Positions 1-64,000 of a DNA stretch of 64,000 nucleotides are shown here, piece by piece (the stretch's first letter is position 1; every line of letters starts with the position of its first letter). Where the stretch lies: assembly GCF_014250685.1 (NCBI RefSeq), contig NZ_JACFAJ010000001.1, forward strand, positions 186,001 to 250,000, read 5' to 3'. The stretch is from Cetobacterium sp. 2A. Its GTDB lineage: Bacteria; Fusobacteriota; Fusobacteriia; Fusobacteriales; Fusobacteriaceae. The notes beneath the pieces were generated by a model. That model ran no database searches. It had not been told where the DNA came from and was given only the letters and a program-made list of their open reading frames with translations. A program made the translations under genes and the position numbers.

Positions 1-2204
1 GTATGAAATCTTCTAATCCCATCTTTATCTTCAAAAGCTTTAATGCCATGGATATCACTATAATATCCAGGAAATATTCTTTCGAATTTTTCTCGAGCTA
101 ATAAAAAATCTAAAATAGATTGAGAATTTTTGTCGATTTTTTCTCCACCCATTAAAATAGGAATACCAGGTGGATACGGTACAACCATAACTCCTGCAAT
201 TCTATTCATTATATCTTTAACAGGAAGATGTTCTATGTTACATCTAAAGACTTCCTTTGCAGCTTGAGCGGGTGTTAAAATTTGGTTAGGAATAATTTCA
301 AAAGCTTTATCCATAAAATCCAAAAGTTTAGATTTCTTTATATAGTTATGCATAATTTGACAATGATCTTTTAAACCTTGATTTGAATAATATTCTGGAA
401 ATAAAGTCACAAGTTTTGGAAAAATACATTCAAGGGGAGTATTGTTATCATAATCTTTTTTAAATTCGATTAATGCTTGAATAAGCGCTTCTTGTTTAGT
501 TTGAGTTGTTCCTATGGTATGTAAAAATAAAAGTGAATACGTATCTGTTTTTTCGTTAACAACTCCTTTTAAAGTTATATATCTACTTAATATGCTTGCC
601 GGGATTCCCATATCCCCATATTCGCCTTCAAGTGTAATGCCAGGACAAATTATGGTAAGTTTTATAGGATCCAAAAGAACATAGTTATCTTCAATATCTT
701 CAAAACCATGCCAATTGTTTTTACTATTGAAAGTCCAACAGCTTTGATTTGTTAAAAGATATTCATCAGGAACATCTTCGAAGTTTATGTATTTTTCATT
801 ATAAACAACCTTTTTTGGTTGCCATAGTGAAAAAAACCAGTCACCATTAGTGATAGCCTCTTTATTTAGATTCGTTATATATTTTCTAAAATGAATAGCA
901 TCTAGGATAGTTTTATTTAAGAGTTCCTTTCCATTGTAATCCATCATAGCTGTAGCAACATCTAGAGAAGCAAGCATGCTATATTGTGGGGATGTTGAGC
1001 TATACATCATATAAGCTTGATTAAATACATCAAAATCTATTTTTTCTTTTGTACCATCTTTAACTTGTAACATGGAGGCTTGGGAAAAAGCTCCTAAAAG
1101 TTTATGGGTAGATTGTGATGCGAATATTGGTGGATGTTCAATAGAATTATCTGAATTTGTCATAGCAAAATGTTCTGCATATAAAGGATGAAATTTAGCA
1201 TATGCATACCATGCTTCATCAAAATGTAGATTATCTACATTTGAATTTAGAGTTTCTTTAATTTTGTTTATATTATAACAAATTCCATCATATGTTGAAT
1301 TTGTTAGTGCTGACATTTTAACTCTTTTCTTTGTTATTTTTTCAATATAATCTTTACTAAACTCATTAAGGTTAACAGGACCAATTATACCAAGTTTATT
1401 TCTTCGAGGTATCATGTAAAATGGAGTAGCCTCTGTTACAACCATTCCATAATTTAGAGATTTATGACAGTTCCTATCCACAAAAGCAATATCACCTTCT
1501 GTAACACGTCCTTTCCAAATTATTTGATTAACCGAGCTAGTGCCATTTAAAACATAATAAGTTTTGTCAGCTGAAAATACACGAGCTGAATTTATTTCAG
1601 CTGATTTGATAGGTCCTTCGTCATCTAATAAAGAACCAAGTTCTGGAACAGAGATAGATAAATCTGATCTCAAAGTATTTTCTCCATAAAAATCAAAGAA
1701 AATTTTTCCAATAGGATTTGTTAAAAACATTGTTCCACCTGAATGTCCGGGAGTATGCCAGGCATATTTACATTCTTTTGTATAATCAACGAGTTCACTA
1801 AAAAATGGAGTTCTAAGAATTTTCATATAATTAGTAATTAAATTAGATATTTGACCTGTGATGAAGAAAACTGTATCTTCAAAAATATTAATAGTACAAT
1901 CAATTTTTTTCAAAATTTTTATATTAAAATTATTATTATTTTTAGTTAAAAATATTACGATTGGAATTTTTGGGTTTATATTTCTAATATAATCTACAAT
2001 TTCTTCAATATTATTTTTATTAATCAGAATGATTCCAGAGATATTTTGATTATGAGAAAAATATTTATAAAAATTATCAAGAGAATTTGTGTATATATTG
2101 GGAATATTTTTTAAAATTTCCTTTGTTCTATTTTCAAAATCTAAATTTTCATCATAATCTTTATAAATTAATAATGGCCAGTCAAAGAGTGTTTTTTCTA
2201 CCAT
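1..2204 (-). CDS. Orn/Lys/Arg decarboxylase, PLP-dependent (C-terminus cut by window edge)
   Basis: Reading starts at an ATG at 2204, eight bases after AGGAGG, and stays open to base 1, giving about 734 residues without a stop. The N-terminal ~130 residues look like the flavodoxin-like wing domain of inducible amino-acid decarboxylases. The PLP domain follows, with the SQSTHKLLGAFSQASM segment carrying the Schiff-base lysine and HFDEAWYAYAKFHPLY just before it. The end has PYPPGIPILMGGE and FPGYYSDIHG, which sit close to the C-terminus in CadA and AdiA, so only a few residues are missing. The family decarboxylates arginine, lysine or ornithine to amines, consuming a proton (acid resistance). 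AdiA- and CadA-like features are mixed, so substrate is not assigned. Confidence 0.9.
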   Translation of the reverse strand, partial: MVEKTLFDWPLLIYKDYDENLDFENRTKEILKNIPNIYTNSLDNFYKYFSHNQNISGIILINKNNIEEIVDYIRNINPKIPIVIFLTKNNNNFNIKILKKIDCTINIFEDTVFFITGQISNLITNYMKILRTPFFSELVDYTKECKYAWHTPGHSGGTMFLTNPIGKIFFDFYGENTLRSDLSISVPELGSLLDDEGPIKSAEINSARVFSADKTYYVLNGTSSVNQIIWKGRVTEGDIAFVDRNCHKSLNYGMVVTEATPFYMIPRRNKLGIIGPVNLNEFSKDYIEKITKKRVKMSALTNSTYDGICYNINKIKETLNSNVDNLHFDEAWYAYAKFHPLYAEHFAMTNSDNSIEHPPIFASQSTHKLLGAFSQASMLQVKDGTKEKIDFDVFNQAYMMYSSTSPQYSMLASLDVATAMMDYNGKELLNKTILDAIHFRKYITNLNKEAITNGDWFFSLWQPKKVVYNEKYINFEDVPDEYLLTNQSCWTFNSKNNWHGFEDIEDNYVLLDPIKLTIICPGITLEGEYGDMGIPASILSRYITLKGVVNEKTDTYSLLFLHTIGTTQTKQEALIQALIEFKKDYDNNTPLECIFPKLVTLFPEYYSNQGLKDHCQIMHNYIKKSKLLDFMDKAFEIIPNQILTPAQAAKEVFRCNIEHLPVKDIMNRIAGVMVVPYPPGIPILMGGEKIDKNSQSILDFLLAREKFERIFPGYYSDIHGIKAFEDKDGIRRFH

Positions 2205-2243
2205 AAAAACCTCCTAAAATTATAGTAAACCAAACTTTATATA

Positions 2244-2275
2244 GAAAAGCAGAATCAGTTACGATCCTGCTTTTC
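2244..2275 (-). terminator. Rho-independent terminator-like hairpin after the MscS-related gene
   Basis: GAAAAGCAG and CTGCTTTTC form a 9-bp stem, extended by GAT/ATC, in the gap between the channel-like gene and the decarboxylase. On the minus strand it lies 12 bases after the channel-like gene stops. The U-tract is short. Confidence 0.6.
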
Positions 2276-2286
2276 CTTGAGTTATA

Positions 2287-3771
2287 TTATTTAGTTTCTT
2301 CAGGAGTTTCTATATTTTTAGATTCGTTACAACATTTTTTTAAGTTTTCAAGTTTTTCTTTCGCTAAATCTTTCCCTCCTATTCCAAATGCAACAGCAAA
2401 GGCAACAGCTAATGCACCAACAGTAAATCCGAATGCAAGATTTATAATTTCATTTGCTATTCCCATTTGTCTTAGACCCATAGCACCTACAAAAATTATA
2501 ATTGCAACTTTAGCAATCACAGCTATAGATTTTTTATTAGCCATTTCTGTATTTAAAATAAAATTAGAAGCGAATTTAGCAAGAAATACTCCAACTCCAA
2601 TTATGATTACACCAAGAAGTATTTGACCAAGAAGTAATGTTAAGTTTAAGCTTAAAGTACTTAAAGTACCGAAACTTAAGATTTCAATAGATTGGATGAT
2701 TGCAAAATAAACTACTATTATTTTTACAGCTTTACCAGCTAATTTAGAGTAGTTATTTTCACTTACTTTAATTCCAGTCTTTTCAATATAAGAGTCAAAT
2801 TTTAATCCAATAAGAATATTAGTAACTACACTTTCAAATAGTTTTCCGAAGTAGAAAGCAAGAGTTATAACAATTGCTACCCCAACTAAATTAGGAATAT
2901 ATTGGAATAAAATATCTAACATATTTATAATTGGTAAAGTTATATATTGAAGTCCTAAGTATCCTAAAGAAGCTGTGATTACAGGAATAAGGATTAAAAT
3001 ATATATAATAGTAGAAATAATTGAAGAGAGTTTTCCTTGGAATATTGATTTTCCATCAACAACGATTTTGTTATCTAAATTGAATGAATCTAAAATTCCT
3101 TTAATAATATTTCTAAGTTTACTTGCAATGAACCATCCAACTAACAGTATTAATCCAGAAGCAATTATATTTGGAATATAACTTAAAAATTTGTTTGTCA
3201 TATCTGTTATTGGTGTTAAAATTCCATTTAGTTTTAATGAAACTAAAATTCCAGGAAGTAATAGAATAAAAACTATTAGATAAACAATTTCTCCAATTAT
3301 GTGTGATATAGGAGCTGAGTTATCAGACACCTTAATTTTGTCATCAACTTTTAGTTTCTTTAGAAATTCTTCTGAGAAATATTTTGCAAATTTAGCTGTA
3401 ATAACAGCAACAATAAGCAGAAGAATACCACCAAATACGTTGGGAATAAATGAGAATATGGGTGTTAGAAAATCAACTAATGGTGTTGTAAACTGTGAGA
3501 ATCCAAGTCTTTCAGCAGCAGCAATGATAACGAAGATTACTATAATATAGTAAATAAATTTAATGAAGAAACCTAGAATGAATCTATTTCTGCTGTCTTC
3601 ACCACCAATAATTTTATCTTCTAAAAATCCAAAAATTTTTGTTTTAGAAAATAATGATTCTATTTTTTTCGCTACGTATGATGCAAACCAAAGTCCTAAA
3701 ATAATTATAACAAGAGCAATAATTATATTAAAAATATAATTATTAGACCAAAGTGTAAATAAATGTTCCAT
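2287..3771 (-). CDS. Mechanosensitive-channel-related multi-helix membrane protein (CmpX/TM_helix repeats)
   Basis: 494 residues, almost wholly hydrophobic helices. A unit of roughly 90 residues recurs, marked by IPNVFGGILLLIVAVITAKF, YIPNIIASGLILLVGWFIAS and YIPNLVGVAIVITLAFYFGK. This is the 'conserved TM helix' repeat seen in CmpX-like proteins. The last helix (about 440-475, AFGFTVGALAVAFAVAFGIGG) resembles the pore-lining segment of MscS-type channels, but the soluble beta domain of MscS is absent; the C-terminal tail is short and charged. Likely an inner-membrane osmotic or stress channel; gating is not predictable from sequence. It is a single gene with its own terminator. Confidence 0.8.
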   Translation of the reverse strand: MEHLFTLWSNNYIFNIIIALVIIILGLWFASYVAKKIESLFSKTKIFGFLEDKIIGGEDSRNRFILGFFIKFIYYIIVIFVIIAAAERLGFSQFTTPLVDFLTPIFSFIPNVFGGILLLIVAVITAKFAKYFSEEFLKKLKVDDKIKVSDNSAPISHIIGEIVYLIVFILLLPGILVSLKLNGILTPITDMTNKFLSYIPNIIASGLILLVGWFIASKLRNIIKGILDSFNLDNKIVVDGKSIFQGKLSSIISTIIYILILIPVITASLGYLGLQYITLPIINMLDILFQYIPNLVGVAIVITLAFYFGKLFESVVTNILIGLKFDSYIEKTGIKVSENNYSKLAGKAVKIIVVYFAIIQSIEILSFGTLSTLSLNLTLLLGQILLGVIIIGVGVFLAKFASNFILNTEMANKKSIAVIAKVAIIIFVGAMGLRQMGIANEIINLAFGFTVGALAVAFAVAFGIGGKDLAKEKLENLKKCCNESKNIETPEETK

Positions 3772-3903
3772 AAAAATCCCTCCTAATTTTATTTTTTAGC
3801 TTCTAAGATAAGATACATTGAAACATAAGAATTTCCTTCAAGCTTTACAAATTTTATAATTTATATTAAAATATAAATTAATAAAATATACAGGAGTGAA
3901 CTT

Positions 3904-4257
3904 ATGAATAAGAGAATATTTAGTTATCTTGATATTTTTAAAAGCAATAAAATTTCTTCTAGAAGATTAGCAGAAGGATTAAAAAAATCTGGAAGTTTAG
4001 GACCAATAGCATTGGAATTTAAAACTTTATTATATATGTTACAAGATATAAAGAATAAAAAATATTCTATAAATAAAGTTGATTTATGCACAATAGTTGG
4101 AATCGTTGCTTACGTTGTAAGCCCAATAGATTCAATTCCAGATATTCTACCTATTTTAGGTTTTACAGATGATACCGCTTTAGTAGTTTGGGGAATGAAA
4201 AAATTCCACGATATCATATTTGAATATAAAATTTGGAAGAACTGTAAAGAGAATTAA
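3904..4257 (+). CDS. DUF1232 (YkvA-like) small membrane protein
   Basis: 117 residues. The core at about 68-98, with VSPIDSIPDILPILGFTDD, is the DUF1232 signature: a membrane-inserting helix around the SPIDxIPD motif. The N-terminal half is basic and soluble. The function of the family is unknown. It stands alone between two minus-strand genes, with an AT-rich promoter region upstream, and is separated by only 7 bases from the convergent end of the AGCS symporter gene. Confidence 0.8.
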   Translation: MNKRIFSYLDIFKSNKISSRRLAEGLKKSGSLGPIALEFKTLLYMLQDIKNKKYSINKVDLCTIVGIVAYVVSPIDSIPDILPILGFTDDTALVVWGMKKFHDIIFEYKIWKNCKEN

Positions 4258-4264
4258 CTATTAT

Positions 4265-5581
4265 TTAGTTGCTATACTCTTCTAATGATGAAATTGCTAC
4301 TTTATGGAGTGGAAAAATCGCAATCATATTTACTATAGTCATTAAACCTAAACCAAAATCTGCAAGATTCCACATGAAAATGTTTTGTTCTATTCCACCA
4401 ATAAAAATCATAGATAGAGCAAAAATTTTAAATAACTCTTGAGGCCATTGTTTTTTTGATAAAAAAATAAGATTGGTTTTTCCGTAAAAACATATTCCTA
4501 AAAGAGTGCTAAAAGAAAATAGAAATAAAATGATTGCAATAAAAATTCCACCAAAATCACCAATATGAAATTTAAAAGCTGATTGTAGAAGTTCCATTCC
4601 ATTAAATTTAGATATGGCGGAAGGTTCTGTCAGAAGGACGACCATACCAGTGGCGGTACAAATTACAAAGGTATCTACAAAAACTCCTAGAGATTGGATT
4701 AGACCTTGCTTTACAGGATGACTTACATTGGCAGATGCAGCTGCACAAGGAGCACTCCCTGTTCCAGCTTCATTGGAAAAAAGTCCTCTCTTGACACCTT
4801 GCATAACAATTGCTCCAAAAGTACCTCCTATCCCTTGTTTTATTCCAAAAGCTTGAGAAACTATATCTTTAATTACACTTGGAATGAGAGTTATATTTTT
4901 AAAAATTATAAAAAATACAACTACCAAGTATAAAGTTGCCATGATAGGAACAATTTTATCTAGGACATTAGCTATTTTATCTTTTTTTCCAAAGAGAACG
5001 GATGCGGATAAGATAACTAAAAATATAGTCATGATTTTAGGGTCTATATTAAAAGCTACATAGAAAGATTCAGAAACTGAGTTTGAAACAATTTGTAAAA
5101 CACCACCCCAACAAATTATTCCAGTAATTACAAATATAGCACCAGTTTTTTTCATACCGAGGCCATTTTTTAGGTAAAAGGCTGGCCCACCATTAAAATT
5201 TCCATTTCCATCCTTTTCTCTAAAAATTACCGCTAATGTTGTTTCGATAAATGCTGTAGCAGCTCCTAAAAGAGCTACAATCCACATCCAGAAAATAGAA
5301 CCAGCACCTCCTATTGAAATAGCACTTACAACTCCAGCTAAATTTCCAACGCCAACTCTAGTTGCAGTACTTATACAGAAAGCTTGAAAAGATGAAATGT
5401 TTTGATCATCCCCTTGAGACTTTTCCATTAAAAGTTTCATCATATGCTTGAGCAATCTAATTTGTACAAATTTTGTTTTCCAACTGAAAAATATACCAGC
5501 TCCTATTAAAATTACTACCAATAAATTTTTATTCCATAAGATATTGTTAAAAAAATTGACGATATTTTTTAAATTTTCCAT
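4265..5581 (-). CDS. AGCS-family Na+/amino-acid symporter (possibly tyrosine-responsive)
   Basis: 438 residues with about 10-11 membrane helices. The family signatures are clear: TRVGVGNLAGVVSAISIGGA (near 73-92), the NGGPAFYLKNGLG loop, and LFSNEAGTGSAPCAAASANV in the C-terminal half. AGCS proteins bring in alanine or glycine, and sometimes other amino acids, with Na+. Upstream lies a transcribed leader encoding a short peptide with five consecutive Tyr codons and a terminator 27 bases before this start codon, so expression should depend on charged tRNA-Tyr. The true substrate may therefore be tyrosine or an aromatic amino acid; this is inferred from the leader only. Confidence 0.88.
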   Translation of the reverse strand: MENLKNIVNFFNNILWNKNLLVVILIGAGIFFSWKTKFVQIRLLKHMMKLLMEKSQGDDQNISSFQAFCISTATRVGVGNLAGVVSAISIGGAGSIFWMWIVALLGAATAFIETTLAVIFREKDGNGNFNGGPAFYLKNGLGMKKTGAIFVITGIICWGGVLQIVSNSVSESFYVAFNIDPKIMTIFLVILSASVLFGKKDKIANVLDKIVPIMATLYLVVVFFIIFKNITLIPSVIKDIVSQAFGIKQGIGGTFGAIVMQGVKRGLFSNEAGTGSAPCAAASANVSHPVKQGLIQSLGVFVDTFVICTATGMVVLLTEPSAISKFNGMELLQSAFKFHIGDFGGIFIAIILFLFSFSTLLGICFYGKTNLIFLSKKQWPQELFKIFALSMIFIGGIEQNIFMWNLADFGLGLMTIVNMIAIFPLHKVAISSLEEYSN

Positions 5582-5607
5582 TTTTTTCTCCTTTTATATT
5601 TTTGTAT

Positions 5608-5637
5608 AAAAAAAACCTGCGGAATTAATCCACAGGT
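5608..5637 (-). terminator. Attenuator terminator in the AGCS symporter leader
   Basis: On the minus strand ACCTGTGGA / TCCGCAGGT forms a 9-bp stem with one mismatch and a 6-nt loop, followed at once by a run of U. It sits between the Tyr leader peptide and the symporter start. The sequence after the stem (TTTTTTTTATACAAAAAT) is identical to that after the terminator at 8591-8632. Confidence 0.85.
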
Positions 5638-5654
5638 CAAATTACTTTGCTATG

Positions 5655-5706
5655 AATACAAATCCATGTTATCAATTATTAATGAAACATAAAATGGATT
5701 CGTATT
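5655..5706 (-). promoter_or_regulatory. Pre-terminator hairpin in the Tyr leader
   Basis: AATACGAATCCAT and ATGGATTTGTATT pair over 13 positions (one G-U) around a 26-nt loop. It lies between the leader peptide stop codon and the terminator stem. In ribosome-mediated attenuation, such a hairpin usually competes with a neighbouring one; here the AAUCC part could alternatively pair with GGAUU of the terminator stem. Its role is inferred. Confidence 0.55.
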
Positions 5707-5733
5707 AAATTCTTAAAAGAATAAACACCAATC

Positions 5734-5790
5734 CTAAGTTCTATAATAATAGTAATATGAAGTTGTATTAATTTTTCTGAATCTAAACAT
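5734..5790 (-). CDS. Tyrosine-run leader peptide (attenuator)
   Basis: An 18-codon ORF with a strong AGGAGG five to seven bases ahead of its ATG encodes MFRFRKINTTSYYYYYRT. The five Tyr codons (TAT TAC TAT TAT TAT) are consecutive and lie just before the stop. It is followed by a 13-bp hairpin and then a terminator directly upstream of the AGCS symporter. This is the classical arrangement of an amino-acid biosynthesis or transport attenuator: the ribosome stalls at the Tyr run when tRNA-Tyr is uncharged. The peptide itself need have no function. Confidence 0.88.
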   Translation of the reverse strand: MFRFRKINTTSYYYYYRT

Positions 5791-5824
5791 CAGCTCAACC
5801 TCCTAAAAAATCTTATTAGTGAGT

Positions 5825-5853
5825 AATATATCACTTAAATTTAAAAAATACAA
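5825..5853 (-). promoter_or_regulatory. Promoter of the Tyr leader / AGCS transcript
   Basis: On the minus strand TTGTAT is separated by 17 bases from TATATT, placing transcription start about 25-30 bases before the leader peptide ATG. Confidence 0.6.
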
Positions 5854-5875
5854 GTCCTATTTTCTAAATTATTAT

Positions 5876-5904
5876 TTGACAAATTATATTTGTAAGGATA
5901 GACT
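5876..5904 (+). promoter_or_regulatory. Promoter of the DUF1499-msrB pair
   Basis: TTGACA, 17-base spacer, TAGACT, about 35 bases before the DUF1499 start codon. It is divergent from and close to the Tyr-leader promoter. Confidence 0.6.
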
Positions 5905-5939
5905 CAAACTAGTAAGAAGAAAATAATAGGAGAAATTAA

Positions 5940-6329
5940 ATGAAAAAAATATTATGTGCTTTATTTTTACCGCTTTCACTATCAATATTTAGTAGTCCTT
6001 GTCCAAACTCTCCAAATTGTGTAATATCAGATGAGAGTGATACTAAACATTATATTGAACCTATAAAATTTCAGAATCAAAATATCGAATCTGTAAACAA
6101 AGCTTTAGTTCAAGCAATAAAATCTTTAGATGGAGAAATTATAGAAAATAAAGATAATTATATAAAAGCAAAATTTCAAAGTAAATTTTTTAAATTTGAA
6201 GATGATGCAGAGTTTTATATAGATAAAGAAAAAAAAGTTATAGAAGTAAGGTCAGCAGCTCAAAGTGGATGGTATGATTTTAATGTGAATAGAAAAAGAA
6301 TAGAAAAAATAAGAACTTTAATTAAATAA
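5940..6329 (+). CDS. DUF1499 family secreted protein
   Basis: 129 residues beginning with a signal peptide (lysines, then a hydrophobic stretch to about residue 19). The mature start, CPNSPNCVISD followed by HYIEPIKF, is the hallmark of DUF1499. The end, AAQSGWYDFNVNRKRIEKIR, also fits the family. The cysteine after the signal stretch lacks a clear lipobox, so simple export is as likely as lipidation. Function unknown. It is 27 bases upstream of msrB on the same strand and probably shares its transcript, which may hint at an envelope stress link. Confidence 0.8.
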   Translation: MKKILCALFLPLSLSIFSSPCPNSPNCVISDESDTKHYIEPIKFQNQNIESVNKALVQAIKSLDGEIIENKDNYIKAKFQSKFFKFEDDAEFYIDKEKKVIEVRSAAQSGWYDFNVNRKRIEKIRTLIK

Positions 6330-6356
6330 ATCAGTATAAATGTAAGGGGTGATTGT

Positions 6357-6788
6357 ATGGATGAGTTAAAGAAAAAATTGACTTCTATTCAGTATGGAGT
6401 GACTCAAAAAGAAAAGACAGAACCTCCTTTTGAAAATGAATATTGGGATAATGAAAAAGCTGGAATTTATGTAGATGTTGTTTCTGGAGAACCTCTTTTT
6501 TCATCTTTAGATAAGTTTGATTCAGGAACTGGGTGGCCTAGTTTTACTAAACCTATCATAGAAGAAAATATAACTATAAAAACCGATTTCAAATTATTTT
6601 TACCAAGAAAAGAAGTAAAAAGTAAATATGCAAATTCACATTTAGGGCATGTATTCAATGATGGCCCACAACCAACAGGAAAAAGATATTGCATGAATTC
6701 AGCTTCATTAAAGTTTATACCTTTAGAAAAAATGGAAGAATTAGGGTATGGAAATTTTTTAAAAATATTTAAAAAGAGCCAAGATTGA
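6357..6788 (+). CDS. msrB: Peptide-methionine (R)-S-oxide reductase MsrB
   Basis: 143 residues, the full length of a single-domain MsrB, which repairs methionine-R-sulfoxide in proteins. [10 protein letters not shown] (54-63), [20 protein letters not shown] (95-114) and the catalytic Cys112 are present. Two family cysteine sets are missing. The zinc CxxC pairs are absent, and the usual resolving cysteine in GCGW is Thr58. Cys112 is the only cysteine in the protein, so this is a 1-Cys enzyme that must be regenerated by an outside thiol. The stop codon lies inside the terminator hairpin shared with the convergent split gene. Confidence 0.93.
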
Positions 6789-6804
6789 TTTAAATCTTGG
6801 CTCT
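6775..6804. terminator. Bidirectional terminator, msrB / split aspartoacylase gene
   Basis: A perfect 12-bp inverted repeat AGAGCCAAGATT / AATCTTGGCTCT with a 6-nt loop overlaps the msrB stop and lies 5 bases after the stop of the convergent second exon. T-rich sequence follows on the plus strand and A-rich sequence precedes it. Confidence 0.85.
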
Positions 6805-6808
6805 ACTT

Positions 6809-7053
6809 TTATTTGTTATTTGTGTAGATAACTCTTCCTAAAGAATCACCAGGTTCACTGTATGGGTAATCTTTTATGCTGGCAACAACTCCATCATTAT
6901 CAGTAATATATTCTTTGATTTTCTTTCCAAAAGCATCATACTGAACAAATAAAATATCGCCTTTTTTTACTTTATCCATAATTTGAACTTTATTTTCTAC
7001 ATATCCACCTTTTTCAGCTCTAATACGATTCCATTCATTTCCAATAAATGTTT
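6809..7053 (-). CDS. Aspartoacylase/succinylglutamate desuccinylase-like protein, exon 2 (C-terminus)
   Basis: This 245-base segment has no start codon of its own but codes in frame for a C-terminal domain, beginning TFIGNEWNRIRAEKGGYVE and ending GRVIYTNNK. This is the beta-rich tail typical of the M14 aspartoacylase-like family (NEW..IRA.KGGYVE, then YSEPGDSLGRVIY). Joined to exon 1 (7735-8566) at the predicted intron ends it makes one frame of 1077 bases, 358 residues, with EYE-K-TFIGNEW across the junction. The rest of the family protein is thus not lost but separated from exon 1 by the intron. Confidence 0.85.
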
Positions 7054-7734
7054 ATAGCAATAGGTAAGAATTTGAAATAATCGCTATCTTTTCCCCTGCT
7101 CCACACCGTACGTGATAGTTTCCCATCATACGGCGTTCCATCAATTATTATTTAATTGACTTGGGGCTATCCCTCCACTACTTATTATCATAGTTTCATT
7201 GGTACTGTGCCCCTACTCTCACAAGATTAAAGAAATTTCGTTATATTTATAACTTATATCCACCAACACCCTAACTGGCTTTTTGTTGTATCTTGCTTTC
7301 CACGTTCCATACTTCTTATCATTAAATTTACTTAGGTGGTTACTATGAGCCTGTAAGCTAGATACTGCCTATAACAGTATAACGATGTTCATAATGAAAA
7401 GTTTTACTAATCGTCACTTACACCACAATTTTGTGGCTACGACATTTCTATCGTATAGAATTTTAGACCCGTACACTCGCAACTTCGTCGGCATTTATTA
7501 ATGCATTCTCACCATATAAATTTGACTCCCAATCTATTACTATCTCGACGGTTAAGTTCGCTTTTCCTTTGATTAGGGATAGTTCTCAATTGACTTTACC
7601 AGGCTTTAAACCGTGATATTTAGTTAGAATATCACCGCATACTGGAGATTAGAGAAGACGTTTCAGGTCGTTAATCCATCATTCCATCTTTCAGAAGTAT
7701 AGTTAATAGCTTTATACTATATTACGTGTCACAC
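7054..7734 (-). ncRNA. ORF-less group II intron inserted in the aspartoacylase-like gene
   Basis: On the minus strand it begins GTGTGACACG, matching the GUGYG 5' end rule, and ends GCTAT (AY rule). Domain V is plain at about 7137-7103: ACGCCGTA pairs with TACGGTGT, a 2-nt CG bulge follows, and GATGG/CTATC closes a GAAA tetraloop. Domain VI follows, with AGCGA/TTGCT pairing and a candidate branch-point A eight bases from the 3' end. TTTCAT (complement of 7394-7399) can pair with the last six exon-1 bases ATGAAA as EBS1/IBS1. No maturase ORF is present; domain IV appears reduced to a short CAATTA/TAATTG stem. Splicing would restore a 358-residue protein and probably needs a maturase encoded elsewhere. 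Confidence 0.9.
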
Positions 7735-8566
7735 TTTCATATTCTTTAATTTTTTCATTGGAAAGATTATTTGAATAAATTAGATTATTTAAAACTCCAG
7801 TAGTTGCTCTAGCAACAATATCTTTTTGTTGTGTTTCAGAAGTTCCAAGTTCAAAAGTAATTGCAGGAATGTTTGTTAATACATATGATGTTTCAACACT
7901 TCCCTTTTCACCTTCATCATCTTTTATAATATCGGCTCCAGTTAACATGGCCATTTGTTTTATTATAGGGTTTCTAAAATCTGCATATACAAATAATGGA
8001 AATTGATTTCCTTTTCCACCTGTATGTAGATCGATTACTCTATCAGCATTTTTTGATAATAAATTTTTCCAAATAAGAGTTGAATATTTTTGGTCAGAAT
8101 TGGTATTTTTTTCTGAATCCATCTGTCTATTTAAATCAGAAGTTGTTTCACTCCCACCGCTAAATTTAAATCCTCTAGTATTGTTTAAAAGGCCAGAAGT
8201 ATTCATTCCATGAACAATTGTAACTGTTCCTTTAACATTTTCTGGAGTAAGTTTTTCTTTTACTTTGTAGCTAGTTAAAATAGGATTTAATTCATTTCCA
8301 TGTACTCCAGAGTTTATTAAAAATTTGTCTCCAGATTCTTTTCCTTTTATAATAGTTACTGGAATATACCAAGGATTACCTAAACTATTTTCGACACCTT
8401 GGAAATAAAATTCATAAATATTTCCTGCTTCTAAATCAGAAACATCTAAATTTGTTATGATGTTTTTCCCTAGAAATTTGTCTCCGGTATACTCAGTTTT
8501 TCCAAATGAAACCATAGATAAAGCGAGTGAAGCACTACTAATTAATAAAAATTTTGAAACTGTCAT
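7735..8566 (-). CDS. Secreted aspartoacylase/succinylglutamate desuccinylase-like protein, exon 1
   Basis: A signal peptide spans about residues 1-22. The zinc carboxypeptidase (M14) fold motifs follow in order: SGVHGNELNP with His89 and Glu92, DLNRQMD near 144-150, VIDLHTGGKG with His181, and TFELGTSET with Glu239. The family removes acyl or amide groups from small amino-acid derivatives; being exported, this one may act on periplasmic amides or peptides. Unspliced reading would run into the intron and stop at 7712 (284 residues, tail VTRNIV). Spliced, the protein has 358 residues. A leader peptide and terminator precede the gene. Confidence 0.85.
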
Positions 8567-8590
8567 AATATCCCTCCCAAATTTTTGTAT

Positions 8591-8632
8591 AAAAAAAAGC
8601 CTAACATTAACAAAAACAAGTTAAAGTTAGAC
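8591..8632 (-). terminator. Attenuator terminator upstream of the aspartoacylase-like gene
   Basis: On the minus strand GTCTAACTTTAAC pairs with GTTAATGTTAGGC (13 positions, few wobbles/mismatches) and is followed by eight Ts. It lies between the leader peptide stop (8680) and the gene start (8566). The 18 bases after the stem are the same as in the Tyr attenuator at 5608-5637. Confidence 0.85.
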
Positions 8633-8679
8633 TTATAGCGACAAAATAAAATTTAGAAAATAAAAAATTAGTTTGTTAG

Positions 8680-8748
8680 TCAATAATCAACTATGTTCAA
8701 GAATATAATATTTAAAATTTTTAATCTATTATTTCTTTCCCTTAGCAT
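8680..8748 (-). CDS. Leader peptide of the aspartoacylase-like gene (22 aa)
   Basis: A 22-codon ORF starts at an ATG seven bases after GGAGG and is followed by the attenuator terminator. It begins MLRERNNRLKIL and ends FLNIVDY. It has four Ile, four Leu, four Asn and three Arg codons but no single-residue run, so the amino acid sensed cannot be named. Position, ribosome binding site and the shared terminator sequence argue that it is translated and regulatory. Confidence 0.7.
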   Translation of the reverse strand: MLRERNNRLKILNIIFLNIVDY

Positions 8749-8779
8749 TTTTTGACCTCCTTTTTTTCTTATTAAGATG

Positions 8780-8808
8780 GATTCTATCAAAAATTAATTT
8801 CAAAGTCA
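8780..8808 (-). promoter_or_regulatory. Promoter of the aspartoacylase-like leader transcript
   Basis: On the minus strand TTGACT, 17-base spacer, TAGAAT; the expected start lies about 25 bases before the leader peptide ATG. Confidence 0.7.
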
Positions 8809-8907
8809 ATATTTATTTTTATTAAAAAAAATAAAAGATTTAAATTAGATATTAAGAATAAATATTTGTTAAATTTTAACTATGTCTATGATTAGGAGGC
8901 AGTAATT

Positions 8908-9669
8908 ATGCATATGGAGAGTACTTTGATTTCAACAGTAGTTGGATCGGTATTTTATGTTTTAAGTGGTGGGACATTAGAATATTCAGTAAGGAAATTA
9001 AAAATAAAGGAAAATAAATTAATTTTGATGGGAGCTTCAGGAGCTTTTATTTTTGCATTACAAATGTTAAATTTTTCAATACCTTACACAGGATCAAGTG
9101 GTCATATCGGTGGAGGAATACTTTTAGCTGTGTTACTTGGTCCATATGCAGGATTTTTAACAATGAGCTTAATTTTATCAGTTCAATGCTTATTTTTTAA
9201 TGATGGAGGATTATTAGCATTGGGGTGCAATATATTTAATTTAGGATTTTTTCCATGTTTTATTGGATATGAATTAATTTATAAAAAAATAGTAAAAGGT
9301 AAAATAGATACTAAAAAAATATGGATTGGAAGTATATTATCTGTTATGGTCTCATTAGAATTAGGAGCCTTCTTTGTAGCGTTGGAAACATTTATGTCTG
9401 GAAATTCTGAGATACTTTTTAAAGAGTTTTTAATGTTGATGTTACCAATACATTTGGCTATTGGGTTAGTCGAAGGAATTGTTACAGCGATAATTTTAAG
9501 GTTTATTTTTATAAAAAATTCTGATATTATGAAGAAAACGACGACAGCAACTTTATTGCTGGGATGTTTATTATTTGGTGGAATTTTTTCAAATTTTGCA
9601 TCAAAACTACCTGATGGTTTAGAATGGTCAATTGAAAAAGCAAAGGAAAAAACTATAGGAATTAAATAG
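8908..9669 (+). CDS. CbiM-like ECF metal permease with C-terminal PDGLE domain
   Basis: 253 residues, about six to seven helices. It starts MHMES, keeping the N-terminal Met-His that binds metal in CbiM/NikM proteins, and contains the second ligand region GSSGHIGGGILLAVLLGPYA. The end, KLPDGLEWSIEKA, is the PDGLE motif of CbiN/NikN-type partners, so both substrate-binding and accessory parts are fused. It should import Co2+ or Ni2+ with an ECF module encoded elsewhere; no ATPase or CbiQ is adjacent. It lies 66 bases ahead of eutS, so cobalt for the B12-dependent ammonia-lyase is the likely need. No cobalamin riboswitch was found upstream. Confidence 0.85.
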   Translation: MHMESTLISTVVGSVFYVLSGGTLEYSVRKLKIKENKLILMGASGAFIFALQMLNFSIPYTGSSGHIGGGILLAVLLGPYAGFLTMSLILSVQCLFFNDGGLLALGCNIFNLGFFPCFIGYELIYKKIVKGKIDTKKIWIGSILSVMVSLELGAFFVALETFMSGNSEILFKEFLMLMLPIHLAIGLVEGIVTAIILRFIFIKNSDIMKKTTTATLLLGCLLFGGIFSNFASKLPDGLEWSIEKAKEKTIGIK

Positions 9670-9734
9670 TTGAAAAAAGTAGATTCATGTGGATATACTT
9701 AAGATAGTAATTTTGTTTTGAAAGGATGATTTGA

Positions 9735-10076
9735 ATGGAGAAAACAAGAGTAATACAGGAATATGTTCCTGGGAAACAAGTAACACTAGCGCATTTAATA
9801 GCACACCCGAGTAAAGATATTTATAAAAAATTGGGACTTATATCTGAAAAGACAGAAGCGATAGGAATATTGACTATTACTCCAGGTGAAGCAGCAATAA
9901 TAGCTGCAGATGTTGCAACAAAATCCGGAGATATAGAAATAGGTTTTCTAGATAGATTTAGTGGAACACTTGTAATAAGTGGAGATGTTTCGAGTGTTGA
10001 AAGTTCGTTGGAGAGTATTTTGTCGTTTTTAGCATCTGTCTTACAATTTTCAACATGTAAAGTTACAAGGTCGTAG
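9735..10076 (+). CDS. eutS: EutS, bacterial microcompartment shell protein
   Basis: 113 residues with one BMC domain in the permuted EutS form: the N-terminal [20 protein letters not shown] is the EutS signature. EutS forms bent hexamers in the ethanolamine microcompartment shell. This is the first clear gene of the eut operon; it ends 2 bases before eutP. Start ATG follows AAAGGATGATTTGA. Confidence 0.95.
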
Positions 10077-10078
10077 TT

Positions 10079-10504
10079 ATGAAGTTAATGTTAATTGGCA
10101 GAACTGGGTCTGGAAAAACCACTCTAACTCAAAGAATTAATAACAGTGAAGTTATTGATCAAAAAACACAAATGACTACTTACGAAGGGAAAATTATTGA
10201 CACTCCCGGAGAATATATTGAAAATAAAGGTTACTATGGAGCTTTAAATGTTATTTCATGTGATGCAGATGTGATAGGATTAGTTCAGGCATCAACTGAT
10301 GATGCAACTATTTTTCCACCAAATTTTGCAACAATGTTTACTAATAAAAGGGTAATAGGGATAATTACCAAAGTTGATTTACAGGAAGATATAGAGAAAG
10401 CAGAACGCTTTTTAGAAAATGCTGGAGTACATAAAATTTATTTAGTTGGAAAAGAGGACGAAAATACAATTGAACAATTAAAAAATCTAATTGGGAGCAT
10501 TTAA
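10079..10504 (+). CDS. eutP: EutP, microcompartment-associated P-loop protein
   Basis: 141 residues. A P-loop GRTGSGKTTL (7-16) and the Walker B-like IIDTPGEY (near 40) identify the EutP/PduV family. These are Ras-like small GTPases; some are reported to have acetate kinase activity. The stop overlaps the ATG of eutV (TTAATGA), a sign of translational coupling. Confidence 0.93.
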   Translation: MKLMLIGRTGSGKTTLTQRINNSEVIDQKTQMTTYEGKIIDTPGEYIENKGYYGALNVISCDADVIGLVQASTDDATIFPPNFATMFTNKRVIGIITKVDLQEDIEKAERFLENAGVHKIYLVGKEDENTIEQLKNLIGSI

Positions 10505-11085
10505 TGAAGAGAAGAATAGTTATTGCAGAGGACGAAACTCTGACGAGAATGGATTTATCTGAGATGTTAACATTTTATGGATACAATGTAGTTGGGGAAG
10601 CATCAGATGGTTTTGAAGCTTTGGAAATATGTGAAAAAGAAAATCCTGATATAGTTTTATTAGATATAAAGATGCCTTTTATGTCAGGGCTTCAAGTTGC
10701 AAAAGTTTTAAAAGAGAAGAAGTTTAAAGGTTGTATTGTGATGTTGACAGCTTATAATATAAAAGATTATATAAAAGAGGCTACAGAATATTCTGCTATG
10801 GGATATTTATTAAAACCTGTAGAGGAAGGGACATTTATATCTCATTTACAGTTAATATACTCTAATTTTCAAGAAGTTATTAATCTTCGTGAAGAAGCAA
10901 GGAAAGCCAAAGAAAAATTGGAAGAACGAAAAAAGATAGAAAAAGCTAAGGGAATAATTATGAGTTCTAAAAATATGAGTGAAAATGAAGCATATGAACT
11001 TATGAGAAATATAAGTATGATAAAAAGAATAAATATGACAAAATTATCAGAAATAGTAATTTTAACAGGTGAATTAATATGTTGA
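10504..11085 (+). CDS. eutV: EutV, response regulator with ANTAR RNA-binding domain
   Basis: 193 residues. The receiver domain (1-120) has the acidic pocket Glu9-Asp10, phosphoacceptor Asp54, Thr82 and Lys104. A linker helix rich in Arg/Lys/Glu leads to a C-terminal ANTAR domain (about 135-190, KAKGIIMSSKNMSENEAYEL). Phosphorylated EutV binds paired RNA hairpins in nascent eut transcripts and prevents termination. A matching target lies at 12477-12553. The gene overlaps eutW by 7 bases, so kinase and regulator are coupled. Confidence 0.95.
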   Translation: MKRRIVIAEDETLTRMDLSEMLTFYGYNVVGEASDGFEALEICEKENPDIVLLDIKMPFMSGLQVAKVLKEKKFKGCIVMLTAYNIKDYIKEATEYSAMGYLLKPVEEGTFISHLQLIYSNFQEVINLREEARKAKEKLEERKKIEKAKGIIMSSKNMSENEAYELMRNISMIKRINMTKLSEIVILTGELIC

Positions 11086-12473
11086 AAAATTATTGCAAAA
11101 TGTGTGCTACATTAACTAGTTCTGATATAGAAAAAATTGAAAGAGTGACAGAAACAGTATCCATTTTAAGTAATATTTTGAACATGGATGTTTTTATTGA
11201 TTGTCCAACAAGAGACGAGGAAAAAGCTATAGTTGTTTATCATGCTAGACCTGAAACAAAAAGTTTATATTCTAAAAATATAGCGGGCGAAATTGCAGAT
11301 TCTTATAGGGAACCTGCTGTATTTAGAAGTTTTATGACAGGACTTCCATCTAAACATTATAAAGCTTTGACACAGGAAAATGAGAATGTTTTACAAAATG
11401 TTGTTCCTGTATTAAACGATATTCAAGAAGTAATCGGTGTAATTATTATGGAGTGTTTAGAAAATCAGGAAAACAAATTTAATACAGAACTTTTTAATCA
11501 AACAGCCAATAAATTGATAGAGGGAATAGATGTTTCTAGATCTAAAATTCCAGAATTTGTAAAGGACGGAGTAGTTGTTTTTAATAAAGACGGATTTGTG
11601 ACTTACGTAAACCAAGTAGCAAAAAAAATATATTCAAGTTTAGGTTTTTCAAAGACTATTATTGGAGAAAATTTTGAAAATATAACATTAACAAAGTCGA
11701 AATTAGAAAAGATTTTATATCAGAAAGATGAGGAATCTATTGATATTTCAATATCGGGTCTAATTTTAAATATAAGTTATTTTGTAACTTTTTTAGAGGA
11801 AAAAAATTCAAGTATAGTTATGATAATAAGGGATATAACTAAAGAAAAAAATAACGAGCAGGAATTAATTTTAAAATCTGTAGCTATAAAAGAGATCCAT
11901 CATAGAGTAAAAAATAATCTACAAACTATCGCTAGTCTTTTAAGAATACAAAGAAGAAGAGTTGAAAATGACGAAGCAAAAAAAATATTAGAAGAAACTA
12001 TAAATCGGATACTTAGCATCGCGATAACACATGAAGTTTTGTCTGATAATGGACTAGACAATTTAAATATAAAAAAAATAATTCAATTAATTTATAATAA
12101 TTCTTTTGCTAATAGTATTGACAAAATTGGAAGAGTGGAGTTTAATATATTAGGAGATGATTTTAATATTAGTTCAGATAAAGCTACATCGATTGCTTTA
12201 GTAGTAAATGAATTATTGCAAAATGCTATCAACTATGCCTTTCCCAAAGAAGAGAATGGCAGGATAGATGTTACTATTGAAATGAAAAAATTCTATTCCA
12301 AAGTTAGTATTGTTGACAATGGAGTTGGCATCGACGAGGAAAGATATCGTGAAAATAGCTTAGGATTAATGATTGTAGAAAAAATTGTCAAAGATAAGCT
12401 TAAGGGAACGTTTAGTTTAGAAACCAAAGTCGGAAAAGGAACTAAAGTAGAATTTGAGTTTAAAAATGAATAG
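11079..12473 (+). CDS. eutW: EutW, ethanolamine-sensing histidine kinase
   Basis: 464 residues without obvious membrane helices, so a soluble kinase. The N-terminal ~150 residues form a putative sensor domain, a PAS-like segment spans about 155-260, and the HisKA_2 motif IKEIHHRVKNNLQTIASLL has the phosphoaccepting His274/275. The ATPase has N-box ELLQNAINYAFP and G-boxes DNGVGID and SLGLMIVEKIV. In enterococci, EutW phosphorylates EutV in response to ethanolamine. The gene is followed by the ANTAR-type antiterminator and then eutA. Confidence 0.95.
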   Translation: MLKNYCKMCATLTSSDIEKIERVTETVSILSNILNMDVFIDCPTRDEEKAIVVYHARPETKSLYSKNIAGEIADSYREPAVFRSFMTGLPSKHYKALTQENENVLQNVVPVLNDIQEVIGVIIMECLENQENKFNTELFNQTANKLIEGIDVSRSKIPEFVKDGVVVFNKDGFVTYVNQVAKKIYSSLGFSKTIIGENFENITLTKSKLEKILYQKDEESIDISISGLILNISYFVTFLEEKNSSIVMIIRDITKEKNNEQELILKSVAIKEIHHRVKNNLQTIASLLRIQRRRVENDEAKKILEETINRILSIAITHEVLSDNGLDNLNIKKIIQLIYNNSFANSIDKIGRVEFNILGDDFNISSDKATSIALVVNELLQNAINYAFPKEENGRIDVTIEMKKFYSKVSIVDNGVGIDEERYRENSLGLMIVEKIVKDKLKGTFSLETKVGKGTKVEFEFKNE

Positions 12474-12476
12474 AGT

Positions 12477-12553
12477 AGTATACGAAGAAGTATATTAAAA
12501 AAGGCAATGAAGCCAAAGATGATAGGGATACCTATGCTCTTTGGCTTTTTTTA
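12477..12553 (+). promoter_or_regulatory. EutV (ANTAR) antiterminator element and terminator upstream of eutA
   Basis: Two small hairpins precede a terminator. The first (12477-12496) is a 7-bp stem with hexaloop GAAGAA. The second (12503-12514) is GGC-AATGAA-GCC, whose hexaloop has A at position 1 and G at position 4, the ANTAR consensus. Its 3' arm AGCC is also the start of the terminator stem AGCCAAAGA / TCTTTGGCT (12511-12546), which is followed by a T-run. Second hairpin and terminator cannot form together, so EutV binding should allow read-through into eutA and beyond. The first loop has G rather than A at position 1. Confidence 0.85.
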
Positions 12554-12577
12554 TTCTCAATTTTCAGGAGGAAGTTG

Positions 12578-14002
12578 ATGAAAGAAACTATTTTAAGTGT
12601 TGGAATTGACATAGGAACATCTACAACTCAGTTGGTATTCACTAAAATAACTTTAGAGAATATATCTTCTGGAGCCAGAGTTCCGCAGATTAGAATTATA
12701 GGAAAAGAAGTATTTTATAGAAGTGATATATACTTAACACCTCTAATAAGTCAAACAGAGATTGATGCTGAAAAGGTCAAAGAAATAATAAAAAATGAAT
12801 ATAAAAAGGCAGGAGTTAAGCCAGAAGAAGTATCTACTGGTGCAGTAATAATAACTGGAGAAACAGCCAGAAAATCAAATGCTAGAGACGTATTAAATGC
12901 TCTTAGTGGAATGGCAGGAGATTTTGTTGTTGCAACAGCTGGACCAGATCTTGAGAGCATAATAGCAGGAAAAGGATCTGGAGCTATGGATTTTTCTGAA
13001 AAAAATAATACGTCTATTTATAACTTCGATATCGGAGGTGGAACTACAAATATTTCACTTTTTGATTGTGGAGAAATAAAAGATACAACATGTTTGGATA
13101 TCGGTGGAAGACTTATAAAATTCAAAGAAAATTCTTTAGAAATTATATATGTGTATGAAAAATATAAATTATTAATAGAAGAGTTAAATTTAAAAAGTTT
13201 GAGAGTTGGGCAAATAGCAGACGTGAAAGAATTAAATATACTTTGTAAAAGATTGGCAGAAATTTTATTAGAGGCAATTGGAGTAAAAGCTAAAACGGCC
13301 GATTATTTCGAGCTAGTTACAGATAGAGATTTTAGAGAATCCCCAGATTTAAAATTTGTAAGTTTTTCTGGTGGAGTTGCAGATTATATATATGGTGGCT
13401 TTGATGAGAAAGATTTTAAATATAATGATATAGGAATAATATTAGGGAGACAAATAAAGGAAAAATTTGATAGAGAGAATATAAATATAGTGAAACTTGG
13501 GGAGACGATTGGTGCAACAGTAGTTGGAGCAGGTTCGCACACCACAGAGATAAGTGGAAGTACAATAACGTATACAGAAAATCTTTTTCCAATTAAAAAT
13601 TTACCAATTTTAAAATTGACATCAAATGATGAAAGTTTAATAGGTGAAGATTTTAAAAATAATTTGGAAAAAAAATTAAGTTGGTTTAAAACTCGAGATG
13701 GAAATCAAGAGATAGCAATAGGTCTTACAGGAAAAGCTAATATGAAATACAAAGATATAGAAATTTTAGCTGAAGGATTGTATGAAACTTTAAAAGATGC
13801 AACAAAAATTATTTTGGTTATTGAAAATGACATAGGAAAAGTGTTAGGTCAAACTTTATCTCTTAAATACTTGAATAAAATTCCAATAGTTTGTATAGAT
13901 GGAATTAAAGTTTCAGATGGAGATTTTATAGATATAGGACAACCTTTAGGAAATGGGAGTGTACTTCCAGTGATAGTAAAAACATTGGTATTAAATTATT
14001 AA
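12578..14002 (+). CDS. eutA: EutA, ethanolamine ammonia-lyase reactivase
   Basis: 474 residues from the ATG at 12578, which is six bases after AGGAGG; an in-frame TTG just before it is not needed. The ASKHA/actin-like ATPase motifs are present: [14 protein letters not shown] near the start, [14 protein letters not shown] near 148-161, and [10 protein letters not shown] near 265-275. EutA swaps damaged cobalamin out of ethanolamine ammonia-lyase at the cost of ATP. It is separated from eutW by the antiterminator and lies directly upstream of eutB. Confidence 0.95.
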
Positions 14003-14022
14003 TTAAGGAAGAGGTGAAATTA

Positions 14023-15387
14023 ATGAGATTAAGTACAAAATTATTTGGCCATGAATATGACTTCAAATCTTTAAATGAAGTAATGGCCAAAGCAAATGAA
14101 CAAAAGTCAGGAGATGAGCTGGCAGGTCTGGCTGCAACTACAACAAAAGAAAGAGTAGCTGCTAAGGAAGTACTTGCCAATATAACTTTGAAAGACTTGA
14201 AAGAAAATCCAGCAGTTCCGTATGATGAGGACGAGGTAACAAGAATTATAATTGATAGTTTAAATCTAAAAATTTATGACCAAATAAAAGATTGGACTGT
14301 TAGTGACTTAAGAGAATGGTTACTTGCGGAAGAAACACAGGATAGAGAAATTCAATGGATAAGAAGAGGATTGACATCAGAAATGATAGCTGCGGTAACT
14401 AAGCTAATGTCAAATCTAGATTTAGTCCATGCAGCACAAAAGATAATAGTTACAGCACATTGTAATACAACTATAGGTGGTAAAGGAATTTTAGCTGCTA
14501 GACTTCAACCAAATCATACAACTGATGATCCGGATGGAATAATGATTTCTTTATTGGAAGGATTGAGTTACGGTGTTGGAGATGCATTATTGGGACTAAA
14601 CCCAGTAGACGATACTGTGGATAGTGTTATTAGAGTTCTTGAGAGATTTAATGAAATAAAAAATAAATGGCAAATACCAACACAGATTTGTGTACTTGCC
14701 CATGTAACAACACAAATGGAAGCTATAAGAAGAGGAGCACCAACAGATTTAATATTTCAAAGTATAGCTGGATCAGAAAAATCAAATGAAGCTTTTGGAA
14801 TAAATGCTGCAATGATAGAAGAAGCTAGACAATTAGCTCTCAAAGAAGGAACTGCGGCAGGTCCAAACGTGATGTATTTTGAAACAGGGCAAGGATCTGA
14901 ATTGTCATCAAATGGAAATCATGGTGTAGACCAATTGACAATGGAGTCAAGATGTTATGGGTTTGCAAAGAAATATAGTCCATTTATCGTAAATACTGTA
15001 GTTGGATTTATTGGACCAGAGTATTTATATGATAGCAAACAGGTAATAAGAGCTGGTTTAGAGGATCATTTTATGGGGAAACTTCATGGATTACCTATGG
15101 GAGTTGATGTTTGTTATACAAATCATATGAAGGCTGATCAAAACGATATAGAGAATTTAGCTGTCCTACTGACAGTTGCAGGATGTAATTATTTCATGGG
15201 AGTTCCAGCAGGGGACGATATTATGCTAAACTATCAAACTACTGGATATCATGACATACAGACATTAAGAGAAACACTAAATGTAAAACCAATAAAAGAA
15301 TTTGAAGAATGGCTTGAAAAAACTGGAATTAGAAAAGATGGAAAACTTACTGAAATAGCTGGAGACGCATCAATATTTTTAAAGTAG
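14023..15387 (+). CDS. eutB: EutB, ethanolamine ammonia-lyase large subunit
   Basis: 454 residues from the ATG at 14023 (MRLSTKLFGHEYDF), eight bases after AAGGAAGAGG; the upstream in-frame GTG falls inside the ribosome binding site. Length and sequence match the family throughout, including TAHCNTTIGGKGILAARLQP and MYFETGQGSELSSNGNHGVD in the TIM-barrel active site. With EutC it converts ethanolamine to acetaldehyde and ammonia using adenosylcobalamin inside the microcompartment. Confidence 0.97.
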   Translation: MRLSTKLFGHEYDFKSLNEVMAKANEQKSGDELAGLAATTTKERVAAKEVLANITLKDLKENPAVPYDEDEVTRIIIDSLNLKIYDQIKDWTVSDLREWLLAEETQDREIQWIRRGLTSEMIAAVTKLMSNLDLVHAAQKIIVTAHCNTTIGGKGILAARLQPNHTTDDPDGIMISLLEGLSYGVGDALLGLNPVDDTVDSVIRVLERFNEIKNKWQIPTQICVLAHVTTQMEAIRRGAPTDLIFQSIAGSEKSNEAFGINAAMIEEARQLALKEGTAAGPNVMYFETGQGSELSSNGNHGVDQLTMESRCYGFAKKYSPFIVNTVVGFIGPEYLYDSKQVIRAGLEDHFMGKLHGLPMGVDVCYTNHMKADQNDIENLAVLLTVAGCNYFMGVPAGDDIMLNYQTTGYHDIQTLRETLNVKPIKEFEEWLEKTGIRKDGKLTEIAGDASIFLK

Positions 15388-15396
15388 GAGGAGAAA

Positions 15397-16275
15397 ATGG
15401 TATCTGAAAAAGAGTTGAGAAATATAATTTCTCAGGTTCTTAAGGACATGGATAAAACAAAAGAACCTGAAAAAATAATAGTTGAAAGAGTTGTAGAGGG
15501 AGTTAAACCAAATTTAGATTTAGTGGATATAACTGAAGTAGATTTAAGGGAAGTAACTGAATTGAAAAATCCTGCTAACAGAGCAGAACTTATGAAATAC
15601 AAGAAAAAAACTCCAGCTAGAGTTGGTATTTCAAGAGCTGGAACAAGATACACAACTAATACAATGTTAAGATTTAGAGCTGACCATGCCGCTGCTATAG
15701 ATGCTGTATTTACAGATGTATCTGAAGAATTTTTAAAAAGAAACGATTTACTTGTAGTGAAGACTCAGTGTGAATCAAAAGATCAGTACATAACTAGACC
15801 TGACTTAGGAAGAAGAATTTCTCCAGAAGGTATCAAAATAATAGAGGAAAAATGTAAAAAAAATCCAAAAGTTCAAGTTTGTATAGCTGATGGGTTGAGT
15901 TCAACAGCAATAGAAGCAAATATTGAAGACACATTACCGGCTTTATTAAATGGTTTAAAATCTTATGGAATTGATGTAGGAACACCTCTATTCATAAAAT
16001 ATGGAAGAGTTGGATCTGCAGATGAAGTATCAGAATTGGTTAATGCAGAAGTTACTTGTCTTTTAATAGGAGAAAGACCTGGATTAGCTACTTCAGAAAG
16101 TATGAGTGCTTATATTACTTATAAGGCATACATTGGGATTCCTGAATCGAAAAGAACAGTAGTTTCAAATATTCATAAAAATGGAACTCCTGCGTCGGAA
16201 GCTGGGGCACATATAGCCCATATTATTAAAAAAATATTGGAAGCTAAAGCAAGTGGACAAGATTTAAAACTTTAA
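15397..16275 (+). CDS. eutC: EutC, ethanolamine ammonia-lyase small subunit
   Basis: 292 residues. The first ~50 residues are a charged amphipathic extension (VSEKELRNIISQVLKDMDK), the kind of tail that directs enzymes into the microcompartment. The catalytic body starts near TPARVGISRAGTRY and carries QVCIADGLSSTAIEANIED and LLIGERPGLATSESMSAYIT, which in EutC lie at the cobalamin and subunit interface. It begins nine bases after eutB. Confidence 0.96.
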   Translation: MVSEKELRNIISQVLKDMDKTKEPEKIIVERVVEGVKPNLDLVDITEVDLREVTELKNPANRAELMKYKKKTPARVGISRAGTRYTTNTMLRFRADHAAAIDAVFTDVSEEFLKRNDLLVVKTQCESKDQYITRPDLGRRISPEGIKIIEEKCKKNPKVQVCIADGLSSTAIEANIEDTLPALLNGLKSYGIDVGTPLFIKYGRVGSADEVSELVNAEVTCLLIGERPGLATSESMSAYITYKAYIGIPESKRTVVSNIHKNGTPASEAGAHIAHIIKKILEAKASGQDLKL

Positions 16276-16286
16276 CGGAGGGAAAA

Positions 16287-16940
16287 ATGACTAATGATCC
16301 TTTAAAGCCAAGTGTATTAGGGGTTAAATTAATTCCTAATGTAGACGATAAAATGGCAGAAGAACTAAAATTACCACATGGTTATAAAAGTATTGGAATC
16401 GTAACAGCGGATTGTGATGATGTAACTTATACAGCATTGGATCAAGCTACGAAAATGGCAGAAGTAAAAGTTGTATATGGAAAGTCTTTCTATGGTGGAG
16501 CAGCTAATGCAAATACAAAATTAGCTGGAGAAGTAATTGGAATAATTGCAGGACCAACACCTGCAGAAGTAAGAAGTGGATTATCAGCAATAGTTGATTT
16601 TATAGAAAATGATGCATGTTTTTATAGTGCAAATGAAGATGATACTATAGCTTACTATGCTCACTGTGTTTCTAGAACAGGGAGTTATTTATCAGCAACA
16701 GCAGGAGTAGCAGAAGGAGAAGCTTTAGCATATCTTGTAGCTCCTCCACTTGAAGCAATGTATGCTTTAGATGTAGCTCTTAAAGCTGCGGATGTTAAAC
16801 TAACTGCATTCTTCGGGCCACCAACAGAAACTAACTTTGGAGGAGGCCTGTTAACAGGAAGTCAATCAGCATGTAAAGCGGCTTGTGAAGCTTTTGCAGA
16901 TGCTGTAAAATTTGTGGCTCAGAATCCAACGAAGTTTTAA
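16287..16940 (+). CDS. eutL: EutL, tandem-BMC trimeric shell protein
   Basis: 217 residues with two fused BMC domains in the EutL arrangement, starting NDPLKPSVLGVKLIPNVDD. EutL trimers have a gated central pore and are thought to control passage of ethanolamine or cofactors. It lies between the lyase and the smaller shell protein genes with short gaps. Confidence 0.96.
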   Translation: MTNDPLKPSVLGVKLIPNVDDKMAEELKLPHGYKSIGIVTADCDDVTYTALDQATKMAEVKVVYGKSFYGGAANANTKLAGEVIGIIAGPTPAEVRSGLSAIVDFIENDACFYSANEDDTIAYYAHCVSRTGSYLSATAGVAEGEALAYLVAPPLEAMYALDVALKAADVKLTAFFGPPTETNFGGGLLTGSQSACKAACEAFADAVKFVAQNPTKF

Positions 16941-16950
16941 GGAGTAAGAT

Positions 16951-17325
16951 ATGAGAGCATTAGGAATGATAGAAACAATAGGAATTGTCGGAGCTATTGA
17001 AGCGACAGATGTAGCTTTAAAAACAGCTGATGTCGATGTTGTTAACAGACATCTAATAAAAGGTGGAATTGTTACAGTAGAAATAACTGGAGATGTGGCT
17101 GCTGTTAAAGTTGCTGTTGAAGCTGGAACAGAAGCAGCTAAAAGATTAGGTGTTCATGTTAGAAGTCATGTTATAGCGCGACCAAGCGATTTTATAGCTG
17201 AACTTATAGAAAAACCAGTACCACCAGTTGTTGTGATAGAAGAAAAAAAACAAGAAGTAATTGAGGAAATCAAAGAGGTTATAGAATTAATAGAAGATAA
17301 AAAAAATAATAAAAAAGGGAGATGA
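16951..17325 (+). CDS. BMC-domain shell protein with charged C-terminal tail
   Basis: 124 residues. Residues 1-86 are one canonical BMC domain (RALGMIETIGIVGAIEATDV... SHVIARPS). The remaining ~38 residues are PVPPVVVIEEKK followed by a Glu/Lys-rich helix (EVIEEIKEVIELIEDKKNNK). E. coli EutK also adds a C-terminal extension to a BMC domain, but that one is a helix-turn-helix; this one is not. The tail may bind cargo or another shell protein. It is paired with the next gene, which has the same BMC domain without the tail, probably by duplication. Confidence 0.9.
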   Translation: MRALGMIETIGIVGAIEATDVALKTADVDVVNRHLIKGGIVTVEITGDVAAVKVAVEAGTEAAKRLGVHVRSHVIARPSDFIAELIEKPVPPVVVIEEKKQEVIEEIKEVIELIEDKKNNKKGR

Positions 17326-17330
17326 GCTAA

Positions 17331-17615
17331 ATGGCAACATTAAACGCATTAGGAATGATAGAAACTAAAGGATTAGTAGCAGCAATTGAGGCAGCAGATG
17401 CAATGGTAAAAGCTGCTAACGTAACATTAATAGGAAAAGAAATGGTAGGAGGAGGACTTGTAACTGTTATGGTAAGAGGAGACGTTGGAGCAGTAAAAGC
17501 GGCAACAGATGCTGGAGCTGCGGCAGCAGATAGAGTTGGAGAACTATTATCAGTTCATGTAATTCCAAGACCTCATTCAGAAGTTGAAATTTTATTACCA
17601 AAATCAATTAAATAA
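17331..17615 (+). CDS. eutM: EutM, major hexameric shell protein
   Basis: 94 residues, one BMC domain ([20 protein letters not shown] ... [11 protein letters not shown]), the length of canonical PduA/EutM proteins. It should be the abundant hexamer building the microcompartment facets. It is preceded by a close paralogue and followed by a strong intra-operon hairpin, as often seen where a shell protein is made in excess. Confidence 0.94.
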
Positions 17616-17623
17616 CAAAAATA

Positions 17624-17655
17624 ATAGGTGACAGCTATCAAAAGCTGTCACCTAT
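17624..17655 (+). terminator. Strong intra-operon hairpin after eutM (partial terminator or mRNA stabilizer)
   Basis: ATAGGTGACAGCT / AGCTGTCACCTAT is a perfect 13-bp inverted repeat with a 6-nt loop. No T-run follows, so it is more likely to protect the 3' end of the shell-protein message or reduce read-through than to end the operon. The loop ATCAAA lacks the G4 of ANTAR targets. Confidence 0.65.
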
Positions 17656-17673
17656 ATTTAAAGGATGATTTTT

Positions 17674-18189
17674 ATGAAGACCATTATAGTGGCAGAATTT
17701 AAAGATATTCCAACGGGAATATCTAGTTTTGATAACATATTAAAAAATTTTAATTTAGAAATATATAAGGCTGCTGTTACTTGTCCAGGAAAATATTTTT
17801 TTATTTTATATGGTGATAATGAATCTATAAAAGAGGCAATGGAAAGTTTGGAAAATTTGGCTAAAGTTCAGATTATTTCTGGAGTATCTGAAGAGATTGT
17901 AGAGATTTTATCGGGAAAAAGAAGAGCTGAATTAGAAAATTCTATTGGAATAGTAGAGTTTTGGAATATACCTGATAGTGTAAAATCTTTGGATCTTGTG
18001 CTTAAGAGTACTAATGTTAAACTTTTAAAGCTTGTACTAGGATGGGGAACAGCAGGAAAAAGTTATTATGTAATAACTGGTGATACCAGTTCAGTAGAAG
18101 AAGCGGTAGTTTTAGTCACAGGATTATTTAAATATAAAGATAAAGCGGTAATTAATAACCCATATGAAGGAATACTAAAGCATATTTAA
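17674..18189 (+). CDS. Tandem-BMC shell protein (PduT/BMC-T-like)
   Basis: 171 residues from the ATG at 17674, after AAAGGATGA; an in-frame ATG at 17665 overlaps that site and is less likely. Two BMC-like halves are visible: residues 1-80 (IIVAEFKDIPTGISSFDNIL...) and 90-171 (IGIVEFWNIPDSVKSLDLVL...). Both are divergent and lack the usual pore glycines, and no Cys for an Fe-S cluster is placed as in PduT. It is probably a minor trimeric shell component specific to this eut type. Confidence 0.8.
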   Translation: MKTIIVAEFKDIPTGISSFDNILKNFNLEIYKAAVTCPGKYFFILYGDNESIKEAMESLENLAKVQIISGVSEEIVEILSGKRRAELENSIGIVEFWNIPDSVKSLDLVLKSTNVKLLKLVLGWGTAGKSYYVITGDTSSVEEAVVLVTGLFKYKDKAVINNPYEGILKHI

Positions 18190-18203
18190 TATAGGAGGAA
18201 AGT

Positions 18204-19643
18204 ATGGATAAAGATTTACTATCTGTGCAACAGGTAAGAGACTTAGTTAAAGCATGTAAAGCTGCACAAAAAAAATATGTAGAATTTTCTCAAGAAAAAA
18301 TGGATAAAATAGTTCATGAAATGTCTATGGAAGTGAGACAATACGATGAAAAACTAGCAAAATTAGCTGTAGAGGAAACGGGATTTGGAAAATGGGAAGA
18401 TAAAGTAATAAAAAATAGATTTGCATCTACATATATTTATGATTTTATAAAAAATATGAAAACAGTTGGAATTTTAAGAGAGGAAAATGAAGTTATGGAA
18501 GTTGGAGTTCCTGTTGGTGTAATAGCTGGACTAATTCCATCTACTAATCCAACATCAACGACTATTTATAAAATTTTAATTTCTCTTAAAGCTGGAAATG
18601 GAATAGTTATAAGTCCACATCCAAATGCAAAAAATTGTATAATTGAAACAGCAAATATATTAAAAAGAGCAGCTATTAAAGCGGGAGCACCAGAGGGTTT
18701 AATTGGAGTAATAGAAATACCGACAATTCAAGCAACTGATGCATTAATGAAGCATGATGATGTATCATTAATTCTTGCAACAGGTGGAGAAGCAATGGTT
18801 AGAGCAGCTTATAGTTCTGGGACACCTGCAATAGGAGTTGGGCCAGGAAATGGGCCAGCATTTATCGAAAGATCAGCAAATGTAAAAATGGCCGTAAAAA
18901 GAATTATGCAAAGTAAAACTTTTGATAATGGAACGATATGTGCTTCTGAACAGTCAATAATAGCCGAAGCATGTAATAGAACGGAAATAATGAAAGAAGT
19001 TGAAAATCAAGGTGGATATTTTATGCCTAGAGAAGATGCTGATAAGCTTGCAAGATTTATATTAAGACCAAATGGAACAATGAATCCTGCGATAGTTGGA
19101 AAAAGCGCTGAAGTAATAGCCAATCTTGCAGGAATAAAAATTCCGCTGGGAACAAGAGTTTTATTGTCTGAGGAGACAACTGTTTCAAATAGTAATCCTT
19201 ATTCAAGCGAAAAACTAGCTCCAATACTTGCATTTTATGTAGAAGATAACTGGGAAAAAGCATGCGAGAGATCAATTGAAATATTAAATCATGAGGGAAG
19301 AGGTCATACAATGATTATTCACTCTGAAGATAGAGAGGTAATAAGAGAATTTGCACTAAAAAAACCAGTTTCAAGATTGCTTGTAAATACTCCAGGATCT
19401 CTTGGAGGAATAGGAGCGACTACTAATCTAGCTCCTGCTCTAACTTTAGGATGTGGAGCAGTAGGAGGAAGTTCAACTTCTGATAATATTACTCCGATGA
19501 ACCTAATAAATATAAGAAGAGTAGCTTGGGGTGTTAGAGAGTTAGATTATTTTAGAACAGAAAATGTAGAGCAAACTAATGTAGATTCAAAGGATATGGA
19601 GGAGTTAATAAAAAAAGTTCTTAATGAAATACTAAATAGATAG
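18204..19643 (+). CDS. eutE: EutE, CoA-acylating acetaldehyde dehydrogenase
   Basis: 479 residues. It converts acetaldehyde plus CoA and NAD+ to acetyl-CoA inside the microcompartment. The catalytic Cys246 is in FDNGTICASEQS, and GVIAGLIPSTNPTSTTIYK (about 105-123) is the aldehyde dehydrogenase nucleotide-binding region. Residues 1-25 form an amphipathic helix like known encapsulation peptides. Gene order places it between shell proteins and the cobalamin adenosyltransferase. Confidence 0.96.
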   Translation: MDKDLLSVQQVRDLVKACKAAQKKYVEFSQEKMDKIVHEMSMEVRQYDEKLAKLAVEETGFGKWEDKVIKNRFASTYIYDFIKNMKTVGILREENEVMEVGVPVGVIAGLIPSTNPTSTTIYKILISLKAGNGIVISPHPNAKNCIIETANILKRAAIKAGAPEGLIGVIEIPTIQATDALMKHDDVSLILATGGEAMVRAAYSSGTPAIGVGPGNGPAFIERSANVKMAVKRIMQSKTFDNGTICASEQSIIAEACNRTEIMKEVENQGGYFMPREDADKLARFILRPNGTMNPAIVGKSAEVIANLAGIKIPLGTRVLLSEETTVSNSNPYSSEKLAPILAFYVEDNWEKACERSIEILNHEGRGHTMIIHSEDREVIREFALKKPVSRLLVNTPGSLGGIGATTNLAPALTLGCGAVGGSSTSDNITPMNLINIRRVAWGVRELDYFRTENVEQTNVDSKDMEELIKKVLNEILNR

Positions 19644-19651
19644 GAGAAATT

Positions 19652-20398
19652 ATGGTCTTAACAGAGGATAAATTAAAATTAATTTTTAAGAATGAACCCT
19701 TTACAGAATTTGTTGTAGAGGAAGGAACAATACTTACACCCTCTGCAAAGCAATTTTTAACAGATAAATCAGTGACAATATTAAAAAATAAATTCGATAA
19801 AAAAGAAGTTAAGTGCTTAGAGGTGGAAAAACCTATAGAGGCTAAGTATAAAGGAATATTTGGAGAAAGCTATTTTGAAAAACCTGAATATATGACTCAA
19901 ATTTTTGGAAATATTTTAGTTAGAAAAGATTCTAAGAGAATTATATTACGAGGTAAAATAGATACTTTTTTAGCAAAATGGCTTGTGTTGCAGAAGGAAT
20001 TAGAAGATAAGAAAAATTCTCTTTTAAACAAAGATATGGAAAGTATTTCACAGTTTATTAAAAAAATAAATTTGGCAGAAATACTTGATGAAGAGTTGGA
20101 AGAGATTAAAATTTTAGGTGAAGATTTAGAAAGTATAAAATCTATTTCTCATAATCCTAAAAAATATTTTAATTTAAATCATCTTTTTGATATATCTGTA
20201 AAAAATAATATTATAGTCTTAAAATTAAATGAACTTAGAGCTTTATCAAGAGAAATGGAAATAGCTGGAGTTGAAGCATTTACTGAAGTAAATGGAGTAG
20301 TTCAGAGAAAAGATTTATTAAAGGCATTTAATAGATTAAGTAGCGGTATATATATAATGATGCTGAAAGGAGAAAAAGGTGAATATGGAAATAGATAA
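19652..20398 (+). CDS. eutT: EutT, corrinoid adenosyltransferase
   Basis: 248 residues. Family marks include VVEEGTILTPSAKQFLTDKS near residue 20-40, EKPEYMTQIFGNILVRKD, IILRGKIDTFLAKW and SREMEIAGVEAFTEVNG. EutT transfers adenosine from ATP to cob(I)alamin, supplying adenosylcobalamin to the lyase. The HX11CCX2C metal site of the Salmonella enzyme is absent; only one cysteine is visible (Cys near 56), so this is a metal-site-free form. It overlaps pduL by a few bases. Confidence 0.87.
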   Translation: MVLTEDKLKLIFKNEPFTEFVVEEGTILTPSAKQFLTDKSVTILKNKFDKKEVKCLEVEKPIEAKYKGIFGESYFEKPEYMTQIFGNILVRKDSKRIILRGKIDTFLAKWLVLQKELEDKKNSLLNKDMESISQFIKKINLAEILDEELEEIKILGEDLESIKSISHNPKKYFNLNHLFDISVKNNIIVLKLNELRALSREMEIAGVEAFTEVNGVVQRKDLLKAFNRLSSGIYIMMLKGEKGEYGNR

Positions 20399-21008
20399 AA
20401 TAGTTGAGATGGTAAAAGCTAGATTAGAACTTAGTGAATCTAAACATATTCCAATAGAAGCTTCTGGAAGACATGTTCATCTATCATTAGAAGATGCCGA
20501 GGCTTTATTTGGAAAAAATTATGAATTTAATGCTGTGAAAGAGTTATCTCAGCATGGGCAATTTGCATATAAAGAGAGAGTTAGATTGATTGGACCTAAA
20601 GGAGTAATAGAAGGAGTAATAATTTTAGGTCCATATAGAAAAACTACACAAGTTGAGATTTCAGTTACAGATTCTAGAGTTTTGGGAATAAAGCCAGAAC
20701 TTAGAGAATCTGGAGATACCAGTGGAACTCCGGGAATTTTAGTAAGCAATGGAGGAAATTTTGTTACTTTAAAAGAGGGTGTAATAGTAGCAAAAAATCA
20801 TATTCATATGAGTGTTAATGATGCAAAAGTATTAAATCTTAAAGATAAAGATTTAGTAAAAGTTCAAGTTCATTCTAAAAGACCAGTAATATTTGAAGAT
20901 GTTTTAGTAAGAGTAAATGAAAATTTTTCATTGAGTATGCATGTTGATTATGATGAAGGAAATGCATGTATGTTGGAAAAAGATTCATATGGAGTAATAT
21001 ATGAGTGA
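20385..21008 (+). CDS. pduL: PduL/EutD-type phosphate acyltransferase
   Basis: 207 residues from ATG 20385 (or 209 from GTG 20379; both have a plausible ribosome binding site). It converts acetyl-CoA and phosphate to acetyl phosphate, recycling CoA. The PduL histidine motifs are present: IEASGRHVHLSLEDAE near 22-37 and VAKNHIHMSVNDAKVL near 138-153. The first ~18 residues look like an amphipathic encapsulation helix. No classical Pta-type EutD is in the operon, so this is its phosphotransacylase. Confidence 0.94.
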   Translation: MEIDKIVEMVKARLELSESKHIPIEASGRHVHLSLEDAEALFGKNYEFNAVKELSQHGQFAYKERVRLIGPKGVIEGVIILGPYRKTTQVEISVTDSRVLGIKPELRESGDTSGTPGILVSNGGNFVTLKEGVIVAKNHIHMSVNDAKVLNLKDKDLVKVQVHSKRPVIFEDVLVRVNENFSLSMHVDYDEGNACMLEKDSYGVIYE

Positions 21009-21585
21009 ACAAGAATTAGTAGATATTATAAAAAAAGAGGTAGAAAAATATTTATCAGGCAATAAAAGTGATGAAAATTCAAAAGAGAAAATTAATTTTT
21101 ATGGAACTGATTTAATTTTAAAACAAGAATTAGAAAAAAAATTTATAATTGAAGAGAGTGCTAACAGAGTTATTGTTTCTGAAATTAATATTAAAAATTT
21201 TGTAGACTTAAGTTTAGGAACTTACTCTGATGAAGTGGGAGAGAAACTCTTAACGTATATTTTATCTGGAAAAGAAATATTTATAGTTGAAGAGGGAATA
21301 GAATATAGAAATTATACTGATATTCCAAAAAAACTTTTAAAAAAATATGAATTTTATGAAAAAGAAATATTAGATTACGGAATTAAAATTATTAAAAGAG
21401 TAGAGGTTTTAGAGAATTTAAAAGAAAAGAATCGTTATTTTTCTGGAAAACTTTTAGATTTGAAAACACTGAGAAAAAATTATGATGAAAATAAAAAAAT
21501 AATAGAATTGTCAAAAGAAACAACCATTACAGATTTGGCTAAAGAATTTGCCGAAACCAATGGTATAAAAATCATAAAAAGGTGA
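21001..21585 (+). CDS. Conserved eut-operon protein of unknown function
   Basis: 194 residues, soluble. Residues 1-20 (SEQELVDIIKKEVEKYLSG) form an amphipathic helix typical of cargo targeting to microcompartments, so it may be encapsulated. The last ~25 residues (TITDLAKEFAETNGIKIIKR) resemble the short 'laxly conserved' N-terminal segments of EutT/EutQ (TPSAKQFL..). It overlaps pduL by 8 bases and lies 4 bases before eutN. It resembles the family annotated only as 'ethanolamine utilization protein' in Firmicutes; no catalytic motif was found. Confidence 0.7.
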   Translation: MSEQELVDIIKKEVEKYLSGNKSDENSKEKINFYGTDLILKQELEKKFIIEESANRVIVSEINIKNFVDLSLGTYSDEVGEKLLTYILSGKEIFIVEEGIEYRNYTDIPKKLLKKYEFYEKEILDYGIKIIKRVEVLENLKEKNRYFSGKLLDLKTLRKNYDENKKIIELSKETTITDLAKEFAETNGIKIIKR

Positions 21586-21589
21586 AAAT

Positions 21590-21838
21590 ATGATAATAGG
21601 TAAAGTGGTCGGAAATGTTTGGTCCACAAGAAAGGATGAGTCGCTAAATGGTTTGAAATTTCTTGTCATTGAACTGAGAAGAGATGAGAATATAATAGCG
21701 TGTGATTATATTGGCGCTGGGGTTGGAGATCGAGTTTTAATAACTCAAGGAAGCTCTGCTAGAAAAGCGATGGAAAATGAAGAAATTCCAATAGATGCAG
21801 CTGTGATTGGAATAATAGATGAGATAGAAGGTGAGTGA
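21590..21838 (+). CDS. eutN: EutN, pentameric shell vertex protein
   Basis: 82 residues, the EutN/CcmL fold: MIIGKVVGNVWSTRKDESLNGLKF at the start and DYIGAGVGDRVLITQGSSAR in the middle. Pentamers cap the vertices of the microcompartment. The 3' end overlaps the ribosome binding site of the next gene. Confidence 0.96.
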   Translation: MIIGKVVGNVWSTRKDESLNGLKFLVIELRRDENIIACDYIGAGVGDRVLITQGSSARKAMENEEIPIDAAVIGIIDEIEGE

Positions 21839-21839
21839 T

Positions 21840-22091
21840 ATGGCTAAAAAACTAATAACACTTGATAACATTAATGAATATCTTTGCGGAGAAGAATTTT
21901 ATGTTTCTAAAGATATGATTTTACCCCCAAATATAAAGGATTATCTAAAAGAAAAAAATGTAAAAGTAATTTATAATAATGATTCTGAACTTATAGTGAA
22001 AATTTTAAAAGAAGAATATAAAATTATAGATGATAGAAAAATAAATGAAATATTAAGGAAAGTCAAGGACGTGATAAAAGATGGGAATTAA
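21840..22091 (+). CDS. Small conserved eut-operon protein (EutQ-N-terminus-like)
   Basis: 83 residues from ATG 21840, four bases after AGGTGAG; an in-frame GTG at 21831 lies within that site. The sequence KKLITLDNINEYLCGEEFYV followed by LPPNIKDYLKEKNVKVIY looks like the first ~50 residues of EutQ/EutT-type proteins, which place a short helix-strand unit ahead of the catalytic domain. No enzyme motif is present. It overlaps eutH by 11 bases and is probably coupled to it. Possibly an adaptor to shell or cargo. Confidence 0.65.
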   Translation: MAKKLITLDNINEYLCGEEFYVSKDMILPPNIKDYLKEKNVKVIYNNDSELIVKILKEEYKIIDDRKINEILRKVKDVIKDGN

Positions 22092-23193
22092 TGATATTAT
22101 CATATATGTAATGGCATTTTTTATGGCTATTGGGGCAATAGATAGATGTCTTGGAAATAAGTATGGATATGGAGAAAAGTTTGAAGAGGGATTTATGGCA
22201 ATGGGAGCACTTGCTCTTGCAATGATTGGAGTAGTTTCTTTAGCTCCAGTACTGGCAAATATGTTAAGACCCGTTATATCTCCAATTTATCAGTTTTTAG
22301 GGGCAGATCCTTCTATGTTTGCCACAACTTTATTGGCAAATGATATGGGTGGATATCCACTGGCTATGCAATTAGCTGAAAGTCCAGAAGCTGGAAAATT
22401 TGCAGGATTAATACTTGGAGCTATGATGGGACCAACAATTGTATTCACTATTCCCGTAGCACTTGGAATAATTGAAGCAAAAGATAGAGAGTATTTAGCT
22501 AAAGGTGTTTTAGCTGGTATGATTACAATACCGATTGGATGCTTGGCTGGTGGAGTTGTTGCAGGATTTAGTCTAGGAATGATTTTTTCAAATCTACTTC
22601 CTATTATAATATTTGCAGGAATAATATCTGTTGGATTGTGGATAATGCCTGAGAAGATGACAAAAGGATTTACAATATTTGGACAAGGAGTTGTTATTGT
22701 TATAACGCTTGGACTAGCAGCTATTGTAATAGAAACTTTAACAGGATTTGTAGTGATTCCTGGAATGGCACCAATATCAGACGGAATAGAAATAGTTGGA
22801 GCAATAGCAATAACTTTAGCAGGAGCTTTCCCATTAGTATATTTTATTACAAAGGTATTTAATAAACCACTATTAAAATTCGGAGAACTTCTTGGAATGA
22901 ATGAGATTGCAGCAGCAGGAATGGTTGCAACTCTAGCTAACAATATTCCGATGTTTGGTCTTATGAAAGATATGGATAAAAAAGGAAAAATTTTAAATAT
23001 GGCCTTTGCAGTTAGTGCTGCATTTGTTTTCGGTGATCATTTAGGATTTACTGCTGGTGTTGATAAAAGTATGATTTTTCCAATGGTTGTTGGGAAATTA
23101 GTAGGTGGAGTAACAGCGGTTATCTTAGCAAAAATAATGTTTAGAAATATAAAAGAAGACGAAACTAATAAAGTAGTAGGTGATAGTAAATAA
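22081..23193 (+). CDS. eutH: EutH, ethanolamine transporter
   Basis: 370 residues, about ten to eleven membrane helices, full length for the family. Characteristic stretches are AIDRCLGNKYGYGEKFEEGF, LLANDMGGYPLAMQLAESPE and NEIAAAGMVATLANNIPMFG. EutH helps ethanolamine enter when external levels or pH are low. It shares one base with the eutQ start (TAATG). Confidence 0.96.
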   Translation: MGINDIIIYVMAFFMAIGAIDRCLGNKYGYGEKFEEGFMAMGALALAMIGVVSLAPVLANMLRPVISPIYQFLGADPSMFATTLLANDMGGYPLAMQLAESPEAGKFAGLILGAMMGPTIVFTIPVALGIIEAKDREYLAKGVLAGMITIPIGCLAGGVVAGFSLGMIFSNLLPIIIFAGIISVGLWIMPEKMTKGFTIFGQGVVIVITLGLAAIVIETLTGFVVIPGMAPISDGIEIVGAIAITLAGAFPLVYFITKVFNKPLLKFGELLGMNEIAAAGMVATLANNIPMFGLMKDMDKKGKILNMAFAVSAAFVFGDHLGFTAGVDKSMIFPMVVGKLVGGVTAVILAKIMFRNIKEDETNKVVGDSK

Positions 23194-23639
23194 TGGAGAT
23201 GAATCAAAAAAATTTAGAAGATCTTATAAGAAAAGTTATAGAAAAAGAACTAGGAAAAAATAAGTCTGACTCTATAAAATATATGGATAAAAGTGGAGTT
23301 GGAGTTATTAAAGCTGAAAAAATAGATAGAGTAAGATTTGATACAGGTAACCCAAAGAATCAAGTTTATGTAACTGATCTATTTTCTTTAGAAGAGAGTC
23401 CAAGAATTGGAGCTGGAATGATGGAAATGATAGAGTCATGTTTTGATTGGACCTTAACTTATGATGAAATCGACTATATAATAGATGGAACATTAGAAAT
23501 TATAATAGACGGTAGAAAAGTTGTAGGAGAAAAAGGAGATGTTATATTAATTCCTAAAAATTCAAAAATACAATTTAGTGCTCCAAAATACGCTAAATTT
23601 TTATATGTTGTGTATCCAGCAAACTGGCAGCAACAGTAG
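23193..23639 (+). CDS. eutQ: EutQ, cupin-fold eut protein (acetate kinase-like role)
   Basis: 148 residues, shorter than the ~230 of E. coli. An amphipathic helix (NQKNLEDLIRKVIEKELGKN) leads into a cupin barrel from about residue 45 (YVTDLFSLEESPRIGAGMME ... WTLTYDEIDYIIDGTLEIII ... KGDVILIPKNSKIQF). EutQ has been reported to have acetate kinase activity, which would make ATP from the PduL product. Its missing N-terminal part may be supplied by the small gene upstream of eutH. Confidence 0.92.
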   Translation: MEMNQKNLEDLIRKVIEKELGKNKSDSIKYMDKSGVGVIKAEKIDRVRFDTGNPKNQVYVTDLFSLEESPRIGAGMMEMIESCFDWTLTYDEIDYIIDGTLEIIIDGRKVVGEKGDVILIPKNSKIQFSAPKYAKFLYVVYPANWQQQ

Positions 23640-23648
23640 GAGGAGAAA

Positions 23649-24767
23649 ATGGATAACTTTAGTTTGAAGCCAGATATAAAGTTTGGAGAAGATTCTCTTG
23701 ATTTCTTAAAAACTCAAAAATTTAAAAGATACTTTATCGTAACAGATAAGGTGATGGTAAGCTTAAAATTTGTAGATAAAATTATAGAAAAACTTGGGTC
23801 AAATATTTGTGTTAAAATATTTAGTGATGTGACTCCAAATCCAACAGTTGAAAGTGTTGAAAAAGCAGTAAAAGAAATGCTAGTTTTTAATCCTGAATGT
23901 ATAATTGCTTTAGGGGGAGGTTCTCCCATAGATGCTTGCAAAGCTATGTTATATTTTGGAGATAAAGTTAAAGATGAATTAAAAGAAAACAGTGAAAAGA
24001 TAAAGTTTATAGCAATTCCCACAACTAGTGGAACAGGATCTGAAGTAACATCATACAGTGTACTTACTGCGGGAGATAAAAAAATAGCTCTTTCTAATGA
24101 TTCAATGTTACCTGATATTGCTTTATTAAATCCATTGTTTATGGAAACACTTCCTAAAAAAGTCATTGCTGATACTGGAATAGATGTTTTAACACATTCA
24201 TTGGAAGCCTATGTATCTAAAAAATCTAATCCTTTTACAAACTCAATGGCAATAGAAGCAATAAAATTAGTTTATAAGTATTTAGTTCCTCATTATAATG
24301 ACTCAAAAATATTAATACCTAGAGAAAATATCCAGTATGCATCATGTCTCGCTGGAATTGCATTTAATAACTCATCTTTAGGAATAAACCATAGTATAGC
24401 TCATACATTAGGAGCTAAGCTTCATATATCCCATGGGAGAGCTAATGGAATAGTAATGCCATATGTTATAGACGTAAATACAAATGCATATAACTTATAT
24501 TCTAAAATAGCCGAAGAGTTAAAACTTCCAGCTAGTAGTGTGGAGGAAGGTAAAAAATCTTTTAAAATCTATGTAGAAATTTTAAAAGAAAAATTGGAAA
24601 TTCCTAAGTGTTTAAAAGATTTAGGAATACCATTTGAAGAATATAAAAGGTTAATTCCAGAATTTATTTGTGATATTAAAAATGATATATGTACAGAGTA
24701 TAGTCCAAATACTTTGAGCGATGAGGAATATATAAAGTTATTGCTTAAAATATATTTCGGAGAATAA
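23649..24767 (+). CDS. eutG: EutG-type iron-dependent alcohol dehydrogenase
   Basis: 372 residues, family-length Fe-ADH. NAD binding is through ALGGGSPIDACKAM (about 94-107) and PTTSGTGSEVTSYSV. Metal ligands are an Asp and three His in GIDVLTHSLEAYVS, GINHSIAHTLGAKLHISHGR. It reduces acetaldehyde to ethanol and regenerates NAD+ for EutE. It is the last gene of the eut operon and is followed by a strong bidirectional terminator. Confidence 0.93.
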   Translation: MDNFSLKPDIKFGEDSLDFLKTQKFKRYFIVTDKVMVSLKFVDKIIEKLGSNICVKIFSDVTPNPTVESVEKAVKEMLVFNPECIIALGGGSPIDACKAMLYFGDKVKDELKENSEKIKFIAIPTTSGTGSEVTSYSVLTAGDKKIALSNDSMLPDIALLNPLFMETLPKKVIADTGIDVLTHSLEAYVSKKSNPFTNSMAIEAIKLVYKYLVPHYNDSKILIPRENIQYASCLAGIAFNNSSLGINHSIAHTLGAKLHISHGRANGIVMPYVIDVNTNAYNLYSKIAEELKLPASSVEEGKKSFKIYVEILKEKLEIPKCLKDLGIPFEEYKRLIPEFICDIKNDICTEYSPNTLSDEEYIKLLLKIYFGE

Positions 24768-24770
24768 AAA

Positions 24771-24809
24771 AATCCTCTAAGGTTATTGTTAAAATAATCT
24801 TAGAGGATT
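24771..24809. terminator. Bidirectional terminator between eutG and the MATE gene
   Basis: AATCCTCTAAGGTTATT pairs with AATAATCTTAGAGGATT (17 bp with one mismatch) across a short loop, with A-runs before and T-runs after. It ends both the eut operon and the convergent MATE gene. Confidence 0.9.
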
Positions 24810-24814
24810 TTATT

Positions 24815-26170
24815 TTATATATTATTTGCTACATTATTTGTTACGTTAAGTTTTTTAAATTCCTTATACACATAGTATCCTGTAACCAGAGCTGTTAAGA
24901 GTTCTGCTATAGGTGTTGCAATCCATACTCCTTTTAACCCCATTCTCGACGGTAAGAAAATAAGAAGAGGAATCATTAAGATAAATTGTTTAAAGATATT
25001 TAAAAATGTTGTTATTTTAGGTCTTCCTATCGACTGGAAATAACTACTTCCTATTAAATTGAAACCTAAACAGAAAAGCATTGCAAAGAATATTTGAGCA
25101 CTTTCAATTGTCAATATTCTTAATTCTTCATCATTTTTTATGAATGGACTAACTAAGATATCTGGAATAGAGAATATAAGTATAAATCCTATGCAAGATA
25201 TTACCACACTAACTATTAGAGATAAGATATAAGTTTTTCTTACCCTTTCAAATAGAGAAGCACCGTAATTAAATCCAAGAATTGGTTGACTTCCTTGGTA
25301 GATTCCAACTATAGGTAGGAAGAAAAGAAGATTTAAACTACTTATAATTCCATAAGCCGCTATATTTATATTACCCCCATAAGTTTTTAAAGCTTGGTTA
25401 ATAAAGATTATTATTGCACAGTTAGAAGCTTGCATAATAAATGGTGCGATACCAATATTAGAGATATCTTTAATTTTATCAAGTCTTAATTTCATATTTT
25501 TTAATTTAATTTTTATTACAGATGATCCCTTAGTAAAGTAGTAAATTTGAGCGGTAGTAGCAGCAATGTTTGAGATAGAAGTAGCGATAGCTGCTCCTTT
25601 TATTCCTAATCCAAAAAACTTTATAAAGATTGGATCAAGTATGATATTCATTCCACATCCTATAAAACTAATAATCATAGCTTTTTTTGGGAATCCACTT
25701 CCGATAATACTTTCATTTAAACCTATAAATATTATTTGGAATGTTAATCCAAGAGTTAAATAATATAAGTAGTCTCTTGCAAATGGAAGAGTTTCTGGTG
25801 TAGCTCCCATAAAGAAAAGAATTTTGTCCATAAACAAAAATGTAATAACGGAAACGATAACTCCACCTAAAACTAAAAGAGATATAGTATTTCCAATAAT
25901 TTCTTCTGCAGACTTTTTATCATTTCTTCCTAAATTGATAGAGATTAATACTCCACTTCCAATTCCAACTAATAATCCTACAGATAATATGAAGGTTGAA
26001 ATAGGCATTGTTATACTAACTCCTGCAATACCAAGTCTACCTATCCATTGTCCTATAAAAAATCTATCTACTAGATTATAAAGAATACTAACAACCATTC
26101 CTACAATTGCTGGTATTGAGTATAAAATAAGTAGTTTACTTATTTTTTCATTTCGTAACTTTTCTGACAT
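24815..26170 (-). CDS. MATE-family efflux transporter
   Basis: 451 residues, 12 predicted helices in two related halves. The N-terminal stretch PAIVGMVVSILYNLVDRFFIGQ and later NESIIGSGFPKKAMIISFIG are typical of the DinF/NorM-like group. It would export cationic compounds or drugs using Na+ or H+. Substrate unknown. It is divergent from a Crp/Fnr-type regulator starting 92 bases away, which may control it. Confidence 0.92.
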   Translation of the reverse strand: MSEKLRNEKISKLLILYSIPAIVGMVVSILYNLVDRFFIGQWIGRLGIAGVSITMPISTFILSVGLLVGIGSGVLISINLGRNDKKSAEEIIGNTISLLVLGGVIVSVITFLFMDKILFFMGATPETLPFARDYLYYLTLGLTFQIIFIGLNESIIGSGFPKKAMIISFIGCGMNIILDPIFIKFFGLGIKGAAIATSISNIAATTAQIYYFTKGSSVIKIKLKNMKLRLDKIKDISNIGIAPFIMQASNCAIIIFINQALKTYGGNINIAAYGIISSLNLLFFLPIVGIYQGSQPILGFNYGASLFERVRKTYILSLIVSVVISCIGFILIFSIPDILVSPFIKNDEELRILTIESAQIFFAMLFCLGFNLIGSSYFQSIGRPKITTFLNIFKQFILMIPLLIFLPSRMGLKGVWIATPIAELLTALVTGYYVYKEFKKLNVTNNVANNI

Positions 26171-26234
26171 GTTTTGTGTTTCACCTCTTGATTTATTATA
26201 TATTTAATACTATCATATAATACAAAATAAAAAC

Positions 26235-26248
26235 CGGATATTTATCCG
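26235..26248. promoter_or_regulatory. Palindrome in the MATE-regulator divergent region
   Basis: CGGATA-TT-TATCCG is a perfect inverted repeat lying just before the ribosome binding site of the Crp/Fnr-type regulator. It is a candidate operator for autoregulation, or an RNA hairpin at the 5' end of its message. Confidence 0.4.
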
Positions 26249-26262
26249 TAAGGTGGTAAAAA

Positions 26263-26895
26263 ATGGAAGTAAAAAAAGATATAAATGAGATAAAAAGAAT
26301 TCTTAAATTTTATTCGATAGAAGATATTATTCCTGAAAAATATTTGAAAAAATTATCGATACATTATTTTAAAAAAGGTGAAATTATATATTTGTCTCAA
26401 AATAAGATGGATTATTTATATTTTTTTGTCAAAGGAAGAGTTAAAGTTTATCCACTTTTAGAAAATGGCAAAGAAATTATAATTGACTTTGCAGAACCTT
26501 TAGATATATTTGGAGACGTTGAGTATATTTTAGGAGATAAAATATATAGTAATATCGAAGCAATAAATGATTGTGCGTTAATTGCAATATATTCTAAAGA
26601 TTTGAAAGAGATATTAAAAGGAAATGATAAATTTTATGCACTTATTTTAAAGCTTCTGACAAAAAAACTCATAAATAACTCAGTCAAATTGATTGATATT
26701 CAGCATAAACCTCTTAGAGAAAGAGCTATGGAATTTTTTAGAAAAGTTGCACTGGATAATAAAATTGAAAATATAAAATATATTGAAATGGCAAAATATT
26801 TGTTAGTTTCGGACCGACATTTAAGAAAAGTTATTAGAGAATTGGAAGAAAATGGGTTGATAAAAAAAGTAGGATCGACAATTTATTTGAAATGA
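26263..26895 (+). CDS. Crp/Fnr-family transcriptional regulator
   Basis: 210 residues. The cyclic-nucleotide-binding-like barrel spans about 20-130 (KKGEIIYLSQNKMDYLYFFV, KGRVKVYPLLENGKEIIIDF). A C-terminal helix-turn-helix is at about 172-198 (YIEMAKYLLVSDRHLRKVIR). The Arg/Ser of the cAMP pocket and the Fnr iron-sulfur cysteines are not evident, so the signal is unknown; the overall shape is YeiL-like. Divergent from the MATE gene, its likely target. Confidence 0.85.
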   Translation: MEVKKDINEIKRILKFYSIEDIIPEKYLKKLSIHYFKKGEIIYLSQNKMDYLYFFVKGRVKVYPLLENGKEIIIDFAEPLDIFGDVEYILGDKIYSNIEAINDCALIAIYSKDLKEILKGNDKFYALILKLLTKKLINNSVKLIDIQHKPLRERAMEFFRKVALDNKIENIKYIEMAKYLLVSDRHLRKVIRELEENGLIKKVGSTIYLK

Positions 26896-26933
26896 TATGG
26901 AGTTACGACATAAATCAGACATAGAGTAGTAGT

Positions 26934-26963
26934 ATTATTGATTTATAAAATAAAATCAATAAT
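26934..26963 (+). repeat. Inverted repeat before a small secreted-protein gene
   Basis: ATTATTGATTT / AAATCAATAAT, an 11-bp perfect inverted repeat with an 8-nt loop and no T-run, sits immediately before the ribosome binding site of the gene at 26978. It may be a weak terminator of the regulator gene or a leader hairpin. Confidence 0.4.
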
Positions 26964-26977
26964 TATGGAGGATTAAT

Positions 26978-27304
26978 GTGAAAAAACTTTTAATGATTGG
27001 AACTTTATTAATTTCTTTTGTTGTTCGAGCTAATGTATTTGATAACAATGAGTATTCAAAATATCAAATTTATTTAAATGAAGAACAACAAAAAATATTT
27101 GAAGAAATTTTTTGGAAATATGATTTGGAAATAAAAAGAAATGAGAAAATGATAGAAATTTTAGAAATTAAAAAAGATAGTAAAATTGAAATAGAGAAAA
27201 TAGAACAAGATATAAAAAATATTATTTTAAATAAAAAACTGGAATTAAAAGAATTAGAAAAAGATTTTTTGAAAAATCCACAAAGGTACAATATTACCAT
27301 TTAA
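26978..27304 (+). CDS. Small secreted coiled-coil protein, unknown
   Basis: 108 residues from a GTG start preceded by ATGGAGGA. A signal peptide (KKLLMIGTLLISFVVRA) is followed by a highly charged Glu/Lys/Ile-rich helix from about residue 30 to 95 (EEQQKIFEEIFWKY ... DIKNIILNKKLELKELEK), predicted as a coiled coil. No known domain recognised; it may be a periplasmic Skp/OmpH-like holdase or adhesin-type helix, but there is no real evidence for either. It stands alone. Confidence 0.6.
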   Translation: MKKLLMIGTLLISFVVRANVFDNNEYSKYQIYLNEEQQKIFEEIFWKYDLEIKRNEKMIEILEIKKDSKIEIEKIEQDIKNIILNKKLELKELEKDFLKNPQRYNITI

Positions 27305-27389
27305 AAATTATATGACTTGATTTTAAAACATTTTCGTTGTATATACGTTAATTAGATTAGTTTATAAAAAACTTTAAAGGGTGATAATA

Positions 27390-27974
27390 ATGAGAAAGAT
27401 GCTTGAGATTAGATGGCATGGAAGAGGAGGGCAAGGTGCTAAAACAGCATCACTTCTTTTGGCTGATGCTGCTTTTACAGGTGGAATGTTTGTACAAGGA
27501 TTTCCTGAATATGGTCCTAAGAGAATGGGAGCTCCAATAACTGCGTATAATAGAATAGCTAAGGAAAGGATAAGAGTTCATTCTAATATTTATGAACCAG
27601 ATTTCGTTGTTGTAGTTGATGAAACTCTTCTTCAAAGTGTAGATGTAACAAAAGGATTGAAAGCAACAGGAGCAATAATAATAAATAGTAGTAAGCATCC
27701 AGAAGAGCTAAAACAGCATTTAAAAGGATACATGGGAAGGGTATATTCTTGTGATGCAAGAAAAATTTCAGAAGAAACATTAGGAAAGAATTTTCCAAAC
27801 TCTCCGATGCTAGGAGCACTTGTAAAAGTTAGTGAAGTTATGGAAAAAGATGAATTTATGACTGCAATAAAGGAATCTTTTAAAGAAAAGTTTTCTCATA
27901 AACCAGAGGTTCTAAATGGAAATATAAAAGCTGTTGAACGTTCTATGAATGAGGTGAGATGTAATGAAGAATAA
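27390..27974 (+). CDS. 2-oxoacid:ferredoxin oxidoreductase, gamma subunit
   Basis: 194 residues from ATG 27390; an upstream in-frame GTG lies in the ribosome binding site AAAGGGTGAT. The gamma-domain signature EIRWHGRGGQGAKTASLLLA and QGFPEYGPKRMGAPITAYNR are present. This domain helps bind CoA and holds the complex together. It is the first of four genes in the order gamma-delta-alpha-beta, the split form of pyruvate (or branched-chain 2-oxoacid) ferredoxin oxidoreductase. Confidence 0.93.
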   Translation: MRKMLEIRWHGRGGQGAKTASLLLADAAFTGGMFVQGFPEYGPKRMGAPITAYNRIAKERIRVHSNIYEPDFVVVVDETLLQSVDVTKGLKATGAIIINSSKHPEELKQHLKGYMGRVYSCDARKISEETLGKNFPNSPMLGALVKVSEVMEKDEFMTAIKESFKEKFSHKPEVLNGNIKAVERSMNEVRCNEE

Positions 27975-28266
27975 GATGGGGATAAAAATTGATGAAACTA
28001 TAAAATGGCAAGATATAACTCCAGGAGGAGTAATTTATGATTCAGGAAGTGCCCAACATTTTATAACTGGTGATTGGAGAAGTATGAAGCCTGAGTTTGT
28101 TGATGAAAATTGTAAACACTGTCTTTTATGTATTCCTGTTTGCCCAGATTCAGCTATTCCAGTTGTAGAGGGAAAGAGGTTGGACTTTAATATGAGCCAC
28201 TGTAAAGGATGCGGAATTTGTTACGAAGTATGTCCATTTAAAGCAATAGAATTTATGAAAGATTAA
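27964..28266 (+). CDS. 2-oxoacid:ferredoxin oxidoreductase, delta subunit (2[4Fe-4S])
   Basis: 100 residues with two ferredoxin-type cluster motifs: CKHCLLCIPVCPDSA (about 50-64) and CKGCGICYEVCPFKA (about 79-93). It passes electrons from the thiamine site to soluble ferredoxin. It overlaps the gamma gene by 11 bases. Confidence 0.94.
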   Translation: MKNKMGIKIDETIKWQDITPGGVIYDSGSAQHFITGDWRSMKPEFVDENCKHCLLCIPVCPDSAIPVVEGKRLDFNMSHCKGCGICYEVCPFKAIEFMKD

Positions 28267-28282
28267 TTTGGGGGTAGCAAGT

Positions 28283-29461
28283 ATGAATTTAAAAGAGAGA
28301 ATGTCAGGAAATGAAGCTGTAGCAATCGCTATGAGGCAAATAGAGCCAGATGTAATGGCAGCATTTCCAATTACTCCATCAACTGAAATACCACAGTATT
28401 TTTCTCAGTATGTAGCAGATAAATTAGTGAATACGGAGTTTGTTCCGGTAGAGTCAGAACATAGTGCAATGTCAGCTTGTCTTGGGGCTCAAGCAGCAGG
28501 AGCAAGAACTATGACAGCCACGTCATCATGTGGGTTAGCGCTTATGTGGGAGATGCTTTACGTGGCAGCTTCAACAAGACTACCGATATCATTAGCATGT
28601 GTTAATAGAGCACTAACAGGACCAATAAATATAAATGCAGATCACAGTGATTCAATGGGGGCAAGAGATTCTGGTTGGATTCAGATATACAGTGAAACTA
28701 ATCAAGAAGCATACGATAACTTTATACAGGCTGTAAAGATAGCTGAGGATAAAGATGTCCAACTTCCTATAATGGTATGCCAAGATGGATTTATAACTAG
28801 CCATGCGGTGGAAAATATAGAGTTATTGCCAGATAAAATTGTTAAAGAATTTGTAGGAGAATATACTCCTGAAGATTATTTACTTAATTCAGAAAGACCG
28901 ATATCTCATGGACCTTATGATGTAGCAGGATATTATATGGAACATAAAAGATTACAGGCTCAAGGAATGATTAATTCAAGAGATGTTATTCTAAAAGTAG
29001 CAGAAGAGTTTGAAAAAATAAGTGGAAGAAAATATGGTTTTTTTGAAGAGTATAGATTAGATGATGCTGATGTCGCTTTAGTTTTAATAAATTCCACTGC
29101 GGGAACAGCAAAAGATGCAATTGATAGAATGAGAGCTATGGGGAAAAAAGTAGGACTTTTAAAAATAAGAGTATTTAGACCTTTTCCAATGAAGGAGATA
29201 GCAGAAGCTTTAAAAAATATTAAGATGGTTGCAGTTATGGATAAATGTGAAGGAATGTCAGCAGCTGGAGGTCCATTATTTGCTGAAATAAGATCGGCAC
29301 TTTATGATTCAAGTCCAAAACCTAAAATGGTAAATTATATCTATGGGCTTGGTGGAAGAGATGTTACTGTTAACCATATAGAGGATATATTTGAAATTTT
29401 ATTAAAAGAAAAAGATCAAGAAATACAAGAAGTTTATAGATATCTTGGAGTAAGAGGTTAA
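28283..29461 (+). CDS. 2-oxoacid:ferredoxin oxidoreductase, alpha subunit
   Basis: 392 residues from ATG 28283, eight bases after GGGGG; an in-frame TTG at 28268 comes before the ribosome binding site. It has MSGNEAVAIAMRQIEPDVMA, FPITPSTEIPQYFSQYV and ESEHSAMSACLGAQAAGART, the pyrimidine-domain features of the alpha chain. Together with beta it forms the thiamine-diphosphate site. Confidence 0.94.
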   Translation: MNLKERMSGNEAVAIAMRQIEPDVMAAFPITPSTEIPQYFSQYVADKLVNTEFVPVESEHSAMSACLGAQAAGARTMTATSSCGLALMWEMLYVAASTRLPISLACVNRALTGPININADHSDSMGARDSGWIQIYSETNQEAYDNFIQAVKIAEDKDVQLPIMVCQDGFITSHAVENIELLPDKIVKEFVGEYTPEDYLLNSERPISHGPYDVAGYYMEHKRLQAQGMINSRDVILKVAEEFEKISGRKYGFFEEYRLDDADVALVLINSTAGTAKDAIDRMRAMGKKVGLLKIRVFRPFPMKEIAEALKNIKMVAVMDKCEGMSAAGGPLFAEIRSALYDSSPKPKMVNYIYGLGGRDVTVNHIEDIFEILLKEKDQEIQEVYRYLGVRG

Positions 29462-29471
29462 GGGGGAGTTT

Positions 29472-30407
29472 ATGCCATATAATTTTAAAACAGAAATGAA
29501 CAAGCCAGAGAGACTTACTGGAGGACATAGAATGTGCGCTGGATGTGGAGCTCCTGTAGCAGTTAGAGGAGTTCTAAGAGCTTTAAAACCTGAAGATGAA
29601 GCCGTTATATGCAGTGCGACGGGATGTTTGGAAGTTTCAACTTTTCTTTATCCATATACAGCTTGGAAGGATTCTTTTATACATTCCGCTTTTGAAAATG
29701 CAGGAGCGACAATAAGTGGAGTAGAAGCGGCATATAAAGCTTTAAAAAGAAAAGGAAAAATAAAAGATAATTATAAGTTTATAGCGTTTGGAGGAGATGG
29801 AGGAACATATGATATAGGTTTTCAATCTCTATCGGGCGCTATGGAAAGAGGACATGATATGGTGTATGTATGTTATGATAACGGAGCATACATGAATACC
29901 GGAATACAACGTTCATCTGCTACTCCAAAATATGCTAGTACTACAACAACTCCTTTAGGTGATGAAAGCAGTGGGAAAGTTCAAGGTAAGAAGGACTTGT
30001 CTGATATAATGGTAGGACACAATATACCTTATGTAGCTCAAACAACTTTTATGGGAAATTTTAAAGATTTACATGAGAAGTCTGAAAAAGCTATATATAC
30101 CCCAGGTGCAGCATTTTTAAATGTTCTTGCTCCTTGTCCTAGAGGATGGAATTATAGTCCAGAAAAATTAATGGAGATATGTAAATTAGCAGTAGAAACT
30201 TGTTACTGGCCATTATTTGAAGTTATAAATGGAGAATGGAAATTATCATATAAACCTAAAAATAAATTACCAATAATTGATTTTTTAAAAAAGCAGGGAA
30301 GATTTAAGCATTTATTTAAAGAAGAAAATAAACATTTGCTTGAAGAGATTCAAAATGATGTAGATTTGAAGTGGGAGAGATTACTTAAAAAATGCGGTGA
30401 AGTATAA
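29472..30407 (+). CDS. 2-oxoacid:ferredoxin oxidoreductase, beta subunit
   Basis: 311 residues. Cluster-binding cysteines are in HRMCAGCGAPVAVR (near 20-33), CSATGC (about 48-53) and PCPRGW (about 220). The thiamine-diphosphate motif GGDGGTYDIGFQSLSGAMER lies near 110-130 with the conserved YDNGAYMNTGIQRS. It closes the operon, which converts a 2-oxoacid plus CoA to acyl-CoA, CO2 and reduced ferredoxin. Pyruvate is the likeliest substrate, but 2-oxoisovalerate cannot be excluded. Confidence 0.94.
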   Translation: MPYNFKTEMNKPERLTGGHRMCAGCGAPVAVRGVLRALKPEDEAVICSATGCLEVSTFLYPYTAWKDSFIHSAFENAGATISGVEAAYKALKRKGKIKDNYKFIAFGGDGGTYDIGFQSLSGAMERGHDMVYVCYDNGAYMNTGIQRSSATPKYASTTTTPLGDESSGKVQGKKDLSDIMVGHNIPYVAQTTFMGNFKDLHEKSEKAIYTPGAAFLNVLAPCPRGWNYSPEKLMEICKLAVETCYWPLFEVINGEWKLSYKPKNKLPIIDFLKKQGRFKHLFKEENKHLLEEIQNDVDLKWERLLKKCGEV

Positions 30408-30440
30408 AAAAAGTGGGCAAATTAATTTGCCCACTTTTTT
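30406..30440. terminator. Bidirectional terminator, ferredoxin oxidoreductase / antiporter
   Basis: An almost perfect palindrome AAAAAGTGGGCAAATT / AATTTGCCCACTTTTT with A-runs and T-runs on either side, positioned between convergent genes. Confidence 0.92.
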
Positions 30441-31905
30441 ATGCAGCCATTAGAACTTTGTAATTCATAAATAGATACACAAGTCCTATTACTCCAAGGA
30501 TAGCTAATATTATAGAAAATATTCTTTCTGATTTTGTAAATTCTGGATTACCTGGATCTGATTCTTTTCTAGCTTTCATAAATACGGGAATACCTAAAGC
30601 GTAGACTATGGCAGCAACTAGCATATAATTAAGGCCAGCTGCATATACTAGCCATGCTCCATAAACAGTCCCTAAAATTCCTGTAATTAATGCAGTTTTT
30701 AAACTTGCAAAACTATCAGTTGGGTAGTTGTCATTTTTTGCAGCTATTTTCCATAGATACATAGTACAAACTATATAACAAGGAAGAACCATTACCCCGG
30801 TGATACTAAGCATCAAATTCCAAGCGTTATTAGAAAAATAAACTAATATCATAATAACTTGCATGATAAGAGTTGAAACCATAAGAGAGAAAGATGCAGA
30901 TCCTTTATCATTTTCAGCAGCAAAAGCTTTAGGGAATGTCCCAGCTTTAGCAGCAGCGAAAGGAAGTTCAGCAAGCATGATTGTCCAAACTAGCCATGAA
31001 CTTAGTATAGAGATAATAACACCAGCATTCATAAGCCAATCTCCCCATTTCCCAACAATCCCTCCAAGAACTGCTGCAGTAGAAGGAGCTGCCATTACAG
31101 AAAGTTCACCTTGAGAGAAATTTCCAAAAGGTAACAATGAAAGAAGAATGTACATTACTAAACAACCTAAGAATCCTAGAAGAGTTGCTTTTCCAACTTC
31201 AGCTTGATCCCTAGCACGATCTGAAATTACTACAGCTCCTTCAATTCCAATAAAAACCCAAAGAGTTACAAGCATTGTACTTTTAATTTGAGTCATCAGA
31301 CTTCCTAAAGGTTTATCACTTAATTTAACAATAGTTTCTGTTCCCCAAATATTTGTAAAAAGCATTGATAATTTGATTGCAAATAGAGTTATAAATATAA
31401 ATAAAATTAATGGAACAAGTTTACCTATTGTCCCAATTATATTTAGTTTAGCTGCACTTTTGACACCAGCCATTACTGTAAAATATATAATCCAAAGTAC
31501 AATAGAGCCACCAATAATAGACAAGAAGTTATTTCCACCTTTAAAATATGGTGGAAAGAAGTAGTTTAATGAGTCCATAAGAAGTATAGCATATCCAATA
31601 TTTGCAAAACAGTTGCACAGCCAGTATCCCCATGCCATTTGGAATCCAACAAACTTTCCAAATCCAAGTTCACCATAAGTATAAATTCCCGTCGTTGCAT
31701 CTGGTCTTGCAACAGCCAAAATCCTAAAAGTATTAGCAACGAACCACATTCCGATTCCCGTAATAATCCAAGCTATAACAATAGCTCCTGATCCAGCTGA
31801 TTGAGCCATATTTTGTGGAAGATTATAAACTCCACCACCAATCATAGCACTAACTACTATAGAAGCAAGTGCTAAAAGTCCCAATTTTTTACTTTCTGTT
31901 GCCAT
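30439..31905 (-). CDS. APC-family amino-acid antiporter (arginine/ornithine type)
   Basis: 488 residues with about 12-13 helices. The N-terminus SAMIGGGVYNLPQNMAQSAGSG and the region GYWLCNCFANIGYAILLMDS are typical of the APC basic amino-acid/polyamine antiporter group (ArcD/LysP/AdiC-like). Such proteins swap arginine or lysine for ornithine, agmatine or cadaverine. A link with the decarboxylase at 1-2204 is possible, but they are 28 kb apart, so it is not shown. Its own AT-rich promoter region lies between it and a terminator of the next gene. Confidence 0.87.
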   Translation of the reverse strand: MATESKKLGLLALASIVVSAMIGGGVYNLPQNMAQSAGSGAIVIAWIITGIGMWFVANTFRILAVARPDATTGIYTYGELGFGKFVGFQMAWGYWLCNCFANIGYAILLMDSLNYFFPPYFKGGNNFLSIIGGSIVLWIIYFTVMAGVKSAAKLNIIGTIGKLVPLILFIFITLFAIKLSMLFTNIWGTETIVKLSDKPLGSLMTQIKSTMLVTLWVFIGIEGAVVISDRARDQAEVGKATLLGFLGCLVMYILLSLLPFGNFSQGELSVMAAPSTAAVLGGIVGKWGDWLMNAGVIISILSSWLVWTIMLAELPFAAAKAGTFPKAFAAENDKGSASFSLMVSTLIMQVIMILVYFSNNAWNLMLSITGVMVLPCYIVCTMYLWKIAAKNDNYPTDSFASLKTALITGILGTVYGAWLVYAAGLNYMLVAAIVYALGIPVFMKARKESDPGNPEFTKSERIFSIILAILGVIGLVYLFMNYKVLMAA

Positions 31906-32005
31906 CTTAACTCCTCCTTGTAATTCTAGTATAACTACGTAATAAACATCACTTACTATTCTTATTAAAATGTAAATATCTTCTTTTTTAATAGAATTTA
32001 TACTA

Positions 32006-32043
32006 TAAAAAAATCCCCATCTTAAAAAATAAAAGATGAGGAT
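32006..32043 (-). terminator. Terminator after the flavin reductase gene
   Basis: On the minus strand ATCCTCATCTT pairs with AAGATGGGGAT (11 positions, one mismatch) and is followed by seven Ts. Confidence 0.85.
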
Positions 32044-32048
32044 AACGG

Positions 32049-32717
32049 TTAATATTTCTTTTTTTTCTTTTTTTTAGGTAAAATCGTCTTGTTGTCATCG
32101 GATTTATACTCATTAAAAGTTTTGATATGTTTATATTTTTCGATTAGTTCAGAGTTTTTAGCTACTGAAAATCCAAATTGTCCAATTGGTTTTTTACTCA
32201 TTGGAAAATATTCTCCATGACAATAATTAACTAAATTGGCCCATTCAAAATGAATCTTTCCTTTTTCATCTAAAAGATCTGAATTGATATGAGATCCTAC
32301 AACTTCAGCTAAGAAAAGATCATGAGTTCCTAATGGAATTATGCTCTTTACTTTACATTCGATATTAATAGGGCATTCTTTAATATATGGGACATCAATA
32401 TGTGTACCTTTTTTCATTGTAAAGCCCATCTCTTTAATTTTATCAGTATCTTTTCCAGAACGAACACCACAAAAGTCAGTTTCTCTAACTTGGTGACTAC
32501 TTGGTAAATTTACAGTAAATTCTAAAGTTTCTTTTATATATTCGTATGATAGTCTTTCAGGTCTAATAGAAATTGAAAGCATAGGTGGTTTAGTACAAAT
32601 TGTTCCTGTCCATGCAACAGTAAAAACATTCTCTTTTCCTTCTTTATTTTTAGAAGTAATAAGAACAACTGGAACAGGATTTAAAACAACACTACCTTTA
32701 AATTCTTGTTTGCTCAT
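32049..32717 (-). CDS. Flavin reductase family protein (FMN-binding split barrel)
   Basis: 222 residues. The family core, VPVVLITSKNKEGKENVFTV ... TGTICTKPPMLSISIRPERL ... FTVNLPSSHQVRETDFCGVR, is present. These proteins bind FMN and reduce flavin or serve in small redox reactions. The C-terminal tail is odd, ending LPKKKKKKKY: seven consecutive lysines from an A-rich run that may be prone to slippage. Single gene with its own terminator. Confidence 0.88.
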   Translation of the reverse strand: MSKQEFKGSVVLNPVPVVLITSKNKEGKENVFTVAWTGTICTKPPMLSISIRPERLSYEYIKETLEFTVNLPSSHQVRETDFCGVRSGKDTDKIKEMGFTMKKGTHIDVPYIKECPINIECKVKSIIPLGTHDLFLAEVVGSHINSDLLDEKGKIHFEWANLVNYCHGEYFPMSKKPIGQFGFSVAKNSELIEKYKHIKTFNEYKSDDNKTILPKKKKKKKY

Positions 32718-32802
32718 TAATTACACTCCTTTTTAGAAACTATTCAAAAATTCTTTGTTTTATTATTATAATATAAAAATAATAAAAAGAGAAGGAATAA
32801 AA

Positions 32803-32828
32803 GAAAAAAGACGGAAAATCCGTCTTTT
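32803..32828 (-). terminator. Terminator overlapping the end of the Bax-like gene
   Basis: AAAAGACGGA / TCCGTCTTTT, 10-bp perfect stem, tri-nucleotide loop, T-run on the minus strand; it begins at the stop codon of the gene. Confidence 0.8.
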
Positions 32829-33579
32829 ATACATCAAATTTTTTAAAATTATTACTTTTTATAAGATGATTAAGTTTGTCTTTATAATCTCCTTGTTCAC
32901 AATAAGCTGTTAAATATTTTGTTAGAGAAGTTGAATCCTCACCGTTTTTAATACCTTTTCTTAAACTTTTATATGCATTGTGTCTAGAAAGGTTAATAAC
33001 ATAATCATAAACAGATTCTTTAACATTTTCATATTTTCTATAATGTAATGAATCATCGGCTTTTACTCTAGGTTCATTTTTACTAAAAGATTTCATTCCA
33101 AAAAGATTATTAGAACGAGAACTAATTTTTGATGTTCCCCATCCACTTTCAAGAGAAGCTTGAGCAACTATTAATGAAGTTGGTGGCATTATCATTTTAT
33201 CCATAAGAGAAGCAAAATTTCCATAAGATACACGATATTTGTCAAAAATATTAGTTAAAAATGTTTTTTCTTCTAAAGTTAGTGTCGATTTTTTTGAAAG
33301 TGAAGCAACTCTAACTTTATTCATAGCAATATCATCTTCTACACTTTTTATAATTGGAACTATATTTTTAATAAATGTTTGTTTTCCTTTAATTTCACTT
33401 ACTTGCTTATTCAAGTTTGAATTATTTGTATGGTTAATATTTTTAGGTGAAATTTTTGAATTTAAAGTTGATTCTATATGTTTAGTTCCGTCTAAAATTC
33501 CTAAAAGACTTGTAAAATCTTTAGAAAAGCTACTTACAAAAATTGTAGAAGCTAAAATAAAAATACTTAATTTTCTCAA
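32827..33579 (-). CDS. Secreted glucosaminidase-family (Bax-like) protein
   Basis: 250 residues with a signal peptide at 1-19 (KLSIFILASTIFVSSFS). The N-terminal ~100 residues are Lys/Asn/Ser-rich. The glucosaminidase domain follows, with PTSLIVAQASLESGWGTSKI and SRSNNLFGMKSF carrying the catalytic Glu in the ASLESGWG motif. It should cut the peptidoglycan glycan between GlcNAc and MurNAc. Length and layout match E. coli Bax. Single gene. Confidence 0.88.
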   Translation of the reverse strand: MRKLSIFILASTIFVSSFSKDFTSLLGILDGTKHIESTLNSKISPKNINHTNNSNLNKQVSEIKGKQTFIKNIVPIIKSVEDDIAMNKVRVASLSKKSTLTLEEKTFLTNIFDKYRVSYGNFASLMDKMIMPPTSLIVAQASLESGWGTSKISSRSNNLFGMKSFSKNEPRVKADDSLHYRKYENVKESVYDYVINLSRHNAYKSLRKGIKNGEDSTSLTKYLTAYCEQGDYKDKLNHLIKSNNFKKFDV

Positions 33580-33673
33580 TGACTACCTCCGTATAATAAT
33601 CAGGTTATTTATATATAATGTTTAGATTATATCATATTATACAGAAATAGTCAAAATTTTAAGTATAAGATAG

Positions 33674-34018
33674 CTACATGTCCCTTGTAATGACTATGTC
33701 AGCATCTGTTCCAAGTATATTTTTTAAGACAATATGCCCCATTTTAACAGGAGATTTTATCTCAATATCATTTAAAAGTTTCATACATTCAAAAACTTTT
33801 TCTTTTGGAATTGCAATATTAGTTTTAACGGGAACTCTGTTATAAATTCCACCAATAATTTTAATTGTTGAAGTGACAACTCTTTTAGGCGAAACAAGTT
33901 CTTCTTTTCCATAAACTTCTCCTCTTGGACAAGCATTTCCAGTAACTGCGTAATTATTTTTTACATCGACTTGAAGATGACAACCGATTGGGCAAACAAT
34001 ACAAATCATATTAACCAT
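33674..34018 (-). CDS. DUF1667 protein, glycerol-oxidation operon
   Basis: 114 residues from the ATG at 34018, nine bases after AGGAGG; an upstream ATG at 34042 lies before the stop of the previous gene and before that site. The N-terminal half has four cysteines in CIVCPIGCHLQV and GNACPRGEVYG, plausible for an Fe-S cluster. DUF1667 proteins typically follow the anaerobic glycerol-3-phosphate dehydrogenase and FAD genes, and may be the electron-transfer subunit. It is last in the glp operon. Confidence 0.85.
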   Translation of the reverse strand: MVNMICIVCPIGCHLQVDVKNNYAVTGNACPRGEVYGKEELVSPKRVVTSTIKIIGGIYNRVPVKTNIAIPKEKVFECMKLLNDIEIKSPVKMGHIVLKNILGTDADIVITRDM

Positions 34019-34019
34019 T

Positions 34020-35276
34020 TTATAAAACCTCCTGTAATTCAACAGTTAAGTTACCTTCAATATTTTTTAAGAATTTTAAAGGGATTGTAATTCTTTCCAT
34101 TTCACCTGGTGCAAGATGCTTTCTAGGAAATCCAATCAGCTCTTTTTCACCATTTTTTACAAGAATTTTTTGATTTTTATAAACATTATTTACTCTCATG
34201 AAAATATCTATATTTTCAGAAGCCTTATCTAAGTCAATATTTTGTGGAACAGTGTAAGTAATTCCTTTTCCATTTTCGATGGCGATAGAATTTAGACTAG
34301 GAATAGATTTACTTAAAACATAATTGGCAGCATTTTTACCTGCACGTTCACCTTCAGCACTAACAAAATCTACAAGATCATGGACATGTACTACATTTCC
34401 ACAAGCAAAAATTCCCGAGATAGAAGTTTGCATTGTTTCGTTTACCATAGGTCCACTAGTTCTTCTATCTAGTTTTACACCAAGTTCTCTTGAAAGTTCA
34501 TTTTCAGGAATAAGACCAACAGACAATAGAAGTGTATCACACTCATATTCTATTTCAGTTCCCGGGATGGGTTGCTTATTTTCATCAACTTTTGAAACTG
34601 TAACACTCTCAACTCTATTTTTACCAAGTATATTAGTAACAGTATGTGATAGTAATAAAGGTATTCCAAAGTCATCAAGACACTGAACTATATTTCTTGT
34701 TAGTCCTCCAGAGAATGGCTGTAGTTCTATAACGGCCTTAACATCAGCACCTTCTAGTGTCATTCTTCTTGCCATAATAAGTCCGATATCTCCACTACCT
34801 AAGATGATAACTTTTTTTCCAACCATGTATCCTTCCATATTTATATATCTTTGGGCAGCACCAGCGGTAAATATACCAGCAGGTCTATAACCTGGAATGT
34901 TTATAGCACCCCTAGTTCTTTCTCTACACCCCATTGCAAGAATTATTGATTTAGCTTCAATTTCTTGGTAGCCTTTTTCAGGACTTATCATTGATATTTT
35001 TTTGTCGTGGGTTATATTCAAAACCATTGATTCAAGAGTATATTCAATTTGTAAATCTGTAATCATATTTATATATCTTTGAGCATATTCAGGCCCTGTT
35101 AATTCTTCCTTAAATCTATGAAGTCCAAATCCGTTGTGGATACACTGTTGAAGTATTCCACCAAGTTCTTTATCTCTTTCTATTATAAGAATTTTTTTTA
35201 TTCCATTTTCATAAGCTGCTTTGGCAGCAGCAAGTCCAGCAGGACCTCCACCAATAACTACAACATCATATTTCAT
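34020..35276 (-). CDS. FAD/NAD(P)-dependent oxidoreductase, glp operon
   Basis: 418 residues. Two dinucleotide-binding folds are visible: VVIGGGPAGLAAAKAAYENG (about 5-24) and KVIILGSGDIGLIMARRM (near 153-170). The FAD signature GIFACGNVVHVHDLVDFV lies near 285. CRE motifs such as GCRERTRGAINIPGYRPAG are typical of the NAD(P)H-oxidizing partner of anaerobic GlpA-type enzymes. It probably passes electrons from glycerol-3-phosphate oxidation to NAD+ or ferredoxin. It lies 14 bases after the GlpA-like gene. Confidence 0.88.
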   Translation of the reverse strand: MKYDVVVIGGGPAGLAAAKAAYENGIKKILIIERDKELGGILQQCIHNGFGLHRFKEELTGPEYAQRYINMITDLQIEYTLESMVLNITHDKKISMISPEKGYQEIEAKSIILAMGCRERTRGAINIPGYRPAGIFTAGAAQRYINMEGYMVGKKVIILGSGDIGLIMARRMTLEGADVKAVIELQPFSGGLTRNIVQCLDDFGIPLLLSHTVTNILGKNRVESVTVSKVDENKQPIPGTEIEYECDTLLLSVGLIPENELSRELGVKLDRRTSGPMVNETMQTSISGIFACGNVVHVHDLVDFVSAEGERAGKNAANYVLSKSIPSLNSIAIENGKGITYTVPQNIDLDKASENIDIFMRVNNVYKNQKILVKNGEKELIGFPRKHLAPGEMERITIPLKFLKNIEGNLTVELQEVL

Positions 35277-35290
35277 AATTTTTCCTCCAA

Positions 35291-36718
35291 CTATTTTTTA
35301 GTCTCTTCTGTAAGAATATATGAACCATCTTTAGCTAAAACTACCTCTTGTAGAGGAATGTTTAACTCTCTAGAAATTATTTCTTGAACTCTTGGACCAC
35401 AAAATCCACCTTGGCATCTTCCCATACCTGGACGTGATCTTTTCTTTACTGCATCTAAAGTTCTTGCAGGAACAGGTCTATGTATTGCATCAATAATTTC
35501 ACCTTCAGTTATCATCTCACATCTACAAATAACTCTACCATAAGCAGGATTTTGTTTGATAAGTTCAGCTTTTTCAGATGGTGAAAGATTCATAAAGATA
35601 ATATGTTTTCTAGGAGGAACAAAACTTGATTTTTCATCTAATTTTAATCCACTATCCGCTACCATTTTTATAACGTCAATGGCGATTGCAGGTGCTGATG
35701 TTAAACCTGGTGATTTTATACCAGCTACATCAAAGAATCCTTTAACACTAGATTCTTCTATGATGAAATCGTCTCTATCATTTTCAGATCTAACTCCAGA
35801 AAAGTTTCTGATGCAGTCTCTAAAGTTAATATCTTTTACTGAACGACTGCCAAGTGATTTTATTTTTTCAAGCCTTTCTGCGTTAGTTGATATATCAGAC
35901 CTATCTTCAACTTCTATAGAATCTGGTCCAACTAGTAGATTTCCATGGATTGTTGGAGCAACTAGCACACCTTTTCCAAGTTCTGAAGGACATTGGAAGA
36001 TAGTACTTGTAATTCTTGCACCTTGAGTTTTATCAAGAACAAAATATTCCCCACTTCTTGGAAAAATTTTATAAGATTCAGGAGCAACCATATTATGTAT
36101 TAAGTCTGTATAGACACCAGAACAATTAATAATAATTTTTGTTTCAAAAGTGTCATTATTAGTTTTGATTACAAAATAATTTTCTTTTTTTTCGATTTCT
36201 AGAACTTTCGTATTTAAAAATAACTCTACTCCGTTGTCAATTGCATTGTCCATAAGAGCTTCTGTTAATTCCCAAGGAGAAACAATCCCAGCTGTTTTAG
36301 CGTAAAGAGCACCAACAACCTCATCAGATATATTAGGTTCAAGTTTTTTAACATCTTCTTTGGAGATGATAGACAATTCAGGAACCCCATTAACTAAGCC
36401 TCTTTTATAAAGAGTTTCGATATGTTTCATTTCATCTTCATTAAAGGCTATAACTAATGAACCATTTCTTTTGAATGGAACAGAGAGTTCTTTGCATAAA
36501 TCTTCATACATAGCATTACCAAGAACGTTATATTTTGCCATTAAACTTCCTGATCTAGCATCATATCCAGAATGGACAATGGCACTATTTGCTTTTGTAG
36601 TTTCATCTGCGACATCGTTATCTTTTTCAAGCACAGCAATTTTTAAATTATATCTTGAAAATTCTCTTGCAACACTAGCTCCAACAATTCCAGCTCCAAT
36701 AATTAATACATCATACAT
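35291..36718 (-). CDS. glpA: GlpA-like glycerol-3-phosphate dehydrogenase with [2Fe-2S] tail
   Basis: 475 residues. FAD binding is at VLIIGAGIVGASVAREFSRY (about 4-23). The DAO-family body covers about 1-360 (IINCSGVYTDLIHNM, GVRSENDRDDFIIEES). The C-terminal domain has CRCEMITEGEIIDAIHRPVP and GRCQGGFCGP, a BFD-like [2Fe-2S] site seen in anaerobic GlpA. It oxidizes sn-glycerol-3-phosphate to dihydroxyacetone phosphate at the membrane. A terminator with a GlpP-type leader lies just upstream, so it is separately attenuated within the glp operon. Confidence 0.87.
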   Translation of the reverse strand: MYDVLIIGAGIVGASVAREFSRYNLKIAVLEKDNDVADETTKANSAIVHSGYDARSGSLMAKYNVLGNAMYEDLCKELSVPFKRNGSLVIAFNEDEMKHIETLYKRGLVNGVPELSIISKEDVKKLEPNISDEVVGALYAKTAGIVSPWELTEALMDNAIDNGVELFLNTKVLEIEKKENYFVIKTNNDTFETKIIINCSGVYTDLIHNMVAPESYKIFPRSGEYFVLDKTQGARITSTIFQCPSELGKGVLVAPTIHGNLLVGPDSIEVEDRSDISTNAERLEKIKSLGSRSVKDINFRDCIRNFSGVRSENDRDDFIIEESSVKGFFDVAGIKSPGLTSAPAIAIDVIKMVADSGLKLDEKSSFVPPRKHIIFMNLSPSEKAELIKQNPAYGRVICRCEMITEGEIIDAIHRPVPARTLDAVKKRSRPGMGRCQGGFCGPRVQEIISRELNIPLQEVVLAKDGSYILTEETKK

Positions 36719-36748
36719 AGTAACTCCTCCTAATATCTAAAATAAAAA

Positions 36749-36811
36749 AGAGAGCTTTAAAAAACTATTCGTACAGGAATAGTTTTTCTAGCTCTCTTCA
36801 TCTCTTTGCTA
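36749..36811 (-). promoter_or_regulatory. Putative GlpP-controlled antiterminator ahead of glpA
   Basis: On the minus strand TAGCAAAGAGATGAAGAG runs into a terminator: AGAGAGCT / AGCTCTCT (outer) and AACTATTC / GAATAGTT (inner), then TTTTTT. The sequence before the stem closely matches that in front of the glpF terminator (39203-39265). B. subtilis GlpP acts in this way on the glpD leader. Confidence 0.75.
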
Positions 36812-36868
36812 TTTTTATTTAATTTATTTTAATCCATTTTATTTTATATCTGGAGTATACATTAAATT

Positions 36869-38386
<1,518 letters not shown>

Positions 38387-38410
38387 TTATATTTATTTTG
38401 GAATTAAGTT

Positions 38411-39166
38411 TTAGATAAAAAGAGTTACATATAAAAGTGACCCAATTATACCACCAACAATTGGTCCTAAAATTGGTACTAATGCATATCCCCAATCAGA
38501 ATCACCTTTGTTTGGAATAGGTAGAATAGCATGCATAATTCTTGGTCCAAAATCTCTAGCAGGATTTATTGCATAACCAGTTGGTCCACCTAAACTTAAA
38601 CCTAAACTCCAAATATAAAATCCAGCAAGTAAAGGTCCAAGGATTCCAATATTTCCTCTTACAGTTTCACCACTCATGTAGTCTAAAGCTAATGTTGAAT
38701 TATTGGCGTTTCCAATAGCAAGAAGTCCAAAAGTAAGCATTGCAGTGGCTAACATTTCAGTTGTGAAATTCCACTTTAAATTTCTGATAGCTGGTCCAGT
38801 TGCAAAAGTTGCTAAAATTCCACCTTTGTCAGTTGTTTCATCGTAATGATTTTTGTAAGCTAAAAATACAAGAAGAGATCCTGTCATAGCTCCAAGCACC
38901 TGAGCGGCAACATATCCAGGAACTAAACTCCAAGGGAAAAGTCCAGCTGCAGCAAAACCTATAGAAAGCGCAGGATTTAAGTGACCCCCACTAATCCAAC
39001 CTACACAATAAGCTCCAACCATAACTCCAAATCCCCAACCAGCAGTAATAACAATCCAGCCAGAGTTATTACCTTTAGTTTTTGATAAAACCACGTTTGC
39101 TACCACTCCATTTCCTAGAAAAATAAGAAGCATTGTACCAATAAACTCTGCCAAATAGACATTCAT
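38411..39166 (-). CDS. glpF: Glycerol facilitator (aquaglyceroporin)
   Basis: 251 residues, six helices plus two half helices. Both NPA boxes are intact: GGHLNPALSIG (near 60-70) and GYAINPARDFGPR (near 200-212); Asp after the second NPA-Arg is typical of glycerol-permeable members. It gives passive glycerol uptake for GlpK. A leader terminator separates it from glpP. Confidence 0.95.
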   Translation of the reverse strand: MNVYLAEFIGTMLLIFLGNGVVANVVLSKTKGNNSGWIVITAGWGFGVMVGAYCVGWISGGHLNPALSIGFAAAGLFPWSLVPGYVAAQVLGAMTGSLLVFLAYKNHYDETTDKGGILATFATGPAIRNLKWNFTTEMLATAMLTFGLLAIGNANNSTLALDYMSGETVRGNIGILGPLLAGFYIWSLGLSLGGPTGYAINPARDFGPRIMHAILPIPNKGDSDWGYALVPILGPIVGGIIGSLLYVTLFI

Positions 39167-39193
39167 AAAAATCTCCTCCGTTTTACATTTTTT

Positions 39194-39265
39194 TATAAAA
39201 AAAGCTATTCAATTCTAAGTATTAAAAAAATTAGAATCGAATAGCTTCTCTATACTCTCTTGCTA
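39194..39265 (-). promoter_or_regulatory. Putative GlpP-controlled antiterminator ahead of glpF
   Basis: On the minus strand TAGCAAGAGAGTATAGAG, directly after the glpP stop codon, leads into a 16-bp stem AGCTATTCGATTCTAA / TTAGAATTGAATAGCT (one G-U) and then a T-run. The pre-stem motif recurs ahead of glpA. Confidence 0.75.
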
Positions 39266-39832
39266 TTACAAAGTAATATTTAATTTAGTTGTAGATACTG
39301 CCTTAGCCCCTGATTTTAAAGCCACTTCAACATCTTCTTTATCAGAAATTAATCCTCCTGCAATTAAAGGAATATTAATTTTAGAAGAAAGCTTTTTAAT
39401 AATTTTAGGCATTACACCAGGTAGTATTTCAACTGCATCCAATTCGCATTCTTTTAATATTTTTTGAGTGTTTTCAAAGGAAAGTGAGTCAATTAAGAAA
39501 CATCTTTGAATAACTAAAAATCCTATTTTTTTAGCGTATTTTGCGGTGGAAGTTCTAGTAGTAATAATACCATCAGCAAAGCTATTTTCTTTTAAAAAAT
39601 CAAGAGCAACTTGATCTTTACTATTAATTCCTTCAACCATATCTATATGTAAAAAAGAAATTTTTCCTGCAGATTTTATTTTTCTAGTAGCTTCCTCTAG
39701 GGTGCAAATATCTCCACAAAGTAAAAATATTATTTTCGAATCTGTTTTTAATGCTGCATCTAAGTCATTTAAATTTTTAACGGCAATAATAATCTTATTT
39801 TCTGTCAAAATTTTACCAAAATTAGTTCTCAA
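39266..39832 (-). CDS. glpP: GlpP, glycerol-3-phosphate-responsive antiterminator
   Basis: About 188 residues; a TTG at 39832 with AAAGGTGG at good distance is the favoured start, though a GTG at 39841 inside that site is possible. The TIM-barrel-like GlpP family body is clear: HIDMVEGINSKDQVALDFLK, DGIITTRTSTAKYAKKIG and AVEILPGVMPKIIKKL...PLIAGGLISDKEDV. In B. subtilis GlpP with glycerol-3-phosphate stops termination in the glpD leader. Here it is the first gene of the glp operon, with two matching leader terminators downstream. Confidence 0.9.
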   Translation of the reverse strand: MRTNFGKILTENKIIIAVKNLNDLDAALKTDSKIIFLLCGDICTLEEATRKIKSAGKISFLHIDMVEGINSKDQVALDFLKENSFADGIITTRTSTAKYAKKIGFLVIQRCFLIDSLSFENTQKILKECELDAVEILPGVMPKIIKKLSSKINIPLIAGGLISDKEDVEVALKSGAKAVSTTKLNITL

Positions 39833-39866
39833 ATAGACCACCTTTTATGTTTTTTTCTACAATATG

Positions 39867-39894
39867 AGTATATACTATAATTTTATATAGTCAA
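39867..39894 (-). promoter_or_regulatory. Promoter of the glp operon
   Basis: On the minus strand TTGACT, 16-base spacer, TATACT, about 35 bases before the glpP start. Confidence 0.6.
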
Positions 39895-39980
39895 TAAGAA
39901 ATTTAAAAAAAGGAAAAAAATGGCATTTTGGTAAAAAGTTATAGTGAAGAGCTACACAAGATATTTAAGGAGGGATTTAT

Positions 39981-40226
39981 ATGCATAAAGTTTCAGTTAT
40001 AGTTATGGGATTTTGGGGTTCAGATGGTAAATGGAGAGAGAATACTGAAACTCTAAATACTCTATTAAATGAAGGATATGAAATTATAAGTACAGCTCCA
40101 ATGGGTGGTGGTGGTTTTGGGACTACCATGACTACAAGCAAAGTTAGAAAAATTGGAACGGAGACTCACATAGGAAATGTTATTTCTTTCGCTTCATTAG
40201 TTGTTTTAGAAAAAGATTTATCATAA
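39981..40226 (+). CDS. Small protein of unknown function (81 aa)
   Basis: 81 residues with AAGGAGG seven to eight bases before the ATG. SVIVMGFWGSDGKWRENTET begins the protein, and LNEGYEIISTAPMGGGGFGT follows; the layout (aromatic strand, helix with LNEGYEIIS, strand) recalls DUF4177-type small proteins but is not a firm match. No signal peptide or membrane helix. It has its own terminator just downstream and is likely real. Nothing is known of its role. Confidence 0.6.
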   Translation: MHKVSVIVMGFWGSDGKWRENTETLNTLLNEGYEIISTAPMGGGGFGTTMTTSKVRKIGTETHIGNVISFASLVVLEKDLS

Positions 40227-40235
40227 TGTATTAAT

Positions 40236-40260
40236 GAGGAGAATGGTTCTCCTCTTTTTT
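40236..40260 (+). terminator. Terminator after the 81-aa gene
   Basis: GAGGAGAA-TGG-TTCTCCTC, an 8-bp perfect stem with a tri-nucleotide loop, then TTTTTT. Confidence 0.9.
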
Positions 40261-40305
40261 ATTTAAATTTTATATAAATAAAAATGTGATTTTATTTAAA
40301 ATTTA

Positions 40306-40334
40306 TTGACTTAATAACTACCAGTATGTATAAT
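40306..40334 (+). promoter_or_regulatory. Promoter of the cobalamin operon
   Basis: TTGACT, 17-base spacer, TATAAT, about 10 bases before the riboswitch begins. Confidence 0.75.
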
Positions 40335-40350
40335 TATCGTAAACATATAT

Positions 40351-40513
40351 ATTTTTAATGGTTTGCATTAGCGATTAAAAGGGAAGTTGGGTTTGAACCC
40401 CACACGGTCCCGCCACTGTAAAGATGATGAAAACGAAAATACCACTGTATTAATGAAGTATGGGAAGGTTCGTGAGTAAAAAGATTCTGAGTCAGGAGAC
40501 CTGCCATTAAAAA
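40351..40513 (+). ncRNA. Cobalamin (B12) riboswitch aptamer
   Basis: The conserved core is plain: AAAAGGGAAGTTGGGT, then CGGTCCCGCCACTGTA (the B12 box region), and GAGTCAGGAGACCTGCC near the 3' end. TTTTTAATGG at the start pairs with CCATTAAAAA at the end to close P1. It binds adenosyl- or methylcobalamin and shuts off expression. It should control the whole cbiMNQO...cbiJ operon by feedback. Confidence 0.96.
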
Positions 40514-40577
40514 TTTATACATCCTGCGGGGACGGGAGGTATAGGGCGCGAGCTTTTTTGCCTTTAGACTTCCTCCA
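40514..40577 (+). promoter_or_regulatory. Riboswitch expression platform
   Basis: Between aptamer and cbiM lies a GC-rich island: CTGCGGGGACGGGAGG, then GGGCGCGAGCTTTTTTGCC, ending in CCTCC. GGAGG and CCTCC can pair around AGGGC/GCCT, and the GGGGACGGG stretch could kiss the aptamer loop CCCGCC. Whether it acts on termination or translation is not clear. Confidence 0.55.
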
Positions 40578-40601
40578 AATAAAATTATGAGGAGTGAAAA
40601 A

Positions 40602-41339
40602 ATGGGTACATTTCAATCAATCTTATCGGTAACTTTTATGATTTTTCTTTTCAAAGGGTCACACGCATATGGAATGCACATTATGGAGGGATATCTTCCA
40701 ATAAAGTGGAGCATTTTTTGGTGGGCACTTTATCTACCTTTTTTCTTTGTCGGAGTAAAAAAATTAAAACAATCATTATCAGAAAATCTTGAAAAAAAAT
40801 TATTAATATCTTTAATTGGAGCTTTTATATTCTTAGTTTCGGCAATAAAATTACCGTCATTAACGGGAAGTTCATCGCATGCTACAGGAATAGCTCTAGG
40901 AGCAATACTTCTTGGGCCAAGCAGTGTATTTGTATTAGGAGCTTTAGTTTTGTTTTTCCAGGCTACGTTATTGGCGCATGGAGGATACACAACCTTAGGG
41001 GCTAATGCGGTATCTATGGCAGTTGTAGGAGCTTTAGTATCATATTTTATATATACACTATTTAGAAAAAGAATGAATAACAAAGTAGCTATATTTTTGG
41101 CAGCGGCTTTAGGAGATTTATTAACATATATATGCACAGCATTGCAATTAGCTCTAGCACATCCAGTTGATGGAGTAAATTACATAGATTCAATAATCAA
41201 ATTCTTAGGAGTTTTTGCAGTAACTCAAATTCCACTGGCTATTATAGAGGGATTAATTACTGTTGTTATTATAAATATGTTACCAGTAGATTTAATTTCG
41301 TCAACACTTATAAAAAAAGAGGTGACTGCAAATGCGTAA
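40602..41339 (+). CDS. cbiM: CbiM, cobalt ECF transporter substrate-binding subunit
   Basis: 245 residues from ATG 40602, seven bases after GAGGAG; an ATG at 40587 is part of that site. An N-terminal signal stretch (FQSILSVTFMIFLFKGSHAY) ends just before GMHIMEGYLP, so processing would expose the Met-His-Ile motif that binds Co2+. The second ligand region is LTGSSSHATGIALGAILLGP. First gene after the B12 riboswitch; overlaps cbiN by 8 bases. Confidence 0.95.
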   Translation: MGTFQSILSVTFMIFLFKGSHAYGMHIMEGYLPIKWSIFWWALYLPFFFVGVKKLKQSLSENLEKKLLISLIGAFIFLVSAIKLPSLTGSSSHATGIALGAILLGPSSVFVLGALVLFFQATLLAHGGYTTLGANAVSMAVVGALVSYFIYTLFRKRMNNKVAIFLAAALGDLLTYICTALQLALAHPVDGVNYIDSIIKFLGVFAVTQIPLAIIEGLITVVIINMLPVDLISSTLIKKEVTANA

Positions 41340-41613
41340 AAATAAAAATGGAGTATTGATGATAGCAGTTTTAATTTTAATAGCCCTACCTTTTATTTTT
41401 CTTCAGAGTGAATTTGCTGGAGCAGACACAGAAGCATTAACTGTAATTGAAACTATTGCACCTAATTATACACCATGGATAGAAAATTACTTTTCACCTC
41501 CAGGTGGAGAAATGGAAAGCTTTTTATTCTCAATGCAAGCAGCAATTGGTGCTGCAATACTAGGATATGTATTTGGATTTTTTAAGGGGAAAGGTCATGT
41601 TAAAAGCAATTAA
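41332..41613 (+). CDS. cbiN: CbiN, cobalt transporter accessory subunit
   Basis: 93 residues, two membrane helices at about 7-25 and 65-85 around an extracytoplasmic loop containing FAGADTEALTVIETIAPNY and FSPPGGEMESFLFSMQAAIG, as in other CbiN. It helps metal loading into CbiM. Confidence 0.93.
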   Translation: MRKNKNGVLMIAVLILIALPFIFLQSEFAGADTEALTVIETIAPNYTPWIENYFSPPGGEMESFLFSMQAAIGAAILGYVFGFFKGKGHVKSN

Positions 41614-42274
41614 TCCTTTTGAAAAATTTTTGATGTCAATGGGGACAACAATAATATTAATAAGCTTAAAGAACGAACAACTAAATATGGTGATGGTAGT
41701 AGTATTAGCCATGATATTATTTTTTCAAAAAATTTCAATGAAAAGATTAACCTTTTTCTTTTTACCACCATTGATATTTTTAATACCTACAATTTTAGCT
41801 CAGGGGATTAGCTTCACCCCTGAGGTAAAATTTGTATTTGATAAAGAAATATTTTTTAGAGTAATTGCATCTCTTATGGCTTTATCCATTTTTATATTGA
41901 CAGTAAATGTAAAGGATTTCTACCATATCGGATTGCAGTTGAAAATTCCAAAGTTTATTTGTGAAATCGGAATTTTGATGTTTAACTATCTTAATATAAT
42001 GTATGTTTCATATGTAAAAATAAAAACAGCTATGGAAGCTAGAGGTGCTTTTTGTAAATTTTCAAATATATACAGAGATGTAGCATTACTTTTTTCTAAA
42101 GTTTTTTTAAATAGTTACTTTTCTTTAAAGGGCCAAGAAAACGCTATGTATAGTAGAGGATATAATGATGAAATTAAGTTCTATCCAATTTCATATAAAA
42201 TTACTAAGAGGGGAATATTAATTTTAGCACTGTGGTATGGGGTGATATTAATATTTTATAAGGTGGGATTATGA
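41597..42274 (+). CDS. cbiQ: CbiQ, cobalt ECF transporter T component
   Basis: 225 residues from ATG 41597, after AAGGGGAAAGG; the longer reading frame from 41567 lies inside cbiN and lacks a ribosome binding site. Several membrane helices are followed by AMEARGAF and a second MYSRGYN (the A-R-G motif pair of EcfT couplers), which contact the ATPase. It links CbiM/N to CbiO. Confidence 0.93.
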   Translation: MLKAINPFEKFLMSMGTTIILISLKNEQLNMVMVVVLAMILFFQKISMKRLTFFFLPPLIFLIPTILAQGISFTPEVKFVFDKEIFFRVIASLMALSIFILTVNVKDFYHIGLQLKIPKFICEIGILMFNYLNIMYVSYVKIKTAMEARGAFCKFSNIYRDVALLFSKVFLNSYFSLKGQENAMYSRGYNDEIKFYPISYKITKRGILILALWYGVILIFYKVGL

Positions 42275-42981
42275 TAAAGCTTAGCAATATAAGTTTCTCT
42301 TATGAAAAAAAAAGAGAAGTTTTAAAAAATATTTCTTTGGAAATAAAAGAGGGAGAAACACTTTTTCTGATGGGAGAAAATGGTTCTGGAAAATCTTCTT
42401 TAATGCTTTTAATGAATGGAATAAATAAACCCTTTGAAGGAGAATATATATTTAAAAACGAAGTAGTTAAGTATAATAAAAAAAATTTAAGAGAATTAAG
42501 GGAAAAAATAGGAATTGTTTTTCAAGATCCTGATATGCAACTTATTGCACCAGATGTTGAAAGTGATGTACAATTTGGGCCGTTAAATCTAGGTTGGAAT
42601 TTAAAGAAAGTAGATGAATCGGTGCATAATGCCATGGTGATCTGTGATGTTGTTCATCTAAGAAATAGAGAATGTCATTCACTTAGTTATGGAGAAAAAA
42701 GACGTGTGGCAATAGCTGGAGTTTTAGCTATGGATCCGGAGGTAATTATTTTTGATGAACCAACTACCTGGTTAGATCCGTATCATCAAAGAGAATTTAA
42801 AGATTTATTGAAAAAATTACAAGAAAATAATAAAACTCTTATAATTTCAACACATGATATTCCTTTTGCTCAAGAGTTTAAATCGAGATATATTTTTTTA
42901 AAAAAAGGTGAAATAATTTCAGATGGAGATATAGAGTTGTTTGAAAATGACGATTTATTGGAGGAGTGTAGATTAAAATGA
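42271..42981 (+). CDS. cbiO: CbiO, cobalt ECF transporter ATPase
   Basis: 236 residues, ABC ATPase. Walker A GENGSGKSSLML (about 35-46), Q-loop VFQDPDMQLIAPDVESDVQF, signature LSYGEKRRVAIAGVLA and Walker B VIIFDEPTTWLD are all present. The start overlaps the end of cbiQ (ATGA), and the 3' end overlaps cbiP. Confidence 0.95.
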   Translation: MIKLSNISFSYEKKREVLKNISLEIKEGETLFLMGENGSGKSSLMLLMNGINKPFEGEYIFKNEVVKYNKKNLRELREKIGIVFQDPDMQLIAPDVESDVQFGPLNLGWNLKKVDESVHNAMVICDVVHLRNRECHSLSYGEKRRVAIAGVLAMDPEVIIFDEPTTWLDPYHQREFKDLLKKLQENNKTLIISTHDIPFAQEFKSRYIFLKKGEIISDGDIELFENDDLLEECRLK

Positions 42982-44465
42982 AAAAACATAAAAATTTAAT
43001 GGTTGTCGGAACATCTTCTGGCGCAGGGAAAAGCATAACAGTAACAGGATTGTGCAGAATATTTTTTAAAGATGGATTTTCGGTAGCTCCTTTTAAATCT
43101 CAAAATATGGCATTAAACTCGTATATCACAAAGGATGGGCATGAAATGGGAAGAGCTCAAGCTGTCCAGTCTATGGCTTGTGAGATTTCACCTAGATATT
43201 ATATGAATCCGATATTATTAAAACCTACTGGCGATAGAAAAATTCAAGTTATTTTAAATGGAAAATCTATTGGAAATATGAATGGATTAGACTATGGAAA
43301 AACAAAAGTTAGTTTAAAACAAGAAATATTAAAAGCATATAAAAATATTGAGGACAACTATGAAATTTGTGTTCTTGAGGGAGCTGGAAGTCCAGTTGAA
43401 ATAAATATAAAAGACGATGATATCGTTAACATGGGAATGGCTGAAATGGTAAATGCTCCAGTTATTTTGGTAGCAGATATTGACAGAGGAGGAGTATTTG
43501 CCTCTATAGTTGGGACATTGGAACTGATGGAACCATCAGAAAGAGAAAGAGTAAAGGGTGTTATTATTAATAAATTTAGAGGAAGTTCAGAGATACTAAA
43601 ACCTGGCCTTGATAAACTTGAAGCAAGAATAGGAATTCCAGTTTTAGGTGTAGTGCCACACTTTGATTTAGATATTGAAGATGAAGATGGACTTACGGAT
43701 AAATTTAAAAAGATTCAAAATAAAAATACTGGAATTAAAGTATCTGTAATAAAATTAAAACATATTTCAAACTTCACTGATTTAGATGCCTTAGGAGCTC
43801 AGTTGGATGTAGAGATAAATTATGTAACCTCAGCTCACGAAATTGGAGAAGAAGATTTAATAGTTATTCCAGGTTCTAAAAATACAATAGAAGATTTAAA
43901 AGATATTAAGGAAAAAGGAATAGCTCAAGAAATTATAAAAGCTTCAAGAAGAGGAACTCCTATAGTAGGAATATGTGGTGGATTCCAAATTTTAGGAGAA
44001 AGAGTTTTAGATCCTTATGGAATAGAAAGTGACATAAAAGAACTACCAGGTCTTGGATTACTAGATGTTGAGACAATTATGGAAAAGGAAAAAACTACAA
44101 CTCAATACTCTGGTATTTTGGATAATTGTTCAGGTATTTTAGACATGATGAATGGGATAGAAATTAAAGGGTATGAAATTCATCAAGGGGTAACAAAAGG
44201 TACAGAAACGAACATAACTTTGGATGATAGAATGGTTGCAACAGTGAAAGGAAATATTGTAGGAACTTATATCCATGGAATATTTGATAACAAAATATTT
44301 ACAGATATGCTACTAAATAAAATTAGAAAATCAAAAGGAATGGATGAAAAATCATCTGAGATGACATTTGATGAATATAGAATGAATGAACTGGATAAAC
44401 TAGAAGTAATTATGAGAGAAAATATAGATGTTAAAGCCATATATTCAATCCTTGGAGGAAAGTAA
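42978..44465 (+). CDS. cbiP: CbiP, adenosylcobyric acid synthase
   Basis: 495 residues. An N-terminal DTB-synthetase-like P-loop (VVGTSSGAGKSITVTGLCRI) and a C-terminal glutamine amidotransferase domain with the nucleophile in VGICGGFQILG and the catalytic His in GTYIHGIFDN. It amidates cobyrinic acid a,c-diamide at four positions with glutamine and ATP. It overlaps cbiO by 4 bases and cbiB by one. Confidence 0.95.
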   Translation: MKKHKNLMVVGTSSGAGKSITVTGLCRIFFKDGFSVAPFKSQNMALNSYITKDGHEMGRAQAVQSMACEISPRYYMNPILLKPTGDRKIQVILNGKSIGNMNGLDYGKTKVSLKQEILKAYKNIEDNYEICVLEGAGSPVEINIKDDDIVNMGMAEMVNAPVILVADIDRGGVFASIVGTLELMEPSERERVKGVIINKFRGSSEILKPGLDKLEARIGIPVLGVVPHFDLDIEDEDGLTDKFKKIQNKNTGIKVSVIKLKHISNFTDLDALGAQLDVEINYVTSAHEIGEEDLIVIPGSKNTIEDLKDIKEKGIAQEIIKASRRGTPIVGICGGFQILGERVLDPYGIESDIKELPGLGLLDVETIMEKEKTTTQYSGILDNCSGILDMMNGIEIKGYEIHQGVTKGTETNITLDDRMVATVKGNIVGTYIHGIFDNKIFTDMLLNKIRKSKGMDEKSSEMTFDEYRMNELDKLEVIMRENIDVKAIYSILGGK

Positions 44466-45442
44466 TGGATTTTTATATGAAATATAGTCTGGCATACGGG
44501 TTAGATTTAATACTAGGAGATCCTCACTGGTTATACCATCCAGTAAGAGTTATTGGAAAATTGATAGAGATTTTTGAAAAGTTTTTATATAGATTCAAAA
44601 GTAAGAAATTTTTTGGTGGAATTATGGCAATAAGTGTAATTTTATTGACAGGAGTTATTAGTTTTTATCTCGCTAGAATTTCTCCTATCTTAGAGGTATT
44701 TTTATTATACACAACACTAGCAACAAAAAGCTTAGGGTTGGAGGGAATAAAGGTATATAAAATATTAAAATCAGGAGATTTATCAAGAGCACAAAAAGAA
44801 CTTTCGTATCTTGTAAGTAGAGATACTGGCGAAATGGATGAAATACAAGTTATTAGAAGTACTGTTGAAACAATAGCTGAAAATAGTGTTGATGGAATAA
44901 TTGCTCCAATGTTTTATGCGTTCCTAGGAAGTTGTTTTATGATAGACGGAATATCCCTAGCTCTTCCTTTTGCGATGGGGTATAAAGCGGTAAATACTTT
45001 GGATTCTATGGTTGGATATAAAAATGAAAAGTATATAGATTTTGGAATGTGTTCTGCAAAAATTGATGATTTATTTAATTTAATACCTGCAAGAATTGCT
45101 GGATTAATATTTATACCGATTTCATCATTTCTTATAGGAAAAGGAATAATAAAACCAATAAAAATATTTTTACGTGATAGATACAATCATTCGAGTCCAA
45201 ACTCTGGACATTCTGAAGCTTCTTTTGCTGGTTCGATAGGAGTACAATTTGGTGGTAGAACTAGTTATTTTGGAAAAGTTTACGAAAAGCCAACTATTGG
45301 AGATAAAATAAAAGAATTTGAATTCGAAGATATTAGAAGTGCATATAGATTACTGTATGTAACATCTGCCATTGCTTTAATAATATTTACTATAATATTC
45401 ATAATACTGAGAGGTGAAGGAATTGGATTTACATGGAGGTAA
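44465..45442 (+). CDS. cbiB: CbiB, adenosylcobinamide-phosphate synthase
   Basis: 325 residues, several membrane helices. DLILGDPHWLYHPVRVIGKL at the N-terminus, SRDTGEMDEIQVIRSTVETI, ENSVDGIIAPMFYAFLG and DRYNHSSPNSGHSEASFAG are conserved family stretches. It joins aminopropanol phosphate (or its equivalent) to adenosylcobyric acid. Its 3' end overlaps the start of the next gene by about 29 bases. Confidence 0.95.
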   Translation: MDFYMKYSLAYGLDLILGDPHWLYHPVRVIGKLIEIFEKFLYRFKSKKFFGGIMAISVILLTGVISFYLARISPILEVFLLYTTLATKSLGLEGIKVYKILKSGDLSRAQKELSYLVSRDTGEMDEIQVIRSTVETIAENSVDGIIAPMFYAFLGSCFMIDGISLALPFAMGYKAVNTLDSMVGYKNEKYIDFGMCSAKIDDLFNLIPARIAGLIFIPISSFLIGKGIIKPIKIFLRDRYNHSSPNSGHSEASFAGSIGVQFGGRTSYFGKVYEKPTIGDKIKEFEFEDIRSAYRLLYVTSAIALIIFTIIFIILRGEGIGFTWR

Positions 45443-46481
45443 TGTTTTTAGACTTGAAAGAGATGGGAAGATTAATATATTAGATTATAGTTCTAATATA
45501 AATCCACTTGGAGTACCCGAGAGTTTTAAAGAAGCTGTAATTAATAATTTTTCTATATTAGAAAAATATCCAGATCCAGAGTATGTTGAACTAAGAGAAG
45601 CGATTGGAGATTATAATGGAATATCTTCTGAAAACGTTGTAGTTGGAAATGGAGCTACTGAAATTTTATTTTTATATATGAAAGCAATAAAAGTAAAATC
45701 AGCTATGATTGTTTCTCCAACTTTTGCAGAATACGAGAGAGCTTTGAAGGTAAGTGGGGCACAGGTAAGTTACTTTGAACTAAAAGAATCAGAAAATTTT
45801 AAGATTGATGTAGATAGATTATTAGAAGAAATTCAAGATGAAGAATTAGTTGTAATATGTAATCCAAATAATCCAACAGGAAGATTTATATCTCTTGAGG
45901 ATATTGATAAAATATCATTAGTTTTAGATAAAAAAGGAAAAAAACTATTTGTAGATGAGGCATTTATAGAGTTTATAGATAATTGGACCGATAAAACATC
46001 AATATTATTAAAGAGAAAAAACATATTTATTTTAAGAGCTTTGACAAAATTCTTTGCTCTTCCAGGAGTAAGACTTGGATACGGATTATGTTATGATACA
46101 GAACTTTTAAAAAAAATATCTTCTATTAGAGAACCATGGAGTGTAAATAGTTTTGCAGAATTAGCTGGAAAGGTTATGCTAAAAGACGAAGGATATATAA
46201 AAGCAACAGAGCTATGGATTGAAGAAGAAAAAAAATGGTTCCACGATGAACTAAAAAATATAAAAAATATAAAGCCATATAAAACAGAAAGTAATTTTAT
46301 ACTTATTAAACTTTTATCAATGAATTCTAAAAATTTCAGAGATAAGATGATAGACGAAGGAATAGTTGTGAGAGATGCATCTAACTTTAAATTTTTAAAT
46401 GAGTCGTTTGTAAGACTTGCAGTAAAAGATAGAGACAAAAATAAAAAAATATTAGAGAAAATAGAAAAGGTGGTTAAATAA
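45414..46481 (+). CDS. cobD: Threonine-phosphate decarboxylase-like PLP enzyme
   Basis: 355 residues, fold type I PLP aminotransferase (HisC-like). HGGNVFRLERDGKINILDYS SNINP-type start fits CobD. PLP contacts: GNGATEILF, CNPNNPTGR, FVDEAFIEF, and RALTKFFALPGVRLG with the Schiff-base lysine. In this operon it should decarboxylate L-threonine phosphate to aminopropanol phosphate for CbiB, although HisC activity cannot be excluded. The start is a GTG at 45414; a TTG at 45423 is possible. Confidence 0.87.
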   Translation: MKELDLHGGNVFRLERDGKINILDYSSNINPLGVPESFKEAVINNFSILEKYPDPEYVELREAIGDYNGISSENVVVGNGATEILFLYMKAIKVKSAMIVSPTFAEYERALKVSGAQVSYFELKESENFKIDVDRLLEEIQDEELVVICNPNNPTGRFISLEDIDKISLVLDKKGKKLFVDEAFIEFIDNWTDKTSILLKRKNIFILRALTKFFALPGVRLGYGLCYDTELLKKISSIREPWSVNSFAELAGKVMLKDEGYIKATELWIEEEKKWFHDELKNIKNIKPYKTESNFILIKLLSMNSKNFRDKMIDEGIVVRDASNFKFLNESFVRLAVKDRDKNKKILEKIEKVVK

Positions 46482-46843
46482 TGAAAGCAATATTAGTAAT
46501 AGGACATGGAAGTAGAAGTATAAAAGCTAAAGAGGAATTTGAAACTGTTGTAAAAATGATGGAAGAAAAAACTCATTTACCAGTTATAGGTGCTCATATG
46601 GAACTTTGTTTACCATCAATACCAGAAGCGTTAGAAACTTTAATCTCTGAAAATCCTGAAATTAACGAAATAAAAACAGTTCCACTTTTCCTATTTGAAG
46701 GAATACACATCAGACAGGATATTCCTGAGATATTAGAAGAAATGAGAGAAAAATATCCAAAGATAGAATTTAAATTTGGAAGACCTATTGGTGCAGAACC
46801 AATGCTTGCAGATATCCTAATATCAAGATCAGAGGAAATCTAA
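46481..46843 (+). CDS. cbiX: CbiX-short, sirohydrochlorin cobaltochelatase
   Basis: 120 residues, half the size of usual chelatases: the homodimeric CbiX(S) form common in archaea. AILVIGHGSRSIKAKEEFET contains the His of the metal site; the second His lies in LFEGIHIRQDIPEIL. It inserts Co2+ into sirohydrochlorin, starting the oxygen-independent corrin pathway. It shares one base with the upstream gene and lies 1 base before cbiA. Confidence 0.92.
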   Translation: MKAILVIGHGSRSIKAKEEFETVVKMMEEKTHLPVIGAHMELCLPSIPEALETLISENPEINEIKTVPLFLFEGIHIRQDIPEILEEMREKYPKIEFKFGRPIGAEPMLADILISRSEEI

Positions 46844-46844
46844 A

Positions 46845-48170
46845 ATGAAGGGCTTTCTTTTAGCAGGAACGAGGAGTGGAATAGGAAAGACAACTGTTTC
46901 GATGGGACTTATGTCAGTTTTTAAAGATGTATCTCCATTTAAAGTTGGACCAGATTACATTGACCCAAGTTTTCATGAATTTGTAACTGGAAACAAAAGT
47001 TATAATTTAGACTTGTTTTTAATGAAAGAAGAGGGTGTAAAACATAGCTTTTACTCTCATCATAAAGGAATATCTATAGTTGAAGGAGTTATGGGACTGT
47101 ATGACGGTTTGGGAAATGATTTAAACAACTGTAGTTCAGCTCATGTAGCTAAAACATTGGGTCTTCCAGTAATTTTAGTAGTTGATGCCATTGGAAAGAG
47201 TACAAGTATTGCAGCGGAAGTTTTGGGATATAAGCTTTTAGATCCCGAAATAAATATAGCTGGAATTATTATAAATAGAGTTTCAAGTGAAAAACTTTAT
47301 AAAATGTTAAAAGAAGCAATAGAAATTCATACTGGTATCAAATGTTTTGGATATTTAAAAAAAGATGAGAATATAAATATTAGTAGCAGACATCTTGGAT
47401 TACTTCAAGCAAATGAGGTTGGAGATTTAAAAGAAAAAATTGAAGTTTTAAAATCAGAAATCTTAAAAACTATAGATATAGCTGGAATTGAAGAAATTGT
47501 GACTATAAAAAATAGTCCAGTGAAAGAAATTTTCGAAGAGTATAAGAATAAATTTAATGGAATGAAAATGGGAATAGCTAGAGATAATGCATTTTCATTC
47601 TATTATAAGGATAACTTAGAACTTTTGGAAAAAATGGGTATACAATTGATTGAATTTTCTCCAATGAAAGATTCAAAAGTGCCAGATGTTGACTGTTTGT
47701 ATTTTGGGGGAGGTTATCCTGAAACATATGCAAAGGAGCTATCTAAAAACAAAGAATTTTTAGAATCACTTAGAGCTTTTCATAAAGAGAATAAAGTTAT
47801 ATATGCTGAGTGTGGAGGATTTATGTATCTGACAAAAGGAATAAAAACCTTAGATGGCATTTATCATCCAATGGCTAACTTACTAGATTGTTCTATAAAA
47901 GTTGGAGAAAGATTAGATATTTCAAGATTTGGATATGTAAATATTGATTCTCCTTTTGGAACTGGAGTGGCTCATGAATTCCATTATTCAAAAATAGATG
48001 AAGTTGGAGAAGATGAGAGAAAATTTACTTTGAAAAAAAATGATGGAAGACAATGGAGTTGTGGTTATACCAATAAAAATTTAATTGCGGGTTATCCTCA
48101 TCTTCATTTCTTTGGAAATCTAGATATAATTACTAATATTTTAGAAGGAGTAAAAAAATGGAATATATAA
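46845..48170 (+). CDS. cbiA: CbiA, cobyrinic acid a,c-diamide synthase
   Basis: 441 residues. N-terminal P-loop LLAGTRSGIGKTTVSMGLMS, VEGVMGLYDGLG (substrate site), and a C-terminal amidotransferase-like domain with YAECGGFMYLTKGI (nucleophile) and AGYPHLHFFGN (His). It amidates side chains a and c using glutamine. It overlaps cbiC by 13 bases. Confidence 0.95.
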   Translation: MKGFLLAGTRSGIGKTTVSMGLMSVFKDVSPFKVGPDYIDPSFHEFVTGNKSYNLDLFLMKEEGVKHSFYSHHKGISIVEGVMGLYDGLGNDLNNCSSAHVAKTLGLPVILVVDAIGKSTSIAAEVLGYKLLDPEINIAGIIINRVSSEKLYKMLKEAIEIHTGIKCFGYLKKDENINISSRHLGLLQANEVGDLKEKIEVLKSEILKTIDIAGIEEIVTIKNSPVKEIFEEYKNKFNGMKMGIARDNAFSFYYKDNLELLEKMGIQLIEFSPMKDSKVPDVDCLYFGGGYPETYAKELSKNKEFLESLRAFHKENKVIYAECGGFMYLTKGIKTLDGIYHPMANLLDCSIKVGERLDISRFGYVNIDSPFGTGVAHEFHYSKIDEVGEDERKFTLKKNDGRQWSCGYTNKNLIAGYPHLHFFGNLDIITNILEGVKKWNI

Positions 48171-48802
48171 AGAAACCTGTTGATATAGAAGTTAGAAGTT
48201 TTGAAATTATAGAAGAAGAACTGGGAGCAAAGAAAAATAAATTCTTACCAGAACAACTTCCAATTGTAAAAAGAGTAATTCATACAACTGCAGATTTTGA
48301 ATATGCTGATTTACTTGAATTTTCTGATGATGCAATTGAATCTTGTATAAATGCTCTAAAAAATGGTGGTAAAATTTATTGTGATACTCAAATGATAGCA
48401 AATGGACTAAGTAAGCCAAATTTAACAAAATTTGGATATACAGCTTATTCACTTGTATCTGACCCAGAAGTTGCTAAAGAAGCAAAAGAAAGAGGAGTCA
48501 CAAGATCGATTGTCGGAATGGAAAAAGCCTCTAAAGATGCAGATACAAATATATTCTTAATAGGGAATGCTCCAACTGCACTATTTAGATTAAAAGAACT
48601 TATAGATTCAGGAGAGGTTTCAAAACCAGCTCTAATAGTAGGGGTTCCGGTTGGGTTTGTTGGTGCAGCAGAATCGAAAGAGATTTTACCAGGAAGTGGA
48701 ATTCCTCATATCGTAGTAAAAGGTAGAAAAGGTGGAAGTACAGTAGCTGTATCTATTCTTCATGGAATACTATACCAAATGTTTACAAGAGAAGGATTCT
48801 AA
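48158..48802 (+). CDS. cbiC: CbiC, cobalt-precorrin-8 methylmutase
   Basis: 214 residues. RSFEIIEEELG, VKRVIHTTADFEYADLL (catalytic His), YCDTQMIANGLSK and IVGVPVGFVGAAESKE are family signatures. It moves the C-11 methyl group to C-12, making cobyrinic acid. Between cbiA and cbiD. Confidence 0.96.
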   Translation: MEYIKKPVDIEVRSFEIIEEELGAKKNKFLPEQLPIVKRVIHTTADFEYADLLEFSDDAIESCINALKNGGKIYCDTQMIANGLSKPNLTKFGYTAYSLVSDPEVAKEAKERGVTRSIVGMEKASKDADTNIFLIGNAPTALFRLKELIDSGEVSKPALIVGVPVGFVGAAESKEILPGSGIPHIVVKGRKGGSTVAVSILHGILYQMFTREGF

Positions 48803-48804
48803 AG

Positions 48805-49926
48805 ATGAAAAAACAGTTAAAATCAGGTTATACCACAGGAACCTGTGCTGCAGCGGCAACTACCGCAGCGTTAGAACTGTTGATATCAAACAGAAAAAGA
48901 GAAATAATAGAGATTAAAAGTTTAAATGGTATAGATTTGAAAGTACCAATTCATTCATTGAAATTAGGAAAAGAATGGGCTAGAGGTGTAGTTTTAAAAA
49001 ACTCTGGAGATGATCCAGATGTTACAAATGGTATAGAAATTTGTGTTAAAGTTAAACTTTATAAAGAGTTACCACAAATAGAAAAAGCTCACTATTTTGA
49101 TAATATAGCTATAGTTGGTGGCCGTGGAGTTGGACTAGTGACTAAAAAAGGACTTCAAGTTCCAGCAGGGAAATCTGCTATTAATCCCGGTCCTCAAAAG
49201 ATGATTAGAGATGCAGTACAAGAAATCATAAAGGGAACGGATAAAAAAGTTTTAGTGAAAGTATACATCCCACAAGGAAAAGCAAAAGCTTTAAAAACAT
49301 TTAATCCAAGGCTTGGAATAACAGGTGGAATATCTGTACTAGGCTCCACTGGAATTGTTAAACCAATGAGTGAAGAAGCTTGGAAAGATTCACTTTATGT
49401 TGAATTAAAAGTTTTAAAAGAGAATACAGCAAGAGATTGGGTAATATTTGCTTTTGGAAATCATGGAAAAGCTTTTTGTGAATCTATGGGTGTTGATACT
49501 ACTCAGATGGTTGTGGTGAGTAACTATATTGGATTTATGATTGATAGTGCTATGGAGATTGGATTTAAGAGAGTTCTTTTGATAGGACATATTGGTAAAG
49601 CCATAAAAATTGCTGGTGGAATATTTAATACACATAGTAGAGTAGCAGACGGAAGACTCGAAATACTCTCAGCTAATGCAGTTTTAGTAGATGAACCAAG
49701 AGAAAATATATTAAAGATTTTGGAATCTAATACAGTAGAAGAAGCTTGTCAATATGTTGAAAAAAATGAACTTTTCAGATTAATAGCAAATAAGGTAGCA
49801 TCAAAATCAGTAGAGTATTCCAGAGGAGAGATTGAATTTCAATCAGCTTTATTTACTTTTAGTGGAAATTTAATTGGTGAAAGTGATGATTTTAAAAAAT
49901 TGGCTGGTGATTTAGTTGAAAAATAA
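48805..49926 (+). CDS. cbiD: CbiD, cobalt-precorrin-5B C1-methyltransferase
   Basis: 373 residues. GYTTGTCAAAATTAALELL at the start, VGGRGVGLVTKKGLQVPAGK SAINPGP region and HIGKAIKIAGGIFNTHSRVADGR near 270-290 match CbiD. It methylates C-1 in the anaerobic pathway. It overlaps cbiE by 11 bases. Confidence 0.95.
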   Translation: MKKQLKSGYTTGTCAAAATTAALELLISNRKREIIEIKSLNGIDLKVPIHSLKLGKEWARGVVLKNSGDDPDVTNGIEICVKVKLYKELPQIEKAHYFDNIAIVGGRGVGLVTKKGLQVPAGKSAINPGPQKMIRDAVQEIIKGTDKKVLVKVYIPQGKAKALKTFNPRLGITGGISVLGSTGIVKPMSEEAWKDSLYVELKVLKENTARDWVIFAFGNHGKAFCESMGVDTTQMVVVSNYIGFMIDSAMEIGFKRVLLIGHIGKAIKIAGGIFNTHSRVADGRLEILSANAVLVDEPRENILKILESNTVEEACQYVEKNELFRLIANKVASKSVEYSRGEIEFQSALFTFSGNLIGESDDFKKLAGDLVEK

Positions 49927-50545
49927 AATAAAAGTTGTAGGACTTGGACCTGGAAACTTAGATTTTGTAACAGGAGCAGGCATTAAGGCTATAAAAAATT
50001 GTGAGATAGTTATTGGTGGAAAACGTCATCTAGAGGAAGTGAATGACTTACTAGATAACCAAGAAAGATTTTTTTTAGGCAAATTAGAGTTATTTAAAAG
50101 TTTTATAATAGATAATATAGGAAAAAAAATTACAATAGTTGTTTCTGGAGATACTGGGTACTACAGCTTACTTACTTATTTAAGAAATAATTTTTCAGAA
50201 GAGTTATTTGAAGTTATTCCTGGGATATCATCTTTTCAATATCTTTTTTCTAGAATAACTATGACATGGGAAAAATATTCTCTTCATAGTGTTCATGGAA
50301 GAGAAACTAACTACATAGAAGCCTTAGAAAAGAGTGATGCAGGAATAGTATTACTTACAGATTCTGAAAATAATCCAATAGAGATTAGTAGAAAACTAAT
50401 CGAAAATAATATTAAAAATATAGAAGTAATAGTTGGAGAAAGATTATCTTATGAGAATGAAATAATTACTAGATTTTTATTAGAAGATTATAAAAACTAT
50501 GAAAAAGAATATTCTATGAATGTAACAATTTTAAGGAAGGTATAA
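49916..50545 (+). CDS. cbiE: CbiE, cobalt-precorrin-7 C5-methyltransferase
   Basis: 209 residues from a TTG start inside the end of cbiD; no ATG fits the N-terminus. VVGLGPGNLDFVTGAGIKAI is the SAM-dependent tetrapyrrole methylase start, and VVSGDTGYYSLLTYL and IPGISSFQYLFSRI follow. It methylates C-5; its partner CbiT is the next gene, separate and not fused. Confidence 0.93.
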   Translation: MKNKIKVVGLGPGNLDFVTGAGIKAIKNCEIVIGGKRHLEEVNDLLDNQERFFLGKLELFKSFIIDNIGKKITIVVSGDTGYYSLLTYLRNNFSEELFEVIPGISSFQYLFSRITMTWEKYSLHSVHGRETNYIEALEKSDAGIVLLTDSENNPIEISRKLIENNIKNIEVIVGERLSYENEIITRFLLEDYKNYEKEYSMNVTILRKV

Positions 50546-50546
50546 T

Positions 50547-51119
50547 ATGGGACATATATATGATTGCGAGTTTGTCCAAGGAGAGCTTCCTATGACAAAG
50601 CAAGAGATTAGAGCAATATCGATTGCAAAACTTCAGTTAAATCCAGACTCAGTTTTAATAGATGTTGGAGCAGGAACGGGAACAATAGGAATTGAAGCAG
50701 CTACATATTGTAGAAAAGGAAAAGTTTATGCTATTGAAAAAGAACTTAAAGGAATTGAGACTCTTAAAAATAATATAGGAAAATTTGACTTAGATAATAT
50801 AGAAATAATAGTTGGACGTGCACCGGAGTCTATTCCAGAAATAGCTTATGATAGAATGTTTATTGGTGGTTCTACGGGTTCTTTGAAAACTATTTTAGAT
50901 CACTTCAAAAGATACTCTAAAGAAAACTCAAGAATTGTTATAAATGCTATAACACTAGAGACACTAAGTGATGCCACTAAATTGCTTAAAGAAATGAAGT
51001 TTAAGAATATAGAGGTTATAAATGTGTCAATAGGTAGAGGGAAAAACGTAGGACCTTATACGATGATGTATGGTGAAAATCCAATTTATATAATAACAGC
51101 AAATAAAGGAGACGAATAA
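50547..51119 (+). CDS. cbiT: CbiT, cobalt-precorrin-6B C15-methyltransferase (decarboxylating)
   Basis: 190 residues, a Rossmann-type SAM methyltransferase with DVGAGTGTIGIEAATYCRKG (about 37-56) and the MTKQEIRAISIAKLQL N-terminal motif. It methylates C-15 and removes the C-12 acetate carboxyl. One base after cbiE; overlaps cbiL by one base. Confidence 0.94.
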   Translation: MGHIYDCEFVQGELPMTKQEIRAISIAKLQLNPDSVLIDVGAGTGTIGIEAATYCRKGKVYAIEKELKGIETLKNNIGKFDLDNIEIIVGRAPESIPEIAYDRMFIGGSTGSLKTILDHFKRYSKENSRIVINAITLETLSDATKLLKEMKFKNIEVINVSIGRGKNVGPYTMMYGENPIYIITANKGDE

Positions 51120-51838
51120 TGGCCACATTTTATGGAATAGGAGTAGGAGTAGGAGATCCAGAAATGATAACTTTAAAAGCTATAAACGCTCTTAAAGATT
51201 TAGATGTTGTAATTTTGCCAGAAGCAAAAAAAGACGAAGGAAGTACAGCTTATTCAATAGCTAAAGAGTATTTAAAAGAAGATATTGAAATGCTATTCTT
51301 AGAATTTCCAATGATTAAAGATGCAGAAAAGAAAAAAGTTATCAGAAAAGGACATGCTGAAACAATTGAAAAATGTTTAAGCGAAGGAAAGAATGTTGGA
51401 TTTTTAACAATAGGAGATCCTATGACTTTTAGTACTTATGTATATGTTCTAGAGTACCTAGATTCTATGTATTCAGTGAAGACTATTCCTGGAATATCAT
51501 CTTTTGCTGATATAGCTTCAAGATTCAATTTACCTCTTGTTATGGGAGATGAGTCATTAAAAGTTATATCTTTACATGGAGATGTAGAGATAAAGGAAGA
51601 AATTGAAAAAAGTGATAATATAGTATTTATGAAAGTTACAAGAGATTACAATGAGTTAAAAGCAGCATTAAAAGAAACTGGAAATATGGATAATATAATC
51701 TTAGTTTCTAATTGTGGTAAAGAAAATCAAGAAATTTTCTTCGATATAGAGAATTTAGATAAAGAGGATGTACATTATTTTTCAACACTAATACTAAAAA
51801 AAGGCGGTATTCAACAATGGAAAAAGTTTATTTCATAG
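51119..51838 (+). CDS. cbiL: CbiL, cobalt-precorrin-2 C20-methyltransferase
   Basis: 239 residues, canonical SAM-dependent uroporphyrinogen-III-type methylase fold: FYGIGVGVGDPEMITLKAIN, TIGDPMTFSTYVYVLEYL, IPGISSFADIASRFNLPLV. The length fits CbiL. It makes cobalt-precorrin-3. The 3' end overlaps cbiF by 22 bases. Confidence 0.93.
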   Translation: MATFYGIGVGVGDPEMITLKAINALKDLDVVILPEAKKDEGSTAYSIAKEYLKEDIEMLFLEFPMIKDAEKKKVIRKGHAETIEKCLSEGKNVGFLTIGDPMTFSTYVYVLEYLDSMYSVKTIPGISSFADIASRFNLPLVMGDESLKVISLHGDVEIKEEIEKSDNIVFMKVTRDYNELKAALKETGNMDNIILVSNCGKENQEIFFDIENLDKEDVHYFSTLILKKGGIQQWKKFIS

Positions 51839-52575
51839 GAGCGGGACCAGGGGATCCTGAGTTAATAACTATAAAAGGTCAAAGATTAGTAAAGGAAGCG
51901 GATATTATAATATATGCTGGATCACTAGTACCAAGACAAGTTATAGAGTGTCATAAAGAGTCTGCAGAAGTTTATAACTCTGCTAGTATGAATTTAGAAG
52001 AAGTTATGGAAGTAACTGTAAATGGAATAAAAGCTGGTAAAAAAGTTGTTAGAGTTCATACAGGGGATCCAGCAATATTTGGTGCACATAGAGAACAGAT
52101 GGACGTTTTAGATGAGCATGGGATAGAGTATGAAGTTGTTCCAGGGGTAAGTTCATTCCTAGCTTCGGCAGCAGCGGTAAAAAAAGAGTTTACTTTACCA
52201 GGGATATCTCAAACAGTCATTTGTACAAGACTTGAAGGTAGAACTCCAGTTCCAGAAAAAGAAGCATTAGAGAGCTTAGCTTCTCATAAGGCATCTATGG
52301 CAATATTCTTATCTGTTCATATGATAGGAGACGTAATAAAGAGACTGGCAACTCATTATCCAATGACTACACCAATAGCAATTGTTCAAAGAGCTACTTG
52401 GGAAGATCAAAAGATCGTAATGGGAACTTTAGAAACTATAGAAGAGAAAGTAAAAGAAGCTAACATTTCTAAAACTGCTCAAATTTTAGTTGGAGATTTC
52501 TTAGGAAACGAATATGAGAAATCAAAACTTTATGATAAACACTTTACTCATGAATTTAGAAAAGGAATAGAGTAA
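51817..52575 (+). CDS. cbiF: CbiF, cobalt-precorrin-4 C11-methyltransferase
   Basis: 252 residues. VYFIGAGPGDPELITIKGQR, ADIIIYAGSLVPRQVI, VRVHTGDPAIFGAHREQMD and VVPGVSSFLASAAAV are CbiF/CobM hallmarks. It methylates C-11. It ends in a one-base overlap with cbiG. Confidence 0.96.
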   Translation: MEKVYFIGAGPGDPELITIKGQRLVKEADIIIYAGSLVPRQVIECHKESAEVYNSASMNLEEVMEVTVNGIKAGKKVVRVHTGDPAIFGAHREQMDVLDEHGIEYEVVPGVSSFLASAAAVKKEFTLPGISQTVICTRLEGRTPVPEKEALESLASHKASMAIFLSVHMIGDVIKRLATHYPMTTPIAIVQRATWEDQKIVMGTLETIEEKVKEANISKTAQILVGDFLGNEYEKSKLYDKHFTHEFRKGIE

Positions 52576-53561
52576 TGAAAATTGCCATTTGGACAGTGAC
52601 AAGAGGAGCTGGATATTTAGGCAAAATTGTAAAAAGTAAAATGAACGGAACTCTTTATACACTAAATAAATTTTCAGTAGAAGATTCAGTACAGATGGAT
52701 GATTTTACATCTACTCTAGAAGAAAATTTTAATAAATATGATGGACATATATTTATTATGGCTACTGGAATAGTTATAAGAAAAATTTCAAAACTTATAA
52801 AGAGTAAAGATATAGACCCAGCTGTAGCTGTTATAGATGAAGGGATGAACTTTGCAATATCCCTTCTCTCGGGGCATCTTGGTGGGGCTAATGAGATGGT
52901 AAATGACATTGCCAAGAAATTAAATTTAGTTGCCATAATAACAACAAGTTCAGATGTGACTGGAAAAATTGCTGTAGATACATTATCGCAAAAGTTAAAA
53001 TCTGAATTAGAATCTTTGGATGCAGCTAAAAAAGTGACGTCTCTTATAGTAGATGGACAAAATGTTACACTGACTCTTCCTAAAAATATAATAGAATCGG
53101 GAAATTCCCATGGAGCAGTAATAGTTTCAAACAAAGAGAAAATAGAAACTGTTAGACTGTATCCGAGAAATTTAGTGGTTGGATTAGGTTCTAGAAGAGG
53201 GGTTGAAAAGGAAGTTGTTTTAGAGGCTATAAAAATGGCTTTTGAAAAAAATAATCTTTCTACAAAAAGCATAAAACTTTTTTCTACAGTGGATTTAAAA
53301 GCCGATGAAATTGGAATTTTAGAGGCCGTAGAAGAATTTAATAAGAAGCTAACAATAATTTCTAGAGACGAAATTTTAAAAATAGAGGATGATTTTGAAG
53401 GTTCGGAATTTGTAAAAAAAGAAATTGGAGTAAAAGCGGTGTCAGAACCATGTGCACTACTTGCATCTAATAAAGATGGCAAATTTATAGAAAAAAAATT
53501 AAAATACAATGGAGTTACTGTATCCATTTATGAGGAGAGATTTGGAAATGAAATTTGGTAA
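52575..53561 (+). CDS. cbiG: CbiG, cobalt-precorrin-5A hydrolase
   Basis: 328 residues. The N-terminal domain has HIFIMATGIVIRKISKLIKS and AISLLSGHLGGANEMVNDIA; the C-terminal domain begins at VGLGSRRGVEKEVVLEAIKM and contains FSTVDLKADEIGILEA and AVSEPCALLAS. It opens the delta-lactone ring and releases acetaldehyde. The 3' end overlaps cbiH. Confidence 0.95.
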   Translation: MKIAIWTVTRGAGYLGKIVKSKMNGTLYTLNKFSVEDSVQMDDFTSTLEENFNKYDGHIFIMATGIVIRKISKLIKSKDIDPAVAVIDEGMNFAISLLSGHLGGANEMVNDIAKKLNLVAIITTSSDVTGKIAVDTLSQKLKSELESLDAAKKVTSLIVDGQNVTLTLPKNIIESGNSHGAVIVSNKEKIETVRLYPRNLVVGLGSRRGVEKEVVLEAIKMAFEKNNLSTKSIKLFSTVDLKADEIGILEAVEEFNKKLTIISRDEILKIEDDFEGSEFVKKEIGVKAVSEPCALLASNKDGKFIEKKLKYNGVTVSIYEERFGNEIW

Positions 53562-54279
53562 AATATATGTTGTAGGAATTGGACCTGGAAATATGCAAGA
53601 TATTACAGTTAGAGCTTATAATACTTTAAAAAATATAGATGTTATAGCAGGATATATAACTTATATAGATTTAGTTAGAGATGAGTTTTCAGAAAAAGAG
53701 TTTTATGTGTCAGGAATGAAAAAAGAGGTTGAAAGATGCGAGCAAGTTTTAGAGATTGCAAAATCTGGAAAAAATGTTGCTTTAATCAGTAGTGGAGATG
53801 CTGGAATATATGGAATGGCAGGAATAATGATTGAAGTTGCTATGGAATCTGGAATTGAAGTAGAAGTAGTTCCTGGAGTTACATCATCAGTAGCTGGAGC
53901 TTCGGTAGTTGGGGCACCACTTATGCACGACCATTCAATAATCAGTTTAAGTGACCTTATGACAGATTGGAGTGTTATAACTAACCGTGTTGATAAGGCA
54001 AGTGAAGGAGACTTTATAATTTCTTTATATAATCCAAAAAGTAAAGGAAGAACAAGCCAAATAGTTGAAGCAAGAGAAATTATGTTAAGACATAAAGCTG
54101 CATCTACACCAGTTGCTCTACTTAGACACGTTGGAAGAGAAGAGCAAAATTATACTCTTACAACGCTTGGAGATTTCTTGAATCATGAAATAGATATGTT
54201 TACTGTAGTTATAATTGGAAACTCTAAAACTTATGTAGCAAATGACAGAATGATAACACCAAGAGGATACAAAATATGA
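53548..54279 (+). CDS. cbiH: CbiH, cobalt-factor III C17-methyltransferase
   Basis: 243 residues from ATG 53548, after GAGGAGAGA; a longer reading from 53509 lies inside cbiG. KIYVVGIGPGNMQDITVRAY, ALISSGDAGIYGMAGIMIEV and VVPGVTSSVAGASVVGAPLM match CbiH/CobJ. It methylates C-17 with ring contraction. Overlaps cbiJ by 4 bases (ATGA). Confidence 0.95.
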   Translation: MKFGKIYVVGIGPGNMQDITVRAYNTLKNIDVIAGYITYIDLVRDEFSEKEFYVSGMKKEVERCEQVLEIAKSGKNVALISSGDAGIYGMAGIMIEVAMESGIEVEVVPGVTSSVAGASVVGAPLMHDHSIISLSDLMTDWSVITNRVDKASEGDFIISLYNPKSKGRTSQIVEAREIMLRHKAASTPVALLRHVGREEQNYTLTTLGDFLNHEIDMFTVVIIGNSKTYVANDRMITPRGYKI

Positions 54280-55025
54280 TTTGGATTATTGGGGGAACAA
54301 AAGACTCTAGAGATTTTATAGAGTCTTTTCCTGATAAAGACAAACTTATTGTAACTACCGCAACAGAATATGGTGGAAAATTACTAGAAGATTTTTCGGT
54401 AAAAGTTTTTTGTAAAAGACTCCTTCCTAAAGAGATGGAAGAGTTTATTGAAAATAATCAGATAAAAAAAATTGTCGATTTAAGCCATCCATATGCAGTT
54501 GAAGTTTCTCAAAATGCTATGAATTGTGCAAAAATAAAAGAGATAGAATATGTACGTTTTGAAAGAGTTAATTTAGAGACTGAGGATGAGAATGCTATAG
54601 AACTTCACAGTGTTGAGGATATAGTTTTATATGTTGAAGAATTAGAAGGAAATATACTAGTAACATTGGGTAGCAACAATATTGAGAAATTTTCAAAACT
54701 TAAAAATTTAAAAAATATATACTTTAGAATACTTCCAAAATGGGAAATGGTTAAAAAAGCCGAAGACTCTGGAATATTACCTAGAAATATAATTGCTCAG
54801 CAGGGACCTTTTTCTTATAAAATGAATTTGGCTCAAATTGAGGATTTAAATATAAAATATGTAGTTAGTAAAAAAGGTGGAGACACCGGTGGCGAAAAAG
54901 AAAAGATTGAAGCAACAAAGGCTGCAAATGCAGTATCTATTCTATTAACTAGACCTTCTATAATTTATCCTTGTGTTTTTGAAACTGTAGAAGATGTGAT
55001 ATCACATCTTATTAATAAAAAATAG
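54276..55025 (+). CDS. cbiJ: CbiJ, cobalt-precorrin-6A reductase
   Basis: 249 residues. IWIIGGTKDSRDFIES at the start, DLSHPYAVEVSQNAMNCAK, EYVRFERV and FRILPKWEMVKKAEDSGI, and QGPFSYKMNLAQIED, with the end VVSKKGGDTGGEKEKIEATK typical of CbiJ/CobK. It reduces C18-C19 with NADH or NADPH. It is the last gene; a terminator follows. CobU, CobS, CobT/CobC and the uroporphyrinogen branch are not in this window. Confidence 0.93.
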   Translation: MIWIIGGTKDSRDFIESFPDKDKLIVTTATEYGGKLLEDFSVKVFCKRLLPKEMEEFIENNQIKKIVDLSHPYAVEVSQNAMNCAKIKEIEYVRFERVNLETEDENAIELHSVEDIVLYVEELEGNILVTLGSNNIEKFSKLKNLKNIYFRILPKWEMVKKAEDSGILPRNIIAQQGPFSYKMNLAQIEDLNIKYVVSKKGGDTGGEKEKIEATKAANAVSILLTRPSIIYPCVFETVEDVISHLINKK

Positions 55026-55090
55026 GTACTAGTAAAATGGTTATAAAATATGGTATAAAGATAGTAGAGAAATAATATATTGATTCAGAA

Positions 55091-55126
55091 ATGACCTTAA
55101 TTTTAAAAAGTTAAGGTCATTTTTTT
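55091..55126 (+). terminator. Terminator of the cobalamin operon
   Basis: ATGACCTTAA / TTAAGGTCAT, 10-bp perfect stem with a 10-nt loop, then TTTTTT. It also lies just upstream of the NSS transporter gene. Confidence 0.9.
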
Positions 55127-55146
55127 AAAATATGGAGGTAGATAAA

Positions 55147-56685
55147 ATGGGCGAAAAAAGAGAACAATGGACGACACGAAAGGGATTTATTTTTGCAGCA
55201 GTAGGTGCCGCAATTGGACTTGGAAATCTCTGGAGATTCCCGTTTCAAGCATATAAAAATGGTGGAGGAGCTTTTTTTATCCCGTATTTTATAGCTATAG
55301 TTACTTGTGCAATACCACTTATGATTATGGAGTACTCTTATGGTAGAAAAATTAGAGGAGGCTCAACAAAGTCATTAGGACATCTGGGGAAAAAATTTGA
55401 ATGGATTGGATGGCTACAGGTAATGGTTCCCGTAGTAGTTATGATGTTTTATTCAACTATTATATCAATTTCTTTAATATTTATGGTTTGGTCCTTGGGA
55501 CAAATTTTTGGAATAGTAAACTGGATGAATGATCCGGGAAAACTTATGGGAATAATTGTGGGCGGTGGAAATAATGCCTTTGATTTTGGAGCAGGAATTA
55601 GTAAATATTTACTATTCTTTGTGGTATTTGTTTGGCTTGGAAATTGGATAGTTGTAAAAAAAGGAATCTCTCAAGGGATAGAAAAGGCATCAACTATATT
55701 TACTCCAATTCTAATGGTTTTAATGATCTCATTTATGATTAATAGTTTAAGATTAGAGGGAGCTTCAATTGGTTTAAATGCTTTATTTACACCTGATTTT
55801 AGTAAGCTTTTAAATCCAAGTATATGGATTGCTGCATATGCACAAGTATTCTTTTCAACAACTTTAGCAGTTGGGGTTATGATAGCTTATGGTTCTTATT
55901 TACATAAAGAGTCAGATATAGTTAATAATTCATTTATAACAGTTTTGGCGAATTCATCATTTGATATTATCTCAGGAATTACAGTTTTTTCTACTCTTGG
56001 ATATTTGGTTTCAACTATGGGAGTAGAGTTCAACTCTTTTGGAGATGGAGCAGGAATAGCCTTTATAGCCTTTCCAATAGCTATTTCAACTATTACAACG
56101 AATACTATAATTCAAGGTATAATTGGATTTTTATTTTTCTTCTGTCTTTTTATAGCCGGACTATCATCTAGTATATCTATGCTAGAAGCATTTAATACCG
56201 CTGCGTTAGATAAGTTTAATATAGAGAGAGGAAAACTAACAAATTATGTATCATTAGTTGGATTTTTAGGAAGTGGATTTTTTGCAAGTTATGTAGGATT
56301 TAATTTTATATTAAATATAGTTGATGCACATGTATCAAATTATGTTATAGCAACATTGGGACTAGTGGAAGTTATTGCTATAGGATATATATATGGAACT
56401 GAGAAATTGAGAGAAGAAGCTAATCGTTATTCTGATTTTAAAGTTGGGAAATTATGGGATTGGTTATTAAAATATTTCACTCCACTACTTTTAGGTGTTA
56501 CAGTTATTTCTAATTTTATACAGGGAATCGATAAATTATTTGAGTTAGACGATATAAATCTTAGAGCTAACTTAATATTTGGTTGGGGAACAATTTTGTT
56601 TATGCTGGTTTCAGCTACAATTTTGTATAAAAAAGATTGGCATGAATCTAAAATAACTAATAAGGGAGATGGTAAAGATGAATAG
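55147..56685 (+). CDS. NSS-family Na+-dependent amino-acid transporter
   Basis: 512 residues from ATG 55147, seven bases after GGAGGT; an ATG at 55132 overlaps that site. LeuT-like fold: GFIFAAVGAAIGLGNLWRFP FQAYKNGGGAFF region, NDPGKL, and SFDIISGITVFSTLGYL with the unwound helices of the family. 11-12 helices. A small one-helix partner gene overlaps its 3' end, as in MetP/MetS transporters for methionine and alanine, so neutral amino acids are the likely substrate. Confidence 0.92.
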   Translation: MGEKREQWTTRKGFIFAAVGAAIGLGNLWRFPFQAYKNGGGAFFIPYFIAIVTCAIPLMIMEYSYGRKIRGGSTKSLGHLGKKFEWIGWLQVMVPVVVMMFYSTIISISLIFMVWSLGQIFGIVNWMNDPGKLMGIIVGGGNNAFDFGAGISKYLLFFVVFVWLGNWIVVKKGISQGIEKASTIFTPILMVLMISFMINSLRLEGASIGLNALFTPDFSKLLNPSIWIAAYAQVFFSTTLAVGVMIAYGSYLHKESDIVNNSFITVLANSSFDIISGITVFSTLGYLVSTMGVEFNSFGDGAGIAFIAFPIAISTITTNTIIQGIIGFLFFFCLFIAGLSSSISMLEAFNTAALDKFNIERGKLTNYVSLVGFLGSGFFASYVGFNFILNIVDAHVSNYVIATLGLVEVIAIGYIYGTEKLREEANRYSDFKVGKLWDWLLKYFTPLLLGVTVISNFIQGIDKLFELDDINLRANLIFGWGTILFMLVSATILYKKDWHESKITNKGDGKDE

Positions 56686-56779
56686 TTCTGCTTTATTTAT
56701 TATGATTTTAGGATGTGGAATAATCTGGGGTGGACTAATAGTTACAACAGCAATAGCTTTGAAAAAAGAAAAGAAATAA
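56678..56779 (+). CDS. MetS-type small NSS transporter subunit (33 aa)
   Basis: 33 residues starting at ATG 56678 inside the end of the transporter gene (8-base overlap), with GGGAGATGG upstream. It is one membrane helix (ALFIMILGCGIIWGGLIVTT) followed by a basic tail ALKKEKK. Position, size and shape match the small subunit of methionine/alanine NSS importers, needed for stable transport. Too short for usual ORF calling. Confidence 0.8.
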   Translation: MNSSALFIMILGCGIIWGGLIVTTAIALKKEKK

Positions 56780-56785
56780 ATATTA

Positions 56786-56816
56786 CCCCTTAGAGTTTTT
56801 GCTTTAAGGGGTTTTT
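56786..56816 (+). terminator. Terminator after the NSS transporter pair
   Basis: CCCCTTA / TTAAGGGG stem with an 11-nt loop, then TTTTT. It may also serve the convergent mobA. Confidence 0.8.
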
Positions 56817-56818
56817 CA

Positions 56819-57406
56819 TTAAATTTTATTTAATTCGTCTGGAGTATTTATATTTAATAAAAGTTGTTCTCCATCAAAAGGAATATTTTTTAAAGAAACT
56901 TCTTTAATTTTTAAATTTTTAATAACTTCAATAAGTTTATATTCTTTATCCTCGATACAACTTTTTAATTTATCTAGACAACTTTTGCCATATATTCCAA
57001 ATAGTGGATTTATATATCCTCTTTCACATCTTACAACTAGAACATCGTAATCAGGAGTATGAAAACTTAAAATATAATTAATAAAATTTTTTGTGATATT
57101 TGGAGAATCACAAGTTGTCACAAAGATATATTCATTAGAGGAATTTAAGATTCCATTATAAAGACCACCAATTGGACCAATTTTTTCATATATATCTCTG
57201 ACTATTTTTACATTTTTATCCTTAAAATTAATTTGATGAAAACTTTGAATACTATTTGCTGCTATGATTATTTCTTGAAAATCTTCTAACTCATCTATTA
57301 TTTTTTCTAAAAAATTTCGGTTGTCATATTTTAAAAGGTACTTATCTTGATAATTCATTCTACTACTCATACCACCAGTTAAAATCAATGCTGAAATTTC
57401 ATTCAT
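56819..57406 (-). CDS. mobA: MobA-like molybdenum cofactor guanylyltransferase
   Basis: 195 residues. The nucleotidyltransferase start ALILTGGMSSRMNYQDKYLL has the GGxSxRMxxxK loop; later VRDIYEKIGPIGGLYNGILN and FVTTCDSPNITKNFINYIL (the metal-binding CDxP) and LLNINTPDELNKI at the end. It attaches GMP to the molybdopterin cofactor. Use fits the AOR/MoaA genes nearby, although AOR-type enzymes themselves use unmodified pterin. Confidence 0.85.
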   Translation of the reverse strand: MNEISALILTGGMSSRMNYQDKYLLKYDNRNFLEKIIDELEDFQEIIIAANSIQSFHQINFKDKNVKIVRDIYEKIGPIGGLYNGILNSSNEYIFVTTCDSPNITKNFINYILSFHTPDYDVLVVRCERGYINPLFGIYGKSCLDKLKSCIEDKEYKLIEVIKNLKIKEVSLKNIPFDGEQLLLNINTPDELNKI

Positions 57407-57480
57407 AGGCTCCTCCTGAATTAATTTTATTTATATTATATACCTAAATTTTTTAATTTTATTTTTTTTATATATAAAAG

Positions 57481-57509
57481 TTGACATAGAAATATTTATA
57501 TTGTAAAAT
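57481..57509 (+). promoter_or_regulatory. Promoter of the c-di-GMP riboswitch transcript
   Basis: A near-consensus sigma-70 site: TTGACA, 17-base spacer, TAAAAT. Confidence 0.85.
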
Positions 57510-57524
57510 TCTATAAACAGAGAT

Positions 57525-57612
57525 AATGATAATAGCAAAACTAGAGAAATCTAGTGACGCAAAACTATAGGGTCTTAACTATTTATAGAAAGACAGCCAG
57601 CTGCCAAAATTT
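57525..57612 (+). ncRNA. c-di-GMP riboswitch (GEMM-I type)
   Basis: The conserved pattern is present: AGCAAAAC, then a 5-bp stem CTAGA-GAAA-TCTAG with a GNRA tetraloop, then GTGACGCAAAACTATAGGGT, a second stem, and GACAGCCAGCTGCC at the 3' end. GACGCAAA(A)C and the GCCAGCTGCC receptor match GEMM-I. It is followed by an AAATTTCA/TGAAATTT hairpin and a terminator, and lies 120-210 bases upstream of two small secreted-protein genes. Confidence 0.88.
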
Positions 57613-57645
57613 CAACTAAGTATAGGGTGAAATTTAAATTAAAGC

Positions 57646-57676
57646 AGCTATGACATGGTCATAGCTTTATTTTTTT
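57646..57676 (+). terminator. Expression-platform terminator of the c-di-GMP riboswitch
   Basis: AGCTATGAC-ATG-GTCATAGCT, a 9-bp perfect stem with a 3-nt loop, then TTATTTTTTT. It lies between the aptamer and the first gene, so ligand binding can decide termination. Confidence 0.85.
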
Positions 57677-57738
57677 AAATCCATAACTTAGTATCAAAAT
57701 TTATCAAAATCTCTCATCAAATAAAAAGGGTGAGAAAT

Positions 57739-58056
57739 ATGAAAAAAATAATGATGTTATTAATAGGAATGACAATAGGAATTACAAACATTTATGCAAA
57801 ATCGAACGCAACTGTAAATATGTCAGCTTATGTTTTAGACTCTGCTACTGTTTCAACAGTAGAGAATAAAAATAATAAACTTTCTTTAAATTTAAATGAA
57901 CTTAGAGATCAATTTGGACAAGTTGAAAGAACTATGACAACCTCTAATAATCTAAAAATAAAAAAAGAAAATAACACATTATTTGTTCTAGACACAAATA
58001 AAAATGGAAAGGAGATAAATGACGATGTTGTCATTTTAACTGTTATAAATTCATGA
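57739..58056 (+). CDS. Secreted small protein, pilin-like candidate (c-di-GMP controlled)
   Basis: 105 residues from ATG 57739, after AGGGTGAG (an in-frame GTG at 57730 is part of that site). A signal peptide (KKIMMLLIGMTIGITNIYA) ends near residue 20. The mature part begins KSNATVNMSAYVLDSATVST and is small, Asn/Thr-rich and without cysteines, the size of a fimbrial subunit or beta-domain adhesin. No family was recognised with confidence. It shares ATGA with the next gene, whose product looks like a pilus chaperone domain, which supports a fimbrial role. Confidence 0.7.
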   Translation: MKKIMMLLIGMTIGITNIYAKSNATVNMSAYVLDSATVSTVENKNNKLSLNLNELRDQFGQVERTMTTSNNLKIKKENNTLFVLDTNKNGKEINDDVVILTVINS

Positions 58057-58454
58057 AAATATCTAAGCTATATGTTATGTTAGGAATGCTAATTATATTT
58101 AATACAGGATTTGGTTCTGTTTTTAGAACAACGGTTACTCCCGGAAGAATCTTTGTTTCTTCAGATGGTGGAAATGAAAGTATTGAAATTGAAAATATAT
58201 CAGATGAGTTATTAAAGTTATCTATAAATATATCAGATGAAAATGTAAAATATATAAAAATTTATCCCAGTGAATTTGAAATTAAACCTAAATCAAAAAG
58301 AGTTGTTAGACTAAAAGTTTTACCAGAATTTTTTTTAGATGAAAAAACAGAAAAAATATTATATATAACTGAAGTTTCACCTTTAATTATAATAAACAAA
58401 AGAAAAATAATGCCAAGACATGGCGTAACTATAAAAAAAACCACTTTTAAATAA
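58053..58454 (+). CDS. PapD-like pilus-chaperone-type periplasmic protein
   Basis: 133 residues with a signal peptide at about 1-21 (KISKLYVMLGMLIIFNTGFG). The mature part reads like the N-terminal Ig-like domain of pilus chaperones: VTPGRIFVSSDGGNESIEIE, then YPSEFEIKPKSKRVVRLKVL. It ends after that domain and lacks a clear second Ig domain, so it may be a single-domain chaperone or a degenerate one. It is translationally coupled (ATGA) to the pilin-like gene and ends at a bidirectional terminator. Confidence 0.65.
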   Translation: MKISKLYVMLGMLIIFNTGFGSVFRTTVTPGRIFVSSDGGNESIEIENISDELLKLSINISDENVKYIKIYPSEFEIKPKSKRVVRLKVLPEFFLDEKTEKILYITEVSPLIIINKRKIMPRHGVTIKKTTFK

Positions 58455-58468
58455 AAAGTGGTTTTTTT
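58433..58468. terminator. Bidirectional terminator, chaperone-like gene / abgT
   Basis: CCACTTTT / AAAAGTGG with flanking A-run and T-run between convergent genes; it overlaps the end of the upstream gene. Confidence 0.85.
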
Positions 58469-58479
58469 ATTGCAAATTT

Positions 58480-59997
58480 TTAGATATATAAAGGTGTTCC
58501 AGGACCTAGTGGAATACCAAAGTATACCCAAACTATAGCCATAAGTGACCACATAAGAAGAAGTGCTATAGTATATGGCATCATGACAGAAATAACGGTT
58601 CCCATTCCATAATCTTCATCATATTCCTGAGCTAAACCAAGAATAATTGGCATATATGGAAACAGAGGCGATATAACATTTGTGGTGGAGTCTCCTATTC
58701 TGTATAACATCTGAGTTAGAGCAGGATTATAACCTAACATATAAAACATGGGAATGAAAATTGGAGCCAAAAGAGCCCATTTTGCGGATCCACTTCCAAT
58801 AAATAAATTAACAATTGAAGATAAAATTATAAACATCAAGAATAAAGGGATTCCTTTTAAATTCATATTTTTTAAAAAGTCAGCTCCATTGACAGCTAAA
58901 ATAAATCCTAAGTTGCTCCAGTTAAAGTATGCTATAAATTGTCCAATCATAAAAACAAGAACGATATAAGAAGACATATCCTTCATAGCTGAGGTTATGT
59001 GTCTTGGGATATCTCCTGCTGTTTTAATTTGTCCAACACGTTTACCGTATGTAATTCCAGCTATTAAGAATAAAAATAGAAGTAGAGGGATAATAGAGTT
59101 TAAGAGTGGAGAGTTTAGTAAAGAACCAGTTTTAGGATTTCTTAAAAAACTATTTTTTGGAACTACAATTGCAACTATAAAAAGTATATAAATTAAAGAG
59201 TAAATACCTGCCCATCTTAGTGCAGATTTTTCAACTGGTGAAATAGCTTCGTTTTTAAAAGTTTTATTTCCAGTATATTTTCCAAGTCTTGGTTCAATAA
59301 TTTTTTCTGTAACGATAGTCCCAACAATTGCTAATAAAAATGTTGAAACAGCCATAAAATACCAGTTAGAAACGACAGATACAGTAACATTAGGATTAAC
59401 TATTTTCATTGCTTCGGTAGAAATTCCAGCAAGGAGAGCATCTGTACCAGCCACAATTAAGTTAGCACTAAATCCAGCAGTTGTTGCAGCATATCCTACG
59501 GCTATTCCTGCTAAAGGATGTTTACCAAGTGAGAGAAATATAATTGCTGAAATTACAGGAACAATAACTATTGCGGCATCAGAAGCAATATTTCCACAAA
59601 TACCAATTAACATAATCATAAAGGTAATTATTTTGGGAGAGCTATTTAATATTGAGTTTCTCATAAATGCAGAGACAAGACCAACGTGTTCTGCTAACCC
59701 AATTCCAAGAGTCATTACTAAAACGAGACCTAGAGGTGAAAAACCAGTAAAGTTTTTAATCATACTTTGAAGCATAAAATTTATTCCGTCACTGGACAAT
59801 AAACTTTTAACTTTAACAATTTCATTTTTAACTGGGTCAGTTACATTTACATCAAAAATATTTGCAATCGTAGAAATAATAATAATTCCAACAGCAAATA
59901 TAAAAAAAAGAATAAATGGATGTGGAATTTTATTTCCAGTTTTTTCAATCCAATCCAAAAAACTATTGCCGTTCTTAACTTTAATATTTTCAGCCAT
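58480..59997 (-). CDS. AbgT-family transporter
   Basis: 505 residues, about 12-13 helices. GFSPLGLVLVMTLGIGLAEH, PLAGIAVGYAATTAGFSANL and the C-terminal NLFIGSGSAKWALLAPIFIP are family signatures. E. coli AbgT imports p-aminobenzoyl-glutamate; others export sulfonamides. It is divergent from an M20 amidohydrolase gene, and the E. coli abg cluster pairs AbgT with M20 hydrolases that split p-aminobenzoyl-glutamate, so folate-breakdown uptake is the likely role. Confidence 0.92.
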   Translation of the reverse strand: MAENIKVKNGNSFLDWIEKTGNKIPHPFILFFIFAVGIIIISTIANIFDVNVTDPVKNEIVKVKSLLSSDGINFMLQSMIKNFTGFSPLGLVLVMTLGIGLAEHVGLVSAFMRNSILNSSPKIITFMIMLIGICGNIASDAAIVIVPVISAIIFLSLGKHPLAGIAVGYAATTAGFSANLIVAGTDALLAGISTEAMKIVNPNVTVSVVSNWYFMAVSTFLLAIVGTIVTEKIIEPRLGKYTGNKTFKNEAISPVEKSALRWAGIYSLIYILFIVAIVVPKNSFLRNPKTGSLLNSPLLNSIIPLLLFLFLIAGITYGKRVGQIKTAGDIPRHITSAMKDMSSYIVLVFMIGQFIAYFNWSNLGFILAVNGADFLKNMNLKGIPLFLMFIILSSIVNLFIGSGSAKWALLAPIFIPMFYMLGYNPALTQMLYRIGDSTTNVISPLFPYMPIILGLAQEYDEDYGMGTVISVMMPYTIALLLMWSLMAIVWVYFGIPLGPGTPLYI

Positions 59998-60167
59998 ATT
60001 TCCCTCCTGATATTTAATAAATAGATTGCTCTGAGTTTACTTCATAAATAAAATAAATCAATTATATTATTTTAATACTTATCATTGGTAAAAAATATGA
60101 ACAAAATATGCTAATAATATGGTAATAATATATTGACTCAATTATAAAATAATATTAGGGGGAACTT

Positions 60168-61301
60168 ATGTTAAAGCAATTAGAGACACATAGAAATTAT
60201 CTTCATTCTATACCAGAGATATCTCTTGAAGAATACAACACAGCTAAATATATTAGAGAGGTATTGACTAACATAGGAGTTGAGTATAAAGAGATAGGAA
60301 CTAGTACAGTGGCTTTTATAGCGGGAGAAAGTGAGGAATGTATAGCTTTTAGAGCAGATATAGATGCACTCCCTGTTGTGGAAGAGAGTGGTAACAAATA
60401 TAGATCAAAAAATATAGGAATGATGCATGCGTGCGGACATGATGGACATACGGCAACTTTATTGACGTTTATTGAAAATACAAAACAAATGATAACCAAC
60501 GGAACAAAATTAAAAAAATCATTACTTTTTATTTTTCAAGCTGGAGAAGAGGGAGCTGGAGGAGCAAGATTTGTGGTAAAAGATTCATTTTATAAGTCAA
60601 AAAAAATTGAATCGATATTTGCTCTTCATGTTTATCCAGAGTTAAATACTGGAGGGATAGCTATAAAGTCTGGGGTTCTTTCTTTGCAGAATATAAATAT
60701 AAATATAACGTTAACTGGGAAAGGGTGCCACGGAGCACAACCTCACAAAGGAGTGGATTCAATATTAATTGGAGCAAAATTAGTAGAGGCGTATCAATCG
60801 ATAGCATCTAGAAATATAAATCCAAATTCTGTGTTTATTTTTACGATTGGAAGTTTTAAGGCGGGAAAAGTTAGAAATGTTATTCCAGAAAAAGTTGAAA
60901 TATTGGGAACTATAAGAATAGAAGATGTAAGCTTAATACCATTTATTAAAGAAAGAATTACCAAGATAAATGCAGGATTTGAAGTTTCTTACGATGTTAA
61001 AATAGATATGGAATTTATGCCATTTTATCCTCCGGTTATAAATAATTCAACCTTGGCAGAAATGGCCAAGAAAGTGGTTAAAAATCTAGAGATAGAGACA
61101 GAGATATCACTTAGTGGATCGGAAGATTTTTCTTTTTATTTACAAGATGGAACGCCTGGACTTTTATGTTTACTTGGAATAAGGGATGAGGAGAAAGATC
61201 ATATTTATCCTTTACACAATAGTAAATTTGATTTTGAAACATCAGTATTAAAAAATGGAGTTGAATTTTTCAATAGTATATTGGCAGAAACAGCTTTGTA
61301 A
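60168..61301 (+). CDS. M20-family amidohydrolase
   Basis: 377 residues. Metal-site motifs: MMHACGHDGHTATLL (about 85-99), FQAGEEGAGGARF with catalytic Glu, ALHVYPELNTG, and GSEDFSFYLQDGTPG near 315-329. The hippurate/aminoacylase subgroup hydrolyses N-acyl amino acids; with AbgT divergent upstream, p-aminobenzoyl-glutamate is a plausible substrate, but no specificity residue shows it. The start is preceded by AGGGGGAAC. Confidence 0.9.
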   Translation: MLKQLETHRNYLHSIPEISLEEYNTAKYIREVLTNIGVEYKEIGTSTVAFIAGESEECIAFRADIDALPVVEESGNKYRSKNIGMMHACGHDGHTATLLTFIENTKQMITNGTKLKKSLLFIFQAGEEGAGGARFVVKDSFYKSKKIESIFALHVYPELNTGGIAIKSGVLSLQNININITLTGKGCHGAQPHKGVDSILIGAKLVEAYQSIASRNINPNSVFIFTIGSFKAGKVRNVIPEKVEILGTIRIEDVSLIPFIKERITKINAGFEVSYDVKIDMEFMPFYPPVINNSTLAEMAKKVVKNLEIETEISLSGSEDFSFYLQDGTPGLLCLLGIRDEEKDHIYPLHNSKFDFETSVLKNGVEFFNSILAETAL

Positions 61302-61367
61302 AATGAGTTATAATATTCCTATTATATCATAATTAGAACAATTATTTTAAAAAAATAAGTTTTTTTC

Positions 61368-61397
61368 TTGTAATTATCAAGTTAAAAATAGTATAAT
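61368..61397 (+). promoter_or_regulatory. Promoter of moaA-ydhY-ydhV
   Basis: TTGTAA, 18-base spacer, TATAAT, about 33 bases before moaA. Confidence 0.6.
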
Positions 61398-61429
61398 CTA
61401 TTTGTAAAAAAGATGAGAGGAAAAATCGT

Positions 61430-62371
61430 ATGAAAGATGGATTTGATAGAGAAATTGACTACTTAAGAGTATCTTTAACAGAAAGATGCAATTTTAGTTG
61501 TGTATACTGTATGCCTAATGGTCAAGATAAAAAACAATGCAGAGATCTTTTAACAGAGAGTAACTATAAACAAATTATTCAGATATTTAGAGAGTTAGGA
61601 ATAGATAAAATTAGATTTACTGGTGGAGAGCCCTTGCTCTCTCCACATTTAGAAAATTTGATAGAGTTTTCTAAAAACTTAGGAATTCAAGATATTGCAA
61701 TCACAAGCAATGGACAGGGCCTTTCTAAAAATTTAATAAGATTAAAAGAAAAAGGGCTTAAAAGAGTTAACATTAGTCTAGATTCTTTACAGGAAAAAAG
61801 ATTTAAAGAAATAACAAAAAATGGGGAATTCTCTGAAATTATGGCGTCAATTGTTGAGGCACAAAAACTTGGATTAAAAACAAAAATTAATTGTGTCTTA
61901 ATAAAGGGAATAAATGATGATGAAATAGTCGATTTTTTAAATCTCACAGAGAAGTGTGATATTGATATAAGGTTTATAGAACTTATGCCTATAGGTGAAG
62001 GGGTAAAGTATGAGGGTGTAAATCCTGATGTAGTTCTAAGATCTATTCCAGATGTAGAGTATTTTTCACAACAGGGAAGTAATACAGAAGGGTATTATCA
62101 GAAAAAGGGATCTTCTGGAAGAATAAGCTTAATCAATCCAATAAGTTGTTCATTTTGTGACCACTGCTCAAGGGTTAGACTTACAAGTAGAGGGACTATA
62201 AAGCTTTGTTTACATGCAAAAGAAGAGATTGATTTAACAAAATATATGACAGACAGTAAAATTCTTAAAGAATATATAATAAATTCTGTTTTAAAAAAAC
62301 CTGAAAAACATAACATGAAAGAGTCTGGAACAAGTAGCTCTGAAAAATATATGTATCAAATAGGTGGATAA
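61430..62371 (+). CDS. moaA: MoaA, GTP 3',8-cyclase
   Basis: 313 residues. The radical-SAM triad is in CNFSCVYCMP (about 20-29) and the second cluster in CSFCDHC...C (about 240-262, SFCDHCSRVRLTSRGTIKLC LH region). RFTGGEPLLSPHLENLIEFS and ITSNGQGLSK are also typical. It makes the first intermediate of molybdopterin. With the next two genes it forms a cofactor-enzyme operon. The end overlaps the next reading frame by a few bases. Confidence 0.94.
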   Translation: MKDGFDREIDYLRVSLTERCNFSCVYCMPNGQDKKQCRDLLTESNYKQIIQIFRELGIDKIRFTGGEPLLSPHLENLIEFSKNLGIQDIAITSNGQGLSKNLIRLKEKGLKRVNISLDSLQEKRFKEITKNGEFSEIMASIVEAQKLGLKTKINCVLIKGINDDEIVDFLNLTEKCDIDIRFIELMPIGEGVKYEGVNPDVVLRSIPDVEYFSQQGSNTEGYYQKKGSSGRISLINPISCSFCDHCSRVRLTSRGTIKLCLHAKEEIDLTKYMTDSKILKEYIINSVLKKPEKHNMKESGTSSSEKYMYQIGG

Positions 62372-62417
62372 AAATAAATCTTTTTACATAAAAAACAAAA
62401 TTTTAGGGGGAGAACTA

Positions 62418-63062
62418 ATGTCACAAGAAAAAAAGAAACTCTTTGATAGGGAAACTACAAGACGTGATTTTCTAAAACTAACTGGAAAAGGAATAGCAGG
62501 ATTTGCAGTAACATCATCTATTCTTTCAATGTTTGGTTTTGGAGAAGAGGCAATTGCAGCTACAGCACTTCCAGAGGGACTTTTAGTAGTAGATCGTTCT
62601 AAGTGCACAGGATGTCAGCGTTGTGAAATCACATGTACGCTTCAAAATGATGAGAAGATACAACCTTTTATTTCTAGAATCAAAGTTAGTGAAAACTACA
62701 ACTTTGGAACGACAGGACCAAAAATGAATTATAAATATGAGGATGGTCAATTTGGAAATCTTAAAATGACTCCTGTAACTTGTAAGCAGTGCAGAGAACC
62801 TTTCTGTGGAAATGCGTGTCCAAAAGGAGCGATTGTTGCAGACCCACATACTGGAGCTAGAACGGTTATAAAAGCTAATTGTGTTGGATGTGGAATTTGT
62901 ACAGAGGCTTGTCCATGGGGTCTTCCTACATTGGATCAAGAAAAAGGTTATTCAACAAAATGTATTTCATGTGGAGCATGTGCAAAAGCATGTCCAACAA
63001 GTGCATTAAAAATAATTCCATGGGAAGATATCAGTAAAGCACACTACTTTAGCAAGAGATAA
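62418..63062 (+). CDS. YdhY-like Tat-exported [4Fe-4S] ferredoxin
   Basis: 214 residues from ATG 62418, following AGGGGGAGAAC; a longer reading from 62364 lacks this site. A Tat-type signal TTRRDFLKLTGKGIAG lies near 15-30. Four ferredoxin clusters can be counted: CTGCQRCEITC, CKQCREPFCGNAC, CVGCGICTEAC and CISCGACAKAC. It resembles YdhY, the electron carrier encoded beside YdhV. It should donate to or accept from the enzyme in the next gene. Confidence 0.85.
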   Translation: MSQEKKKLFDRETTRRDFLKLTGKGIAGFAVTSSILSMFGFGEEAIAATALPEGLLVVDRSKCTGCQRCEITCTLQNDEKIQPFISRIKVSENYNFGTTGPKMNYKYEDGQFGNLKMTPVTCKQCREPFCGNACPKGAIVADPHTGARTVIKANCVGCGICTEACPWGLPTLDQEKGYSTKCISCGACAKACPTSALKIIPWEDISKAHYFSKR

Positions 63063-63081
63063 AACAAGGGGGAGAAACTAA

Positions 63082-64000
<919 letters not shown>

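Follow-up and report, generated by a model that had tools for sequence, protein, structure and literature searches.

A riboswitch-controlled mini-pilin-like and chaperone-like gene pair in Cetobacterium sp. 2A, a probable satellite of a chaperone-usher pilus

Behind a c-di-GMP-I riboswitch of Cetobacterium sp. 2A lie two small genes for secreted proteins, which we interpret, with a probability of about two in three, as a detached satellite of a chaperone-usher pilus under c-di-GMP control. In a sister species the same pair, with an aptamer of its own, sits right behind an usher, and it is therefore that we read the pair in the window as a satellite. The window is the whole stretch of 64,000 nucleotides that was analysed; it lies on contig C11 of a 2.59 Mb genome in 14 contigs (G000). 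G000 has the pair on one contig and the usher on another, and we therefore infer their functional tie from the sister species (G001).

Layout of the gene pair and likeness of its proteins

The two genes are predicted to form a single transcription unit, with the following features.

57481-57509 (+), sigma-70-type promoter, TTGACA, 17 nt, TAAAAT, matching the consensus at 11 of 12 bases
57524-57608 (+), c-di-GMP-I (GEMM-I) aptamer, RF01051, 73.5 bits, E 1.6e-12
57646-57674 (+), intrinsic terminator of the leader (hairpin 57646-57666) with a 9-bp stem, a 3-nt loop and a T-rich tail, -10.8 kcal/mol
57739-58056 (+), gene 1 (P0001), 105 aa, secreted mini-pilin-like protein, G001 orthologue 41% identical
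58053-58454 (+), gene 2 (P0002), 133 aa, secreted relative of the first domain of periplasmic pilus chaperones, G001 orthologue 38% identical
58434-58468 (+), intrinsic terminator closing the unit, 15-bp hairpin and T run, -15.3 kcal/mol

The original prediction had described a near-consensus promoter, a GEMM-I aptamer, a terminator and two coupled small genes, and all of these were recovered where it had placed them. The promoter was the only match of its grade (at least 11 of 12 bases, plus strand) in 57000-58800, compared with a mean of 0.11 in 200 shuffles, and the aptamer score stands against a gathering score of 35 bits. Four terminator-like sites were found around the pair where 0.5 were expected. 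Gene 1 and gene 2 overlap by 4 bases, and both proteins carry N-terminal signal peptides as judged by eye. The pair is flanked by a MobA-like NTP transferase gene directed away from it and by an AbgT-type transporter gene directed towards it, and the closing terminator is common to the pair and this convergent transporter gene.

Two further elements were seen elsewhere in the window. A cobalamin riboswitch at 40342-40522 (+, 112.5 bits) precedes a long run of genes on the same strand, up to 55025, that by eye resembles cobalamin biosynthesis. Group II intron signatures at 7054-7707 (-) matched RF02004 (119.4 bits) and RF00029 (62.3 bits), next to an open reading frame at 7712-8566 (-).

The second gene had been described as having the N-terminal fold of a pilus chaperone, and this was borne out. 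Its match to Pfam PapD_N, at 14.7 bits, falls under the curated cut-off of 23 bits, but the relationship is well supported by profile comparisons. Aligned with the chaperones of the pilus operons described below, gene 2 and its orthologue gave an hhalign probability of 97.8 (E 9.3e-13) over residues 3-92, which correspond to the first domain. When the signal peptides were removed, gene 2 still matched the chaperones at E 3.9e-5 and its orthologue at E 6.3e-4, compared with 0.17 for the best of 400 shuffles. The second Ig-like chaperone domain is absent from the gene 2 alignments, the protein stopping after the first domain, and the G-E/Q-Y motif of chaperones is missing. On its sequence, gene 2 reads as a real but single-domain chaperone relative, and as such it could serve to probe how much of its two-domain structure a chaperone needs. 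Queries of the genome contigs with gene 2, as a single protein or as a two-row alignment, returned no relatives, and none were found in viral contigs. A PDB sequence search with gene 2 alone gave no useful match, and the NCBIfam search names none of the proteins.

The first gene had been called pilin-like, a description that holds for its N-terminal strand and lapses for the remainder of the protein. The full-length protein matched the pilin profile, an iterative build in which signal peptides were kept, at 2.1e-4; without its signal peptide the match fell to E 0.41, no better than shuffles. The first 22 mature residues resemble pilin N termini to a degree equalled by only 2 of 1000 shuffles (1 of 1000 for the orthologue). 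For the remaining part of gene 1, 52 of 200 shuffles were as good (5 of 200 for the orthologue), which is not convincing, and a pilin body with the D-F-G and C-terminal G-x-Y-x-G motifs is absent from the alignments. Since the match is confined to the first 22 mature residues, we term gene 1 mini-pilin-like rather than a pilin; its N-terminal segment is presumed to be a donor strand. Single-sequence structure models of both proteins reached a mean pLDDT of 40 and were set aside.

Neither protein reaches the length of its relatives, and gene 1 has only the first strand left, as might be expected of a decayed remnant in which the genes are relics of a truncated pilin and a truncated chaperone. 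However, both frames are open, identity to the G001 orthologues extends over the whole length, and the same gene overlap and an aptamer are found in both species. We regard decay as highly unlikely.

The main pilus operon and the arrangement in a sister species

RF01051 has two matches in the window genome, one in the window leader and one on contig C9. Upstream of the C9 aptamer are an HD-GYP gene and a PAS-GGDEF gene; downstream are genes for a 246-aa chaperone, five pilin-like proteins, a 299-aa protein and an 824-aa usher-like protein. The C9 stretch starts with a gene for a replication-type protein that resembles proteins of Cetobacterium plasmids, together with what we take to be ParA/ParB-like genes. 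Within the same family, Fusobacteriaceae, genome G065 contains a stretch identical to Cetobacterium somerae plasmid NZ_CP092522.1.

Pfam Usher (PF00577) has no match in the window genome, and of the 19 relatives of the 824-aa protein from which our usher profile was built one matches it (5.5e-13). The profile itself matched PapC chains at 2.1e-5 to 9e-5; its best overall match was SdrD (4.8e-7), caused by an SdrD_B-like domain. From these comparisons the 824-aa protein is assigned as a divergent usher relative. The operon chaperone profile matched CsuC at 3.2e-4, and PapD_N was matched by 16 of 25 operon chaperones. A search for the operon chaperone in phages gave no match, and a search for the usher in plasmids returned one Polaromonas record, with a match to the C-terminal domain only.

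The original prediction had noted that there was no usher gene at the locus and had proposed a search elsewhere in the genome. The usher profile is indeed without a match on C11, and the wider search found usher relatives on C9 and C13. The cluster on C13 (L181 1942-11021) is a second one of usher type, comprising two chaperones, a pilin-like gene, a 958-aa usher relative and an 820-aa pilin-like protein, and has no c-di-GMP-I aptamer.

In G001 the order is usher operon, 36 nt, aptamer, gene 1 orthologue and gene 2 orthologue, and the pilus operon itself is also preceded by an aptamer. The gene 1-gene 2 pair was found in these two genomes only.

These arrangements bear on the earlier proposal of a minimal two-gene fimbrial unit. 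In its strictest form the pair would be a free-standing surface unit, in which gene 1 is exported or surface-bound alone, gene 2 is its private folding partner and no usher takes part. The absence of an usher from the window contig and the isolation of the G000 pair between unrelated genes are what such a unit would look like. Against the proposal stand the complete chaperone-pilin-usher operon behind the second riboswitch of the same genome and the sister species, where the pair directly follows the usher operon; aptamer-pilin-chaperone cassettes also lie behind ushers in other genera. A free-standing unit is thus unlikely, and we favour the satellite of a chaperone-usher pilus. In such a satellite, canonical GGDEF enzymes would make the c-di-GMP, and the ligand would determine how much is made of a short pilin-like subunit and of the single-domain, chaperone-like protein that partners it. 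The two may work with an usher whose gene lies elsewhere, for instance in the role of a minor, an anchoring or a terminating subunit.

Switch geometry and ligand

The two leaders of the genome resemble two known riboswitches. The window leader shares its Rfam family and its geometry, in which terminator and aptamer can coexist, with Cd1 of Clostridioides difficile, and the main operon leader shares both with pilM of Geobacter metallireducens, where the terminator excludes the aptamer. An excluding terminator makes an ON switch, as in pilM, and a coexisting one an OFF switch, as in Cd1 (PMC9262584). The window leader differs from both systems in having an A at the selectivity position and, on top of the known elements, a putative P0 helix and a hairpin over the Shine-Dalgarno region. 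The additional elements of this leader are as follows.

57599-57604 (+), AGCUGC in the aptamer 3' strand, putative antiterminator strand, complementary to 57644-57649
57644-57649 (+), GCAGCU, putative antiterminator partner, overlapping the terminator 5' arm by 4 bases
57520-57532 (+), putative long-range closing helix (P0), 5' strand, lying in part inside the aptamer match
57701-57713 (+), 3' strand of the putative P0 helix, pairing with 57520-57532
57712-57735 (+), hairpin over the gene 1 Shine-Dalgarno region, UCUCAUC with GGUGAGA, 0 of 500 shuffles as stable

Across the order to which Cetobacterium belongs, the terminator 5' arm overlaps the aptamer 3' strand in 93 of 144 leaders; 27 have a separate terminator and in 24 none was detected. 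Two bases near the aptamer 3' end divide along the same line, CA occurring in 91 overlapping and 4 separate cases and CC in 0 and 22, counts which include related sequences many times over. The main operon leader of G000 has an overlapping terminator (ON geometry) and the window leader a separate one at +37 (OFF geometry).

The AGCUGC/GCAGCU complement was equalled by 2.7% of shuffles and is the best among the 27 cases with a separate terminator. An antiterminator as a general rule for such aptamers was rejected: two other cases were near 5-6% and most were at chance (n = 27), and no common antiterminator partner emerged from folding 26 of the 27 leaders, one with its terminator 55 nt away being omitted. 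In the lack of a general rule, the OFF reading of the window switch therefore consists of the geometry plus one weak complement.

The duplex energy of the putative P0 helix was reached by 0.6% of shuffles in the window, and by 0.0% for the same pairing in G001. The G001 pair leader also has an analogous Shine-Dalgarno hairpin (0.4% of shuffles) alongside this closing helix, and no terminator was detected in it. Because the P0 helix and the Shine-Dalgarno hairpin share two or three bases in the window, the ligand might free the ribosome site; this overlap, if it matters, suggests ON rather than OFF. On balance we lean slightly towards an OFF switch for the window pair.

The ligand may accordingly differ in its effect on the two transcripts, repressing the pair while activating the main pilus operon, as the terminator geometry suggests. 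With opposite-sign switches on one pilus, high c-di-GMP would turn the main operon ON through its overlapping terminator and the satellite pair OFF through its coexisting one, and the mini-pilin-like protein and the single-domain chaperone could cap or block the pilus as c-di-GMP falls. We offer this as a tentative scheme that is, as a whole, rather unlikely.

The difference in geometry between the two leaders is also consistent with a regulatory or inhibitory role of the pair in the periplasm, through binding of pilins or of the chaperone, with the single-domain protein capping the groove of a subunit that it cannot deliver to the usher. The archaic chaperone CsuC anchors its subunit through residues of both domains (PMC4654587), and gene 2 has the first domain only. 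Against this, a small chaperone might still pass on a small subunit. A regulatory role seems to us possible but doubtful, and the preferred reading remains a satellite that contributes to the pilus.

The original prediction had named c-di-GMP as the signal. c-di-GMP is the likely ligand as far as the aptamer and the enzymes encoded in the genome indicate, with the qualification that the selectivity position holds an A. This is Rfam position 11, equivalent to Cd1 G11 and Vc2 G20, and the orthologous aptamer of G001 has G there; among the 144 aptamers the base is A in 14, G in 125, C in 4 and U in 1. PMC9262584 describes the position as a factor in the choice between cyclic dinucleotides, rather than as a hard filter for c-di-GMP-I, and reports no large effect of G11A in Cd1. 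The A could mean that 3',3'-cGAMP is the ligand in place of c-di-GMP, or that both dinucleotides are sensed. Yet besides the G in the orthologue and the mild effect of G11A, the enzymes speak against cGAMP. Hypr cGAMP enzymes have the GGDEF-domain Asp replaced by Ser (PMC6456294). The window genome has 6 GGDEF, 4 EAL and 3 HD-GYP domains; none of the six GGDEF domains has the Ser signature, all keeping Asp, and no match to a SMODS-type nucleotidyltransferase was found in this genome. Sensing of cGAMP is thus quite improbable.

Related aptamers in the order and known systems

RF01051 gave 144 matches in 37 of the 96 genomes of the order, all of which were used, including one below the gathering score. 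A two-row usher alignment (A1) had members in 41 of the 96 genomes; 83 of its 90 rows were used, the 7 weakest (E 3e-5 and above, 6 genomes) being omitted. With these 83 rows, an usher lies within 6 kb downstream on the same strand for 29 of the 144 aptamers, where 0.33 were expected, and for none on the opposite strand.

The first operon behind the aptamer contained an usher in 23 cases and a chaperone without an usher in 13, and began with a pilin-like gene in 27; the other classes were HD-GYP (11), GGDEF (8), other (50) and no gene within 350 nt (12). These counts inherit the labels of the pilin profile, which may over-count pilins, and for half of the aptamers the analysed locus ends some 5 kb downstream. 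Pilus-type genes (usher, chaperone or pilin) lie behind 63 of the 144 aptamers, in 26 genomes. In one genus (L056, L057), two or three aptamer-pilin-chaperone cassettes follow the usher operon in series; the window pair represents a reduced form of such a cassette.

Other targets were also seen. CC-type aptamers with a separate terminator stand directly before HD-GYP genes in seven loci (L060, L066, L068, L077, L080, L101 and L114), which suggests that the signal feeds back on its own breakdown. Aptamers precede small proteins of 96-98 aa in eight loci (L098, L107, L124, L129, L141, L142, L150 and L156); those of L098 and L156 resemble winged-helix regulators by eye, and in L098 a 1246-aa secreted-looking open reading frame follows. 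Tandem c-di-GMP-I aptamers about 90 nt apart occur in L088 (7477-7552 and 7645-7720, -), L133 and L171, with very long open reading frames downstream (2168 and 1540 aa in two of them).

Cyclic-dinucleotide riboswitches control type IV pili, flagella and single adhesins, and the older c-di-GMP-I targets, such as those of Cd1 and pilM, are flagellar or type IV pilus genes. In contrast, the targets here are chaperone-usher genes. The pilus resembles the archaic CsuC-CsuD pathway of Acinetobacter baumannii in its CsuC profile match, its several small pilins and its one longer protein before the usher. It differs in its usher, which in 18 of 19 members has diverged beyond the reach of PF00577, and in that most of the ushers carry SdrD_B and carboxypeptidase-regulatory-like domains. 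For the distribution of the pathway PMC4654587 names Proteobacteria, Cyanobacteria and Deinococcus-Thermus, and PMC9452303 gives 'a wide range of phyla'; neither text mentions Fusobacteria.

The aptamer belongs to a known class and the pilus system, though divergent, to a known pathway. Within the openly licensed literature we found no paper on a riboswitch before chaperone-usher genes and none on chaperone-usher pili in Fusobacteriota. As far as our searches showed, the link between aptamer and pilus, the reduced chaperone and the use of two geometries on one pilus system are new to that literature. If the reading is correct, a whole family of gut and sediment bacteria runs its pili by one RNA class, 29 aptamers stand directly in the path of usher operons, and two switch geometries can be told apart by a sequence rule at the aptamer 3' end.

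Four genomes of the Cetobacterium somerae genus (L063, L120, L139, L160) have a locus of clearly similar plan: a gene for a single-domain chaperone relative (143-147 aa) comes first, then a c-di-GMP-I aptamer, then a gene for a pilin-like protein of roughly 105 aa. An usher precedes the aptamer by 4.2-5.5 kb in three of the four. The gene order is reversed with respect to the window pair, and comparison of the small proteins with those of the pair gave hhalign probabilities of 16 and 4, which do not establish homology. In L139 (1418-1645, -) the mini-pilin-like protein behind the aptamer stops early, at 75 aa, whereas its three relatives are 105-106 aa long.
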